From Ascidia mentula (lineage: Eukaryota > Chordata > Ascidiacea > Phlebobranchia > Ascidiidae), in NCBI GenBank assembly GCA_947561715.1, contig OX387200.1, forward strand, positions 4,342,501-4,406,500: DNA of 64,000 nucleotides. Reading direction: 5' to 3'. The notes under the pieces were generated by a model. The model was not told the DNA's origin, made no database searches, and was given only the letters and a program-made list of their open reading frames with translations. Positions 1-64,000 of the stretch are shown here, piece after piece. Position 1 is the first letter of the stretch, and each line of letters opens with the position of its first letter. A program made the translations under genes and the position numbers.

Positions 1-720
1 GTTTCGTTTTAATGAGCAAATAGCTATGATGTCGGAATGTATCAATTAACAAGATTTTTTCGGTTAACTTTGTGAAAATTCTTGACATGCAAAAAGACTT
101 GGTAAAAAAAATCTTACTCGGTTGTATAGAGTCAGCTAAGATGGCAAGACAGCGTCTTTCACAAAATCGACGAAAAAATATGCAAAAAACGGTATGTGTG
201 TCCTTAAACGTCCTTGTTCTTCATTTAAAACGTCTGATACGGTAGAATAAAAAAATTGGTGCAGCAGTTGGTGTTTGACATTTGGAAGGTTGAGGGGATT
301 AAGCTTACATTGATTATAAACATATTAGTAGGCATAATCTCCACAAGTACTTTCATAACTTATCGAAAACACAGGTTCAACATATCGTCATGTCACAATA
401 ACTAGTACAGAAAATCCACATCGCAAATAAGTTTTACAAGACTACAACGTAAGAGGCAGGAACATCACCAGAATCGAACATTTCAACCAAAGAAAAGAAA
501 ACAAGACGCATAAAAATGTATTTTGATTGAGACGTTTTTGTTGGCACTGTAACATCCGCCCATTGCAAACCATATACATAGCGATATAATGCGTTGTTGA
601 CAACAGTGCACAAGTATTGTATGAAATATTATCCTGTTTACATTCAAAATCCGTATAAAACTAACCAATTTAATGTGACCAAAATAACTTTTTGAATTCT
701 AGCGACATCATGTGACTTTA
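1..720. other. No gene recognised
   Basis: AT-rich sequence with only short open frames that resemble nothing I know and lack convincing splice or codon signals. I see no tRNA, repeat array or promoter that I could defend before the CCAAT/TATA pair just downstream. Confidence 0.5.
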
Positions 721-724
721 TTGA

Positions 725-757
725 CCAATCAGCTTTCAGCAGGGAGAGCATAAAAAG
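725..757 (+). promoter_or_regulatory. Candidate CCAAT and TATA-like promoter
   Basis: CCAATC lies at 725-730 and ATAAAAAG at 750-757, spaced as in a compact polymerase II promoter. A start near 780-785 would give a 5' leader of about 100 nt before the ATG at 883, and an AATAAA-rich stretch follows at 1113-1124. The grouping is suggestive only; no transcript data are available. Confidence 0.3.
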
Positions 758-882
758 CTCAGTATACACTTATAATCCCATTCTACTTTGCCACTGCTAT
801 TTACTCTGAGCTACTTAAATCTGGTAGAATCAACGTTTGCAAAGTTATAACTGCAACAAATACTTCAACCGAAGATTTCGTG

Positions 883-1071
883 ATGTACAGTTTTGGTAAA
901 CCGAATGACTTCATCGAGTATAACAGTTCTCCAGAGAATTCGCAAAGCTCTGCTTAGCTTATCAGGCGAGGCAGAAGGATTCTAAACAGACCTAGAGAAT
1001 CACCACGCGCTCGCGCCATTCAGGCACTGTTAAATATCTCTGAAACACTTAAAGTTTTTAACAGCGCTTGA
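883..1071 (+). CDS. Small hypothetical gene with an in-frame TAG
   Basis: An ATG at 883 opens a 24-codon frame ending in TAG at 955-957. The same frame then continues without further stops for 37 codons to TGA at 1069-1071. The second half is Arg-rich at first (RRGRRILNRPRESPRARA) and then reads like an amphipathic helix (IQALLNISETLKVFNSA), which looks protein-like. A TATA-like box lies 126 nt upstream and a poly(A) signal about 45 nt downstream, so the whole could be a one-exon gene of about 350 bp. It may be a pseudogene, a read-through gene or chance. No family is recognised. Confidence 0.28.
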
Positions 1072-1322
1072 ATTTGTGGAAAAGTATGGGAGCATAGAAT
1101 GAGTTCGCACGAAATAAATAAAATATTGCAAAATTACACAAGCCAAAACAAACAAATTTCACACTTTTGTTGGGCATTTAAATACTGTAGTATTGGCAAC
1201 CAGTACATAAACATACCAAAATACTAAAAACATTCAAACACCGGCTTATTTGTCCAAAACGTTTTGTCGAAGGCAAAAATTCACGGTAGTGTGAATAATA
1301 ATGTATTATATTATCAAAAATT

Positions 1323-2380
1323 TTAAATCGAGTGAACTCTGCACGTTTTGTGATGCAGTGGAAGCATTTCTTGCAAACTTTGTCTCCATCTTCGGCACTC
1401 GAGGTATTCACCGATATAGTGGGCCTTTTCCTCGTTGGAACTTGAACTGGATTTGGAACTGAATGAGGATTTGGAATTGGAGCTCGAGCCACTGTTGGAT
1501 GAACCCTGTACACTTATAGACAATCCGTGGGAGATTCCCAACGCAGATTTCTTCGTTTGCTTCATAACTGGTTCGTGCGATGTGCCACTGTCGCAACATA
1601 GACACGAACCTTTCTTAAATGGGCCGATCTGAAGAACTTTCCCATTTCTGTCACCGATCAAGTTGGAGCCACCGTGGGCAATTTTGTCGTTCTTGTATTC
1701 CACGTTAAGCACAAGCTATGATTAAAACAAGTAGGTTTTAGAAGAACTGTGCTTCTGGCGTAAGGCTGCGTAAATTCTATTTCTAACCGACGTTTCGTCT
1801 GCCATCCAGCGAGACTTCTTACAGGTTAGCAACAGTAACACTACAACACAGGCATTATTTTAACATTGAAAAGGGTGATTTTAGAGTTTGAAAACTAAAG
1901 TTTAAAGGTTTGATTTGCTTGGGCCATGTAAAAGATATTGTGACAAAATCAGCTTATTTGTTTTACATTTAACACAGCTACCTTTGCTAAGTTTTCTGTT
2001 GCCAGCGAAGCTCCACCGATGCAAATAATTGCTGTGCATTTCTTAATTTTGTCGAACAGCGGTGTGCCCTGGAGTTCTTTGTACGCGTCGCAAACCATCT
2101 TCGCACCGTGGCTGTGGGCAAACCACACCAGACTAACGTGGTCGCAAAAGGCCTGCTTGTAGACAATTCCTTTTATCCGATCCATCAACTTCCGATCCGG
2201 TTTTATTGCCAATTTGCACTCATTAGGGAGAATGTCCTTGTGCTGAGGTTGAAACTGAAGACCAAATATACTCTCTGTCAATTGCCTGAACGGGACCTTG
2301 AAGTCGTCAGGATTATTTCCACCCAAGCCAGCCACGTAATACACACTTGCGTGACGGCACATAACAGCTTTTTCAGGCAT
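1323..2380 (-). CDS. Alpha/beta-hydrolase-like protein, paralogue B
   Basis: A two-exon gene: exon 1 2380-1982 (133 codons, ends LAK before a GTAGCT donor) and exon 2 1715-1323 (begins LVLNVEYKN after a TAG acceptor), giving 263 aa. Exon 1 has a hydrophobic strand plus glycine turn (YYVAGLGG) and a WFAHSHGAKM motif that resembles a nucleophile elbow with Ser flanked by His, as in lipase-like alpha/beta hydrolases. Exon 2 has a Cys pair, a poly-Ser tract and GEYLECRRWR near the C-terminus. The start is chosen at MPEKAVM because it matches the start of the neighbouring paralogue in position and because a splice acceptor (AG at 2412-2413) lies just upstream. It follows its paralogue on the same strand with only 196 nt between the stop and this ATG. 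I do not recognise the family; hydrolase activity is inference. Confidence 0.6.
1788..1825 (-). other. Degenerate hammerhead-like core in intron
   Basis: Read on the minus strand, the intron of the preceding gene contains CTGTAAGA, a possible stem (GTCT..AGAC) and GAAAC followed by GTCGG. This has the order of a hammerhead core, but the CUGANGA box is altered and no closing helices are evident. It is probably a relic of a dispersed repeat. Confidence 0.25.
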
Positions 2381-2410
2381 GTCGATTATGTCTACTATAC
2401 CGTACTTATC

Positions 2411-2576
2411 TCTGTGAAACGAAACAGAAATTAGAAGTGGGAATATATACAAACAACACCATTAACAAATTTTCAAACCGTAAACAATCGTAAATGCATT
2501 CAAAAACAACCATTTTGTCACACATTTCAACCAATTACTTTTGGAAACATTAAATTTAGTAACGCAAACAAGAGTA
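2411..2576 (-). other. Intercistronic gap with splice acceptor
   Basis: Only 166 nt separate the stop of paralogue A (2577) from a pyrimidine-rich acceptor (TTTCGTTTCACAG, last base 2412) that precedes the ATG of paralogue B. No promoter-like element is visible. Ascidians are known to process polycistronic transcripts by spliced-leader trans-splicing, and this spacing and acceptor would suit that; a cis-spliced upstream exon is the alternative. Confidence 0.35.
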
Positions 2577-3622
2577 TTAAAATTCTTCCGCGCAAGGACA
2601 ATCGTTTTTCGAGTTCACAGCCAAGTCGTTCATCAATCCAATCCTCCATCGCCGACAGGTGAGATATTCACCAATGAAGTGACCTCTGACCTTTGTCGAA
2701 TGTGAAACCATTCCGAAAAATCTGAGAAGGTCCCAAATGTATGACCAAAAACTCCAACTGAAAAATCCGGTTGAAACCGCTTGTGCCTGGTTGGCGTGGT
2801 CTCTTGGCTCAACTTCAATGCTGTTGTGACTGCCGCAACACTTGCAATCGCCGTTTTCGATGGGTCCGATTTCGATACATTGCTCGTTGTGGCTTCCCAT
2901 GCCCAGGGTTGCTCCGGCTTTCGAGTGATAATCGTTCTTGCAATCCACGTTCAACACGAACTGTGTAAAATAGGTAGCGATTTAAAATTATGTGGCACTA
3001 ATAGGTCTTGTAACCGCCAATTAACATTTCACACCAAACGTTATTGACTAAAACCCCATCGGTTAAAATATATATGGACTGGCATTTTATGCTCAAAACA
3101 CATAAGTTTAGGTATGTGTATTTCATCATAGGTCCTATATTTTAGCAAAAAGTTTCAATTCCAACTAGTGCTTGTGATTCACAACACTATAGTTACCTGT
3201 GCAAGGTCTTGGTTAGCAAACGCCACTCCACCCAAAGTGATGATTGCCATTCTTCTTTTGATGTGTTCGAGCGTCTCAGGGGAAACTTCCATTTCAATCT
3301 CCTTCACATTCTCAATCAGCATTTTAGCGCCGTGACTGTGGGCGAAGAAGACCAAACCGATTTTGTCACATTTCCGATCTGCGAGTGAGAACACGAGTTC
3401 CTTTATGGATGCGCTCAGTTCCTGGTCAGCGGCTGTTCCTCCAAAAGCCCCAACGATGTTGCTGCTGTTGGTGAGAATCTTTAACTGTCGCGTCTTGTAG
3501 TTGATGCCGAAAATGGTCTCGCGCAAATCTCGGGCATCTTGCTTTGCGTCCCTCTCGCGAAAGCCGCCAAGTCCAAGCACAACTACCGTTTGAAAGTTTT
3601 TGCATAACTTGCTTACAGACAT
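2577..3622 (-). CDS. Alpha/beta-hydrolase-like protein, paralogue A
   Basis: A two-exon gene: exon 1 3622-3197 (ends DLAQ, GTAACT donor) and exon 2 2960-2577 (begins FVLNVDCKND after a TTTACACAG acceptor), 269 aa. It matches the downstream paralogue in intron position and phase and in motifs: VVVLGLGGF strand-turn near residue 15, FFAHSHGAKM around the middle, IGPIENGDCKCCGS and GEYLTCRRWR in exon 2. The Ser in HSHGA is the plausible nucleophile, but I cannot place the Asp and His of a triad. An open frame continues upstream at 3965-3678 and could join in frame through a 46-nt intron (3677-3632), which would make a 368-aa protein. I prefer the shorter start because paralogue B has no such extension. 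The family is unrecognised. Confidence 0.6.
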
Positions 3623-3965
3623 TATTGTGATCTGCTATTCACAATTTCTCAGAGCTAGATTCAAAAGTAACACTAACCAATCCAAAACAAGTGTTTTCTT
3701 CAGCAATGGTGTATTGTTTATAACCAAACCAATTAACCATTAGGCTGTTAACCAATTCACACAGCGATGCCCTTCCAAGTAACACGATACCCTGTATACC
3801 CCACTCGAGTTTTTGTGACACACCAATACCAACGACACTGTTATTAGCCACGTTCCGCACTGTTGATTTGTTATCGTCTAGCTGTAGTAAGAGGTTCCGC
3901 TTTTTACATTCCATCAAGCGTGGGCAGCTGCTGGGTTGGCGCACCACTGCTACATCTATGCGCAT

Positions 3966-5229
3966 TACAAATACCGAACTAGACTTAACTTTGAAACATT
4001 GTATGTAGGTTTACCCGCGCCATTAAACATTGCTAAAAGCTTATTTCCATTAGTTTTTACAGGTTGATGTTGACGTCGTACAGCACAATTTAGCCTACTG
4101 TTATATTTGTATCTCTTCTCAATCTACTATAACCTTTGTCGTAAGATGAAATCTTAACTGTAATAAAATCCCGCTGACAATTGTTAAGTACGGTACACCA
4201 GTCAACCGAAGTGTCAGGCAACTTTAAACACTGTAGCCTACCTCCTCGCTGCAGCCCAGATATGCGTTGAAAAAGAGGAACCGAAATCACCAAGTAGAGA
4301 AACGCAGTTTAGGCTTCTGACCACAAACAGGAACCATGTATTGGCAACTAGTTCTTCAAATTGATCGTGGTCTATACTTTATGCACCTTCACGAGGTCGA
4401 ATATTCTTTAAACTTGATATAGAATGTCAGCAAACTTTGTTGAAGCAGCACGGAATAATTTGCATTGGCGATAATTACCTTTTCGTTTTTTTGGTCGGCG
4501 ATGATATCCTATTTTGCGGATTTGATTATTTCCCCCTCAAAATCTTGTGTTATCACTACCAAGTCCAATGTTACTTGTATGTAAATTGTAGCGTTGGAGT
4601 CGTTCCGCCTGATTTACCGTGTGCGCTCAGGTGTGTCAATATTTATTAAAGGTAACGAAAGTGGAATATCTGGAGGCTCGGAATTATAATCCATTTAAAC
4701 GAATTAGTTTTTTTTTACCGATTGTTAACGCACTTAGAATTCACTATAACCCAAATATGACCGATCAAAATTTTCCTATGGCTATTACATTTTGTGACAA
4801 AAAAAATTAACCGAATTTTTTTTGTATTATCACGCCACTTGCTTTTAGTAAAACGTCGACTTTGTGTGTGGTCAGAAACTGTTTTAACGTATTTGTTTGA
4901 AATGACTGATTAGTCAGTAGTGTTGCGACTTTATATACACCTTGCATTGTTATTGGCCGCAGTTTGGTCTGGTCAGACGGTTTAGCCTATATGACGTATT
5001 GCCTTGACGTCAGTGATGCGATTGCAGCGTAACTAAGGGATATACAGTGCCTTTTAAAAAGCTCATCGATTATTGCAAAATCGTTCAACACGCGCATAAT
5101 CGAAGGAATATATATATATTTCGCCCTTAGGGCATTATCAGTATTCTTATTTGAATATAATCTGGGGATAACAGACACTCAGATAACAGATAGCTCACAA
5201 GCGCATAAGATTTTGTGAAAAATTGGTAA
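3966..5229. other. No gene recognised
   Basis: Short frames on both strands (for example 4090-4293 minus and 4437-4649 plus) show no recognisable domain and no consistent splice partners. The 5' regions of paralogue A (minus) and of the ORF at 5230 (plus) must lie here, but I cannot point to a clear promoter. Confidence 0.4.
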
Positions 5230-5553
5230 ATGAAGCGAAGTTTTTTTTCCATCGATGTTAAAACCTACAGACTATCAGTGATAAGTTTCGTCTCGCATTG
5301 TGACGTCACAAACCAATCTCAAAAATATGTAAAAACGAACAAAAACGTTATTTGTGTGCTTTGCGACACAACTCCGGCTGTGAAAACATCAAAACTTGTA
5401 TTGACGAGAAAAATCACGGACGATTACTCTTTGCACATCGAAAAAGATCAACCGTGTACCCCTGCGACATCTTCTCATACGTCACTTGGCAGTTTCAAGT
5501 TATCGTCTTTCAAACCCCATCAAGATAGTGCAGGTGCCGACTGTGTTATTTAA
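5230..5553 (+). CDS. Hypothetical protein or terminal exon
   Basis: An open frame of 107 codons. The last 60 residues are Ser/Thr/Lys-rich (LHIEKDQPCTPATSS, then LGSFKLSSFKPHQDS) and read like the cytoplasmic tail or disordered C-terminus of a larger protein. A possible splice acceptor (AAACCTACAG, ending 5270) inside the frame would make this a terminal exon. A poly(A) signal (AATAAATAAA) on the same strand at about 5900-5909 fits a 3' UTR of about 350 nt. No family is recognised and the start is uncertain. Confidence 0.3.
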   Translation: MKRSFFSIDVKTYRLSVISFVSHCDVTNQSQKYVKTNKNVICVLCDTTPAVKTSKLVLTRKITDDYSLHIEKDQPCTPATSSHTSLGSFKLSSFKPHQDSAGADCVI

Positions 5554-7594
5554 CACTTGATACGTGTGTGTTCTCGACATCCGAACTAGAGAAAACAGTT
5601 CGATCTTGTTTAACAATATACTTTTGCACTTCGTACGTTTTGGTTGATAGGTTAGCGGTTGCCGTTGTCCCGTTATGTACGTAATAAACGGTTCACGCCA
5701 CAAAAAATGTTTTATTTGTTAAATTACTGATTTAATTTTTTTCTTCACAAAAACACCACGTGTTTTGAATTTGCCAGTGCTATAAGTAAAGCATTTAATG
5801 ACATTGACATTCGTCCACATAAAAATGAGGGTTTAACTACATGCTTCTTCGTAACAACTAAGTGAAAACAATTGGATAGTAACAGGAGGGTGATGGCAAT
5901 AAATAAAGCTTTGTTTGTGCCCCGAGTATCATGGCTTCATTAAAGGGTCCACATTGCGACAGATTTTTTCAAGGGACAACATTTTTGTGTATGACATAAA
6001 TCATAGGAAAACATACCTACCATTTAAGAATATTTTTTAAGGAATACGGTAGTGTGTGCACAACAAAAAATGCCTTGTGGAACAGCCTTGAAGCGCCATG
6101 CAGTTTTTGAAGTGAAAAGTGCAGTACTCTAATCTAAACAAGCCTTTTTATAAGTTTTGTAATACACAGTAAAATTGCATTTGTGGGAAAACTGTCAGTA
6201 TTGTGCACCTTGTACATGTAAGTGTATTATTGTTTTATAGAAACACTCTCAGTAGGTTTCAGTTGCAACTCAATCCATTAACCAAATCGACCAGCTCATT
6301 ATACCAAGCATTTATATCAATAAACTAGTCAAGAAGGTTGAGAGATTATTAAGTGTGCAATTTTGGTGTGTTGATTAAAAAAAAACACAGTTCCAAGCTA
6401 ACGCTGCAAAAACTTTTAAACTACATTGAAATTTGTGTTCGTTTGTACTTTTCATGGAGTTTAACATTGACTGCTTGAAGTCCACAATGATGAAACAAAA
6501 GCATCTTGGTTTTAACCAATTTGAATAGCAAGAGCAACTTAGTATATTTCTGTATCAATAAAGAGGTTTCAAATATTCTATACAAGAAGATACCCAATAC
6601 TGTTGCAAAGTGTAAAGTAATTAATGTTTGGCTTTTTCCTAACAGTTGTGTGTATTGACAAGTAACCTATTGTCAATGTTCTATGTAATGACAAAGATTT
6701 GTTTGTATTGTATTGGATACATTAAGATTGGAGAAAGAAGTTAATCTGTATGATGATCTTCTATGCAAGCGTTACAGCAGTTGTGAGTTTCTCTGCAAGC
6801 GTTAAAGCAGTTGTCAAACAGAATGCTCAACGGTCATTTCACAAAGTGAAGAGACATTTGGTGTGTAAGTGTTTGAATGTTGCAATTGTCCAGAAAAGGT
6901 CTCAATGTGTAGGAAATCACTGAAGACACATACAGACTCCAATGGATTCTCCACAAAATAAGAGATGTTGCCCCCCCAGATAAAATGTCACGTAGAAGTC
7001 TTGGTTTCTTAAAGAGTATTTTTAAAATAATACAAGAATTGTGCAACTAAAGGTAGGTTATCACTTTAAGGAAAAATGGGGGAATGGATAAAACACATCA
7101 CTTGCACATTTTGCCTCTGACCTGAAGTTGCCATACACCGAAGGTTTTCTTAAACTAATCAGAATTCCCTTTTACTGAAACACTTTCTAGAATTTTACCA
7201 TTGAATATGTTGTGTATAAACAACTGAAATGAAGCTTCAAATGCCATCAACTTTGCCTTTATCTGGGGTATTAGTTGATAATTATTCAGTAATTGAATCA
7301 AACAAGTGTTTGGTATCAAAGGTAGTCATTGTGAATATCAAGATGTTTTCCTTTAAAATAAGTTAATTCTACTTGAAGTCATTTACTCAAAAGCATATTT
7401 TGTTGAATAGTATGACAGGTTGTGGTTCTTGTTTTGTTTCCTCAAAAAAAAAGTGGTGTGTCAAGTTTATGTCATTACTGATTTTTAACAGTTGTTTAAG
7501 TATGATATGTGGAGTTGAGAAGCAACCGACTTCCATCTGTCCACCTAAAACCTGAAACACAATGAAATAGATTGGATCTCATCCTTACCTTGTA
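5554..7594. other. 3' UTRs and intergenic sequence
   Basis: This holds the likely 3' UTR of the plus-strand ORF (to about 5920) and the 3' UTR of the minus-strand HNRNPUL-like gene. Short ORFs look like noise. One 30-bp sequence is tandemly duplicated at 6761-6790 and 6791-6820 (GCAAGCGTTA core). Nothing else stands out. Confidence 0.45.
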
Positions 7595-10500
7595 TCACAT
7601 TGGACCACGCATGGGCATTTGGGGCCTCGGGGGCCGCATGCCCCTGCCCATCATTCTTATTCCTGGCCTTGGTCCACTTGGATGTCTTGCTCCTTGAAGT
7701 AACAATAAATTTATCTCATTTTACTCAAACCGACACATAAGTTCAGCACGTATTTAACCTACAAACCTCTAAATCGCATTCCACCACCAAAACCTCTTGG
7801 CATTCGTGGTCTTGGCCCCCTAAACCCTGGAAATCTGGGTGGTGGTCCACCGAAAGGCATTCCACCAGGTGGTCCACCATACTCTGGGCCTGGAAAATCT
7901 CCCATTCCGAAACCTTGGTCATAACCAGGCCCATCGTCAAAACCAAAGGGTGGCTCTTGTTCACCGGGTGTAGCTAAAATATATCAGATAAAAATTTTTG
8001 TGCTTCAGGCATTAACTTGATATTTGGAAAAAACTCAAACGACAACTGGATTGAGTCATACTTACCCAGTAAAATTTTTTTTGGTGGTTGTTCTTCAAAA
8101 TCTTCAGGTGCATTAGGTCTGCAGAAAAACAACATATAACTGTTCGTCAACTTAATATAACAAATGTTGGGCATTTAGAATACAAGACATGGTTTGAAAT
8201 TTGTCACATATAAACAGTTAAACACCATTACCGGAAATGTGGTCTAACAGGGGGAACAGGGCCTCTTAGTTGTCCCTGTCCCATTGGCCTAGGGGTTCTA
8301 AGCAATGGTCCTCTGGGTGCTCTTGGCAGTGGAACATGTGGCATTCTTGGTTCATGAAATGGGGTTCTGTTTTGCATCATAGGCTCTTCAATTTCCATAT
8401 CTATTTTAAAAACATGGACTTGTGAAGGAAGGTATATAAAGTTACCGCACTTAAAACAAAACATAATGCAATTTTTGTGTTGAGCAACAGTATGCAAATC
8501 ATAATTGAGGTCAGAATGTCTGAAATACATATCTACCACAGTGATTGGAACATAGGGACGATGACACAGTAACTACAGAACTTATACCTGCTCCTCCACT
8601 ATCGACAAAACCTCTAGGTCTGAATCCGGGATCTGCCCAATCACCGTCATCCTAAATTGAGTTCAACTGTTATGACTGCACCATATTGTCTCCTAATTTT
8701 ATTTCAAAGCAAGGTTTCTTACCTGGACTGTGTGGGTTTTTCTTATGTTGGCCAAGCTTGCTTTGAGTTTGTCAAAATCAACACTCGCCAGTTTGGACAA
8801 TGTAGCCTGATCTGCTCCACAATCTATCAAACATACAAAATGGAATAGGTTCAGGCATGGTTTTTAAGTTTAACAGTGGATGTTTTCCTTTAGCCAGATG
8901 TAAAAATAGAGATAAGCACAGTTTCCAGATACTATCTTTTTGCTTCATGATGCAATTATTTTCCCAAGACATGTAACCAAACATTTTAACTTCTCATTGC
9001 AACTACTGGAGAAGTTTGTATGTTTTTACTCACCATACAACTCAGAAACCTCATCCACCGGTGTATTATCAATGGGCATGACCATGTTTTGCTTTGGAGT
9101 AGGTAACAACCCAGGCTTGGCACCACCTTGTGGTGCACTGTAATCAGGTTCCGGACCTTTTCCTTCTCTGGAGAGTGGATGACGATCTTTTTCCTCCTGA
9201 CAATTACTTCCTCCTCTTCCTGGATCTGATCTTCGTGGTGAACGTCTATCCGACAATCCTCTTCGTGTTGGAGAAGATCTTCTTCCCCCTCTGTCCTCTC
9301 GCTTTGTTCTCGGCTCATGTCGAGATCTCGGGTCATCTCTATCACGTCTTCTTTCCCCTCTATCATCACGGGACTTTGAGGACGACCTTGACCTTTTTTC
9401 TTCATCGCCTCTTGCTCTTCTATCATCTCTGTTTCTTCTTTCATCTCTTCGCGACCGGCTTCCATCTCTGTCGTGGAAACGATCTATTGGACTTCTCTCC
9501 CTATCCCTCCTAGTTGGTCTTTCACTGTGTTGTTCATCCCTCCTGCTTCGTTCTTCCCTTCTTTGTTGAAGGGATTCATCTTGAATTGATGGTAAGGACC
9601 TTTGCTTCGCTGGCGGAGGTTGGTTACCAGTAATCATTGACTGCTGCTGCTGCTGGTCAAAAAACAGCAATTGTTTTTGATCGTCAGCTGTTAGGTCAAA
9701 TTGCCCACTTCCTCTTTGATCCAAGTCATCTTGGTTTGTGTTCCACTTACTTATTTCATTTTTAGGTTTTACAGATTTGTTGTCACTTGGAAATTGTGCC
9801 ACAGCAGAACGATTGTCTGGAGGAGGAGGTGGTCCATCGAACCTATTTTGCTGCATCTGGCCATAATTGGCTTCTTGGTAATTAGGCCCACTAAAACGAT
9901 TTGGTTGTTGTTCAGTGTCCGGCCGGTGACCCAACAAAGGCCTTCGCATTTGCGGAGGACCACGATTGTCATACGGTGGTTGCTCAATAAAGGGCTGTTG
10001 CACAAACCCTCTATCATGGAATGAAGAATCATTTTGCGGACAGTTTGGCCTATTCTGCGTTGGTTGGTTGTTGGCTTGTTGTCTGGTTGATAAAGATTAA
10101 ATATTGTTAATTGGAATAGTGGAAAACAAACTTATCGAATATATTACTGCAAGCGACCAGTGAATTTTTGTTTTGATATTGCAGTGGGCAACTTTACCCA
10201 CCTCTGAGAGATTATGTTAACAAATACATCAAATAAGAAACTAACTTGCTTACTACAACTAACAGTACATATTTTTCTGTAAGGCAATCCAACGTAGTCT
10301 GACCATAAACATTTTACGTGCCATTACCTGTATTCGTCACCATTAAAATCATTTCTGTTATGCTGTGGAATTCCACCAGGAAAGTCCCTCTGAAATGATT
10401 GTTGAGAAAATTGACCACCATTGTTATTTTGCCTAGAGTTGTCTGGTGGCCCGTAGCCCGCCTCCCTGCTTTGTGGGCCTCCGCCCCTTTCAATTCTATA

Positions 10501-13500
10501 CAAAAGGTAGAAGTTAAAATAAAATTTATGTGGCCTGTAAAAATGGCCTTACCCTTGTTCACTCTGCTGATTGTATACACGATTACTGCCAACAGAATCT
10601 TCATAATCATCATTAAAGCCATGTTCATCGTAAAATCGATCCTTTTCTTGCTTTATATCTGTAAGTAGGACACAATTTTTACAGTTTTGATGTGAGAGTC
10701 CCTTTATGCTATTATTTCAGCATGTTTATAAATTTATAATATAATTAAAAAAAAATTACTTAAAAAAAAATATATATGGTTTTTATCAACATATTTTGTG
10801 ACATATTCAGCCAAGAATTCTATGATGTCAAGCATGCATAAAGAATTTTATTGGTGGTGTAAAACAGTTACTTGTGTTTTGCCTTCCGTATGCTTGGTTA
10901 TCATCATACTGTTCCTGCTTTGGAAAACTTTGATCATACTGCTGATTTGGTCTGGAATCATCTTCTCTAAAATTGCTTTGTTGTGACTCCTGATATCGTT
11001 GCCCTAAACATAAGGATGATAAAACAGAAATCAGTGGTTTAAAATAATTCTACTGCTGATATTTTGTGCTTGCAGCTACTCGAAATGTCTACTTTTAAAG
11101 CTTCCACCCCTTAAATAGCAGACATTACACAGACTTAACGGTTGGATAAACAGTCTTAATATGGTCGAGTGCATTTCAATTGGTGCAATAACAACATCTC
11201 ACAAGCATTCCTGTGCTTTATTCAATGTTAATGCTTGTAGCAGAAAATCTAGATGTTTCATAGTCTTTTAACTTTCCCTGACACAAATTTGTGGTTAAAG
11301 GCAAAATATTTACTTGGTTGATTGCCAAAAAATGTTAACTTTTTTGGAGGGCTTCATTACAAAGTGGTGTCACAACCACAAAAGTATCATGAAAGCGTAA
11401 GGAACACCTGACAAAAGTTAAAACTAATGATACTACTTTATTTGGAAACTGATGTATTGTTGAAGATATACAGAGAAGTCATTTGCATGCTTCATGTTTG
11501 CATATATATACATGCAGGTGTCGTAAAAATAAAAAAGCAGTTATAACCCACAATTGCCACATTTTAAAGCTGCATATATCGTTTGAAGAAAAGCAAATAT
11601 AATTTTTTAAAGTAAGGTGTGCACAGGAAAATTTCTACAGCCAATTTGCATGCAATTGGTTTCGATACAAAATCCAGCCGTATAACTGAATATCCCCCTT
11701 TGCCGGCAACTGGTTTGCCAACAAGTTTAAATACCTTGGTTTTGGTTAACTCTACTCAAATCTTGTCCCCAGTGTTCATCATATCTTTCCTGGTTGGACC
11801 TTGGGTTACCAGTGTGTTGCATGGGAAAGGGACGCCTGTCCGCCTGAAAAGCTTTCTCAAACTTTGGTTCTGGTTTAGATACAGCCTGGGGTGAAGTGTA
11901 ATAGCCCTAAAAAGAAACCATTGTTTTTGTTTTATCTAAAATACTTTATTTATTCACATTAATTTTGGAAAATTACAATTTGTAAGACAATGTAAATAGT
12001 TTTTGCACAAGAAGTATCTTACAATCGACCGAAAATTGAAAACAACTATCTTTAGCTTGCAGCGAATGAAAGCATTCTAAACAATCAGCAGTAACAATTT
12101 TTTATTATTTGTAATTTTTTTATTATTTGTAATTTTTTTATTATTTGTTATTACACTTTCATGGATATATATAAGATTCTAACCACCTGTTGACCAACTC
12201 CACGATTTTGCTGCATTCTTTGGTTTCTTGATGGCCAGTTTGCTTCACTTGGTTGACTAAAGTAAAATACAAATACCGCTTAATTAACTTCCCACAAACC
12301 CAGATGCATAAATAGTAGTTTTTAGAGACTTATTCATGCCTACCCTGTTTGTTGAAGATGGCCATAGTCACCATACTCTGTTTTAACATTGGTCGATGAA
12401 GGAGTAGTTTGAGGTTTTTCCTGTGAAACATCAGGTCCCCAGCGACTTGGCCTGTCACTACCAGCTTGCTTTTTTGGAATCTAAGACACAAAGATCATAA
12501 ATTTTTGACACATGGTTAAGTGTACAAACAGGGTGTAACAGGCACCTAAATGTGAAATATAATACGTATATTGAAAGCAATACCACATCCACTAAAATTT
12601 ACCTATGACATTACTATGCCAAATTCGGGTGACTAAGGCCCAAAATTAAAAACATAAAGTTAGGCTTTTTTAACCAGGGTTTTTTTAGAAGATATTTTAT
12701 ATTTCCCCAAAACACACTATTTTATTTATGAAACTTTAATAATAAATATACGCGTATAAATAACCTGTTCATTCCATTTGTCTGTGAAAGCTTGCTGCTG
12801 CTGTTCTTGGTAAGTCATGGAAGTTTCTCCCTGTCTTGCCATCTTCGGGCTTCTATCTGAATAACTTAGGCTGTTGCTGCTCGAGGGAACGGGACCAGTG
12901 GACCTTCCATATGTAGCATGAGGAGAGTAGGTGGCTGGCTCTGGTCTTTTCGGTCCACTGCATAACATACAAAAAATAGTGCATAATTACAACATTTATG
13001 GTAATTTTCTGAGATAAAATCTAAAAATATTTCATTTTTAGAAGTTTTGATTGTTTTTTTTTGTTTGTTAGTCGGTGATTCTTCAAATCTTGAGATATTT
13101 TTTAACTGAACTTTTATACAAAACCCACTTTTTTGTCCTACTCACTTTCTTACCTGGGTAGCTGAGGGGGTGTTTGTCTTTCTTGACTTCCAGATGACCA
13201 GTTGTTCTGAAATGGTGCTCTGCATATAAAAAAAACTGTCATGGTTTGCAACTGTCAGTAACATTAAAAATCCAACCTTTGCTGGTAAGTTTGCTCACTG
13301 TGACTGCGATTTTGGTTGTAGGCAGGTGTTAAAGTTCTACCCGCATGTGACTGATCCATACTAAAAATAAATAAAATACATTTGTAGCTATTACTTGATA
13401 CTTTGATATCAAATTTTGTGAAAACAAAGGCACTTACAGCCTTGTAAAAAAATAATTTTGAGGGGTTGATGAACAACTGCTTCAAAGCTATGTAAAGCCA

Positions 13501-16040
13501 TCATTGCAAATACAGCCAATGCAAACTTTTTCCCAAATGTTACTAAGAGCTGCTTCACGACTATGCAATAATTATTGTAAATGGTACATTTTACACACAG
13601 CACACACCTGGGTGCAGACATTCGATCAAACTGCCTTCTTTGTGCTTGGTTTTTATTAATTCCCACACCTCTTTGTTGGTTGCTCTGGTGACCTCTATTT
13701 AATGCTTCTCTGAAATAAGAGTAAAACATAAAAAAAAATTTACGATTATTAATAAAATGCCTTAAATTATTTAAGTAGTACAGGTCAAACTTACCCTTGC
13801 AGGCAAACTAATCATCATCTATAAGTTTCACGCAGTATTTCAAATCAAGCAGATTTTTGTTTTACACAAACTATTATGAAGTTTTACTATTTTAAGGTGA
13901 TTTAAACCAAAAATATTTACTTGTTGTATTGCTCTACAAGTTGTTGCGCCTCTGGCCTTTGTAATTCAAGAAATGTGATATTATCAAACAGTCTTTCTGC
14001 CTCGTCTGGCAGTGAAAAGTTAGCTTTCATATCAAGAACAGCTGCTTCCGGGACCTCCTTGCCTTCTTCCACTGTACGCTGTTGTGATCTACGGATCATA
14101 TCTTCATCTCTTGGAACCAGAACCATTGCATTTACCTAAAATATTACATGCAATGATATTGGAGTATGGTCAGGCCATAAATTAATGCTCACAATATATC
14201 CTTTTTCTCTGTACTGCTTCACTTTTCGTCTTCTTGCTGATGCATACACATTGGTCTGGTCCAGAATCAAGTTTCTTGGTAAGCTTGATGCTTTCTTCAA
14301 CAATATGTTAAAACAATCGGATGCTTGTTTGATCAGGACATCCCAGCGACCTATTTGTAAAATAGACCATTTGACAATTACAGACTATTTTTACATTTGG
14401 AATTTTAAATTATTTGTAAGGATATCTATGACGATTTAGTGTACCAGTAAAGTTGTTCTTTCGTGGTAGACCCATCACTCTCATTTTGTCAATAATTGAA
14501 TCTGTACCAAGGACAACATATTTTTTGCTCGGGTGAATTTTTGCATAGTTCATTGCCCAGGTGCTTTTACCTTAAAAATTTCAAAGTCTGGTTAAAATTT
14601 CTGTGCAAACGTTACCTATGTATGTTATGGTGAATTGAGAAAGTATGTGCTAGAAAACATCATTTTCATGCCAGCTTTTTTTGTAAAAAATATATGAACA
14701 CAATTCTATGATTAAGTTGTTAATGTGGACGGGTAAGTGTTAATATAGCCATTGAAAATATTTGTACTAAAATCACTGCATTTGCATCAGGAAACCCACC
14801 TACACCAGGAAGGCCAACCATCATAATAACTTCACACTCCCTTTGTGACAGTGGTGATCTTACACCTGGGATACGCAGATCAACAGGTATATGACTGATC
14901 AACTTGTATCCTGGTTGCAAAGAAAAGTAGGGATGGGCAGCCTGGCCAAAGTTTAGATCGAGTTTGCAGTTCTTTGTCAGGATATGAGGGAAGAGTGCCT
15001 GGGTGGCAAAGAAACAGAGCTTAGGAACTCTTCCAACTATTTTTGCCTAATTTGCAAAGTTAGCTTGCAACCAAGTTTACAAAAAATACATTTTTTTGCT
15101 AAAAATGGCCCATGATGTTTCTGAACAATCAATGCCAGCAACATCAAACCATAAGTATGACTTTTTGAACAATAAATGCCAGCATTGTCAAACCATAATT
15201 ATGCACACAATACCTCATCTGTCATCCAGCGGATCTTAAAAGCACTGCCACAGTAACGACCATTAACGCTGTATGAAATGTCAACCCATCCATTTTCCAT
15301 GGCAAGATAACACCCAACCACATCACCTATATTGTTTCAAACACATGCGAAATACTCTTAGAAACCAAATAAATTTTCATTCAAGAGTAATTGGACATGT
15401 GTTTATATTCAACATAGAGGTACTTGGCATTGCATTTAACTACAAAACCAGCAAACCTTTTTCATATCTTCTTCCATAATTCAAAAATTTACGGTTTGCA
15501 GATTTTTTGCCAGTGCCACCGAACCCGAAAGAGTTTTTATCCTCTCCCAGTTGCAATGTAGCACTGTCTGTTGACCAGCCAACCCTCGCTACATACGTGT
15601 CTGTTGGATCTTTGTTAGTTGCCTCACAGTACTCATCAATTTTCACTTCAAAGCACACTTTTCCTGATCTATAAATCAGATGTTTATAATTATTACGAAG
15701 TTGTTTGAACAACTTTTTTACACCAACAGCATTTTGCTTTAAATTGTTTTTTTCACATGTGTATGTTGATTAAAATACAACATAACTGACTGCAAATTTA
15801 CTTATGCTGTTAAATTTCTGTGTTGTTGTCAGTAAAAAGATGTGTATTTGTCATCAAATTCTGGTGAGTAGTGAAAAGTGTTATTACCTAATGCCAAAAC
15901 TTCCTTTGACACCACCCCACATGTAGGAAAACCCATCACTGCTTAGTGGAACACACGAGTAACCTCCATTGGTAATATCCAAGTTTAAATCACAAATATA
16001 ATCATCCAGCTTCACATGATGGTCAACGATGCCAGAAAAA
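7595..16040 (-). CDS. HNRNPUL1-like RNA-binding protein, long tail
   Basis: Nuclear RNA-binding protein of the hnRNP U-like family. Exons: 16040-15888 (5' edge uncertain), 15668-15457, 15326-15214, 14998-14800, 14570-14445, 14350-14193, 14135-13921, 13709-13608, 13360-13277, 13219-13154, 12957-12765, 12480-12344, 12256-12187, 11906-11735, 11003-10872, 10658-10553, 10495-10328, 10082-9034, 8823-8723, 8651-8588, 8400-8232, 8118-8066, 7973-7767, 7692-7595. Phases agree at every junction, about 1,380 codons. A SPRY domain comes first ([31 protein letters not shown]), then a P-loop kinase-like domain ([48 protein letters not shown]), as in vertebrate HNRNPU/UL1. The tail is Gln/Asn-rich, then has an Arg/Asp/Ser-rich block (exon 10082-9034) and ends in Gly/Pro/Arg/Met repeats. 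It is far longer than vertebrate HNRNPUL1 (about 850 aa). An N-terminal SAP domain was not found; its exon may lie upstream beyond 16040. Confidence 0.85.
12096..12152. repeat. AT-rich 17-18-bp tandem repeat
   Basis: About three copies of a TTTTTATTATTTGTAA unit sit in an intron of the HNRNPUL-like gene. It is low-complexity sequence with no evident function. Confidence 0.7.
15123..15203. repeat. Tandem duplication, 44-bp period, two copies
   Basis: GAACAATCAATGCCAGCA... at 15123 is repeated as GAACAATAAATGCCAGCA... at 15167, and both run on to AAACCATAA. It lies within an intron of the HNRNPUL-like gene. Confidence 0.7.
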
Positions 16041-17875
16041 CTTTGCATGATAGAAAGCTTCACATGTGAATGCAAACTAAAACACTATTCACCCCTATAA
16101 GTGCTGTTTGGCTTGGTGTTTTTAACACAACATTGGTTACAGATAATAAATTTAGAACCATGTTCTGTATCATGCTTTAAACATGGAACGCCAGAGGTAG
16201 GTGTACAAGATTATTTATCAATAAAACATTGCCACTGTTACATGCTTTTTGTCGTTGTTTTTTGTGCATGTATGCCGCAAATTCCGTATTTTTCACGCTA
16301 TGGTTGTTTAAATATCCCGCCGTGTTGTTTGGATCACACAGCGGCCACGCGCAACGCAGGACCAGAAATGAGTAATCATTGCGGCTCATCACTCGTCAGA
16401 TTGCGCGACATTCTGTTTGCGGTCTACAACTGTAAAACGTCCTTTCTGACTTCTGGTGCAAAACATAAATGTAATTTTTTCTTGTTTTTTCCAGTACAAC
16501 TATTTTGTGCACATAAATAGATTTCGCATATCCCTTGCGATTGTGTACATCTGTTTTTTCTGTGCTTCGTTTTCATTAACCGCTATCTTTACGCAAAAAG
16601 CAGACCGACGAGTGCATTTTGGTCAACAGGATGGGTGTTTTTGAATATCTTTAGTAACAAAGAACAAGGGTCCGCTGCTTGTAATTTGGAACAAATACAG
16701 GCGCTAAAATTCTCTTCACGTGATTGGCCTAATTTCCAGGTCTGCGTTCCAACAGCGCACGTGCTTTTGTGTTGTCGTTTCGCTATCACGTGACTTGTGT
16801 TAACGCAGAAAAACGTTGTTGAAAGAAGTGTTCGGAGCCGACATTTCCACTGTTTTGCCAAAATGACACCACAAACCAATTGTGCAAAAGTGTACTCGTT
16901 TAAATTAGAATTTTCTATTTTAACTTAGGTTATATTTATAGCAATAAGATTACCCGAACGTTCTTTACAGCTTGGCAATGTATGAAAAATCTGCTTGCCA
17001 AGAAAAACAAAGCTATGACACAGGCAATCTCACACTGTAGGCATCGGAATGCATGAATTTCACATCCCTATACAGTTTCACAACATTTTTACTGACAACC
17101 ACAATTCACACATGATTTTTTGTGGCAAGACAGATATGTAAAAAATCTATCAAAAATAAATTATCACAAAACTGCCAGTACTTATCGAATTGTATGTAAG
17201 AGTATTTGATTTTAGAGCGAAGTACAGAGCATTTAGGTGATCAAATCATTGGTTAAATGCATGTAGACTGCACTGCAAAACATGTTTATTTCAGTCATGT
17301 GTAACGCCCTTGCATTTTTGTAATAATCACATGCAGCTGAACAAGTGCATTTCATTTGATTTTGAGCATTATCACTTTCAGAATTTTGACAAGCGTTATT
17401 TTGAACTAATTTTTTTTGTGCATGCTAACAAACACTCAAGGTCCAATGTCGATTGTGAATGTAATACAAAATATTCTGACGAAGTAGTGCATGTGTATGG
17501 CTACTTTATTGAGCAATTTGCTAGTTTGATGTGCAAAATTGTATACTCTGTCATTATGTAAATGCTGACACAAAATTTTCCCTTTAAGTGTAGTTGTGAC
17601 TTCAGGGATGCTTGCCATAAATTGTAAATAGTTGTCTGCTTGTCCCCACGCAGAGTACAGTTTGAAATGGCAACCATTGATGGGAAATGTTTCTTTTGCT
17701 TATTCATGTAATGCTATATGCATGACACTGAACTGCAATACAAGGTTAAATCAAGCAAGAAAATACAAAACTTTTTCACATTTTTTCCCAACAGATCGAC
17801 GTTGACCATACGGTACCACAAAGTGCAAATTAGTATGCCCGCAAGTGTAATAGCTAGCACAGTGCCACTGTCAAC

Positions 17876-17933
17876 AGCTGCACTGATGAGACCTTACAGG
17901 TCGAAACAGAGCATGTGCACCCTGTCTGCAGCT
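17876..17933 (+). ncRNA. Type I hammerhead ribozyme (predicted)
   Basis: All conserved parts are present in order. Stem I 5' strand AGCTGCA (17876-17882); CTGATGA box (17883-17889); stem II GACC-TTACA-GGTC (17890-17902); GAAA (17903-17906); stem III CAG (17907-17909), a 12-nt loop and CTG (17922-17924); then TC completing the GUC cleavage triplet (17924-17926); and the stem I 3' strand TGCAGCT (17927-17933), perfectly complementary to the 5' strand over 7 bp. Predicted cleavage follows C17926. Open stem I makes it type I, the form reported in metazoan retroelements and SINE-like repeats. No flanking protein gene accounts for it. Activity is inferred from the fold. Confidence 0.8.
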
Positions 17934-18906
17934 CTCAATTATTATGGCTTTTTTTGCACATACTTTTTCACATTTGTTTGGTGTTTTAAGTTAATTCGAA
18001 CCATATTCTTACCCCTACCCTTTTCTGTTGTCAAACTTACCAAGCTAGAAAGGCTTCCCGCAATGAATTTACCTACTCTACCACCTGCCCTTACAGATCA
18101 AATTTGCAGAATTCCATTTTCATGAATGATGCTTTTCTTTGTAAACAAGCAAACTCTCCACCATGTGACCAGTCTCCTGACATAACACTAATTACATATA
18201 GTTTTGGTTGTTCTACAACTGGAAATTCTACTTTCTTCCCCCTCTTGTTTTAGGTCCATTGTATCAAAATACAAATTAAATTACGGCCTATATATGTAAT
18301 GTGACCAGAGTCAAACTTTTTAGAGGGACAGTCTTGCTTTTGATGCATTGTTTACATTTGTCATTTCAATAAATATTATGGGCCTCTAAGCTGTAATTTG
18401 TTTTTCTAATTTTTTTACTGATTTATCTCCAATAGAATTAAGCAAGGTTTCCATGTTTTTGTGTGGCACCCCTATAAAAAGTCTACTGAACTGGTGTACT
18501 GTGGTCCAACCATTTTATTGTCCAATCCGGACCATATTTGTTAACAAACATTTTCAATTGCCTGGTTTCAAGTTACACTCCACTTAAATCTAGCTACTGG
18601 CAATATTTGCTATGTATGTCCTTTTAGCTCTGTCACCAATGCAGTCTGGCCTGGCACACTTTTTCAATAAATTGAACAGGTTATCTTGAAATTGGCAAGT
18701 ATTTGTGCTTTTGGGGTTTTTCTTGCAGTTTACGACACATTTCTCAAAAATGACTGGGCGCAAGGATTTTTAAAATTTGTAGTATTTATTTTATTGACTG
18801 GACTTGGTAAATTGTAGTTTTTAGGACCTACAGGTCTGGCCTAAACATTGGGTTCAATGTAATGTACAGATGTCCACTTTTACATAAAAAATCCCGTCAC
18901 ATATCT

Positions 18907-18924
18907 CAGGGGTTCCCAAACTGG
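18907..18924 (+). mobile_element. hAT-like terminal inverted repeat motif
   Basis: CAGGGGTTCCCAAACTGG is the typical start of non-autonomous hAT-family DNA transposons. The partner end and target duplication were not identified, so the extent is unknown. Confidence 0.4.
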
Positions 18925-20943
18925 AGCCAGCCATGACCACAAAGTGGTCTGAGGTGATAAGAGTGGAACTTATATATTATACCACATGTACATTGTTGCA
19001 AGTAATATACTTTAGACAACATGTTACATTCCAAACTACATGCATTTTGCACCCTTTCATGGACATTTATATGTTGGGATAAGTCAAGTTCATATCATTT
19101 TTAATGTGAATGGTTTTTGTGGTCATATGTACTAAATGTTGGGTGAAGCAAAATTTTCAAAAGAACTATTTGTTAGTGCATTTGTACAGAAAAATATTAT
19201 GAGTCGATATTCCAATTGCACTAGTTGGTTGCAATGTTGTATCGTGAAGCCCCTGTGCATCCAATATCGGAGTGTTAACATTGCCCATAATCCGAATACC
19301 AATAACTATGGTTTATATTTGATGCAATGTTTGTAATTTAGTGTTTGCTCTATGAATGTTGTTGTTTTGTCGGTGATGTAGCCAACCCTTTTTTTTAGTT
19401 AAAACAGGGTAAAACGAATGTTTCAAAGAATTACAAATGTATGTTAAAAGAACTATACAAAAACTAGTCTGCCAAATAGTTGCATAAACTTTCTAACTTG
19501 CGGATGTGTGGTAATTTTAAGGAAAACTGCTAAATAACGCAAAATACCCCAACAACATTTGCTATCTTCATTTAGTTGGTTAAGCAGCGTTTGTGGCAAT
19601 GCACTTCTTGGACCGGCAACCGCGACTTCCATTTTCTCAAGACTTTTGTGTTTCAAAAACATGGTTTGTGTTGTTCCGGTTTCACTCGCTGATCTAAAAA
19701 ACTCTTTGAAACAAACTTACATATGGCGCAAACTTACTAGTTTAGGATAAGTTTTCTGAATCGCACGTTCGCTGATAACAAATTTTGAAGGCTTTTCTTC
19801 CATGTTCTCGCTTCGCCGCATTATCGCCAAACCGGGTTTACTGCTGCGCATGCGCAACAATGGCGTTGATCACGTGGTTTTGTTGAAACAATATTTGGAC
19901 ATTAAAAATAACATAACTTGCTTGCTGTTGCTATTTTATTTGAAGGAAAAAAATTTACCGTCCATCGTTGTAAACCATTTTTTTAATTTGGTTCTATTTT
20001 CCGGGAAGTTGCTTTCAATTGTATTTATGCATGTGGGAAGGCAGTAATTTGCTTGTGTTGTATTTTTAACTATGCATTCTTTATTGTGACTATAGCAATG
20101 AGCATGTTTAAATCAACAATTCGTGCTCTATAGTCCAACTTTGCAGAATCGTATGAGCATCCGTACCATATTGGATTTCTGGCATTACAGACTCCGCAAT
20201 GAAATTCTTACCACCAGACACACATACTTTACAGTTGTTTTACCTCGACAGGTGCTGTATTACAAATGTGAAACTCTATAGCTGTTCCCTGGTCGTTGCT
20301 GATTAGGGGGAGTGTAACCTTCGTAGTTTGACATGCCATCGCAAAACTGATGTGGGTGGGATTTAAATCGCTTTAGGACGCGCGTGAGGTACGTGCGTAT
20401 CAACAACAAGGGTCGCTAAGCTTGTGTGTTGGGTGCAGGATGTGCAGCATATCAAGCACCGTATAGTTAGTTGTTGAGGCATTACTTTGTAACTTCATAG
20501 TAATTGTGATTTACCACATCTGTCGCGGTACGTCACCAACCAGCATAGGTCTGTCAACGCCACGAAACGAACCTACCGAAAGTTGTCTTAGCAAACGTCA
20601 TATTTGTCAATGCTATTATTCGGAATTACAGTTACAATGCTTCCGAGCTAACAGCAACAAAGATCGGTGTACACAAAAAGGCCAGTCAAACTTCCTACGT
20701 GGCAATAAAGCTTTACAATACAATGGTTTTACCACAAAAACAAACAAAAGAAATGTAGTCGTACTTTTTCCGATGACCTTCAATACCTCTCGAGAACTAT
20801 GCAGTTAATTCGAGGTGTTGATGGACTTATGGTTTAAACCATGCTGTTCGATCATGTTTTACACGCCGTAAAACGTGATATTTTTCTTCAATGTGTCATA
20901 GGTTCGTTTATATCTTGAGAGGGCAAAAAGTGTTGTTTATAAA

Positions 20944-23900
20944 ATGCGCATATTCGTCGCTTTTGAGGACGTTCGACTGCCTTTAGACGTGCAACCAGGT
21001 CAAACCGTGGGTGACGTGAAAACCGTACTCCGGGATCACTTCAAGGTAATACTCTGTCTACACACCTTGCCACTTAGAACATATCGTGCTTAGACACAGC
21101 ATCGGTCTGTGTAAATGTCGTTATGAAATTATGTTTTATGTCTTGTCAGGTAAGATTTTTTGTTTTCCGTGCAACAAGAAAAATACGTGTTATTCGATAT
21201 AGATTTGTCCAACTTCTGCTCCATAGCATTTTCTATTTATGTGTGAAACGTTCACTGTTTTTTTAGCTGAACTCGTCACATGTTGAAGACAAGATTCTAC
21301 AACTCACCTATGCCGGGGCGGTTCTGCACGATTCGTGGGTGTGTTCCGATATTGGGATCACGTCGGGCTCCACTGTGAAAAGTGCTCTTAAGGATTCAGA
21401 CAAACCCGTCCTCCACATTGACTGCGCATTTAACGAGTATGCAATAGAAATCTTAACGTTATTATAAAACTGCTATACTGCACACTCAAATTTAATGTTA
21501 TTCATAACATTTCCAATTTACCTATACTTGTGTTCATGACATCATTTTGTACATTTGTGCACATCCTGAAGACGCTTAATTTGGCGCCTTGGCCAAAAAA
21601 AATTATTAAAAAATAAAATTTTACGCAGAGAGATAATAGTCATTCGCGACCAACTTGATCCAGCAAAGACCTACGTAAGCGAACTGAGGCAAAAGGTTTC
21701 AGTGAAAACCGGACTCCCAGTGTCGGTGTTTCGTCTCTGCAAACCCAATGGACAGGTTTGCTTGACTCATTAACATGTTTCCAAAGCCAAATGCCAAAAT
21801 AATTATGAAAACATTGTAGTTTTGGCATTTGTATCTCATTATTTACTGCATATAGTATATAATTAAATAAACATACCATAAATACTTTAAATATTAGCTT
21901 GTGTGGCGGTGCTGGGTCATGTTACAAATTGACGCCACACGATTATGTTTACGTTTATGTGACAGGAACTCTTTGACAAGCATACGCTGGAGAAATACGG
22001 AATCGACCTGGGAGATACGCTGTTCCTTCACGTATGGGATGGATGGAGCGCATTGCTGATGGCTGCCACGCAAGGACACACAAGAAAAGTTCTGCGAAAC
22101 GCATCCACTGATGAACAGGTCCAATGAGCGCTCGTGATAGCCAACAACCATTTGGAATGTTTTATTAAAAAGGGAACTGCTGGGTTCATATATATTGGAG
22201 TGGTCATTTGATTCAATCTATCAAACAAACAAACAAAGCTTTATATGCCAGTGGCTCGAAAAACTTAATATTGTTTTTTTTGCAGCTTGCAAGATTTCAA
22301 TTCCGAGTCGCTTGCTATATAGCTGCCCATTTTGGTTACGTTGACCTTGCGAATTCGCTCATTAACCCCAAACTGGGGGCGGTAAAACCTGAGGAACCTA
22401 TAGGCCAACACCCAGCCAAGCTCTGGAGCAAAGTGAGTGCCATAAAATGTTTGAAAAAAATATGTGCTTTGCAACCACGTGTGTTTGTTATTTAAGCTTC
22501 TATGGTAACTCCTTAGGAAATTGAGTCCCTAAACCTTTTTCCCTTCGGCCAACGGTACTGGAGGCAAATTATTGGATAGTGTTAAAAGCAACAGATATTG
22601 AAATTTACAAATATTGCTGCTGTCCAGATATATTAGGTCAACATGTTTTGCTTCACCAAATTATGCAAGAGGTTTAAGATAGCAACCGGTTATAAATCAA
22701 TATGCATACGTTTGTGAATCGCAGGCTTCAGCTCACATTGATTCGTGGAAATGTCCGGTACACGAGGCTGCCGAGTGCGGAATGTTGAACGTGCTTAAGA
22801 TTTTCGTTCAGAACAACATCTGTTGTTTGGTGAGCAAGGACGGAAGCGGACACAATCCGATACAAGTCGCGTGCAGGTCAATTTTAAATTTGTGTTGATT
22901 TTATTGTATGCACCGCCTTTTACATATTAACACAATATTTGAAACGATGTTTGTATAAGATTCATTAAGTCATTAAAGTTAAAGGACTAAAGGACTCAAA
23001 TACATTAAAGTTCCTATCCCGTTCGGGCTAAAAGCAAACAAAACGAGTTACTAAAATGTATATGAGTCCATGGGTGGCGTTGTAACCTTTTTATGTAATA
23101 CGGATCAATTGTTGTAGGCACGGACAAACGGATTGTGTTCTGTATCTTACGTCGAAACTGTACAGCAGCCACACCGAAAACAACATCACCCTTCCGGTGA
23201 CGGTTGTTATTCGCGCGAGAAAATGGTGCGAAAGAGCGAGGGAAAAGGTTCTCGTCCAGCAGGGGGCGTATTTGTCTTCCCTCAAAAGAAGGCCATATAA
23301 GGTAGGCTGTTGATCGGTTAAGGCGCCCGACACACAAATAAAAAAGAAAACACCTTTTTTTCAAAAAAACTCCTGTTTTCCTATTTGCTAAAATACCGGT
23401 AATACAGTCCTCACTCAAACTTGTGGATCCTCTTGACTAAAGGCAAAAACAAGCAACAGAAATTGTGTACAGTTCAAAATACAAAACAAAACGAGATACC
23501 AGCACGTGATTATTGGTGACGAGGGTCACTCGACGAAGTGATGTGTCAGTTGCGGCAATTTTAAAGGGGCATCTCCAATTTCCAACAATTCTATTGTGCG
23601 AAGGATAATTTGACAGGATGGTTTTGTAATAAGAGACTTGAGATATATGTGTTGTGGGCCTGGAGCTTCTGGTCGCGTGTTTGGGACAATGGTCAGGAAC
23701 AATGCGTGTTCATTGATATGTTTTCTAAACATGTTAAATATGAGTGGAGCTTAAAATCCTGCAAAACACGCAAAACTACCACAGCCACAACAACTAAAAG
23801 TTATTTGTCGCATATGCCTTAATAACAGTTTGGTCCTGTATATGCTAAAAGTATTTTAAGGCACCTATTAAGTGTGTCTGAATTTAACTAAATCCTTACA

Positions 23901-25234
23901 TTTCACGGCCACGAATGAAAGAGTTTAAATTTTAAACCTTTGTTTGTCGTATTAGCCTGCAGCTACTATTGGACACGGTGTAATTGTCAATGGTTTTGGG
24001 GAAAGTCCCTTGCAGTCAAGGGCGAAGGTCAGTGAGCTCCTGTACCTGACGCAGATTGCTAAAGATGCAGGCATAGGCCTGCCAGCAATGACAAGACCAA
24101 GGCGACATCATCACCGGGGTCACATGAGGACATCGTCACAGCAGTTGGCAAAAGTGAGAATATTGTTTCTTGTTTCAAAGCTCAAATTAACTACTTTAGT
24201 TAAATTTTCGTAAACTGGTCTATGCTATATCGCAGAAGCAATACCAATAAACCATTGTGCTTTTTCTGCCTTTTGCTACAGCAACAGAATGAAGAAAAAA
24301 GGTAAAAAGGAAACATAAATTTAGTTTTGTGTTATCTTGTTAGGATTCGGCGCAGAGCAGGGGTCGAAACTGGAAACAGTCGACAAGCTCAAACAGCGCC
24401 ACTGCATTTGGGGCCAACCGTTTTCCGAACTTGTCCAATACAGGTGAAAATCAGCAGAATTACATATTTGTGATGTTCTAATGAACGAGTTTTAAGCTCT
24501 GTTGTATTATAAATGGGTCGCGACCCACTGGTTGGAAAGCACTGTTCTAACCGAAACACACCTGATCACAAAACTATGGGCATACTCACTTTTTGTATCT
24601 CAGTTTTCTCGAGGCATTTGCGTTTCTCATCACATGATGCCGAAGAGACGACACCTGATGATGACGATAACACCGAAACCAGTTCCTTCATTCAAACACC
24701 AAAACCAGAACACAGCAACCAACTTCCTTCGATTCGTGAAGGTAACTGGCTGAAACGCTTATAGTAACTTGCCTTTCTATTGAAAAATTTAACGTGAATT
24801 GTGTCGTGGTTCCCATGCCGCTTGCCATAAACTCTTGCAGAAAAAATATATAACTTGACATTTGACGTTTAGGTAAAGGGCAGTCAAACCGACGGACGAA
24901 GCTGATAGAAGGAGCAATCTCCCTGCCGGCAGTGAGTGTAGAAAACACCCTACGACCATTTTTCCACGTTAGTTCGCGTCTTCCAAACCCTGTCCTCATC
25001 ACGCTGAAAAAATTTCAAAAGTATCGAGGCACAGACTCACGAGACAGTGCCATACAGTGCATGATCGTGGCGAGCACGTTCAAAGACAAGGCCTGGCTGA
25101 GGCAGGTCGACATGGCCATTTCGTTGGCCAAACGAAATGTGCACAACTGTCTAAGTCGAAGCGACGACTTTTCCAGTGCAGAAGTACGCTGTCTGCCAAA
25201 AGTCGCTGCTAGCCCTATAAAAATTAAAGTTTAG
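20944..25234 (+). CDS. Ankyrin repeat and ubiquitin domain protein ANKUB1
   Basis: Eleven exons: 20944-21045, 21267-21436, 21629-21755, 21966-22118, 22286-22432, 22725-22876, 23118-23301, 23956-24153, 24344-24443, 24604-24741, 24873-25234; all phases agree, 610 aa. It begins with a ubiquitin-like fold (MRIFVAFEDVRLPLDVQPGQ, then YAGAVLHDSWVCSDIGI), which closely tracks vertebrate ANKUB1. A second Ub-like segment ends in LHVWDGWSALLMAA. Ankyrin-type helices follow (CYIAAHFGYVDLAN, CPVHEAAECGMLNVLKIF, GQTDCVLYLTSKLYS). The C-terminus has the conserved IQCMIVASTFKDKAWLRQVD and MAISLAKRNV block. The donor after exon 4 (GTCCAA) is weak but gives the right frame. Function in the family is poorly known. 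A poly(A) signal (AATAAA, about 25275) follows closely. Confidence 0.93.
24514..24544 (+). mobile_element. hAT-like terminal motif in ANKUB1 intron
   Basis: GGGTCGCGACCCACTGGTTGG followed by AAAGCACTG is, in reverse complement, the CAGTG..CCAACCAGTGGGTCGCGACCC start seen at the ends of many small hAT-derived elements. Only one end is identifiable. Confidence 0.4.
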
Positions 25235-25803
25235 CTTCGGTGAATGGTTGTTTTTGTTTGTATATGTACCGCCAAATAAACGCCGCATGTGTCTTTTTTA
25301 TTGTGAGAGAATGGTGCAGAGCAGGTACGACGAGGGGGCGCAGTGCGGTACAGCATGTCCTATAAGATGCTAGGTATTAAGCTCTATGTGTTAATGAATA
25401 TTTTTGGAATAAAGGTTGGGGATTTCCACCGGAAAGGTTTCTACCCCATAGGATCAAATCTGATATCCAGAAAACGTCTCACAGCACCCCAGTTTTTCTC
25501 TCCTGGTGCAGAGCAGGCAAAGGACACATTGCTACACAAAACTTTTTAAAATACAGTAGCTAATAATGTTTAGTTGACGAATAGCTTTAATCCGGCAAAC
25601 GACATTCGTAAAAATTACCAACAATATCTGCGCCTCCGCGGTGGAGTAGTTCAGCTGATTTGTCGCTCTCATCCGATTTATTTCACGTACAAGTCCCCAA
25701 GGTTGATGTTGTTGTTGTGTTGTGTTGAGCGCCTTTTTCACGTGTTGTTGGGAGAAAGCATCGGGATTGAATACAAAATCGTTTTCACTGTCTTTTCGGT
25801 CAA
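25235..25803. other. Intergenic, ANKUB1 to MYORG-like gene
   Basis: It contains the ANKUB1 poly(A) signal and presumably the promoter of the next gene. GGTGCAGAGCAGG occurs twice (about 25313 and 25505). No gene is recognised. Confidence 0.5.
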
Positions 25804-28800
25804 ATGTCGGGAAGGATGTCATCCTCGAAGATCGTTAAGTTTACTTCGCTGTCTCAAACTCAGACACGTCGTGACGAATTAAATCTCATTGAAAGTGGTG
25901 AGTGATATCGCAATAAAAGTTAATACGCAAAACATATTCGTTCGAGTTTTGCTGCTAACATATAAAATGCTAATCATGACTTACACTGAGAAGTCAATGG
26001 GGCATTGCTGTTCTTGCTTGTAATTAATATTTGTCAACTTAACCTCAGTCAAATTTTTTTTTTTTTCAAATTTGTTTAGCAACCAGGAGCATGATCCAGT
26101 TTGAGCAACCCTTTTGCACTAAACCAAAACATACTAAAGCCACAAAATGCATTTTAAAAAACTGGATTTACTTTGGCTGTCACATGTATATGAAAGAAAT
26201 GTCACTAGATAATAGTGTATGGCCCTTGTTTGTGGAGGAATAGCACTCTAGTAGCTTAACGTACTACAAAAGTCAAGTCAATTTGTATAAGGCCTGCAAT
26301 ACATTTCTAACTTTATAAGGTTTAAAGATACATGTCAGCATTTTATGAAATCAACCTTACTTTCTGCAGAAGATGGACATGATGGTGAAGGGATTCACGG
26401 AGGAAGGGCGCAATTGGAATTTCGATTTCCATCTACAACAACAAATGGTGGTGCCAACTCTGACCAGTCAAGGTAATGAAAAAGTTGCGGGGCTATGATA
26501 AATTTCATAGCTAATATTTATTAGTACACTTTGAAAAAGAAGATTCTGGGGATCGGATTAAAATTAAAAGCAAATTTTAAACTTCTTTCCGCAGCGAAAA
26601 GACAAGGGAAGCTCAGCAGAGATGGGGAAAGCGACAGAGATGTCGCATTAGGGCCATTCTTATCATTCTTGCAATAATTCTAATAATAACACTACTTCTT
26701 GTCTGGCACTTCTACAACCTGAGACACATGTTGTACATTAAAGATAAATACCGGACAGTGGCCACCTTTAATGCAGAGACCAGATTGATGTCTGTCAAAG
26801 ACAAAGATGGAAATACAGTTGCAAAGTTTCAATTGGATGCAAAGGGTGCAGTTTCAGGTGATTTGCAGCATTTGCATGCCTGTCAGGAACCTACAGTGGA
26901 TAGCTCATGCCTTTATTGGTCACACAAAAATACTTCCTTGTCTATAACTGCTGTCCGTTTTGGCGACGATGATGACTTCGACAAGGAACACTGCATAAAA
27001 GTTGAGTGGAAAATGAATGCCGATGCTACTCCCATTGATTGTGTAGATCTTAAGATGTCCTCGGATGATGATGTTGTTTGGTTTGGTGCCAACTCTTACA
27101 TAACATATCCACCAACAAGTGCACAAAATGATGCATGCAGTGAAGAAATGCTCCACTATATTCCTGGTGGCTTTTCGGTTACAGATCCATTTGGTACTGT
27201 GCTTCAAAATAGGGGAGGCTCTGTAATTGAGCCTGTGTGGATTTCTTCAAAAGGGGTAGTAATCAAAGCAAGCACACATCATGCTCTGATGGTCAACCAA
27301 CAGTTTTGTAGAAATGAAACAAACCCAAAGCTGTGCATTACGTCAGCTCCAGACAAGGCCCATCAAGACATGCACCACAAAGATCATGATGCATTTCACC
27401 TCGACTACATGGTATGCATTGGTGATACTTTACAGGCAGCCCATCAGGAGACAATCGAACATTTTATCAAACCTTTGATGGAACCACACGAAGTGCCAGA
27501 ATTTTTTAAGGATATGATAAATGATGGGGCTTATTTTGAAGGTGAGAGTGAAAATAAGATAGTTGGAAGTATGAAACCAAGTGACTTGCCTGCCCATACT
27601 CTGCACAGTGCTTGCGACTGGTTAATTGAGAAACCTCTTTGGAATCTTGTCATTCCAGACAAGGACTTTGGCCAGCAAAACATCCACAACCATTTGGATG
27701 CTATTAAATCAATTGGAGGAACTGTTCATTTAAGTGACATTGTGCAAGTTTATGACAAGATCGGCGACTTCGTTTTGAGAAATGATGGAGACGTGTCAAT
27801 GGGCAACTTTACAAGTGTTGCACGCCAATTTGGATTTAAAATAATGCTACCATTAACTCCCTTTGTAAATTACGACACCAAACATTTTAAAATGGCTGCT
27901 TTAAATGGCTATCTTATAGTTGATGAAGATATGTCGGTCCCGACACTTACTCGGTTACAAACAACAGATGGAATTATATTTCCAGGTGTTGTTGACCTGA
28001 CTAACCCCAATGCTTCTCAGTGGTATATAAAGGAGGTAAGGGAGTTTAATGACACTGGACCTCCTGTTGATGTCTTTCATTTATACTATGGACAAGCATC
28101 ATGGATTCCTAACCATTACCGTCTTACTAATCCTTTGCACAACCCTGGCCATTTTTCTACCTTGTATGCTGATGTTGCATATGAAATAGGCCGTTGTTCG
28201 GTCAGTGATGTGGCTTACGATTCCCAAATCAGACATCAGTTTGTTTTACTTAGTCCATCCAAAACCATGGAAAGCACTGTTTCTGCGGCCTTGGCTGCTG
28301 GCTTTGTTGGCTACCCTTTCGTCATCCCCACATTTCCAAACCAACTGCGTGAAGCCGTAAACCACATGACAACATCACAAATTGAGGATACCCTGATCCG
28401 TTGGATTGAATTAGTTGCTTTCTTTCCTGTGATGCACATACCTTGGGATTATGATGCTCTTGTTGAAGCTGGGGTAAATGTTAGTAGGATCGCATTCGTT
28501 GTCCAAAAGTATGTTGACTTGCGGAATGGCAGCATTGTGCACCAGCTTTTTGAGCAAGCATTTCTGGAAGCTGGCACTAACAGCACCAAGGCTGTTTTAT
28601 CACCAATGTGGATGGCCCCAAATGCGCTTTTAATGGCATTGGGCCATGATGAAAAGCACAAGGTTCTTATAATAGAGGACCAGTTTATGATTGGCAACAA
28701 CCTGTGTGTGGCACCTATTCTTTTTTATGGAAGAACAACAAGAAATGTGTATTTACCACCAGGAAAATGGAGAAGTGTTTTGACTGAAAGCAACCATGTG

Positions 28801-28875
28801 TCTCAGAATGGCATTTGGCTGAAGGATTACGAGGCTGGGATTGATGAAATTCCTGTGTTTGTAAGAGTGGAATAA
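25804..28875 (+). CDS. MYORG-like GH31 protein, catalytic residues lost
   Basis: Three exons: 25804-25897, 26370-26472, 26595-28875, 825 aa. It is a type II membrane protein: a cytoplasmic N-terminus of about 85 residues, a basic stretch (RWGKRQRCRIR), then one hydrophobic helix (AILIILAIILIITLLLVW), then a lumenal glycosidase-like domain with N-glycosylation sequons. The order of blocks follows vertebrate MYORG (KIAA1161), an ER/Golgi glycosidase of family GH31: PFVNY, GYPFVIP, the C-terminal NNLCVAPI and VYLPPGKWRS. However, the MYORG nucleophile motif FKFDAGE is replaced by FHLYYGQ (Tyr at about residue 563, nt 28084-28086), and the WGYD acid/base block upstream of GYPFVIP has no Asp counterpart. 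HLEIDD likewise reads VHLSDI. It is therefore probably a pseudoenzyme or a protein with altered function. The family call is good, the enzymatic inference moderate. Confidence 0.85.
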
Positions 28876-30708
28876 GCAACAAAGATGTGAACACAGAAAA
28901 CCATGCGCAAGTATCACAGAGACAATGTTGTATTGTTTTAAATGACAATGTTATATAGGTATATGTGAAAAGTTCATGCCTTCCATGTTTATATGTCTGT
29001 GTCACTATATTAGGTTTAACTGCCTACTGTTTTTCCCAAACCATCACTTCAGTTTTTACCAAGTAGCTATTTTGATTTTCAATTTATACAAGTCCAAATT
29101 GCCATTGCTAGATTTCGCACAAGAACTAACTATTTATTCGATATTTTTATTATATACACTTTTATTGCATGGGTTTTAAGTTGGAAACATGCATCATCCA
29201 CTTTCCATGAGCGTACTGTTCAAAATCTTTTGAAATATTGACTGCCGATGTATATATTGCATATTGCAGGTTACTTACTTACACTTTGTTATATGTGCAG
29301 CTCAAGCATTAGTTGCAATTTATTAAACCTCCATATAAATACTAACCTGATGATTCCTGCCTTAATAAGGATATTGTGCCAGATATATTTAATTTCAATG
29401 GAATGCAATATCAAATGCAATTAAATTGGTAGGAAAAATTGTTTAGTTTTCGTATGCCTTGCACACATTTTGTTCCTGTGATCATTGTGTTATTGACCGA
29501 ATTTTGTTAATATACTTGAAGCTGTGATAGTGTTTTCTTTTTTGGTGATGGTTTCAATATCGACTGTGCCTTTTAAATGTGACATGCTAGTGCTTGTATA
29601 CATTCGCATTGGTGTCTTATTGTACTGTTTTCTTCATCTCGCCTTTCATTGTGTGCACGCAGATATTGCTTCAAAACAGAATTTATTACACAGAAAAAGA
29701 ACTGATTGGTGTGGGCTAGCGTGGTCACGTGCACATGAACCAAGCATGCATGTTCATACGTAGCGTGGTTTGCGGTGAGGACTTAACTTCCTGCCATAAC
29801 TTGCATCCTTCTGTGCGAAGGTCAATTTACTTGAAAAGGGCGACAGATTTTGACTGAGTACTAGATTTAGCAATTACAACTGATCCACTACGAGGTTAAT
29901 GAAAGTTTTCTTTAACTGGTATCTGAGTTTATAAGTCTTGTAAAACGTTCAATATGCGGCAAACAATAAAAAAAATTGTTGGGGTTTCAATTTCGCTTGA
30001 CGCTCTAACGTCCGTAGATACATGAGTGGTCATTGTAAACGAAACCGAGGTTCTGCTTCGTGCTGAATACAAGTTGCCTGTAATTGTCTATTGTAAAGTT
30101 GTTATGTACATAATATTACAAACACTGCAGGTGCTTCAAAACAAAGCAAGGTGAATCAGATTGTGAAATAAGATATCAATGTATCTGAAATGAAGTTTCA
30201 CAGAACGAAGCAAAGAAAAAGTGTACACCATCATGACAATTAGTCTGTCTGCATATCAACATTAGGCTATATTGAGTTAAGATTTTGATGAATGCCAGCT
30301 CGTACACTAGATAAGCGACCACAACCTGTAAAATCGTTTGAATGTGCAATGTGATCATAAATCATTTTTTATCCGCACAGGGTTGAATCGGACCATTACA
30401 ATTCTTTTAGCTGAGCTCACCTCGTGCGTCGTCGGATATTGTTTGGGCGCGTAAGCTTAGTCAAAACCGCAGTGTTTTGCTCGATTTCTAAAGACAGTTT
30501 ATAAACTTTAAGGGCGCAGAGGGCCATAAATAACAAAAGTGGGCCCACGAACACTATAGGTATCGTTTGCTTTTAAACTAAAGTATTTCTAACACTAGGT
30601 TTCACCTTTAAATTCATGTAATAAAACAACAAAGGTCCTCGTACCGGCGCATTCTTTTCTCGCAATAAGGGGCCTATACTGATTCACACTCTACACTGAT
30701 AATCGAAA
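28876..30708. other. 3' UTR and intergenic sequence, no gene
   Basis: About 1.8 kb. It carries the 3' UTR of the MYORG-like gene and then AT-rich sequence with only short, unconvincing frames on both strands. No repeat or RNA gene is recognised. Confidence 0.5.
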
Positions 30709-32147
30709 CTAAAAAGAGTATGCACCATATACAAATAACGCTGTCAAAGTGGTGACCACCAACACAGTGGTCTTAAATTCCGTTTCGATTTTGGCCATAA
30801 CTTCACTCGATTCTCGGAAGTGATCCATCAATTTTCCACCCTTGTTTTTGTGTGGAAAGGGTTCATCAGGAATTTCGACCCCGAGAAAGTCGCAGAGAGG
30901 TTTCCATCCGTCTGATACTTTGTACACCAACAGTCTGTCTTTAGGCGCCATCTGTATGGAGTTGCATATATTCGGTTAAACTGCAAAAAGTATTAACTGC
31001 AAAAATCGTTGTCGAGTAATAAGATGTGACTGCAAAGCTTGATATTAGCTTGGAAAGCATCGTAACAATAAAATACTTACCGTTTGCACGTACAAGTTGT
31101 GTTCTCTAAACATTTTCTTCAAGACGTTTTCGCTGTTTGCGGTCAATTTGCTGCTGGGCCATGTTGGCATGTTAAACAAATATTTTTCTGCAACGCAAAT
31201 AAGTGTTTCTTGGTAAACGTTGCCTTAAACACAGCTTTATACACGTCAATGCAAATGAACAAAAACTAAAAGTAAAACAATACAAAAATCTATACTTACG
31301 TGCATTACAGCGGTAACTTATCCTTGTAATTCCAGTGAAAGTAAAGTTCTGAACAAAAAACGCCATCCAGCTTTTTGAAACTTCCTCTGCCTGTTTTCTA
31401 ACACTTTTGTACCACGAGTCCTCGTCCCGTAGCATCAGAATAATCTATCAATCGCATGCCAACATTAACTTTCGTAAACTTATGCGCGTTTGCCACAGTA
31501 TCGATTTCAACTCTGAATAATTTCAAAACTTAATATTTCAAACACCTTTGGAAAAGGTTCCCGACAAGTTCTTTTTTTATTCAAACGTTGTTTTTTTGTA
31601 TTTTAAGTAATGTACTAAAGTTGTAATTTTGGTACCATACTGTAAAAGTTTTTGTGCAGTATTGTAATATTTCTGTTCCCGTATATTCCGATAACGTTCG
31701 CATGTAAAAGCGGAACAAATATAATCCATAATAAATGTTGAAACCCTTTTTTGGGAAGTAATGTTTCGAGATGCTCCAATGCATTTTCTACGCATTAAAA
31801 ACAAAGTGCTTTATTTCTACCCATTAAAACAACGCCTTGACAGCCAAAGTTTGTCAACAACGTTGTGACGTCTGAGGCGGTTGAGGAACCAATACCTTTG
31901 CTTCAGGAAATGCCTTGGATAATTCCTCCCAATAATAGAAGCAGGGAAGGTCGGTAACTGCATCCACACCTTCGTACATTCGTTCGAAATCACCTGGCTT
32001 TACGCCGTTTTCAAAGATTACATTCCACTCCTTGTGTAGGTAGTATACATTTTCCATGTAGTCGTATACATTGTACCCGAGGATGCGCAAGGCTGCACAT
32101 AATGTCTTTGTACCTGTCTTAGCATACCCAGCCACAATCACCTTCAT
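30709..32147 (-). CDS. Sulfotransferase-like (Sulfotransfer_4), copy 1
   Basis: Four exons: 32147-31896, 31444-31300, 31187-31081, 30951-30709; 248 aa. Exon 1 carries the P-loop-like PAPS 5'-phosphosulfate motif GYAKTGTKTL (residues 7-16) and FERMYEGVDAVTD. Exon 2 has the 3'-phosphate-type element LMLRDEDSWYKS. Exon 4 has VSDGWKPLCDFLGVEIP and PFPHKNKGG, a hallmark of this family, followed by a hydrophobic C-terminal segment (LVVTTLTALFVYGAYSF) that would anchor the protein by its tail. I name the family from these motifs; the substrate is unknown. It is the most 3' member of a same-strand cluster. Confidence 0.85.
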
Positions 32148-32363
32148 TTTGACGTAATAAAAACTAGTGCACAATATAGAAAGGCAGTGTTAGAGAAAAC
32201 ATCAACTATCCTGGTAGCAAAGTAAATTTAATAACTTAGTCACCAGGGCATTGCCAAGTGTTATTATACTGCCCAGAAACTGTTGTGCTTCTTCCATATA
32301 TAATCATCCACACAAACCTAATTTTTTTGCGATCTTTAAAACTAAAATAACTAATTGATGTTG

Positions 32364-32483
32364 CAGTGTTTCCTAACTGAAGTAGACTAATTGTTTCAGC
32401 ATTTGTTTGAAGGTTAACCGTGGCCTGAATGCGTGGGCCATTAGGTAAAGGAGGCGTGACCGAAAAAAGGTTAAAAACCACTG
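32364..32483. mobile_element. Possible hAT-type MITE
   Basis: The left end CAGTGTTTCCTAACTG and right end GGTTAAAAACCACTG are imperfect inverted repeats of the hAT type (CAGTGGTTYYTAACC). No 8-bp target duplication is clear, so the element is tentative. Confidence 0.3.
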
Positions 32484-32796
32484 GGTTAGACTAAATGAGC
32501 GTACTATCACGTAACTTTGATTCAAATACCGCGTGCCTGTAATGTGGCATATCACTATCTACAACGCTTATGCTTTGTCACCTCATAAACAAGTCAACAC
32601 TATACTGTTGGTGAACTTGTTTTTCAACAGCTAATCGTATTAGTTTCTTAAGGCCGTGTTGTTCAATGGCATACAAAACTATTGCTAAAGTAGCAAACAC
32701 CATTTGCCTTTATTGCTGTATGCGGCTCCTACCTATAGTCACAACATAATTATGATATTACTGCAAATACAGCTGACAATAATTTTATTACATCAA

Positions 32797-32823
32797 CGTT
32801 TCGGTTGCAGGAGCCTTCGTCAG
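32797..32823 (-). other. Degenerate hammerhead-like core
   Basis: The minus strand reads CTGACGA, a short weak stem (GG..CC), then GAAACG. The boxes are intact, but stem II has a mismatch and I found no partner strands for stems I and III. It is probably a decayed repeat of the same general kind as the intact ribozyme at 17876. Confidence 0.3.
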
Positions 32824-33453
32824 GATATTAACATCATAAATAATTTCATTTCCTGTTTCAAAAATTTTTTTGTGAAGTGTGCTTCAACATGTCTGTGTTG
32901 ACGTAATCGAACTGTGACGTAATCATATCGTAGTTTGAGAGTAGTGATATGGTTAAACCGCTTTGATTTTTGTAGAACGACATTTCAAGGCAAAATAACG
33001 TAGTCTGCCATAAGTGGACTAAATTTTAAAGTTATCCTGGGTCTTAAGACATTTATAAATGTGATTTATTTATGCATGTGTCTCACATCTTGATGTAATA
33101 ATATTTTAATAGGGTTTGATCCTATTCAAATTGCCAATCATACGCTCATTCAAATATAGGGAGTAGTGAAGCAGTTTCTAAAAAATACCAACATTTCGTG
33201 TGTGGATTTGACGTACAATTTGTTGACTGGCACACGCTGTGTTCGTAATATTGGCGATCTCCAGGTATTCGATATTGAAAGTTGCTCTGCACATGATAAG
33301 CACTGTATGTGCTTGAAGGCAAAGCAAGGTGCAGTGTAATAGGATGAAAAATTGCGTTTTTGTCACTACAAATAGCCTGTGAACCTAAGCGATGAAATTT
33401 TAGCGCAAACGCAAGTCGAACAATTAACAATTAGTTTCTTCGGCATTTCAAAA

Positions 33454-35294
33454 TCAGAAGAATGCGCACCCGTACAAAACGTACACGAACATGGCCAGTA
33501 AAACGGATGCAATTAGCAGGGTGACTTTGAACTCTTTTTCAATTTCGCGCAAGGTTTTATCGGTTTTCTTCATTTCCTCTAACAAAACCCCTCCCTTATT
33601 TTTGTGTGGAAAGGGTTTGTCGGGAATTTCGACCCCGAGAAAGTCGCAGAGAGGTTTCCATCCGTCTGATATTTTGTACACCAGCAACTTGTCTTTGGGC
33701 GCCACCTGCACATAAAGACCAGACTTCATAGTTCATATTAAGTGCAAACAGTCTTTACGACAATTCGTCGTTACTATAATGGGGTTTTGTAACATCTTAA
33801 AAAATACGAAAAATAACTCATCATTATACACCAAACATACTAGTTTACTACTAAATTAAGGAAGATGGCGACATGGAATAATAAAATGCATCATCAGCAA
33901 CACCATGTATTCATAAATACACATTTTTCACACAAAATGATCCTTTCTTTATATGACATAGTTATAATATATAACCCGGCGTAACTAATTTTATGTACTT
34001 ATGCCAACGATCCGTACGCGAAGACCTACCGTTTGCACGTAAAGATTGTGTTCCCGATACATCCGTTTCATCACCGTTTGATTGTGAGTGATTAACTTGC
34101 ATTTGGGCCACGGTGACACATCTCCCATAAATTTCACTGGTACAAAAGTATGATATATTTAAATAAGCGAGTAATGTCAAGGCTTTTCTGCTCGTATTCT
34201 TAAATCCAGTTATGCGAGGTTCTAAAGATGATATAAAACGTCTTCACTTATAATGCAACAATGTGTAAAAGCTTCAATCGTCTTCGACGTGCAAGTTTTT
34301 GCTCCGTTCGTTGTCATACCGGTATATAACAATACGCTCTTGTACAAACTTACTGGTATAAATCGTTTTGGGATATTACAAACTTACAAACATTGTAACG
34401 GTATTCGATTCTCGAAAATCCGTGAAGGGTAAAGGTTTGCAAAATCCACCGCATCCAGCTGTTCGACAATTCATCAGCCTGTTTTAGCAGACTTTTGTAC
34501 CAAGAGTCTTCGTCTCTGACCATCAAGATAATCTGAAATAGCAAGATTTTCATGAGCTTATTTAAAGAGCTGGTTTACCCCAACACCTGCCTATACTCGT
34601 TTACTTTATTCGTCGACTTTTGTAATGAAAATTCAAGACTTGCAAGAGAAACTGTCGAGCAATATCACATTGTTCGCTCTATCAACGATGCTCTCGTCAG
34701 AGATCGCTCTTTACGGCCAAACTTTAGTTGTAAAATTTGCGCAACGGTTTCTCTCAGCCGTTTTTTCAAATATTATGAGAATACCTAGTGCAAACTCATA
34801 CAAGTTATGAACTTCCTGTTCCTGCCAGGCATATTGCAATTTACAAATGTACTGCTCTTCTGGCATAAAATAACGTATTGCATTTCATATCAGAAGTCAT
34901 GCAGGTTATATGTTTACTTTATTGGAACCGATACGCTTCGCCAATCGGCAAGCTTTCCAAATATACGTTTTGTTTTCTGCCAGAAGAGCAACATTTAAAA
35001 TTAGCCGCCATATTAGACTCACGTCATAACCAGGGCATATACCTTTGCATCTGGAAAATCTTTTGCCATCTCTTCCCAATAATAAAAGCATGGCGTGTCG
35101 GTGACAGCGTCCACGCCTTTGTACATTCGTTTAAAGTCGCCAGGCTTGACGCCGTCTTCAAAAATCCTGACCCAATCCTTGTGCAAGTAGTACGAGTTTT
35201 CCATGTAATCGTATACATTGTACCCAAGCATACTTAAAGCAAGGCACATGGTTTTTGTGCCTGTTTTGCTGTAGCCTGCTGCAATCACCTTCAT
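33454..35294 (-). CDS. Sulfotransferase-like (Sulfotransfer_4), copy 2
   Basis: Exons 35294-35043, 34532-34388, 34136-34030, 33705-33454; 251 aa. It has GYSKTGTKTM at the P-loop-like site, LMVRDEDSWYKS in exon 2, DGWKPLCDFLGVEIP and PFPHKNKGG in exon 4, and a C-terminal hydrophobic anchor (LLIASVLLAMFVYVLY). Exon 4 starts VAPKD where the other complete copies have MAPKD. It is the most divergent complete copy in exons 1-3. Its exons 3-4 with flanks are duplicated as the partial copy 3. Confidence 0.85.
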
Positions 35295-36383
35295 TTTCTA
35301 CAATGTTACAAAAATCTTTCCGGTCTCAGTTATCCTTAATCTACAATGGAAAATTCAAGCTTTCTATCAGCAATAAATATTTTTCAAATATCTGGTTTCG
35401 AATACGACTTGTTTAAAAAGTAGTTTTGAGAACCAGCAGTATATAGCAGCATGAATGCCAGCAGCACCATACAAGGTTTTGTTTGACGCAGTACGGTTTG
35501 ACTTTGATACCCAGTACTGTGTGTTTGGTCTGGATTAATGATTGGCTAAATTACCAGAAACCTTGTTCACAGAAAAGCAAGGTTTTTTTCCGACAGAAAA
35601 GAAAGGTTCATTATCTTGTTTATATTCGTTTTAGAAAACCGCTATCACCGTAGCGTTAAATACAGCTGTGCTGTTGTTGCCGATGCTGTCGTTGTGACCT
35701 TAATTATAACTATACTCGTCATCATTATTAGATAGGGCGGTGCGGCGCTTTTAAACGTGTCATAACCTTTGTGAGGTTTAGCCGTTGCAGGCCTGCCGTG
35801 CAGTCTATACCCACGACAATGCGATGTTACTCTATCATTTTTGTGACGATTTAGAAAGCAGCATTAGACTATAAGAGAAACTTTTTATTTGGCCTGACGC
35901 CAGGGGTGTCTCAAGTCTGACTCGCGACTGTGTTTTTAAGATTTTCACATCTGTTTGAGGCATACCAGCAGTTGAAATCGGCGTTCCCGCTTATGTTTTC
36001 CACACTATGTGTGAGGAAACAACGTTTGATGTTTTAATTTTGCCTGCGATGAAAGTACAAGTATTGATTTTGAGACGAGTTGACGACAACTTAAATGTCG
36101 CGGAAAAAATGCTCGACCTGCAAAGTCTAAAATGTCAAGCAATGGGGATTACAAAATAAATTGCTTTCGTTTGCGCAGCTATATTGAACAGACGTGGAAC
36201 AGGAAACAAAAGAATTTAGACAACACCAGCGTGCTATATATACAAGGATGCAAGACCCCCAAGCGCCAAAATGTACACTTGCGACCAGTGGCATGCACAA
36301 TAGAATGTTTTCATTGCGTGTTGCGCACAAGAAAAAAGTTGCAAAATCAATGGAATACAAAATTTCAATTGCTGTTGGTTAAT
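35295..36383. other. Intergenic, no gene recognised
   Basis: 5' flank of copy 2 (minus) and spacer. No convincing frame, RNA gene or repeat was seen before the direct repeat at about 36384. Confidence 0.45.
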
Positions 36384-36568
36384 CAGCAGGTCATACGCAT
36401 CCGTAACAATTTAGGGCAATTAACTGCTGTAGTAACCAACTTGCATCAATACGAAAAGATTGCAATTAGCAATAATGTACTGGAAAGACTCGGAAATCCA
36501 TAGATACAAAAAAAACGAATCTTTAAGAGAATCTCGAAACTTCAGAGTCGAAGAGAGCGAGCTTAGGA
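36384..36568 (+). repeat. Direct repeat, left copy
   Basis: About 180 bp (GTAGTAACCAACTTGCATCA ... CAGTCGAAGAGAGCGAGC) that recurs in the same orientation at 37735-37915. The pair brackets the partial sulfotransferase copy 3. The copies differ by scattered substitutions and small indels. Confidence 0.75.
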
Positions 36569-36851
36569 ACAACAACATTTGATGTGTGCATTTATCGTAC
36601 AATTTGTTGACTGGCTTGTTCGTGAGTGTTCGTAATATTGGCGATTTCTGGGTATTCAATATTGGAAGTTGCTCTGTACATGATAAACGCTGTATGTGTT
36701 TGAAAGCAAAGCAAGGTGCAGTGTAATAGGATAAGATTGCATGAAAATTGCCGTTTTTTTTCACTACAAATAGCCTGTAAACCTAGGCGATAAAATTTTA
36801 GCGCAAACGCAAGTCGAACAATTAACAATTAGTTTCTTCGGCATTTCAAAA

Positions 36852-37564
36852 TCAGAAGAATGCGCACTTGTATACAACGTACACGAACACGGCCAGTAAA
36901 ACGGATGCAATTAGCAGTGTGACTTTGAACTCTTTTTCAATTTCGCGCAAGGTTTTATCGGTTTTCTTCATTTCCTCTAACAAAACCCCTCCCTTATTTT
37001 TGTGTGGAAAGGGTTTGTCGGGAATTTCGACCCCGAGAAAGTCGCAGAGAGGTTTCCATCCGTCTGATATTTTGTACACCAGCAACTTGTCTTTGGGCGC
37101 CACCTGCACATAAAGACCAGACTTCATAGTTCATATTAAGCGCAAACAGTCTTTACGACAATTCGTCGTTACTATAATGGGGTTTTGTAACATCTCAAAA
37201 AATACGAAAAATAACTCATCATTATACACCAAACATACTAGTTTACTACTAAATTGAGGAAGATGGCGACATGGAATAATAAAATACATCATAAGCAACA
37301 TCATGTATTCATAAATACACATTTTTCACACAAAATGATCCTTCATTTATATGACATAGTTATAATATACAACCCGTAACTAAATTTGTGTGCTTTTGCC
37401 AACGATCCGTATGCGTAGTGATTGAAAGTAGCGAAGCAAAGATATAAGAAGACCTACCGTTTGCACGTAAAGATTGTGCTCCCGATACATCCGTTTCATC
37501 ACTGTTTGATTGTAAGTGATTAACTTGCATTTGGGCCACGGTGACGCATCTCCCATAAATTTCA
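36852..37564 (-). pseudogene. Sulfotransferase-like, partial copy 3
   Basis: Only exon 3 (37564-37458) and exon 4 (37103-36852) are present, both open and with intact splice sites, very close to copy 2: exon 4 differs by a handful of residues near the C-terminus. The matching block is about 1.07 kb (about 36575-37660 against 33190-34235) and includes intron and 3' flank. Exons 1 and 2, with the P-loop and RDEDSWY motifs, are absent between here and the next gene; that interval is filled by a direct repeat and a foldback transposon. It is therefore a truncated duplicate, probably non-functional unless spliced to a neighbour. Confidence 0.8.
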
Positions 37565-37734
37565 CTGGTACAAAGTATGATATTTATAAATAAGCGAGTA
37601 ATGTCAAGGATTTTCTGCTCGTATTCTTAAATCCAGTTATGCGAGATTTTAAAGATGTTATAAATCGGATCAATAAACAAACAAAAATATTGTGCAGGGG
37701 CAGCGCCTTGCACATTGCATCTGATGAACTTGAT

Positions 37735-37915
37735 CAGCTGGTGTTACGCATCAGCAACAATTTAGGCAAATACCAGTAGTAACCAACTTGCATCAATACG
37801 AAAAGGTTGTAATTAGCAATAAAGCATTCAAAAGACATCCATAGATACCAAAAGTAAATCTTAACAGAATATTAAAACTCGAAACTTCGCAGTCGAAGAG
37901 AGCGAGCGCGGGAAC
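37735..37915 (+). repeat. Direct repeat, right copy
   Basis: Second copy of the repeat at 36384-36568, in the same orientation, sharing GTAGTAACCAACTTGCATCA, CATCCATAGATAC and CAGTCGAAGAGAGCGAGC. Confidence 0.75.
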
Positions 37916-38089
37916 CTACTTAGTTAATTCAATAGAATAAGAAAAGGCTAACACATTAGGTATTTATAAAAAAAGTTTTGTTGAATTGCGTTGCCAAATG
38001 ACACAAAACCCAGGTATATACATATTCGAAAATCATTTACACAAACACCTTAACCTTAAACTCTTCGATTTAGGACGTTATCCCTTCTC

Positions 38090-38353
38090 ACCACCCTCAT
38101 TCTGGCAGAATTCTGGCAGAATAATTTTGCAAATTTGCCACATTTTACAAGGTACAACAGGCATTTACTCAAAACTTGTTTTTTTTGGATTAGAATCAAA
38201 TTACAGAGATGAGCAAGCAGATCAAACCTCAAAAAACATTTAAACAACATTTTCCGCAGCTGTATCAATCAAAAAAATCGCGAATTAAAAAAATCGCCTG
38301 GTTTTGCGATTCAGCATAATGGCGGCATGCGAAAAACTAGTCTAATACAAAGA
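38090..38353 (+). repeat. Foldback terminal inverted repeat, left
   Basis: Unique outer part of the left arm. It contains ATTCTGGCAG twice in tandem around an EcoRI-like GAATTC and matches 42651-42912 in reverse complement nearly throughout. Confidence 0.8.
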
Positions 38354-40404
38354 ATTCTGCTCGGCGTTCTGGCAATAGGTGCCAATATTGACCAATATCA
38401 AGAGAACGGAAATTTAATTCTCTACAACATGCAATTAACAAATTTGAAATTAAGGTGCCGGATGACCTTCAAATCGCCGATTGAAGACGACCCGCTTTGA
38501 GCGAATCAGCAGCGTAATGGCGTAATGTCGGCATGCGAAAAACTTCCCTATTAAAACAATTCTGCTCGGCGTTCTGGTAATAGGTGCCAATATTGACCAA
38601 TATCAAGAGAACGGAAATTTAATTCTCTACAACATGCAATTAACAAATTTGAAATTAAGGTGCCGGATGACCTTCAAATCGCCGATTGAAGACGACCCGC
38701 TTTGAGCGAATCAGCAGCGTAATGGCGTAATGTCGGCATGCGAAAAACTTCCCTATTAAAACAATTCTGCTCGGCGTTCTCGCAATAGGTGCCAATATTG
38801 ACCAATATCAAGAGAACGGAAATTTAATTCTCTACAACATGCAATTAACAAATATGAAATTAAGGTGCCGGATGACCTTCAAATCGCCGATTGAAGACGA
38901 CCCGCTTTGAGCGAATCAGCAGCGTAATGGCGTAATGTCGGCATGCGAAAAACTTCCCTATTAAAACAATTCTGCTCGGCGTTCTCGCAATAGGTGCCAA
39001 TATTGACCAATATCAAGAGAACGGAAATTTAATTCTCTACAACATGCAATTAACAAATTTGAAATTAAGGTGCCGGATGACCTTCAAATCGCCGATTGAA
39101 GACGACCCGCTTTGAGCGAATCAGCAGCGTAATGGCGTAATGTCGGCATGCGAAAAACTTCCCTATTAAAACAATTCTGCTCGGCGTTCTCGCAATAGGT
39201 GCCAATATTGACCAATACCAAGAGAACGGAAATTTAATTCTCTACAACATGCAATTAACAAATTTGAAATTAAGGTGCCGGATGACCTTCAAATCGCCGA
39301 TTGAAGACGACCCGCTTTGAGCGAATCAGCAGCGTAATGGCGTAATGTCGGCATGCGAAAAACTTCCCTATTAAAACAATTCTGCTCGGCGTTCTGGCAA
39401 TAGGTGCCAATATTGACCAATATCAAGAGAACGGAAATTTAATTCTCTACAACATGCAATTAACAAATTTGAAATTAAGGTGCCGGATGACCTTCAAATC
39501 GCCGATTGAAGACGACCCGCTTTGAGCGAATCAGCAGCGTAATGGCGTAATGTCGGCATGCGAAAAACTTCCCTATTAAAACAATTCTGCTCGGCGTTCT
39601 CGCAATAGGTGCCAATATTGACCAATACCAAGAGAACGGAAATTTAATTCTCTACAACATGCAATTAACAAATTTGAAATTAAGGTGCCGGATGACCTTC
39701 AAATCGCCGATTGAAGACGACCCGCTTTGAGCGAATCAGCAGCGTAATGGCGTAATGTCGGCATGCGAAAAACTTCCCTATTAAAACAATTCTGCTCGGC
39801 GTTCTGGCAATAGGTGCCAATATTGACCAATATCAAGAGAACGGAAATTTAATTCTCTACAACATGCAATTAACAAATATGAAATTAAGGTGCCGGATGA
39901 CCTTCAAATCGCCGATTGAAGACGACCCGCTTTGAGCGAATCAGCAGCGTAATGGCGTAATGTCGGCATGCGAAAAACTTCCCTATTAAAACAATTCTGC
40001 TCGGCGTTCTGGCAATAGGTGCCAATATTGACCAATATCAAGAGAACGGAAATTTAATTCTCTACAACATGCAATTAACAAATTTGAAATTAAGGTGCCG
40101 GATGACCTTCAAATCGCCGATTGAAGACGACCCGCTTTGAGCGAATCAGCAGCGTAATGGCGTAATGTCGGCATGCGAAAAACTTCCCTATTAAAACAAT
40201 TCTGCTCGGCGTTCTCGCAATAGGTGCCAATATTGACCAATATCAAGAGAACGGAAATTTAATTCTCTACAACATGCAATTAACAAATTTGAAATTAAGG
40301 TGCCGGATGACCTTCAAATCGCCGATTGAAGACGACCCGCTTTGAGCGAATCAGCAGCGTAATGGCGTAATGTCGGCATGCGAAAAACTTCCCTATTAAA
40401 ACAA
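38354..40404 (+). repeat. Ten 205-bp tandem units, left arm
   Basis: Unit starts (ATTCTGC) at 38354, 38559, 38764, 38969, 39174, 39379, 39584, 39789, 39994 and 40199: exactly 205 bp each with no indels and very few substitutions. A recurring variant site reads CTGGCAAT or CTCGCAAT. There is no conserved reading frame. Confidence 0.95.
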
Positions 40405-41763
40405 AAAATGCACTAAAACTGCACCTAACACGCTGAAAATCGCTATACCACGTGACTTCTTGCTCATTCAACCAGAAAATTGACCCCAATGCATCACCGG
40501 TTGCCTTGTGACGAAACTGAGAATCTCTATGACGCAGGAGTACAAGACGGGCAATCCCCGCGGGCAAAACTATTTTAATAGAGTTGCTGATATGCGGTCT
40601 TTAGTCCTATTTTCATAAAATAAAGTTTGGTCCTGGCATTGAAATTCGTTTTGGTCGAAGATTGCCTTTCTTTTTGTTTGTCCCTTATGACGCATTGACG
40701 TTGATGAGGACATATTTCGCGCGTTATCGTTTGACTGTACTGTTGCATTCTATTAGGATTTGATCTCAGATACCGAAAAGTTTATCAACCCGTATGGATT
40801 CGTGGTACCTAACATGAAAATTTTTTAATAACCTCCCTCCTATTATCTCCTGACTCCCCTATCAATGACACATTTGCAGGAATTTGTCAGGTGTAGTATG
40901 AATTACACTACATTTTCAATTTTTTTTTCCCTCAAAAGTAACCATCACAATTCAACTTTTCCTTTTTTTTCGAACTGAACAGTGAAGAAATGAATCACGA
41001 CCTGCACAGAAAATAGAGCATATTTTTTTTACAGTATTTTGTCACAGAAATAAATTATGCAACAGATGTCACAGGATAAACAGTAAATAAATATGTTTGT
41101 GTGTATTGGAAAAAATAGTATTTAGCGTTATATATGTCACATACCTCTAAAATTTGTTGCCATTTTATCCAAAGAGCACATGAAAAAGAAATGTAGAAAG
41201 CAATCCATCATCTAAACATGTAGCAAAAATGTTTTGTATTTGTTTACACCAAGGGTGTACAAACTGCAGTCCGCAAATCAACATTTTGTAGCATGTCGAA
41301 GGCTGCTACGTGGCCCGGCCCCGGAATTTAACAAATACAATTTTTTACAAATAAAGTGGTGTATTATTGCCAAGTTTGCTGATATGTGCAAATGTGATTG
41401 AACACATGTTGTACTTGCATACTGCCAAAGTTATAAATTTAGAAGGCTTATGGTGTAATCAAGTTTGGTCCTTCAGTCCAGACTGTGCTACACTTGGTTC
41501 ATGCATTCAGCAGGTTTTACTGTACAGGTCTGTTTTCCCCAAAAAATAATGCAACACATAAATAAGTTGTTATTACACCAATAAACATATTTTAGTAAGT
41601 GTGTAACTTATGTAATAAACCAACATAAAGCATTGTGCATCTTACATACCTTTTTATTTTGTTCCATTTGCAATTTTATCTGAACAGCACATGACAAAGA
41701 AATGAAGAAAACAATCCATCAGCTACACATAAATATAGCAAAATATGTATTAGGAAACAATAA
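40405..41763. other. Non-coding centre of the foldback element
   Basis: AT-rich, without a credible ORF. It contains an imperfect direct repeat of about 95 bp (41139-41231 and 41643-41740; shared GCACATGA.AAAGAAATG and CAATCCATCA) and, between them, a hAT-like terminal motif (CAAGGGTGTACAAACTGCAG at 41250), suggesting an older insertion within the element. Confidence 0.6.
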
Positions 41764-42650
41764 ATAAATTTCCGTTCTCTTGATATTGGTCAATATTGGC
41801 ACCTATTGCGAGAACGCCGAGCAGAATTGTTTTAATAGGGAAGTTTTTCGCATGCCGACATTACGCCATTACGCTGCTGATTCGCTCAAAGCGGGTCGTA
41901 TTCTATCGGCGATTTGAAGGTCATCCGGCACCTTAATTTCAAATTTGTTAATTGCATGTTGTAGAGAATTAAATTTCCGTTCTCTTGATATTGGTCAATA
42001 TTGGCACCTATTGCCAGAACGCCGAGCGGAATTGTTTTAATAGGGAAGTTTTTCGCATGCCGACATTACGCCATTACGCCGCTGATTCGCTCAAAGCGGG
42101 TCGTCTTCAATCGGCGATTTAAAGGTCATCCGGCACCGTAATTTCAAATTTGTTAATTGCATGTTGTAGAGAATTAAATTTCCGTTCTCTTGATATTGGT
42201 CAATATTGGCACCTATTGCCAGAACGCCGAGCAGAATTGTTTTAATAGGGAAGTTTTTCGCATGCCGACATTACGACATTACGCTGCTGATTCGCTCAAA
42301 GCGGGTCGTCTTCAATCGGCGATTTGAAGGTCATTCGGCACCTTAATTTCAAATTTGTTAATTGCATGTTGTAGAGAATTAAATTTCCGTTCTCTTGATA
42401 TTGGTCAATATTGGCACCTATTGCGAGAACGCCGAGCAGAATTGTTTTAATAGTAGAGTTTTTCGCATGCCGACATTACGCCATTACGCTGCTGATTCGC
42501 TCAAAGCGGGTCGTCTTCAATCGGCGATTTGAAGGTCATCCGGCACCTTAATTTCAAATTTGTTAATTGCATGTTGTAGAGAATTAAATTTCCGTTCTCT
42601 TGATATTGGTCAATATTGGCACCTATTGCCAGAACGCCGAGCAGAATTCT
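41764..42650 (-). repeat. About 4.3 205-bp units, right arm
   Basis: Inverted relative to the left array. Reference points at 41821, 42026, 42231, 42436 and 42641 are again exactly 205 bp apart. The innermost unit is incomplete. The CTGGC/CTCGC variant site of the left arm is also polymorphic here. Confidence 0.93.
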
Positions 42651-42912
42651 TTGTATTAGACTAGTTTTTCGCATGCCGCCATTATGCTGAATCGCAAAAC
42701 CAGGCGATTTTTTTAATTCGCAATTTTTTTGATTGATACAGCTGCGGAAAATGTTGTTTAAATGTTTTTTGAGGTTTGATCTGCTTGCTCATCTCTGTAA
42801 TTTGATTCTAATCCAAAAAAAAACAATTTTTGAGTAAATGCCTGTTGTACCTTGTAGAATGTGGCAAATTTGCAAAATTATTCTGCCAGAATTCTGCCAG
42901 AATGAGGGTGGT
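42651..42912 (-). repeat. Foldback terminal inverted repeat, right
   Basis: Reverse complement of 38090-38353 with a few substitutions; it forms the outer end of the right arm. Confidence 0.8.
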
Positions 42913-43683
42913 CCCTTCCGCCCACACGTTTGGATGTTTGTCACGCCTGACTGCACTCGAGACAGGCTGTTTAAAAAACCTTTTTCAAATCCATTGAAAC
43001 AAAATCAAAATCCTAATTCTGTGTAATGTTGTTCCGCTCACCAACTTAGAAGATTTGCATCATAAACTGTAATAAAACTTCGTTTGGGTATTATTTTAAT
43101 ATATTTATGGATGTTGCCTCAAATTACAATTCGAATTAAAATACAAATTATTTCTTTTTATTGTCAATTAACAAATGCAAGCGATTTTATCGTGAAAAAT
43201 TTGTATTGATCAGAAGGTCAGGTACAATTATTATACATAAGGCAATAAATCAGGACCTTTATTTAACTCTGTGCTAATTTACACAGATAAATATTTTGAT
43301 CAAAAATGCTTGATATACTATGGTAAAAATTGTACTAATGGTGAAGGTTAATGAGAACTAACACAATCGATATGTTAATATGTATTTACTTGTCGAAGTA
43401 GCCCTGTAAGGCTCTGTTTCTCCGGGGATACAAACTTTAGTTCTGACACATCGTTGTATGGTCTCGATGTTTGCCATAGAAATAAAAAAACGGTGAGGCG
43501 CTTTTATGGTGACATGCAACTTTCGGTATCGGCTTCAGTCAATTTTGATGCATGTTCGTTTCAATAGCTGGGATTGCCGAGAAAATACATTTGCATAATT
43601 AAAAGAATCGTATCACGACAAATACTTTATGTACAAAATCTGCATTGTCTGGTAATGCTCAAAGTCGTAACTCTTGTCTGATG
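42913..43683. other. Spacer and 3' flank of copy 4
   Basis: No gene is recognised. The last 200 bp or so before copy 4 resemble the 3' flank of copy 5 (about 46530-46679), consistent with a shared 3' UTR and tandem duplication. Confidence 0.5.
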
Positions 43684-45348
43684 TTACTCGAAAATCCACA
43701 TATACCCTACGTACAGAAAAATCGTAACCAAAGTCGTGAACACCAGGATATTGACCTTTAATTCCTTTTCGATTTTGGCCATAACTTCGCTCGTTTCCAG
43801 AAGATGCTCCATAATTTTTCCACCCTTATTTTTGTGGGGAAAGGGTTCATCAGGAATTTCAACCCCGAGAAAGTCGCAGAGTGGTTTCCATCCGTCTGAT
43901 ACTTTGTACACCAACAGTCTTTCTTTAGGCGCCATCTGCGTGCATAGTTAATCAAAAATCTGGAAAACTGTCTAAACTGTAGTGGATGATGCGAGTCATT
44001 GCCGACAGATAACCACAATGTGAAAATGCATTGATACCTAGCCCTTGGCTAATGGTAATTCAGGTCATAAGATTAGCATCGACAAAATAGCATACCCAAT
44101 GCTTACCTTTTGCACGTACAAGTTATGCTCATTATACATTCGTTTCATGGCGTCTTTATTGGGTGCGGTTAATTTGCTGCTGGGCCATGGCGGTATGTCA
44201 AACAAATCCTTCCCTGAAATGTATTCAATAAGAGATATCTTGTGTTTCTTTGCGAAAAAAACATGTTAACATCAAATTGAGGCGATTCAATGTCAATCTA
44301 AACATGTTGAAACTATCTGCGTTCCTTATCCATGTTACATATGTTACCTACGTGTATTGTACAGGCAGCGATATCTTCTAAGTCCGGAAAAAGTAAAGTT
44401 CTGAAAGAAGAACGGAGCCCAGCTTTTTGATACTTCCTCTGCATGCTTTTCAAGACTTCTGTACCACGAATCCTCGTCCCGTAGCATTAGAATAATCTAA
44501 CAACACGCTTCACTATTATCACTATTATTAACTTTGCCTTAATTTTATTCTATTTTAAATCAATATCGATTTCGACCATGTTTTTCTCAGCGTTGAGACC
44601 AATCTGTCATATTTATAATTACTGTGTGTGAATTTACATTTCCACCGGTTAATTTCCAATGCATTATTGGCAAAAATGATTTGTTGTACGTTTGCAATGT
44701 TGTAAGAATCTGGACAGTGAAAATGCAGTTTTGTTCATGTATTAAATCAAGATCCACAGGTGTACCACAGTACCGGGCGGACACGCCAGGGTCCATGAAC
44801 ATCAATGTTTGCTTAAAATGGCTTGAGGCTAATTAGAGAGCTCTCTAGGTTACAGTCTATCGTGATCTTCAAAAAACTCTCGCATCGGCACGCACTGTTT
44901 GCTGTCTCAAGCCTAGCATGGAAGAGCGACAGTCAGATGATATAACTACACTGATTTCTAGGCTTCGGATTAAGTTTTACCGCTGCAGAGAAAAGTTTCT
45001 CTACACCGCAAATGATGTACGTCCTCAAATCCCCCGAGTATTATGGTATCTTGCATAAGTAATTGTATTACTTATCTATGACTGCACTTACAATACCTTT
45101 GCTTCAGGGAACGCTTTGGACAACTCTTCCCAATAATAATAACACGGGCTGTCAGTAACGGCATCCACACCTTCGTACATTCGTTCAAAATCACCTGGCC
45201 TCACGCCGTTTTCGATAATTCTATTCCAATCCTTGTGTAGGTAGTACACATTTTCCATGTAGTCGTATACATTATACCCAATCAGACGTAAGGCTGCACA
45301 CAATGTCTTTGTACCAGTCTTGGCATATCCAGCCACAATAACCTTCAT
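43684..45348 (-). CDS. Sulfotransferase-like (Sulfotransfer_4), copy 4
   Basis: Exons 45348-45097, 44496-44352, 44213-44107, 43935-43684; 251 aa. It has GYAKTGTKTL in exon 1, LMLRDEDSWYRS in exon 2, WPSSKL in exon 3, and DGWKPLCDFLGVEIP, PFPHKNKGG and a C-terminal hydrophobic anchor in exon 4. It shares the MAPKE/MAPKD exon 4 start and 3' flank with copy 5, so these two are close relatives. Confidence 0.85.
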
Positions 45349-46679
45349 TTTGAAGTTACAAAAACTTCTTAGAACCAGGTAGGAGAAACAGCAATTATTT
45401 TTACAACAGTAGGCATCCGGTTACACTGCCTGCAAGCTGTTTAACTTTTTCCATTTAATTACATTAAAACAACAATAAGAAAACCAGTAATTGTGCGTTC
45501 GCAGCTTAACTAACATTTTAAAGTTCTAGACTATTGCACGAATGCACAGCACGATCAGCGCTGCTTCTTCGGTTCAAACGCTGTGTCACAGTATCACCAG
45601 CTTTTTTCTAATTGAAACGCGCCGAACCGTGTCGATGAACTGCTTGCTTGTGTAGTTTTGAAACTAAACCTTTCACAGGTTGTCACGTTGCACATTCGAC
45701 ACCAACTACTTCGTATTACCTTTTTGTTTGCATTAGCAGCGGTGTTAAACAGCACGCGTTTAAATGTGAAGTAACTTTTATTGGGGAAATGGTTAATTTG
45801 TCAACACGTTTCATTGAATGTCATCCATGACTTCTCTCGAAAAAGTTGATAAGCTCACTGAAACCAAAATTTCTGATATATCTACTGTTACTTCTTGAAG
45901 TTCATTGTTCGTCGTTCATAGTAACGCAACAATGACCACTGTATGTAACTCTTTTAGAAGGCTTTTGGTTGAAGTTGTTGCAATGCTCAGTTGGAGTTGT
46001 TGCAATGCTCAGTTGGAGTTGTTGCAATGCTCAGTTGAAGTTGTTGCAAATGCTCAGTGTTTGCAACGCATAGTAGAGTGCGTGGTGGTAATTGTGACCG
46101 AGTAAATTTGTTTTATTTACACCTTAACAGATAATCTTGAAAGTAAATGTTGATGGAAGAAGAGCTAATAAACTTATGAAAAGAAGCATCATTGCCTGAT
46201 GCAAAATAGTTAGTAGTTGGTGCTTGTTGGCGTTCTGTATCATAAATTTTGATTATATGTTTTGTGTATTCGTTGAAGAAAACCGCTGCGTGTGTGGAAA
46301 ATGTTGAAATGAATAGCTTAAAAGCGGTTTACGTTTTTGCTTTGAGCGCTTCAAAACAGAAAGGTCAGTCACACGCGAGCATAGGACTTGTAAAGGGCTA
46401 GGAAAACGCAAGGAAAAAGGCATAGACTGCATGTTTCGGTGCATACACTATTCGTGCTGCATTTAATGATGCAAGTTCGTGATGATTATACATATATTTA
46501 GATTTGCGTTTGTCGAATGAGACATGAAATTAAGACGTTTTATGGCGACATGCAGCTTTTTGATCCATGTTCATTTCGATTGCTGGGATCACCGAGAAAA
46601 CACTTCCGCATGATGGCAAGAATCCGTTCACGACACACACTTTATGTACAAAATTAAAGTCATAACTCTTATCTCAATG
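45349..46679. other. Spacer between copies 4 and 5
   Basis: Contains the 5' flank of copy 4, a 22-bp minisatellite at 45968-46059 and the 3' flank of copy 5. No gene is recognised. Confidence 0.5.
45968..46059. repeat. 22-bp minisatellite, about four units
   Basis: Unit GTTGTTGCAATGCTCAGTTGGA repeated with a 22-bp period (CAATGCTCAG at 45981, 46003 and 46025; CAAATGCTCAG at 46047). A run-on plus-strand frame through it is an artefact. Confidence 0.85.
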
Positions 46680-48289
46680 TTACTCGAAAACCCACATGTA
46701 CGCTGCGTACAGAAAAATCGCAATCAAAGTCGTGAACACCAAAACATTGATCTTAAATTCCTTTTCGATTTTGGCCATGGGTTCGCTCGTTTCCAGAAGA
46801 TGCTCAACAATTTTCCCTCCCTTATTTTTGTGGGAAAAGGGCTCGTTTGGAATTTCGACCCCGAGGAAGTCGCAGAGAGGTTTCCATCCGTCCGATATTT
46901 GGTACACTAGCAACTTGTCCTTTGGTGCCATCTGCATAGTTCAAGATAAATATTCAGTAAACACGTTCCGAAATCTTCCACGCCGGGATTGGTTTAAGTG
47001 CGTCATTACCTTAATAAACACCGCTCAAATGGAATATCCAACGCTTACCGTTTGCACGTACAAGTTGTGTTCTCTATACATTCGTTTCATTGCATTTGCA
47101 TTGTGTGCGATCAATTTGGTTCTGGGCCATGTCGGTAATACGAACAACTGCTTTTCTGTAAAATGTTCAAAAAAATAGTGTCAAGATTTTCTTTTTATGG
47201 GCAGAAAATCTTCAGTGTTTGGCCCGCAGGCAGATACGTTAACAGCACCATGTGTATTAGATTGAATAGTTTGGGTACGGAATGGGCGCTTGAAGCAATA
47301 ACCTTTATGGTTTTATCGGGGCCCATGGCATTTTAATTTCTTTTGTGTATTGTATATATAGTTGTTTTTTGCGCAAAATGCACATCATTGGATTTGATTT
47401 TTGTTTGGCTTGTGAGCCTGTAGAAAATGAAACGATGCTAAGTCAAATTACGTGTATTGTAGATGCAGCGCTTCCTTGTAATTCCAGTTAGAGTAAAGCT
47501 CTGAAAGAAGAACGCAGTCCAGCTTTTTGACGCTTGCTCAGCTTGTCTTTTGACGCTTTCATACCACGAGTCTTCATCCCGCAACATTAGAATAATCTAA
47601 CAACACACGTAGCCAATATTATTATGCCGTCAATTCTGTGGCCCAAAGCTAGGATGCTGCTAGTTTGCACCCAAGAACTAACAACATAATTGACATATAA
47701 TGTCGCATAGTATGTTGTAAATACTTGTTGTTGACTTGATAACAGTAATGGGGCTTGCTGCGCAACAGAGTCACTTGTAACAGCTTTAAAAGTTCATTGT
47801 CTACATTCGTGGTTAAGAGTGGCTGCAGTGGCCCAGTGGGGACTTGAATTGTTTGATAATACTTGCATCAGTCAGTGCATTGCAGTGTACAGAAATTATT
47901 CACTAATGTGCGAACTTGTTGCATGACTGGAATATAACAAACTACTGATTTTTATGTCACTGACGTTTTTGTGTCCTCTCGCTCCGTGGTTTTTGACATA
48001 AATAATTAACAGGCATTTATTTATGAACTTGCGATACCTTTGCTTGTGGAAACGCTTCGGAAAGCTCTTCCCAGTAATAGAAGCACGGGCCATCAGTGAC
48101 CGCATCCACACCTTTGTACATTCGCTCGAAATCACCTGGCTTTACACCTTCGTCAAAAATTCTGTTCCAATCTTTGTGTAAGTAGTAGGCGTGTTCCAAG
48201 AAGTCGTATACATTGTACCCGAGGATGCGCAAAGATGCACATAGTGTCTTTGTGCCAGTCTTGGCATACCCAGCCACAATAACTTTCAT
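46680..48289 (-). CDS. Sulfotransferase-like (Sulfotransfer_4), copy 5
   Basis: Exons 48289-48038, 47596-47452, 47155-47049, 46931-46680; 251 aa. Motifs are as in copy 4, with PNEPFSHKNKGG in place of PDEPFPHKNKGG and hydrophobic anchor VLVFTTLIAIFLYAAYMW. The exon 2 donor is GTAATT, weaker than in the other copies, but exon length and phase are preserved. The ORF extends upstream of the chosen ATG (to 48373); the MKVIVAGYAKTG start is preferred because all copies share it. Confidence 0.84.
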
Positions 48290-48936
48290 TTCGGAGTAAC
48301 AAAAACAAGTAAACAATCTGAAAAAAACAAGAAAATACAAAAAATTAATATAAATAGTTGGGTTTTTAATCACAATAATAACATGCTGAGGTTTTTCGAG
48401 ATAAGAAACACGCTAAGTAAGTATCACCAGCCAATTAAGCGTGTGCCTGCGTTACAACAGCGCAGGCTTGCTCCAAAGGTGACGTCACAATGCCCAGAAA
48501 CGATTTTTCGCTGCTGTGTTCCTCATATTGTCATATCTGCATTTGTTTGAAAATTTTCTCTGACGTTTTAATCTGTAATCGTTGTAATATGATACAGAAT
48601 GCATGGACTTATGCAAGAGAAGAGAAAAAAATGTTCAGAAACACTGCTTTTACGCAAACTTGCAGAGATAATACGTAGTCTACATATTCTGGTGTCTGCA
48701 TTTGTTAAATTAACAACGCAAGGTAAATACATTCCCCAGATAGTTTTTGATTGCCGACGTGTCGAAAGTACGGGCTAACGTTTCCATTGTTTTGTTATGT
48801 GTTGATAAAATGTTTTCCAAACCAATAAATGTTGTGTAAACCATTTCAATAAGGCAACAAGTTATTTATTTAGAAAAATCGATTTCGCTTTCTCCCCTTG
48901 CCTGTAACGTTTCTTATTCAAACAGAGTCTATGTAT
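48290..48936. other. 5' flank of copy 5, no gene
   Basis: Part of this stretch (about 48820-48930) resembles the 5' flank of copy 6 (about 52010-52170), showing that upstream DNA was duplicated along with the genes. Both flanks carry a motif close to the ascidian spliced leader on the minus strand (48913-48928; 52148-52163). Confidence 0.45.
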
Positions 48937-49370
48937 TGTCGGTTTACCCGTTGTCGGGGTATGTCCCCGCTGGGTGACCGAGGGGTGCGACTGCGTCTCG
49001 GGCCTCGCACCCAAAGGATCCGACTGAGTCTCGATGGCAACTCGGCCTCGTAGGCAACTTGGTTCTCTATCTCAAGGTTTACTGTTGGAGTTAAGTAACT
49101 CCTTCACACAAGTCTGTGCGTTTTCTAAATAGTCTAACTCCCGACTAAACACATACATCCACCAAGCTTCAAGCCAGTCCAAAGTTGTTCATAAATCCAT
49201 TTATTGATATAATCCAACGAATAAATCCAAGTACAGTACAGTACAATTGGGGCTCCTATACAGTGTACTAAAGCAGAACCAACAGCCTAGACCCTTACAC
49301 AGCAACAGTTAAAACACACTGATTTTGCAGGCGCTAGTCGCTCTGCTTATATGGTCTGCGGTTGGCCACA
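48937..49370 (-). mobile_element. Solo LTR fossil of an LTR retrotransposon
   Basis: A 434-bp block that, on the minus strand, starts TGTGGCCAACC and ends ...ACCGACA. It has a TATA-like CATATAAGC near the start and AATAAA further in, the layout of an LTR. Flanking 5-bp sequences (ATACG and ATACA) are a near-match target duplication. It is more GC-rich than its surroundings. No internal region is present, as expected after recombination between two LTRs. The superfamily is not determined. Confidence 0.5.
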
Positions 49371-50567
49371 CGTATTGATACCTTATTTGGAGTTGTTGCG
49401 CAACTTGAATGCAACCTGAAGTTGACCGATTTGGTCGATTACGTCAGTTATTTATATAGCTTAATTAACTAAGTGCCCTAATAGGTTATTTATGTATAGG
49501 TAGACTTTGTTTTCAGAATTACTAAAAGTAGTTGTGTTTATTTTAGCTTTATTTATCATTTGCGAAAGAAGTACTTGTGTTTAAATTAACCTTATTTATT
49601 ATTTGCCAAAGAAATGCCTGTAATTATTTTAACTTGATTTACATAGTTGTTTGGTTGCCTAAGTTACCTATATGACTTCATTGCTCAAATTACATGGTTT
49701 ATAACACATCTATGATGTGGCTGCTTCTACCGGCTAAAATTTTTTCACCTGCCACCAGCTCGGCAGGTTTTTCCTATTAAATTGTCCGGTCAGGAATTGA
49801 CCTAAACCGGAAATGAGTTCTTCTTTTTTCCCATGTCGTTTTATTGGACATCACAACTTGGACATGCGTTGAACGCGTGATTACAATGACTTTGGTTTTA
49901 ACTCTCGGTCATAATTTAGTTATACGCTTTGGGCCTTTTATAGTATATACATGTGTTGTGTGGCGACAGTATGCAAAAGTAAAAACATTTTGAAGTGTAA
50001 TTGTTTTTTACCATGATGGCGCAGGCGCAAAATAAGTCTGTGGGAGACTCTAGGACTGTTGTTGACTCATATGAACACGTACTCATGCATCATTGTCCGC
50101 TGCACTCCTTAAGTTGAAATGTTGTTAAAAAACATTTGAATTGCTTTTATTATTCTGTGTGTGAATTTGCTTTGCTGAGTTGTCATTTCTATCTTTCATC
50201 ATGGCAAATTTGATATGTAACACTCAGTTTAAGATCACAGTTTTATTCACCGGCTGATTTAAAACAATCATCACTTCGTGCATTATTTGCCATCTACGGA
50301 CAAGTTTTAATAAGACTAACCTGAATGTTGTACAAATTTAACAAATATAGCTTGCCAGAAGAGCTTTTAGTCACGGAAATATACAATTTCGGTGTGTGGT
50401 TTCCAGCTACGCATACCAAATACCGAACATATGCGGCCACACGATCGTTTCGATACCTGTTGAAAAGCATATGGAACACATCCGCATGCCTGGTATTGCT
50501 GAAGGTGATGAATCAAAATGTGAGGACCGTCTTGATGCACAGGTGAATATAGCGGGATTACTCAAAG
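49371..50567. other. Spacer between copies 5 and 6
   Basis: AT-rich, no gene recognised. A small hairpin (ACCTGCC..GGCAGGT) sits at about 49750. Frames around 50294-50579 are not convincing. Confidence 0.45.
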
Positions 50568-51767
50568 TTAACCAATAACCCATATATACGTTAAATGCAC
50601 AAAAATCGCTACCAAAGTGGTGAACACCAAAACACTGATCTTGAATTCCTTTTCGATTTTGGCCATAACTTCGTTCGTTTCTAGAAAATGATCAACAGTT
50701 TTTCCTCCCTTGTTCATGTGGGGAAAAGGTTTGTCAGGAATTTCGACCCCGAGAAAGTCGCAGAGTGGTTTCCATCCGTCTGATACTTTGTACACCAGTA
50801 ACTTGTCTTTAGGCGCCATCTGCATAGAGTCGTATATATTGGTAGTTTTGGTAGGAAGCATTTGAGCCAAACATCGATAAAATGAAATGCCCAATGCTCA
50901 CCTTTTGGACGTTCAAGTTGTGTTCATTAAACGATTTTTTCATGACATTCTCATTTCGCGGAATCAATTTGCTACTTGGCCATGGTGACACGATGTAGCG
51001 CTGCTCTCCTGTAACGTATTCAATAAAATGTGTAAATATTTTCGTCAAGATGTATTTACAAATTTAACACAAGCCTCTGTAATTTGAAGAACAGGCAAAT
51101 TAATCGTTTCACATTGTGAATGCATGTTAACAATCCTAAAGTTTTAAATCATTTAAAACCTCGTTTGAAATGTCTAGAAATTCAGTGCTTTTGCTTGTCA
51201 AGGTCACATCTGTTACACCTACTTATATTGCGCAGATAGCGCTGCCTTAAACTTCCCGTAAGAGTAAAGTTCTGAAAAAAGAACGCAGTCCAGCTTTTTG
51301 ATACTTCCTTTGCCTGATTTTCAAGACTTCTGTACCACGAATCTTCGTCCCGTAGCATTAGAACGATCTGACAACACGCGTCACCAAGAACATTGCGTTG
51401 ATTTCATGCATTTTTCAGGCAATGCGAATTTTAGGCTGTGACATATTAAAAAAAAAAGCAATAATCGTTTTATACGGATACAATTGTCGCACATTTATTT
51501 ATGAACTTGCGATACCTTTGCTTGTGGAAACGCTTTGGACAACTCTTCCCAATAATAATAGCACGGGCTGTCAGTAACCGCATCCACACCTTCGTACATT
51601 CGTTCGAAATCACCTGGTCTTACACCTTCGTCAAAAATTCTATTCCAATCCTTGTGCAGGTAGTAGCAGTTTTCCATAAAGTCGTATACATTGTAACCGA
51701 GGATGCGCAAGGCTGTACATAGTGTCTTCGTGCCTGTTTTAGCAAACCCAGCCACAATCACCTTCAT
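50568..51767 (-). CDS. Sulfotransferase-like (Sulfotransfer_4), copy 6
   Basis: Exons 51767-51516, 51367-51223, 51008-50902, 50819-50568; 251 aa. GFAKTGTKTL in exon 1, VLMLRDEDSWYRS in exon 2, SPWPSSKL in exon 3, DGWKPLCDFLGVEIP, then PFPHMNKGG and a hydrophobic tail in exon 4. It is the most compact copy (short introns of 82-214 bp) and the first of the cluster in the direction of transcription, head to head with PLD6. Confidence 0.85.
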
Positions 51768-52444
51768 TTTGACGTAATAAAACTATCTTTCTCCAATGTT
51801 AGTAAAGCCTCAGCTCGATCGGCGTGTGTACCCTGCTGCACAGTTGACAGTGTTGACACATTAAAGGCAAACTCCCAGACTTTCCGCCTGAAGGCACACG
51901 GTTCACTTGCACTGGTGTTTTTTTGAAATAGCACCGCTGAGCAAATAGTCTCCGGCCATGCGCCATGTTAAATAAAAAATATTGCATTGCAATTATATTG
52001 TTGTATATATTGGCAAAATGTTTTTCTAACCAAATATTGTCGTGTAAACCATTTTAATGAAGCAACAAGCCTCGGATTGATTTCAGAAGATTTATCAATT
52101 TAATTAAAAAAAAATTAATTGGCTTACTACCGTTTATTTCCCAGTTTCCTATTCAAATAGAATCTGTGTAACCCATTTTATACACTAACGTAAAAATATA
52201 CGTTGTGATGCAAAATTGATAGCTTTTGTATACTATGTTTTAACAATGTAATTGTTTTGAAAACATCCGTGATACTGTAACACTGCTTCATATTTCTAAT
52301 GCCGTTTACAAGTTTTCGTTAAACAACAGAAAACATTATCCAAATTTATTCTCATATTTTCGCTTGACTAGCCATGCAGAAAATCAGCTGAGTCTACATA
52401 TTCCCGCAAAGGCGCCAAAAGAACTAAAGCAGACGTAAAATTAA
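51768..52444. other. Divergent intergenic region, copy 6 and PLD6
   Basis: 677 bp between two genes transcribed away from each other; it must hold both promoters, but no TATA box is clear. The middle part is duplicated upstream of copy 5. Confidence 0.45.
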
Positions 52445-53800
52445 ATGTCTTTAATTGCTAAAAGTGTGATAGTAGTTCTAAATGCAGGGGCTGCTTTAGT
52501 ACTGGCGACAGAAGCATGTTTACTGGCATATAGACTCTATTCCATTCGGAAATCCCGTAACAGAGACAGCATCTTTCACAAAGTCCTATTTTTTCCTGAC
52601 AAAAAAATTCCTTGTCATCACTATTTGTTGTCCACCCGTGTAAGTTTTTTTGTCATTGGAATGTTTGCATGTTTGTGTCAAAATATATGTGTCTTGTGTG
52701 TCAAACTTTAGGTTTTTGATATTGGAAAGAATGATGTGTACAGAAGATGTATCAGTAATACACACAAATAAAATTTACCATGCCAAAACTTTGACTAGTC
52801 TGCGTATCAATTGTTGCAGATATAATCGTTTTAGCAATTTACAAACTTTCCTATCTGGTATATTTTGGGCTTAAAGGTTAAAGTTGGTAACTATTTTGAA
52901 AATCTGTTATATAATAAGTAGGTTAAGTACCGTTATTTGAAACTTGTGTGTTTGTTTATCTTATTTAGGGCTGTAGAAGAAGAGCATGCACCTATTCTCA
53001 TGACTGGTCATCCTCATTTGCTCAACTGATTAAACATGTATTAAGTGCGAAGCAGTCAATATACCTATGCATGTTTAGTATTACCTGCAATGTAAGTATA
53101 TACAGTAGTCACCGAGTTGAAACACAGCAATTTGTTGTGTTTACATGTTGTTTTTGTATGGAACTGTAATAGTTTGCGAATATTAGGAGCTTGCAGTAGC
53201 AGTGCTACAAAAGTTTCAGCAGGGAGCTCGGGTGAGGGTCATAACTGATACAGAATACATGAATTTAAATGGATCAAGAATGGTTGACTTTATGAATAAG
53301 GGTAGGTAATGTCTAACTGTTTTTTTCAATAAAATGTGATGTTTTTATAAAGTTTTTTGGTAGTAATAGTATTTTTGTGTCGAATATTTTTTTTGTTTAA
53401 ATGTTTATTAGATTGTAGTGGCAGGTATTTGTTGTACAATGTACTAGTTTATATTGTGTGCTTTTTGCAAGAATGAGATGTGAATCTCCCTTTTCACAAA
53501 ACTCAAACTTAAGTTCATTTGCTTGCAGGAATTGAGGTTAGGCATGACAGATCAAGTTATCTTATGCACCACAAGTTTTTAATCATAGATGAACAAATTG
53601 TAGTGACTGGATCATTTAACTGGACACAAGCCGCTGTCATTGGTACTTGATAAAATTTAATTTTATTAAACTATTTTGTTTACTTTGTTGACCAATCCGC
53701 AGGAAATAATGAAAATGTCCTGGTTACAAATCACCCTGATGTAGTTCAACCATATTTGAGGGAGTATAAACGATTGTGGAAAGTTTTTCAAACGAATTGA
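52445..53800 (+). CDS. Mitochondrial cardiolipin hydrolase (MitoPLD/Zucchini)
   Basis: Five exons: 52445-52639, 52969-53091, 53187-53301, 53529-53642, 53703-53800; 214 aa, phases agree, last intron 60 bp. A single HKD phospholipase D domain of the PLD6 type: N-terminal hydrophobic anchor (VIVVLNAGAALVLATEACLL), LFFPDKK, then GARVRVITDTEYMNLNGS, and the catalytic MHHKFLIIDEQIVVTGSFNWT region (His-x-Lys with downstream Asp and Ser-x-Asn). Family members act as homodimers on the mitochondrial outer surface, as endonuclease in primary piRNA biogenesis and as cardiolipin hydrolase. The catalytic residues look intact. Confidence 0.92.
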
Positions 53801-54418
53801 GACTTTGTCTGATTTTAAAAACTATTACACTAAATGCTGTGTCATCAGAAATATTCTTGATTTAATGTGTATGAGTTTTTGAATATAGGCAGTAAAAATT
53901 TGTATATGTTGTAATTGCTAAATTGCGTTTCATTGCTGGTAAAGTTCAAATGGTGTAGTACACTGACTTTCAACTCGCTTTTAATAAGTGTTTCTCATTT
54001 TTCTTCTGGTTGTGCAAGTCGATTAGTTCTTACATCACAGCAACTTTTAATAAAACTTTTGTTTGAAAAACTCGGTGTATTTGCAGCAACATTTTGTGAT
54101 GAAATGTTATTCTTTCTGCATATTTAGCCGATTAGAAAAGCCACTAAAATCCTGGTATGCTGAGGTGTTTTTTGATGGAAGAACACGAGCGCATGTCTAA
54201 TATAAATTTTACCGAAACACGAAGACTTTGTAACAAACAGTTTCGCGCAATTTTTGAAACGGTTGAGTAACGCGACGGACTTTGGTCATGAGGCGCGAGA
54301 AGTGCAAACATGGAGCGCCGCAGATTTCGTCCGGGTTTATTGGGACCGTGTGACTCAGCATGACTCGCCGGCTCATATCCTAATTTTTCTCCAAAGAAAG
54401 CAGCTGACAAAAATCGGC
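53801..54418. other. PLD6 3' region and PEX11 promoter
   Basis: A poly(A) signal (AATAAA, about 54048) lies on the plus strand. No further gene is recognised; the frame running into PEX11 exon 1 from upstream is probably 5' UTR. Confidence 0.5.
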
Positions 54419-55547
54419 ATGGATAAGTTCATTGAGTTTTCTAGCAAGACACAAGGAAGGGATAAAGCATACAGGTAAATCAGATTTAACAAATTATGTT
54501 GTAATAAGTTCTTTTGGCCTTGCATCAAGATCGGTTGATAATTTGCATACGTGCCAACTGTAATCAACAGAGTACTTCAATATGCCAGCAAGTTGCTTGG
54601 GTGGAGCCTGCAGGAATTAGCGGCTAATCCTGACTGGATAAAAAAGTTGGCTCAGCTTGAATCACATGCAAGTTTGGGGAGAAAATGTAGGTTTTTCGAT
54701 GTATATGTTTCCTGATCTGGTTTTGTAATTGTTTTATATATATGGGATTATATGCGGCAAATATTTATAAATTGGCACAACGGAACATGTTAATATTACA
54801 GATTAAATAATTGTAAACTGTTTTTTTTTATGTATATGGCTCAACCAATTGTGTATATTGCAGATTTGATTGGACAATTTATGTATGCAAATCTTTCCAT
54901 TTTGTCCCTGAATTGTGGTTGTTGTTTTACCTTCAGAGTTGTGGTTGTTTAAGTGTGTTTACTCATGAAAATTCAATAAATTTGTAGGTCAGATAAAATA
55001 ATGTATTGTTTTTTTGGTAGTTTTTCGACTTGGACGGTCATTGGAAAGTCTGCGTGCAGCTCAAGTCACGATTCACCTTCTTGATCCAATTTTGAAAACG
55101 ACACTGACAGCTGCAAATATTAACCGTGCATTATTCCTCGGTGTTGACAATTACATATGGATGGGCAAGGTTGGAATACTAAAGGTGGACAAATCATGGG
55201 ATTTAACCTCTTCAAGATTTTACTTCATTTCAATACTATTGTCTCTAATCCGTGACCTTTATGCTCTCTATGTTACCATGATACGACTGAGCAGTCAGTA
55301 TAAGCAACAGGAGGATTCTGAAAAAACTTTTTCATTGAAACAACGGCTTATGCTCTGGTGTTATTGTCTAAAAGAAAACCCAGAAGCCACTGTTGACCTT
55401 ATCAAAAATATTTGCGACATACCTTTGCCTGGTTCAAAACTTGGGTATTTCCCAGACCACAATGGTTTTATTGGTGTGTGTGGGACCATATCATCTCTTA
55501 TTGGTGTTTATCAAGTGGCAAATCCAAAAGTAAAATTAAGGCCATAA
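54419..55547 (+). CDS. Peroxisomal membrane protein PEX11
   Basis: Exons 54419-54474, 54571-54686, 55021-55547; 232 aa, phases agree. It reads MDKFIEFSSKTQGRDKAYR, then VLQYASKLLGW, LESHASLGRK, FFRLGRS, then NRALFLGVDNYIWMGK, and ends with a hydrophobic hairpin (IGVCGTISSLIGVYQV) before KVKLRP. This tracks PEX11A/B from start to end, including the short C-terminal tail. PEX11 proteins bend and elongate the peroxisomal membrane before fission. The short start was chosen because it matches the family; the frame continues upstream. Confidence 0.92.
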
Positions 55548-56211
55548 CAGTGTGAATTCAGGTTATTATATGAATAAAATTGCACTTATTAAAACATTTA
55601 GTGCCTGTATAACCTGTGCTTTAACTAAATACCAGTGATCTATTGACATACTGAAATAACAATATGCAGTCTTTTTAAATTTTGTCGTAAATGGAGAACT
55701 CTTCTTTTCCAGGAAGGGCTTTTGGTTTCTAAAAACGATCAAATGACATTCACAACAAATTGTATGTTTAGTTACAGCACATAATTGACTGTACATAGTA
55801 TATACGAATCTATCAGTATTTGTGTTGTTGTGAGTATGAAATTTTATGCAGCGTAATTATAATTGAATGGAGATTATGTGCAAATATATATTTATCCCTT
55901 TGGATTGTACTGCTTTACTATTACATATAGCTTTACCACATTTTGCAATTATTACATTTATCGTTGAGGTTCTATAATAACAAACTGATACTGTTATTTT
56001 ACAGTTACATAACATAAATTATTTTTGTTGCACATGTAGTGAAGACAAGTCATTGAAAATGGATCAATTCACATCATAATTCTGACCCAAAATCCAATAT
56101 CTTCGCTGTAATCAATCATTTTGACCAATATTGTGTACAATATATTGTGATTTAGAAATGTGAATTGCACCAGCAAAGTGTTATTCGTCCAAGCAGCTTG
56201 AACCATATTCC
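55548..56211. other. Convergent 3' regions
   Basis: Between the ends of PEX11 (plus) and MBLAC2 (minus). AT-rich UTR-like sequence, no gene recognised. Confidence 0.55.
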
Positions 56212-57189
56212 TCACTCGTATATGCAGCGTAAGAAACAACAACAAGACGAATAATGACACGTTTTCCTGCACAAGTTGTTGCTCCTTCCTCCAAAATATG
56301 CCCCGATAACGCAACGCATACACGAGCTGTGGAATCTGTGCATGAGTCGATCCGACATTTTCACATAATCCAGTGCAATAACCCGCATCTTCTCTTTATT
56401 AAAACCATCAAAATGACCAGGAAAGACGTGGGTAATGCTGTCGGACATTTCCAAAAGGTTCGTTAGCGAGTTTCTGTAAGTGTCCACATTCGAGTTAGGA
56501 ATATGGTCAAATAACGTTCCGTCATATATCACATCGCCGGAAAACAGGAACCCGCGTGTGTCGTCGAACAGCATGATGCTGCCTTCCGAGTGGCCAGGAG
56601 CATGTATCACTCTTAAAACCACGTCACCAAGGTCTATTTTGTCACCATGGCTCAGTACTCGAGCGATATTTTGTACTGCTTGCACTTTGTATTTTCTTCC
56701 GTTGAATCCTTGTGGCGCTCGGGAAACAGTGCTCCCGCGTACAATTGTCAAACATGCGCTGTTGTCACCGCGCCGAAGGTACTCCGCTTCTGCTTCGTGT
56801 ATTGCAATATCATCAAATTGATGTAACCCACCAGTGTGGTCAAAATGGATGTGTGTTGCAACCGCCTGGCATGGTTTCCCCTGAAGGCCGATTAGTTCGT
56901 TTTGCTCCAAGTATTCCCGAACATTCCACAAACCCAGACCAGCGTCAACGACAACATCAAGATCGCGACCACGTATGACCCAAATGTTTGCTCTTTGAGC
57001 TGGCGAGTAATACTCCTCCACACAGCGAAACACGCCTGGAAAAACCTCTTCATGACTGTAGTATTGGCGTGCCTCCATTTTGCTTGTACAACGAGAACGA
57101 TCACACCCGCGGCATTGAAACAATTTGTCAATGGCTAAATTAACGTATGCATCCAAGCATGACCTAGACCGCAACTCTTCTGACGTCAT
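56212..57189 (-). CDS. MBLAC2-like metallo-beta-lactamase-fold hydrolase
   Basis: Single exon, 325 aa from the ATG at 57189. The fold's zinc motif THIHFDHTGG is intact, with APGHSEGSI, FSGDVIYDG and VFPGHF supplying the remaining metal ligands. RANIWVIRGRDLDVVVDAGLG and HEAEAEYLRRGDN match MBLAC2 closely; the vertebrate enzyme has acyl-CoA thioesterase activity. Vertebrate MBLAC2 would start at MEARQYYSH (57078), so the 37 residues before it, Cys/Arg-rich, are extra; the frame is even open to 57324. The C-terminus is unusually Cys-rich (CHYSSCCCFLRC), which could be lipidated; vertebrate MBLAC2 lacks that sequence. It is head to head with APBB. Confidence 0.88.
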   Translation of the reverse strand: MTSEELRSRSCLDAYVNLAIDKLFQCRGCDRSRCTSKMEARQYYSHEEVFPGVFRCVEEYYSPAQRANIWVIRGRDLDVVVDAGLGLWNVREYLEQNELIGLQGKPCQAVATHIHFDHTGGLHQFDDIAIHEAEAEYLRRGDNSACLTIVRGSTVSRAPQGFNGRKYKVQAVQNIARVLSHGDKIDLGDVVLRVIHAPGHSEGSIMLFDDTRGFLFSGDVIYDGTLFDHIPNSNVDTYRNSLTNLLEMSDSITHVFPGHFDGFNKEKMRVIALDYVKMSDRLMHRFHSSCMRCVIGAYFGGRSNNLCRKTCHYSSCCCFLRCIYE

Positions 57190-57443
57190 AATTGACTCGA
57201 TCACACGGTGGTGTTGCGTCTCAATAGAAGCAAAATAGAACCGAACCAAGAACCATGTGTATTGTTTAGTGGTGCAGGTGGTTAATAATTTTTGGCGTAA
57301 AACTTTACCCACACGGGTGTTCAAAATTAAAAAGTTATGTTTTTTTGCAAATGCAGAGTGATTTTACCGCTTTTTAGGTGTCTTATGATAAACAGTTGTC
57401 TTTGTGGTAAGTTGCGGGTTCTTATATTACTTGTTTTTGAAAT
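57190..57443. promoter_or_regulatory. Bidirectional intergenic region, MBLAC2/APBB
   Basis: 254 bp separate the two divergent start codons. It probably contains both promoters and 5' UTRs; a CRE-like TGACGTCA overlaps the MBLAC2 start (57181-57188). No TATA box is clear. Confidence 0.4.
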
Positions 57444-59054
57444 ATGTCGGACAATCCTGGCACAAGTGACCAAGCTTCGAAGAGTCCGCTACTGCAAACG
57501 GATTGTTCTGCGGACCAAAACGAAAACACAGAGGATGAAATTGGACCAAACCAAGATTTAATAAACGCTAATATCTCCACCTCAGAAGAAGACAATCAAG
57601 GTTTACGTGATACAGATGAAGCTAAAGCTGAGGTTGAATATCTGTACACCACTGAGGATGATGTGTTAAATGAAAATACACAAGAATCTAATAACCTGTC
57701 GCAACTAGCAGCCATATCGAAGAGCTTGGAAAATGGTATTGAACTTGCCTGGGATTCAGAGTTTACAGCCAATGAGCCACAAACAAGCAACGAGAAACAA
57801 AATCCAGTTTCACAGAACACATCATGGAGGAAGCTTTCAGATGGGGGAGGCACTTACTACTGGAACATTGACACTGGGGTAACCCAATATAACAAACCTG
57901 AAGATTTAAATGTAAACAAAGATGATGCGGAAGTGGAAAGTTTTAAACTAGAGTCTGTTGATTCCAGTTTGGCAGACTTGGAAGGTGCCGCCTTTCGTTA
58001 TGCTTCTCTGACCCTTGCTAATGATGACTCGTTAAGCGACTCCAGCAGCAGCAAGTGGGCCGGAGACAGTGACAATGGGAGAATGTTTTCTGTCCGATCT
58101 CTTGGTTGGTTGCCCTTGAACAACTGCTCTAATGATCCAGCTACTAGTAGTGCTGATGTTAATGCATGTATTCTGCATCTAACTAAAAGTCATGGACAAA
58201 TTATGGATGGAGTAGGTGCTTGGGGTGATGGAAAAAATCTCCTAATGTTAATCGAAGATGAATTTCTCAAGCTTTTAGATCCACTAAACCAAACTGTATT
58301 GCAGACGCAAGCTATTCGACACATTAGAGTATGGGGTGTTGGTCGAGATAGCGTCCATGATTTCGCTTATGTCGCAAAAGATTCCTTGTCAAAGTCATAC
58401 AAATGCCATGTGTTTCGATGTGACGCATCAGCAAAAGCAATTGCACGGGAACTACACCATGTATGTGAAAGTCTATCAGTCAAGCACAAGCGCACCACTG
58501 ACAAGGACATTGAAAGGGAAAAGGAGAAGGTTGCCTTGGCAACTCCAATTCCTACCCCAAAGTCAGACCCTGGAAAATCATTTCCGGTAAAGTACCTTGG
58601 GTCTCGAACTGTTGCCAATGTCAACGGAATACACACAGTTAAGAATGTAATACGGGACATCACGACTGATGACTCTGCACTTTGCCAAACCTCTGTTGCT
58701 AATGTAACTGCCAATGCTTTAACAATCAGTAGTAACAATATGGGCGAAAGCGTCACTTGGGTTAACTGTAGGATGCGGTGTCTCTCGTTCATGGGTATTG
58801 GTGATGACATATCCCTTTTTGCTTTTATAAGTGTTGTTGCAAATGAGGCAGTGTGCCATGTTGTTCAATGTGATCCAAATGCAGCCAAGTTGGCACTGGC
58901 TGTGCAAGAAGCCTGCATGCTTAGATTTCAAAAGGCGGTGGACTCCAATGAAATACAAGAACCTGAGCCAGAACAAACAGAAAATCGATCACCTGTGAGG
59001 CGTTTTATAAAACGTGTGTTCTCATTAAAAAAGAAATCCCAGCCATCCAGTTAA
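57444..59054 (+). CDS. Fe65-like adaptor (APBB), intronless
   Basis: One uninterrupted 536-codon exon. An acidic N-terminus is followed by a WW domain (SWRKLSDGGGTYYWNIDTG, about residues 127-155), then PID/PTB1 (FSVRSLGWLPL, IRVWGVGRDSVHDFAYVA, CHVFRCDASAKAIA; about 215-345) and PID/PTB2 (FPVKYLGSRTV, CRMRCLSFMGIGDD, VQCDPNAAKLALAVQEACML; about 375-510), ending in a basic tail (RRFIKRVFSLKKK). This is the full Fe65 order; vertebrate members bind the APP tail through PTB2 and shuttle to the nucleus. The second WW tryptophan is Tyr here (TQYNKP). Vertebrate APBB genes have many introns; this gene has none, suggesting retroposition or intron loss. Confidence 0.93.
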   Translation: MSDNPGTSDQASKSPLLQTDCSADQNENTEDEIGPNQDLINANISTSEEDNQGLRDTDEAKAEVEYLYTTEDDVLNENTQESNNLSQLAAISKSLENGIELAWDSEFTANEPQTSNEKQNPVSQNTSWRKLSDGGGTYYWNIDTGVTQYNKPEDLNVNKDDAEVESFKLESVDSSLADLEGAAFRYASLTLANDDSLSDSSSSKWAGDSDNGRMFSVRSLGWLPLNNCSNDPATSSADVNACILHLTKSHGQIMDGVGAWGDGKNLLMLIEDEFLKLLDPLNQTVLQTQAIRHIRVWGVGRDSVHDFAYVAKDSLSKSYKCHVFRCDASAKAIARELHHVCESLSVKHKRTTDKDIEREKEKVALATPIPTPKSDPGKSFPVKYLGSRTVANVNGIHTVKNVIRDITTDDSALCQTSVANVTANALTISSNNMGESVTWVNCRMRCLSFMGIGDDISLFAFISVVANEAVCHVVQCDPNAAKLALAVQEACMLRFQKAVDSNEIQEPEPEQTENRSPVRRFIKRVFSLKKKSQPSS

Positions 59055-59657
59055 CATTCTTGTGTTCTAGCTTCGTTGATTTATCCTGCAGTCTATTTAA
59101 CTTCACACCAAGTTGGTAATTCAAGTCAATTTCAATACAATAATGATGTGCACTTATGCAAGAGTTTTCTTACCTTTTGGTGCTTTTTTACATACAAGTT
59201 TCTCTTTGCATGGTGTGCCTTATTTTTTAAGAAGTGCTACTGAACAGTGTTATATGAATATGTATTACATTCACTATACGTTTGTGCTTCTGTAAATACA
59301 TTTTATTTTGTCATGCTTTTTTTAAACGATGAAATGATTCATATAGAACTTTGTTAAAATTTCAAGTGAACTGTTACACTTACAAACTTAGACATTTCGT
59401 CTTAAGGTTTTTTTCTGTAGTTGCTATGCTGCCTTCATAACCACATAGTTATAGTTTTAATCCATTGTACCCTTTATGAGGTTATACTGTGCATTTTATT
59501 CAATTACTTTAGTTGGACATGCTCTTTACATTTATACATGGATACTAATTGTCCATGCAGTAACTGGATTGCCACATGTGTGTATTGCAATAAAAAATTA
59601 GACAGCCTAATGTTTTGTATATTTAATGTGCATTTTACAATTAAGGAAGGTAATATC
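59055..59657. other. APBB 3' region and GH3 upstream region
   Basis: AT-rich, no gene recognised. The open frame extending upstream from the GH3 ATG to 59421 is probably 5' UTR read-through. Confidence 0.5.
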
Positions 59658-62600
59658 ATGTCCAATAAAACTTTATGGTTTCTCGTTTGTTTTTTGTGCA
59701 ACTTTCTGCTTGGAAGTTCCAAAACGCATGGGTTTGGGGAAAAACTACGGTTCGTACCATTTGGAGTAAAGACTGAAGACTTCCCATTTCGAAATGCCAG
59801 TTTGCCATGGAAGGAAAGAATAGATGACTTGGTAATTTGCTGATTGCAGTTGGCATACCAACAAGTTGAACATGGACTCGTTGCATCATAACTGATTGTA
59901 GTTTATATTATTTTTCAGTATATTTTACCACAGTATTTATCTGCAAACACATGCATCCACTCATGTTACTTTTATTTCAGGTTTCAAGATTAACTTTAGA
60001 TGAAGTCATTCTCCAAGTGTCGCGTGGAGGTGCCGGCTCCAACGGGCCTTCACCAGGCATTGATCGGCTTGGAATTAAACCTTACAATTGGAACACAGAA
60101 TGCTTGAGAGGATATGGTCTGAATGGAGAGGCAACATGTTTCCCCCAACCTATTGGTTTGGCAGCCACATTTGAGTAAGTTTTAAAACAGTTTGTTGTGT
60201 TAGCTTTAGCAGGGTTTGTGGTGTGTGTGCACAAACAAAAATAAGTCATTGGTTCCTAACCTGCATCCTACCGCAAAGTCATACACAGTTGCAGTAAACC
60301 ACCTATAGATTATGGCACAAATGAGTTAAGTATTACTTTTGAACCTTGTTTATGTCACATTTTTTGAGGACTTTGTCATAGATGAGTGTATAATTTATAA
60401 ATAATTATGACTTTTTAATGCATACATTAGTTTAGTCTAACATTCAAGTGAAAGCCTTTTGTATACCACCCCTTGGGAGGCATTGTATTAAGCATATTTA
60501 CTTTATGTAAAACAACCAAATGAAAACTTAATTGTAAATAACCTTATTTTCTTCGAATGTAACTTGTAAGTATGGCAACGAAGATTAAAATGTACAAATT
60601 TGGGATATAAAATGAAAACATCAAGAGTTTACCTTAAGTTCTATTCCAGCACACAAAGGAATATATATTTTTTCATCCGATAGATTAAGCTATGTCATTA
60701 CACTTATTACAACATCATTTGTGATTAAATAATGACCTTTATTCACAGCACTGATCTTATTGGTTTAATGTCCAAGGCTGTTGCCATAGAAGCGAGAGCC
60801 AAACACAATGAGTTCAATAAGCAAGGAAATTATGGTGACCACACCGGTTTAAGCTGTTTTGCCCCAGTGATAAACATTATGAGACATCCCTTGTGGGGCA
60901 GGAGTCAGGTAAAACAAAAAGAAAGAACGTCTTAAAAAATAATTCAGTGACTGCACTAGGCTGTATACTCTCAAGTTTTTGTCTGCCAATCTTGTTGTTG
61001 TACTGCCAATTGTTGTCAGGGTCAATGTCTTACTACATAATATTGTATGTTAAAAACAAATACACTAAACTTCTCTTCATGCAAGTGTCTACTCTCATTA
61101 TTTTTCACAGGAAACTTATGGGGAAGACCCTGTTCTGACAAGTGAAATGGCCAAAGCATATGTTTCTGGTCTTTATGGTGGGACTGGAACGACCCCTGCC
61201 GCAACAGCAGTTTGTAAACACTTTGATGTGCACGGTGGCCCAGAAAACATACCTACCTCAAGGTTTGTTATGAACCATTGAATGATTTTGTATTTTTTAA
61301 TTAATATGTGCATGATATGAATGTCAAATGGTGAAGATATGAATTTCAAACACCAAATTCAAGTGGAATACAAACAATTAGCAAATGGCCATATCTAAAA
61401 CATGTACTTTCATCTTCCTTGTTTCCACACTTTTGTGTTCTAACATGCTTTGGATAAACCATCTGACTATTAGCTTAAAAGTTGTATGTACCAACCTAAC
61501 AAGTGTATTCTAATGTCTTCTAACATACTATGGTTATATGGGTACAATACTTTCAGATTTGGATTTAACGCCGTCGTATCTGACCATGATTGGGGAACCA
61601 CGTTCCTGCCAGCTTTTCGCTCATGCCTTATGGCTGGTGCTCAGGGGGTGATGTGTAGTTACAATGCCATCAATGGGGTGCCGGCATGTGCCAACAAGAA
61701 ACTTCTCAGTGAGTGACATATTAATATGGTGCTCAGCACATGTTGGTTGGTAAAAGGTCTTGTGACATATCATGCGGTTGTAAGCTTGGGCAAACATTAG
61801 GTTTTAAACAAAGTAAATTTCCTCCTCTGGATTAGTTGGATTCATGGAATGGAATTTTGTGTTTAATGCATGATTTTTTTATTGCAACCAGGTTATTAGT
61901 TATGCTCTCACAGTTTTTATATGTATATGTTGTTTCTTTTTGCTAATCTTCTGGTACATACAAAACTGGCCTTATTAGTCAACATGAGCGGGCTGTAGTT
62001 ACAGTGACCTGGTTACTATACATTAATGTTTGCTTGGAGCTGGAAGTACAGATTGATACACATAATATTGTTTCCGCTTGTTAAAATACTTCGTTTTTCA
62101 GCTGACATCTTAAGAAACACCTTCAAGTTCGAGGGTTATGTGGTTAGTGATGAAGGTGCCATTGAACATATTGACCAATTCTTCCATTATACCAAAACAC
62201 CCCTGGACACTGCTGTTGGTGGGCATTTACTAAACCAATAAAAAACTGTTTGTAGTTGGTGCTAGCTAGCACAAATTAATACTGGAAAAAAATTTTGTGA
62301 CAAAGAATTGAAAAAGAGTCAACAGCATTAGTCAATTTTTTTTTTGAAACACTGCACAACATTTTGTTGCACCCAGAAAGTTACCAAAAACACGTTTTGC
62401 AGCTGCCAAGAATGCTGGGGTTGATTTGGAGCTTGCCGGCTCAAAAATCGGCGCCCGTTTTAACTGGCTTCCAGAAGCTCATTCCACAGGCCGAGTAACC
62501 GAAGAAAATCTACGCAACTCAGCCAAGACCCTCTTCCTCGTCAGAATGAAACTGGGAGAGTTTGACCCACCTGAATTAAACCCATGGATTAATGTAACTA

Positions 62601-63445
62601 TGGACGGTAAGCAAAATGCATGTAAGAATTTCGAAAAAAATTCCTTTTGAAGATAGTTTTCCTCATATTTATGTCATAAATCTTACATTTAAATCGCAAC
62701 CGTGCACCCAAAACAGATAAAAGCGGTCAGATCTTATATGCACGAGCAGGTTCAGTCTAAAAAAGGAAATCTATAACCTGTCTTGTGCAAATAAAGCTTG
62801 TAGTTGATCTCATTAAGGCTCCTTTAATTTAGTAAATTTCATTTCTGCCATCTGACAAAAGTGACTCCAAAAAGACTTAAACCTTGGCAGAAACCGAAAT
62901 ATATTGTTTATGCTGGGACGGCTTTGGTTTACGAATCGCCAGTAACACACTGATAAGCCTTAGCTTGCTCTACTCAGCAGAACATTTAAATCTCACAACT
63001 AACATGGATAGGAGTTTCCAGATTCTTTTGTACAATGCACAGTAGTTTTGTCTGCATTAAATATTAATGTGGCTGAATTAGTAGGAAATTTTGTGAGGTC
63101 ACTTGATTCCATTCAGCCCGCCATGCAACAAAGTGCACAAAATCATGGTACATACTTTACCAATAAAAATAGTTTGTTTGTTTTTTTGTACTTGCTGTGC
63201 TTGTGATCTTGTGAAGGGCATTTTCTATTTTTACCGTTTGTTTTTAACAAGGTCGACTAAGAAATGTATCCAAGGAAAAATATTTTTTCCATATTGGCTA
63301 CATCAACAAAGGTTTTTTCTGATTTGCAGTTGTTCAAAGCAATGAGCACAGAGAGTTGGCTAGAACAATCGCCGCTAAATCGTTCGTTCTACTTAAAAAC
63401 GACGGCCTACTGCCACTGAAGTCCAAATCCTACAAGAAAATTGCT
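59658..63445 (+). CDS. GH3 beta-xylosidase-like enzyme, 5' part
   Basis: Eight exons visible: 59658-59831, 59981-60174, 60749-60908, 61111-61262, 61557-61708, 62102-62218, 62403-62606, 63330-63445; 423 codons in frame, then a donor (GTAAGT), so the gene continues past the window. It starts with a signal peptide (MSNKTLWFLVCFLCNFLLG). The order of motifs is that of plant and bacterial GH3 beta-xylosidases: YNWNTECLRGYG, FPQPIGLAATF, NIMRHPLWGRSQETYGEDP, CKHFD, MCSYNAINGVPACAN, and the nucleophile loop GYVVSDEGAIEHI with Asp at about residue 294 (nt 62149-62151), then SFVLLKNDGLLPL. It is expected to be secreted and to hydrolyse xylo- or arabino-oligosaccharides or related glycans; the substrate is inference. 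Confidence 0.9.
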
Positions 63446-64000
63446 GTAAGTTGCCAACTTTTACCGAACCACGTTCGCTTGCTTTCGAAGAACAGGATCG
63501 CGAAAACCGCTGTTTTATCCAAACAGCGTGTGGTTTCCAATATAAGCTTTCCTTAACCTTATGAGTGGAGCCCCGCTGCGATTGAATAAAAACCTCACTG
63601 GGTCGAACTATTGGGCATTATATGAGCTCTGTGGTATTTCAATACGAAACCTTGCTGTGGCATTTTATTTTGATAAAAAAACGGTCTTAAGAATTTAAAA
63701 ATTGCCACCCACCTTGAGGCATAATTCGAAGAAAGAAGTAATATGAATACCTTATTCATAGTTCGGTTTATCACAATTTACGCCTTAAACTTCTGGGAAA
63801 AACTGGTAAAACCACCTAGTAAGTGCTAATAATTCTGTAACCTATACCCAACATCCGTTTGTTTATGCTGCATACAGATGGCCACTGTTTCGACCTATAA
63901 GGTCTCATCAGTCTAGCTGGTGTGACTATCAGACGACTTTGCCTAGCAACAGTGGTCATCTGTATGCAGCTTACACTATTCATATTATTGGCTCCACTTT
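63446..64000 (+). other. Intron of the GH3 gene to window end
   Basis: No further exon of the GH3 gene could be recognised. It contains the hammerhead-like palindrome at 63861-63971. Confidence 0.6.
63861..63971 (-). ncRNA. Hammerhead-like palindromic repeat
   Basis: On the minus strand: CTGATGA (63911-63905), stem II GACC-TATAA-GGTC (63904-63892), GAAA (63891-63888), then CAG..CTG as stem III and TA as the cleavage dinucleotide, followed by TGCAGC as in the intact copy at 17876. Stem I is imperfect here. The outer ends form a long inverted repeat (GCTGCATACAGATG and its complement), and the plus strand appears to hold a decayed second core, so two copies may face each other. The core boxes are clear; activity is doubtful. 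Confidence 0.55.

Follow-up and report, generated by a model that had tools for sequence, protein, structure and literature searches.

The locus analysed here raised the question whether a 4.8-kb inverted repeat in the genome of the ascidian Ascidia mentula is a mobile element and, if so, what moves it and how its strikingly repetitive arms change. The window was a stretch of 64,000 bp (C67:4342501-4406500, forward strand; contigs are designated by C and a number) from a genome of 195.8 Mb in 79 contigs. The initial annotation, made from the window sequence alone, had placed a giant foldback transposon at positions 38090-42912, and these coordinates proved exact. As it had proposed, both arms are built in inverted orientation from one tandem unit of 205 bp and end in unique tips; the unit is present 10 times on one side and 4.3 times on the other. 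The left unique tip (38090-38352, plus strand), which starts with ACCACCCTCATTCTGGCAG, is followed by the left array of 10 units (38353-40402, plus strand); on the other side, the right array of 4.3 units (41762-42649, minus strand) is followed by the right unique tip (42650-42912, minus strand). The tips were thus present as claimed, but each measured 263 bp instead of 264 bp. Tandem Repeats Finder reported 10.2 copies of 205 bp for the left array (38317-40404) and 4.5 copies of 205 bp for the right array (41765-42684). At the inner end of the left tip, 37 bp (38314-38350) are 81% like the 205-bp unit, which gives the impression that the array arose from the tip.

Pairing of 98% was found between the tip arms (38090-38186 and 42816-42912) as well as between the next-inward arms (38171-39239 and 41762-42830). 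Jointly, the outer arms align over 1,150 and 1,151 nt with 98.1% identity, 21 mismatches and one gap, in agreement with the predicted hairpin of about 1.1 kb. The core between the arrays (40403-41761, about 1.36 kb), which had been called short and non-coding, has no ORF of more than 60 aa lying wholly inside; a 90-aa ORF on the minus strand (40295-40567) spans the border between the left array and the core. The element is flanked by CCCTTCTC on the left (38082-38089) and CCCTTCCG on the right (42913-42920), an imperfect target-site duplication in which six of the eight bases agree.

The tips are not confined to this locus. A whole-genome search with a 30-nt tip pattern, allowing up to three mismatches, matched 105 places (57 on the plus and 48 on the minus strand), and the reversed pattern used as a control matched none, a result far above chance. 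From 101 tips, 45 elements were paired and 11 tips were left single. The 45 elements measure 1,086-26,407 bp (median 6,013 bp), amount to 382 kb in total and lie on nine large contigs. A 34-nt unit pattern matched 1,427 places in the genome (control 0), 917 of them inside the 27 elements that were examined. This set, consisting of the window copy and 26 others out of the 45, was not random, since the best DNA matches were mostly taken first and further elements in contig order. All 27 carry inverted tips. Their arms range from one to at least 63 units and their cores from 0.2 to 10 kb, and in two elements (C1:8015222 and C2:2513146) the arms meet without any core. The longest arm counted was the left arm of the copy at C2:2918988-2938329 with 75 units by anchors; because this element holds a gap of 200 N, the 63 units of C1:7522109 are quoted as the longest gap-free arm. 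The features of the foldback class, namely inverted arms of tandem units that are unequal between copies and between ends, a unique outer domain and a variable middle, were all found in this family.

In order to assess whether the family moves, the flanks of the 27 elements were compared. Perfect target duplications of 8 bp were found in 18 of them and perfect duplications of 9 bp in four, one of which sits in a (GT)n run where such a match is cheap. The five elements lacking a perfect duplication were the window copy (6 of 8 bases), C1:2679037, C1:26799116, C2:2513146 and C52:3325934. The C2:2918988-2938329 copy is inserted within the core of an older relative, and its flanks match unbroken cores, for example those of C1:26799116, C2:7849142 and C1:13353096. 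The two flank matches overlap by exactly 8 bp, so that these cores represent related empty sites, and the comparison with empty sites suggested by the initial annotation settled on a target duplication of 8 bp for this copy. No paralogous site lacking the element was found for the window copy; the duplication of its left flank in the window reaches only to about 420 bp from the insertion. These results showed that the family spreads by insertion. The repetition of the tips across the genome and the related empty sites bore out the foldback-transposon reading, and the window element was confirmed as a non-autonomous foldback DNA transposon.

Comparison of the cores revealed how the window copy is related to the rest of the family. 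It covered 24 elements and left out C1:13353096 as well as the two elements without a core. All 23 other cores match, in part or as a whole, the 10-kb core of a 26.4-kb copy at C69:11163300-11189706. For the 241-bp core of C1:2679037 about half of the sequence matches, and for the other cores most of their length; in an older group of cores, about 100 bp at one end are absent from the C69 core. The window core corresponds to the initial ~1.34 kb of the complete C69 core with 98.5% identity, ends there at an internal deletion and passes straight into the units of the right arm. Three further copies (C2:4536737, C72:4142654 and C1:7522109), which like the window copy each occupy a different genomic site, have the same junction and a 1,363-bp core that differs from the window core by 3, 3 and 6 bases, respectively. 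C70:11958553 has the junction as in the window and a core of 1,367 bp. The common junction and the near-identical cores indicate that one deletion derivative has multiplied. The window copy is therefore an internal-deletion derivative, and its deletion is shared with these sisters.

The arms of such closely related copies differ far more than their cores. On the same core side, the window copy and its three sisters, with cores 3-6 bases apart, carry 10, 1, 34 and 63 units. Likewise, the cores of C67:10845298 and C1:6914427 show one difference in 2,991 bases, and their arms contain 18/23 and 13/19 units, respectively. In the right arms of this pair one four-unit block is present twice versus once, in addition to three single-unit changes, and in the left arms a three-unit block is missing and the other changes lie mostly at the inner end. 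Long arms show higher-order blocks of units. An analysis of unit types, which kept 884 of 953 units, revealed that, of 68 types that are private to one element and have two or more copies, 16 are present in both of its arms, compared with 41.7 (sd 3.4) expected under free mixing. The two arms thus mostly evolve apart, and copying from arm to arm is occasional. Among the tip states, 16 that are private to one element occur in both of its ends and 98 occur in a single tip, 50 of these 98 being located in two damaged tips. Nine of the 16 shared states belong to C1:19981852, the arms of which are identical over 3,578 bp from the tip. In this element one arm has probably been replaced by the other, with gene conversion, hairpin-templated repair or transposition as possible routes. 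These comparisons demonstrated block changes in the arms and, in one copy, identical arms.

A dependence of the window element on a source in trans had been anticipated, as it carries no transposase, and this was supported by the finding of one full-length intact candidate source. The 10-kb core of the copy at C69:11163300-11189706 contains a single open frame of 1,871 codons; the longest frame in 100 shuffled C69 cores was 173 codons. A genome-wide search with the 1,871-aa protein, in which scores were computed for 25 of the 340 initial candidates, yielded one full-length match with 100% identity and no stops, as well as fragments with 91-97% identity in two derivatives. Judged by its sequence, the 26.4-kb copy is the likely source in trans of the window element.

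The 1,871-aa protein was predicted to have several domains. Its N-terminus contains a PHD finger, which scored 26.8 bits with the Pfam PHD model (cut-off 24, E 5.4e-06) when the N-terminal segment was scanned alone and only 22.3 bits, below the cut-off, when the entire frame was used; PDB chains of PHD fingers match it with E values down to 4e-06. Further downstream, the motifs FDATG (D656), MIDGS (D730), NCLSH (CxxH, 776-779) and VEQHF (E992) follow each other in an order that, we assume, resembles that of MULE-like enzymes. This transposase-like DDE/CxxH segment matched no Pfam model, MULE included. The stretch at residues ~1256-1335 is similar to SENP8/NEDP1 (E 0.003) and has in place the His, Asp, Gln and Cys that we take to be catalytic; the Pfam C48 model gave no match to this ULP1-like segment. 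Residues 1378-1650 form a ubiquitin-specific protease (USP) domain (Pfam UCH, E 1.6e-21; USP36, E 3.4e-09) in which the Cys and His boxes, presumably the catalytic ones, are present. KDZ, THAP, P-type and hAT dimerisation domains were not matched in the frame, and an NCBIfam scan of the candidate protein returned no family. A scan of viral contigs with the DDE segment gave five pattern matches, none of which was confirmed as a relative.

Distant relatives of the protein with 30-37% identity were found in at least 22 places of the genome among the matches listed. Eighteen of these 22 have no stop in the aligned stretch and the other four have one or two. Judged by position, a separate UCH match overlaps each of 20 among the 22 and covers nearly the whole profile in 13 and only its middle or end in seven; in these seven the Cys box is unmatched, and one of them overlaps at the edge only and has stops. 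The alignments of the two relatives without UCH overlap stop at residues 1277 and 1566. Genome searches with PF10551 and PF02902 gave matches elsewhere, but none in these elements or in the 22 listed relatives, and the PF10551 result in the relatives speaks against a simple MULE label. Since the Pfam MULE model matches neither the DDE segment nor the relatives, a catalytic role is deduced from the order of the motifs and from their context. The earlier expectation of a Mutator-like transposase was borne out only in part: the PHD finger, the 8-9-bp duplications and the D...D...CxxH...E order agree with it, but the Pfam model does not. In the open-licence literature, with Repbase outside the scope, no earlier description of a transposase combining PHD, DDE, ULP1 and USP was found.

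Other explanations of these data were weighed. The arms are tandem arrays with satellite-like higher-order blocks, as would be expected if the locus were satellite DNA in inverted arrays that had never been a transposon and the tips were merely array borders. Against this stand the sharp tips at 105 places, the perfect duplications of 8-9 bp that flank 22 of the 27 elements, the related empty sites and the presence of a transposase-like gene in the family core. A simple satellite was rejected because the target duplications and the related empty sites contradict it, and such an origin can hardly be correct. The possibility that the inverted arm is an assembly error, raised by the initial annotation itself, gains something from the 200-N gap in C2:2918988 and from the difficulty of assembling long near-identical arrays, and the unit numbers of the longest arms could be off in the assembly. 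However, tips are inverted in 27 of 27 elements and perfect duplications flank 22 of them. Moreover, the published assembly kaAscMent1.1 (197.0 Mb, 95 scaffolds) is described as PacBio HiFi at 74-fold coverage with a QV of 64.9 (PMC11109543), and an artefact is therefore highly unlikely.

A small probability was retained for another transposase (hAT, P or KDZ) that moves the family, the 1,871-aa gene being a passenger. Enzymes of all three kinds give target duplications near 8 bp. This length is the commonest here (18/27), compared with the 9 bp given for Rehavkus; no Pfam model recognises the DDE segment, and Galileo provides an example of foldback arms with a P-type transposase (PMC3573991). 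On the other hand, the 1,871-aa frame holds no KDZ, THAP or hAT domain, and membership in the KDZ, P (THAP) and hAT groups was rejected on this ground. Six KDZ matches exist in the genome, none of them in these elements or in the listed relatives. Finally, the gene sits in the very core whose pieces form the other cores, and its distant relatives number at least 22 among the matches listed.

Taken together, the window copy is very probably an internally deleted, non-autonomous member of a giant cut-and-paste foldback family of Ascidia mentula, moved in trans most likely by the 1,871-aa PHD-DDE-ULP1-USP protein, with gain and loss of unit blocks in its arms and occasional overwriting of an arm. 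In the mechanism that we propose, a transposase acting in trans, most likely the protein encoded by the C69 copy, would bind the 263-bp tips and perhaps the 205-bp units too, excise the element and reinsert it with a target duplication of 8 or 9 bp. The group of the window copy, having one internal-deletion junction in common, would have spread via transposition. Arm length would shift separately, as blocks of units are gained or lost through unequal exchange or slippage, and occasionally one arm including its tip would be overwritten by the opposite arm. In this scheme we infer the catalytic role of the protein, the mobilisation in trans and the way in which arms change and are copied at the molecular level.

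Searching for described families of similar form revealed Rehavkus-1_TC and Tetris as the nearest. Rehavkus-1_TC from Tribolium is described as a 9.5-kb element with inverted ends of 164-bp tandem units, mostly 5 and 8 monomers, and Rehavkus is given a PHD finger in the transposase, a 9-bp duplication and hosts tabulated in Arthropoda and Annelida (PMC10218199, PMC6446971). The Ascidia family has tandem units in inverted ends, a PHD finger and a similar duplication length in common with these descriptions, and the PHD finger points to Rehavkus as the closest described kind. In contrast to the descriptions of Rehavkus, it has a tunicate host, mostly 8-bp duplications instead of the tabulated 9 bp, arms of up to at least 63 units, elements of up to 26 kb, and USP and ULP1-like domains. 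Because duplications are most often 8 bp long and the Pfam MULE model does not match, the family was not assigned to Rehavkus. Tetris from Drosophila virilis is described with a flanking domain, ~220-bp units, a variable middle and no known transposase source; its complete copies have 8-9-bp duplications, and 37 bp at ~80% are common to its tip domain and unit (PMC4079207). By description, the two families are alike in the build of the arms, the variable middle, the duplication of 8-9 bp and the 37-bp stretch (81% here), whereas only the Ascidia family has a candidate transposase source.

Further families resemble it in part, as far as the descriptions cited extend. FB/FB4 of Drosophila melanogaster likewise has long repetitive arms, 9-10-bp duplications and non-autonomous copies, and FB4 is described as moved by an unknown transposase (PMC8277862). 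Tm1 of root-knot nematodes shares composite arms, a variable number of units and one transposase-coding copy among many derivatives, and has 8-10-bp duplications in 45 of 53 cases, but its units measure 13-15 bp and its transposase is Phantom-like with 496 aa (PMC3169594). Galileo, of the P superfamily, is similar in its foldback form, the ~210-bp units in its F-group arms and its deletion derivatives, and chimeric copies are reported; it differs in its P-type transposase, a 7-bp duplication and a maximum of three units (PMC3573991). Ulp1 domains are described in transposases including Ginger1, in one Ginger1 together with PHD; a figure aligns Ulp1 and PHD of Ginger1 and Mutator, and Mutator elements from hydra, lancelet and plants are likewise reported to contain Ulp1 (PMC2836005). 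Unlike the Ascidia family, Ginger1 has a Gypsy-integrase-like DDE domain and 4-bp duplications, and in Trichomonas a C19 peptidase occurs with a transposase_11 domain; the available text of the same source describes no PHD-DDE-ULP1-USP fusion (PMC2836005). An earlier tunicate foldback family was not found in the open-licence literature (Repbase outside the scope). The foldback anatomy is of an already known kind; the candidate source in trans, the architecture of its protein and the quantified arm dynamics are the new parts.

We tentatively consider, as a possibility somewhat short of even, that the family represents a distinct tunicate lineage of giant cut-and-paste transposons with one large transposase, composed of PHD, a divergent DDE and two ubiquitin/SUMO-type proteases. 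The arms of such elements would be a travelling satellite, with up to sixty-fold differences between near-identical sisters, and at times an arm would be rebuilt completely from the other one, perhaps in the course of transposition or of its repair. Some foldback elements are described without a known source, as in the cases of Tetris (PMC4079207) and FB4 (PMC8277862), and here one long-read genome offers about 45 copies together with derivatives and one candidate source, so that growth, shrinkage and homogenisation of foldback arms can be followed at the level of single units. Removal of ubiquitin or SUMO has been suggested to be involved in transposition (PMC2836005), a proposal to which the double-protease protein is relevant, and the dynamics of the arrays tie transposon ends to the birth of satellite DNA.

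Searching positions 30.0-38.0 and 43.0-51.0 kb of the window revealed several matches to Sulfotransfer_4 (PF17784) on the minus strand, located on both sides of the foldback element (approximately 30835-32144 and 45085-48286). The element thus lies within an apparent tandem cluster of sulfotransferase genes. To the left of the element, positions 36590-37667 and 33206-34240 constitute a direct duplication with 90% identity, and the duplicated stretch stops about 420 bp short of the insertion point. A tandem repeat of a 22-bp unit (4.1 copies) was observed at 45968-46058.

Two further family elements, located 0.4 Mb apart on contig C2 (C2:2512800-2517500 and C2:2918700-2938699), occupy near-identical positions in paralogous older cores, the middle parts of older family elements, with the right side offset by one base. 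Their flanks are 92.6% and 98.9% similar. Segmental duplication, exchange or repeated targeting may each account for these near-coincident sites. At other copies, a tip or tip-like sequence was observed close by: the tip of a second element lies about 70 bp beyond the copy at C1:13362800-13367800, and a tip-like ACCACCGTCATT immediately follows the target duplication of the copy in C1:10480600-10490599.

Peptidase_C48 matches were densely clustered on one strand at C1:26.84-27.07 Mb.

The 22 related giant transposase-like genes listed in the genome, distant relatives of the candidate transposase, form a diverse set with frames reaching 2,596 aa and include C72:4753482-4758557, C2:8739615-8743946 and C73:9092254-9096585. 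The latter two have equal scores and equal frames, which suggests that they are the product of recent copying.
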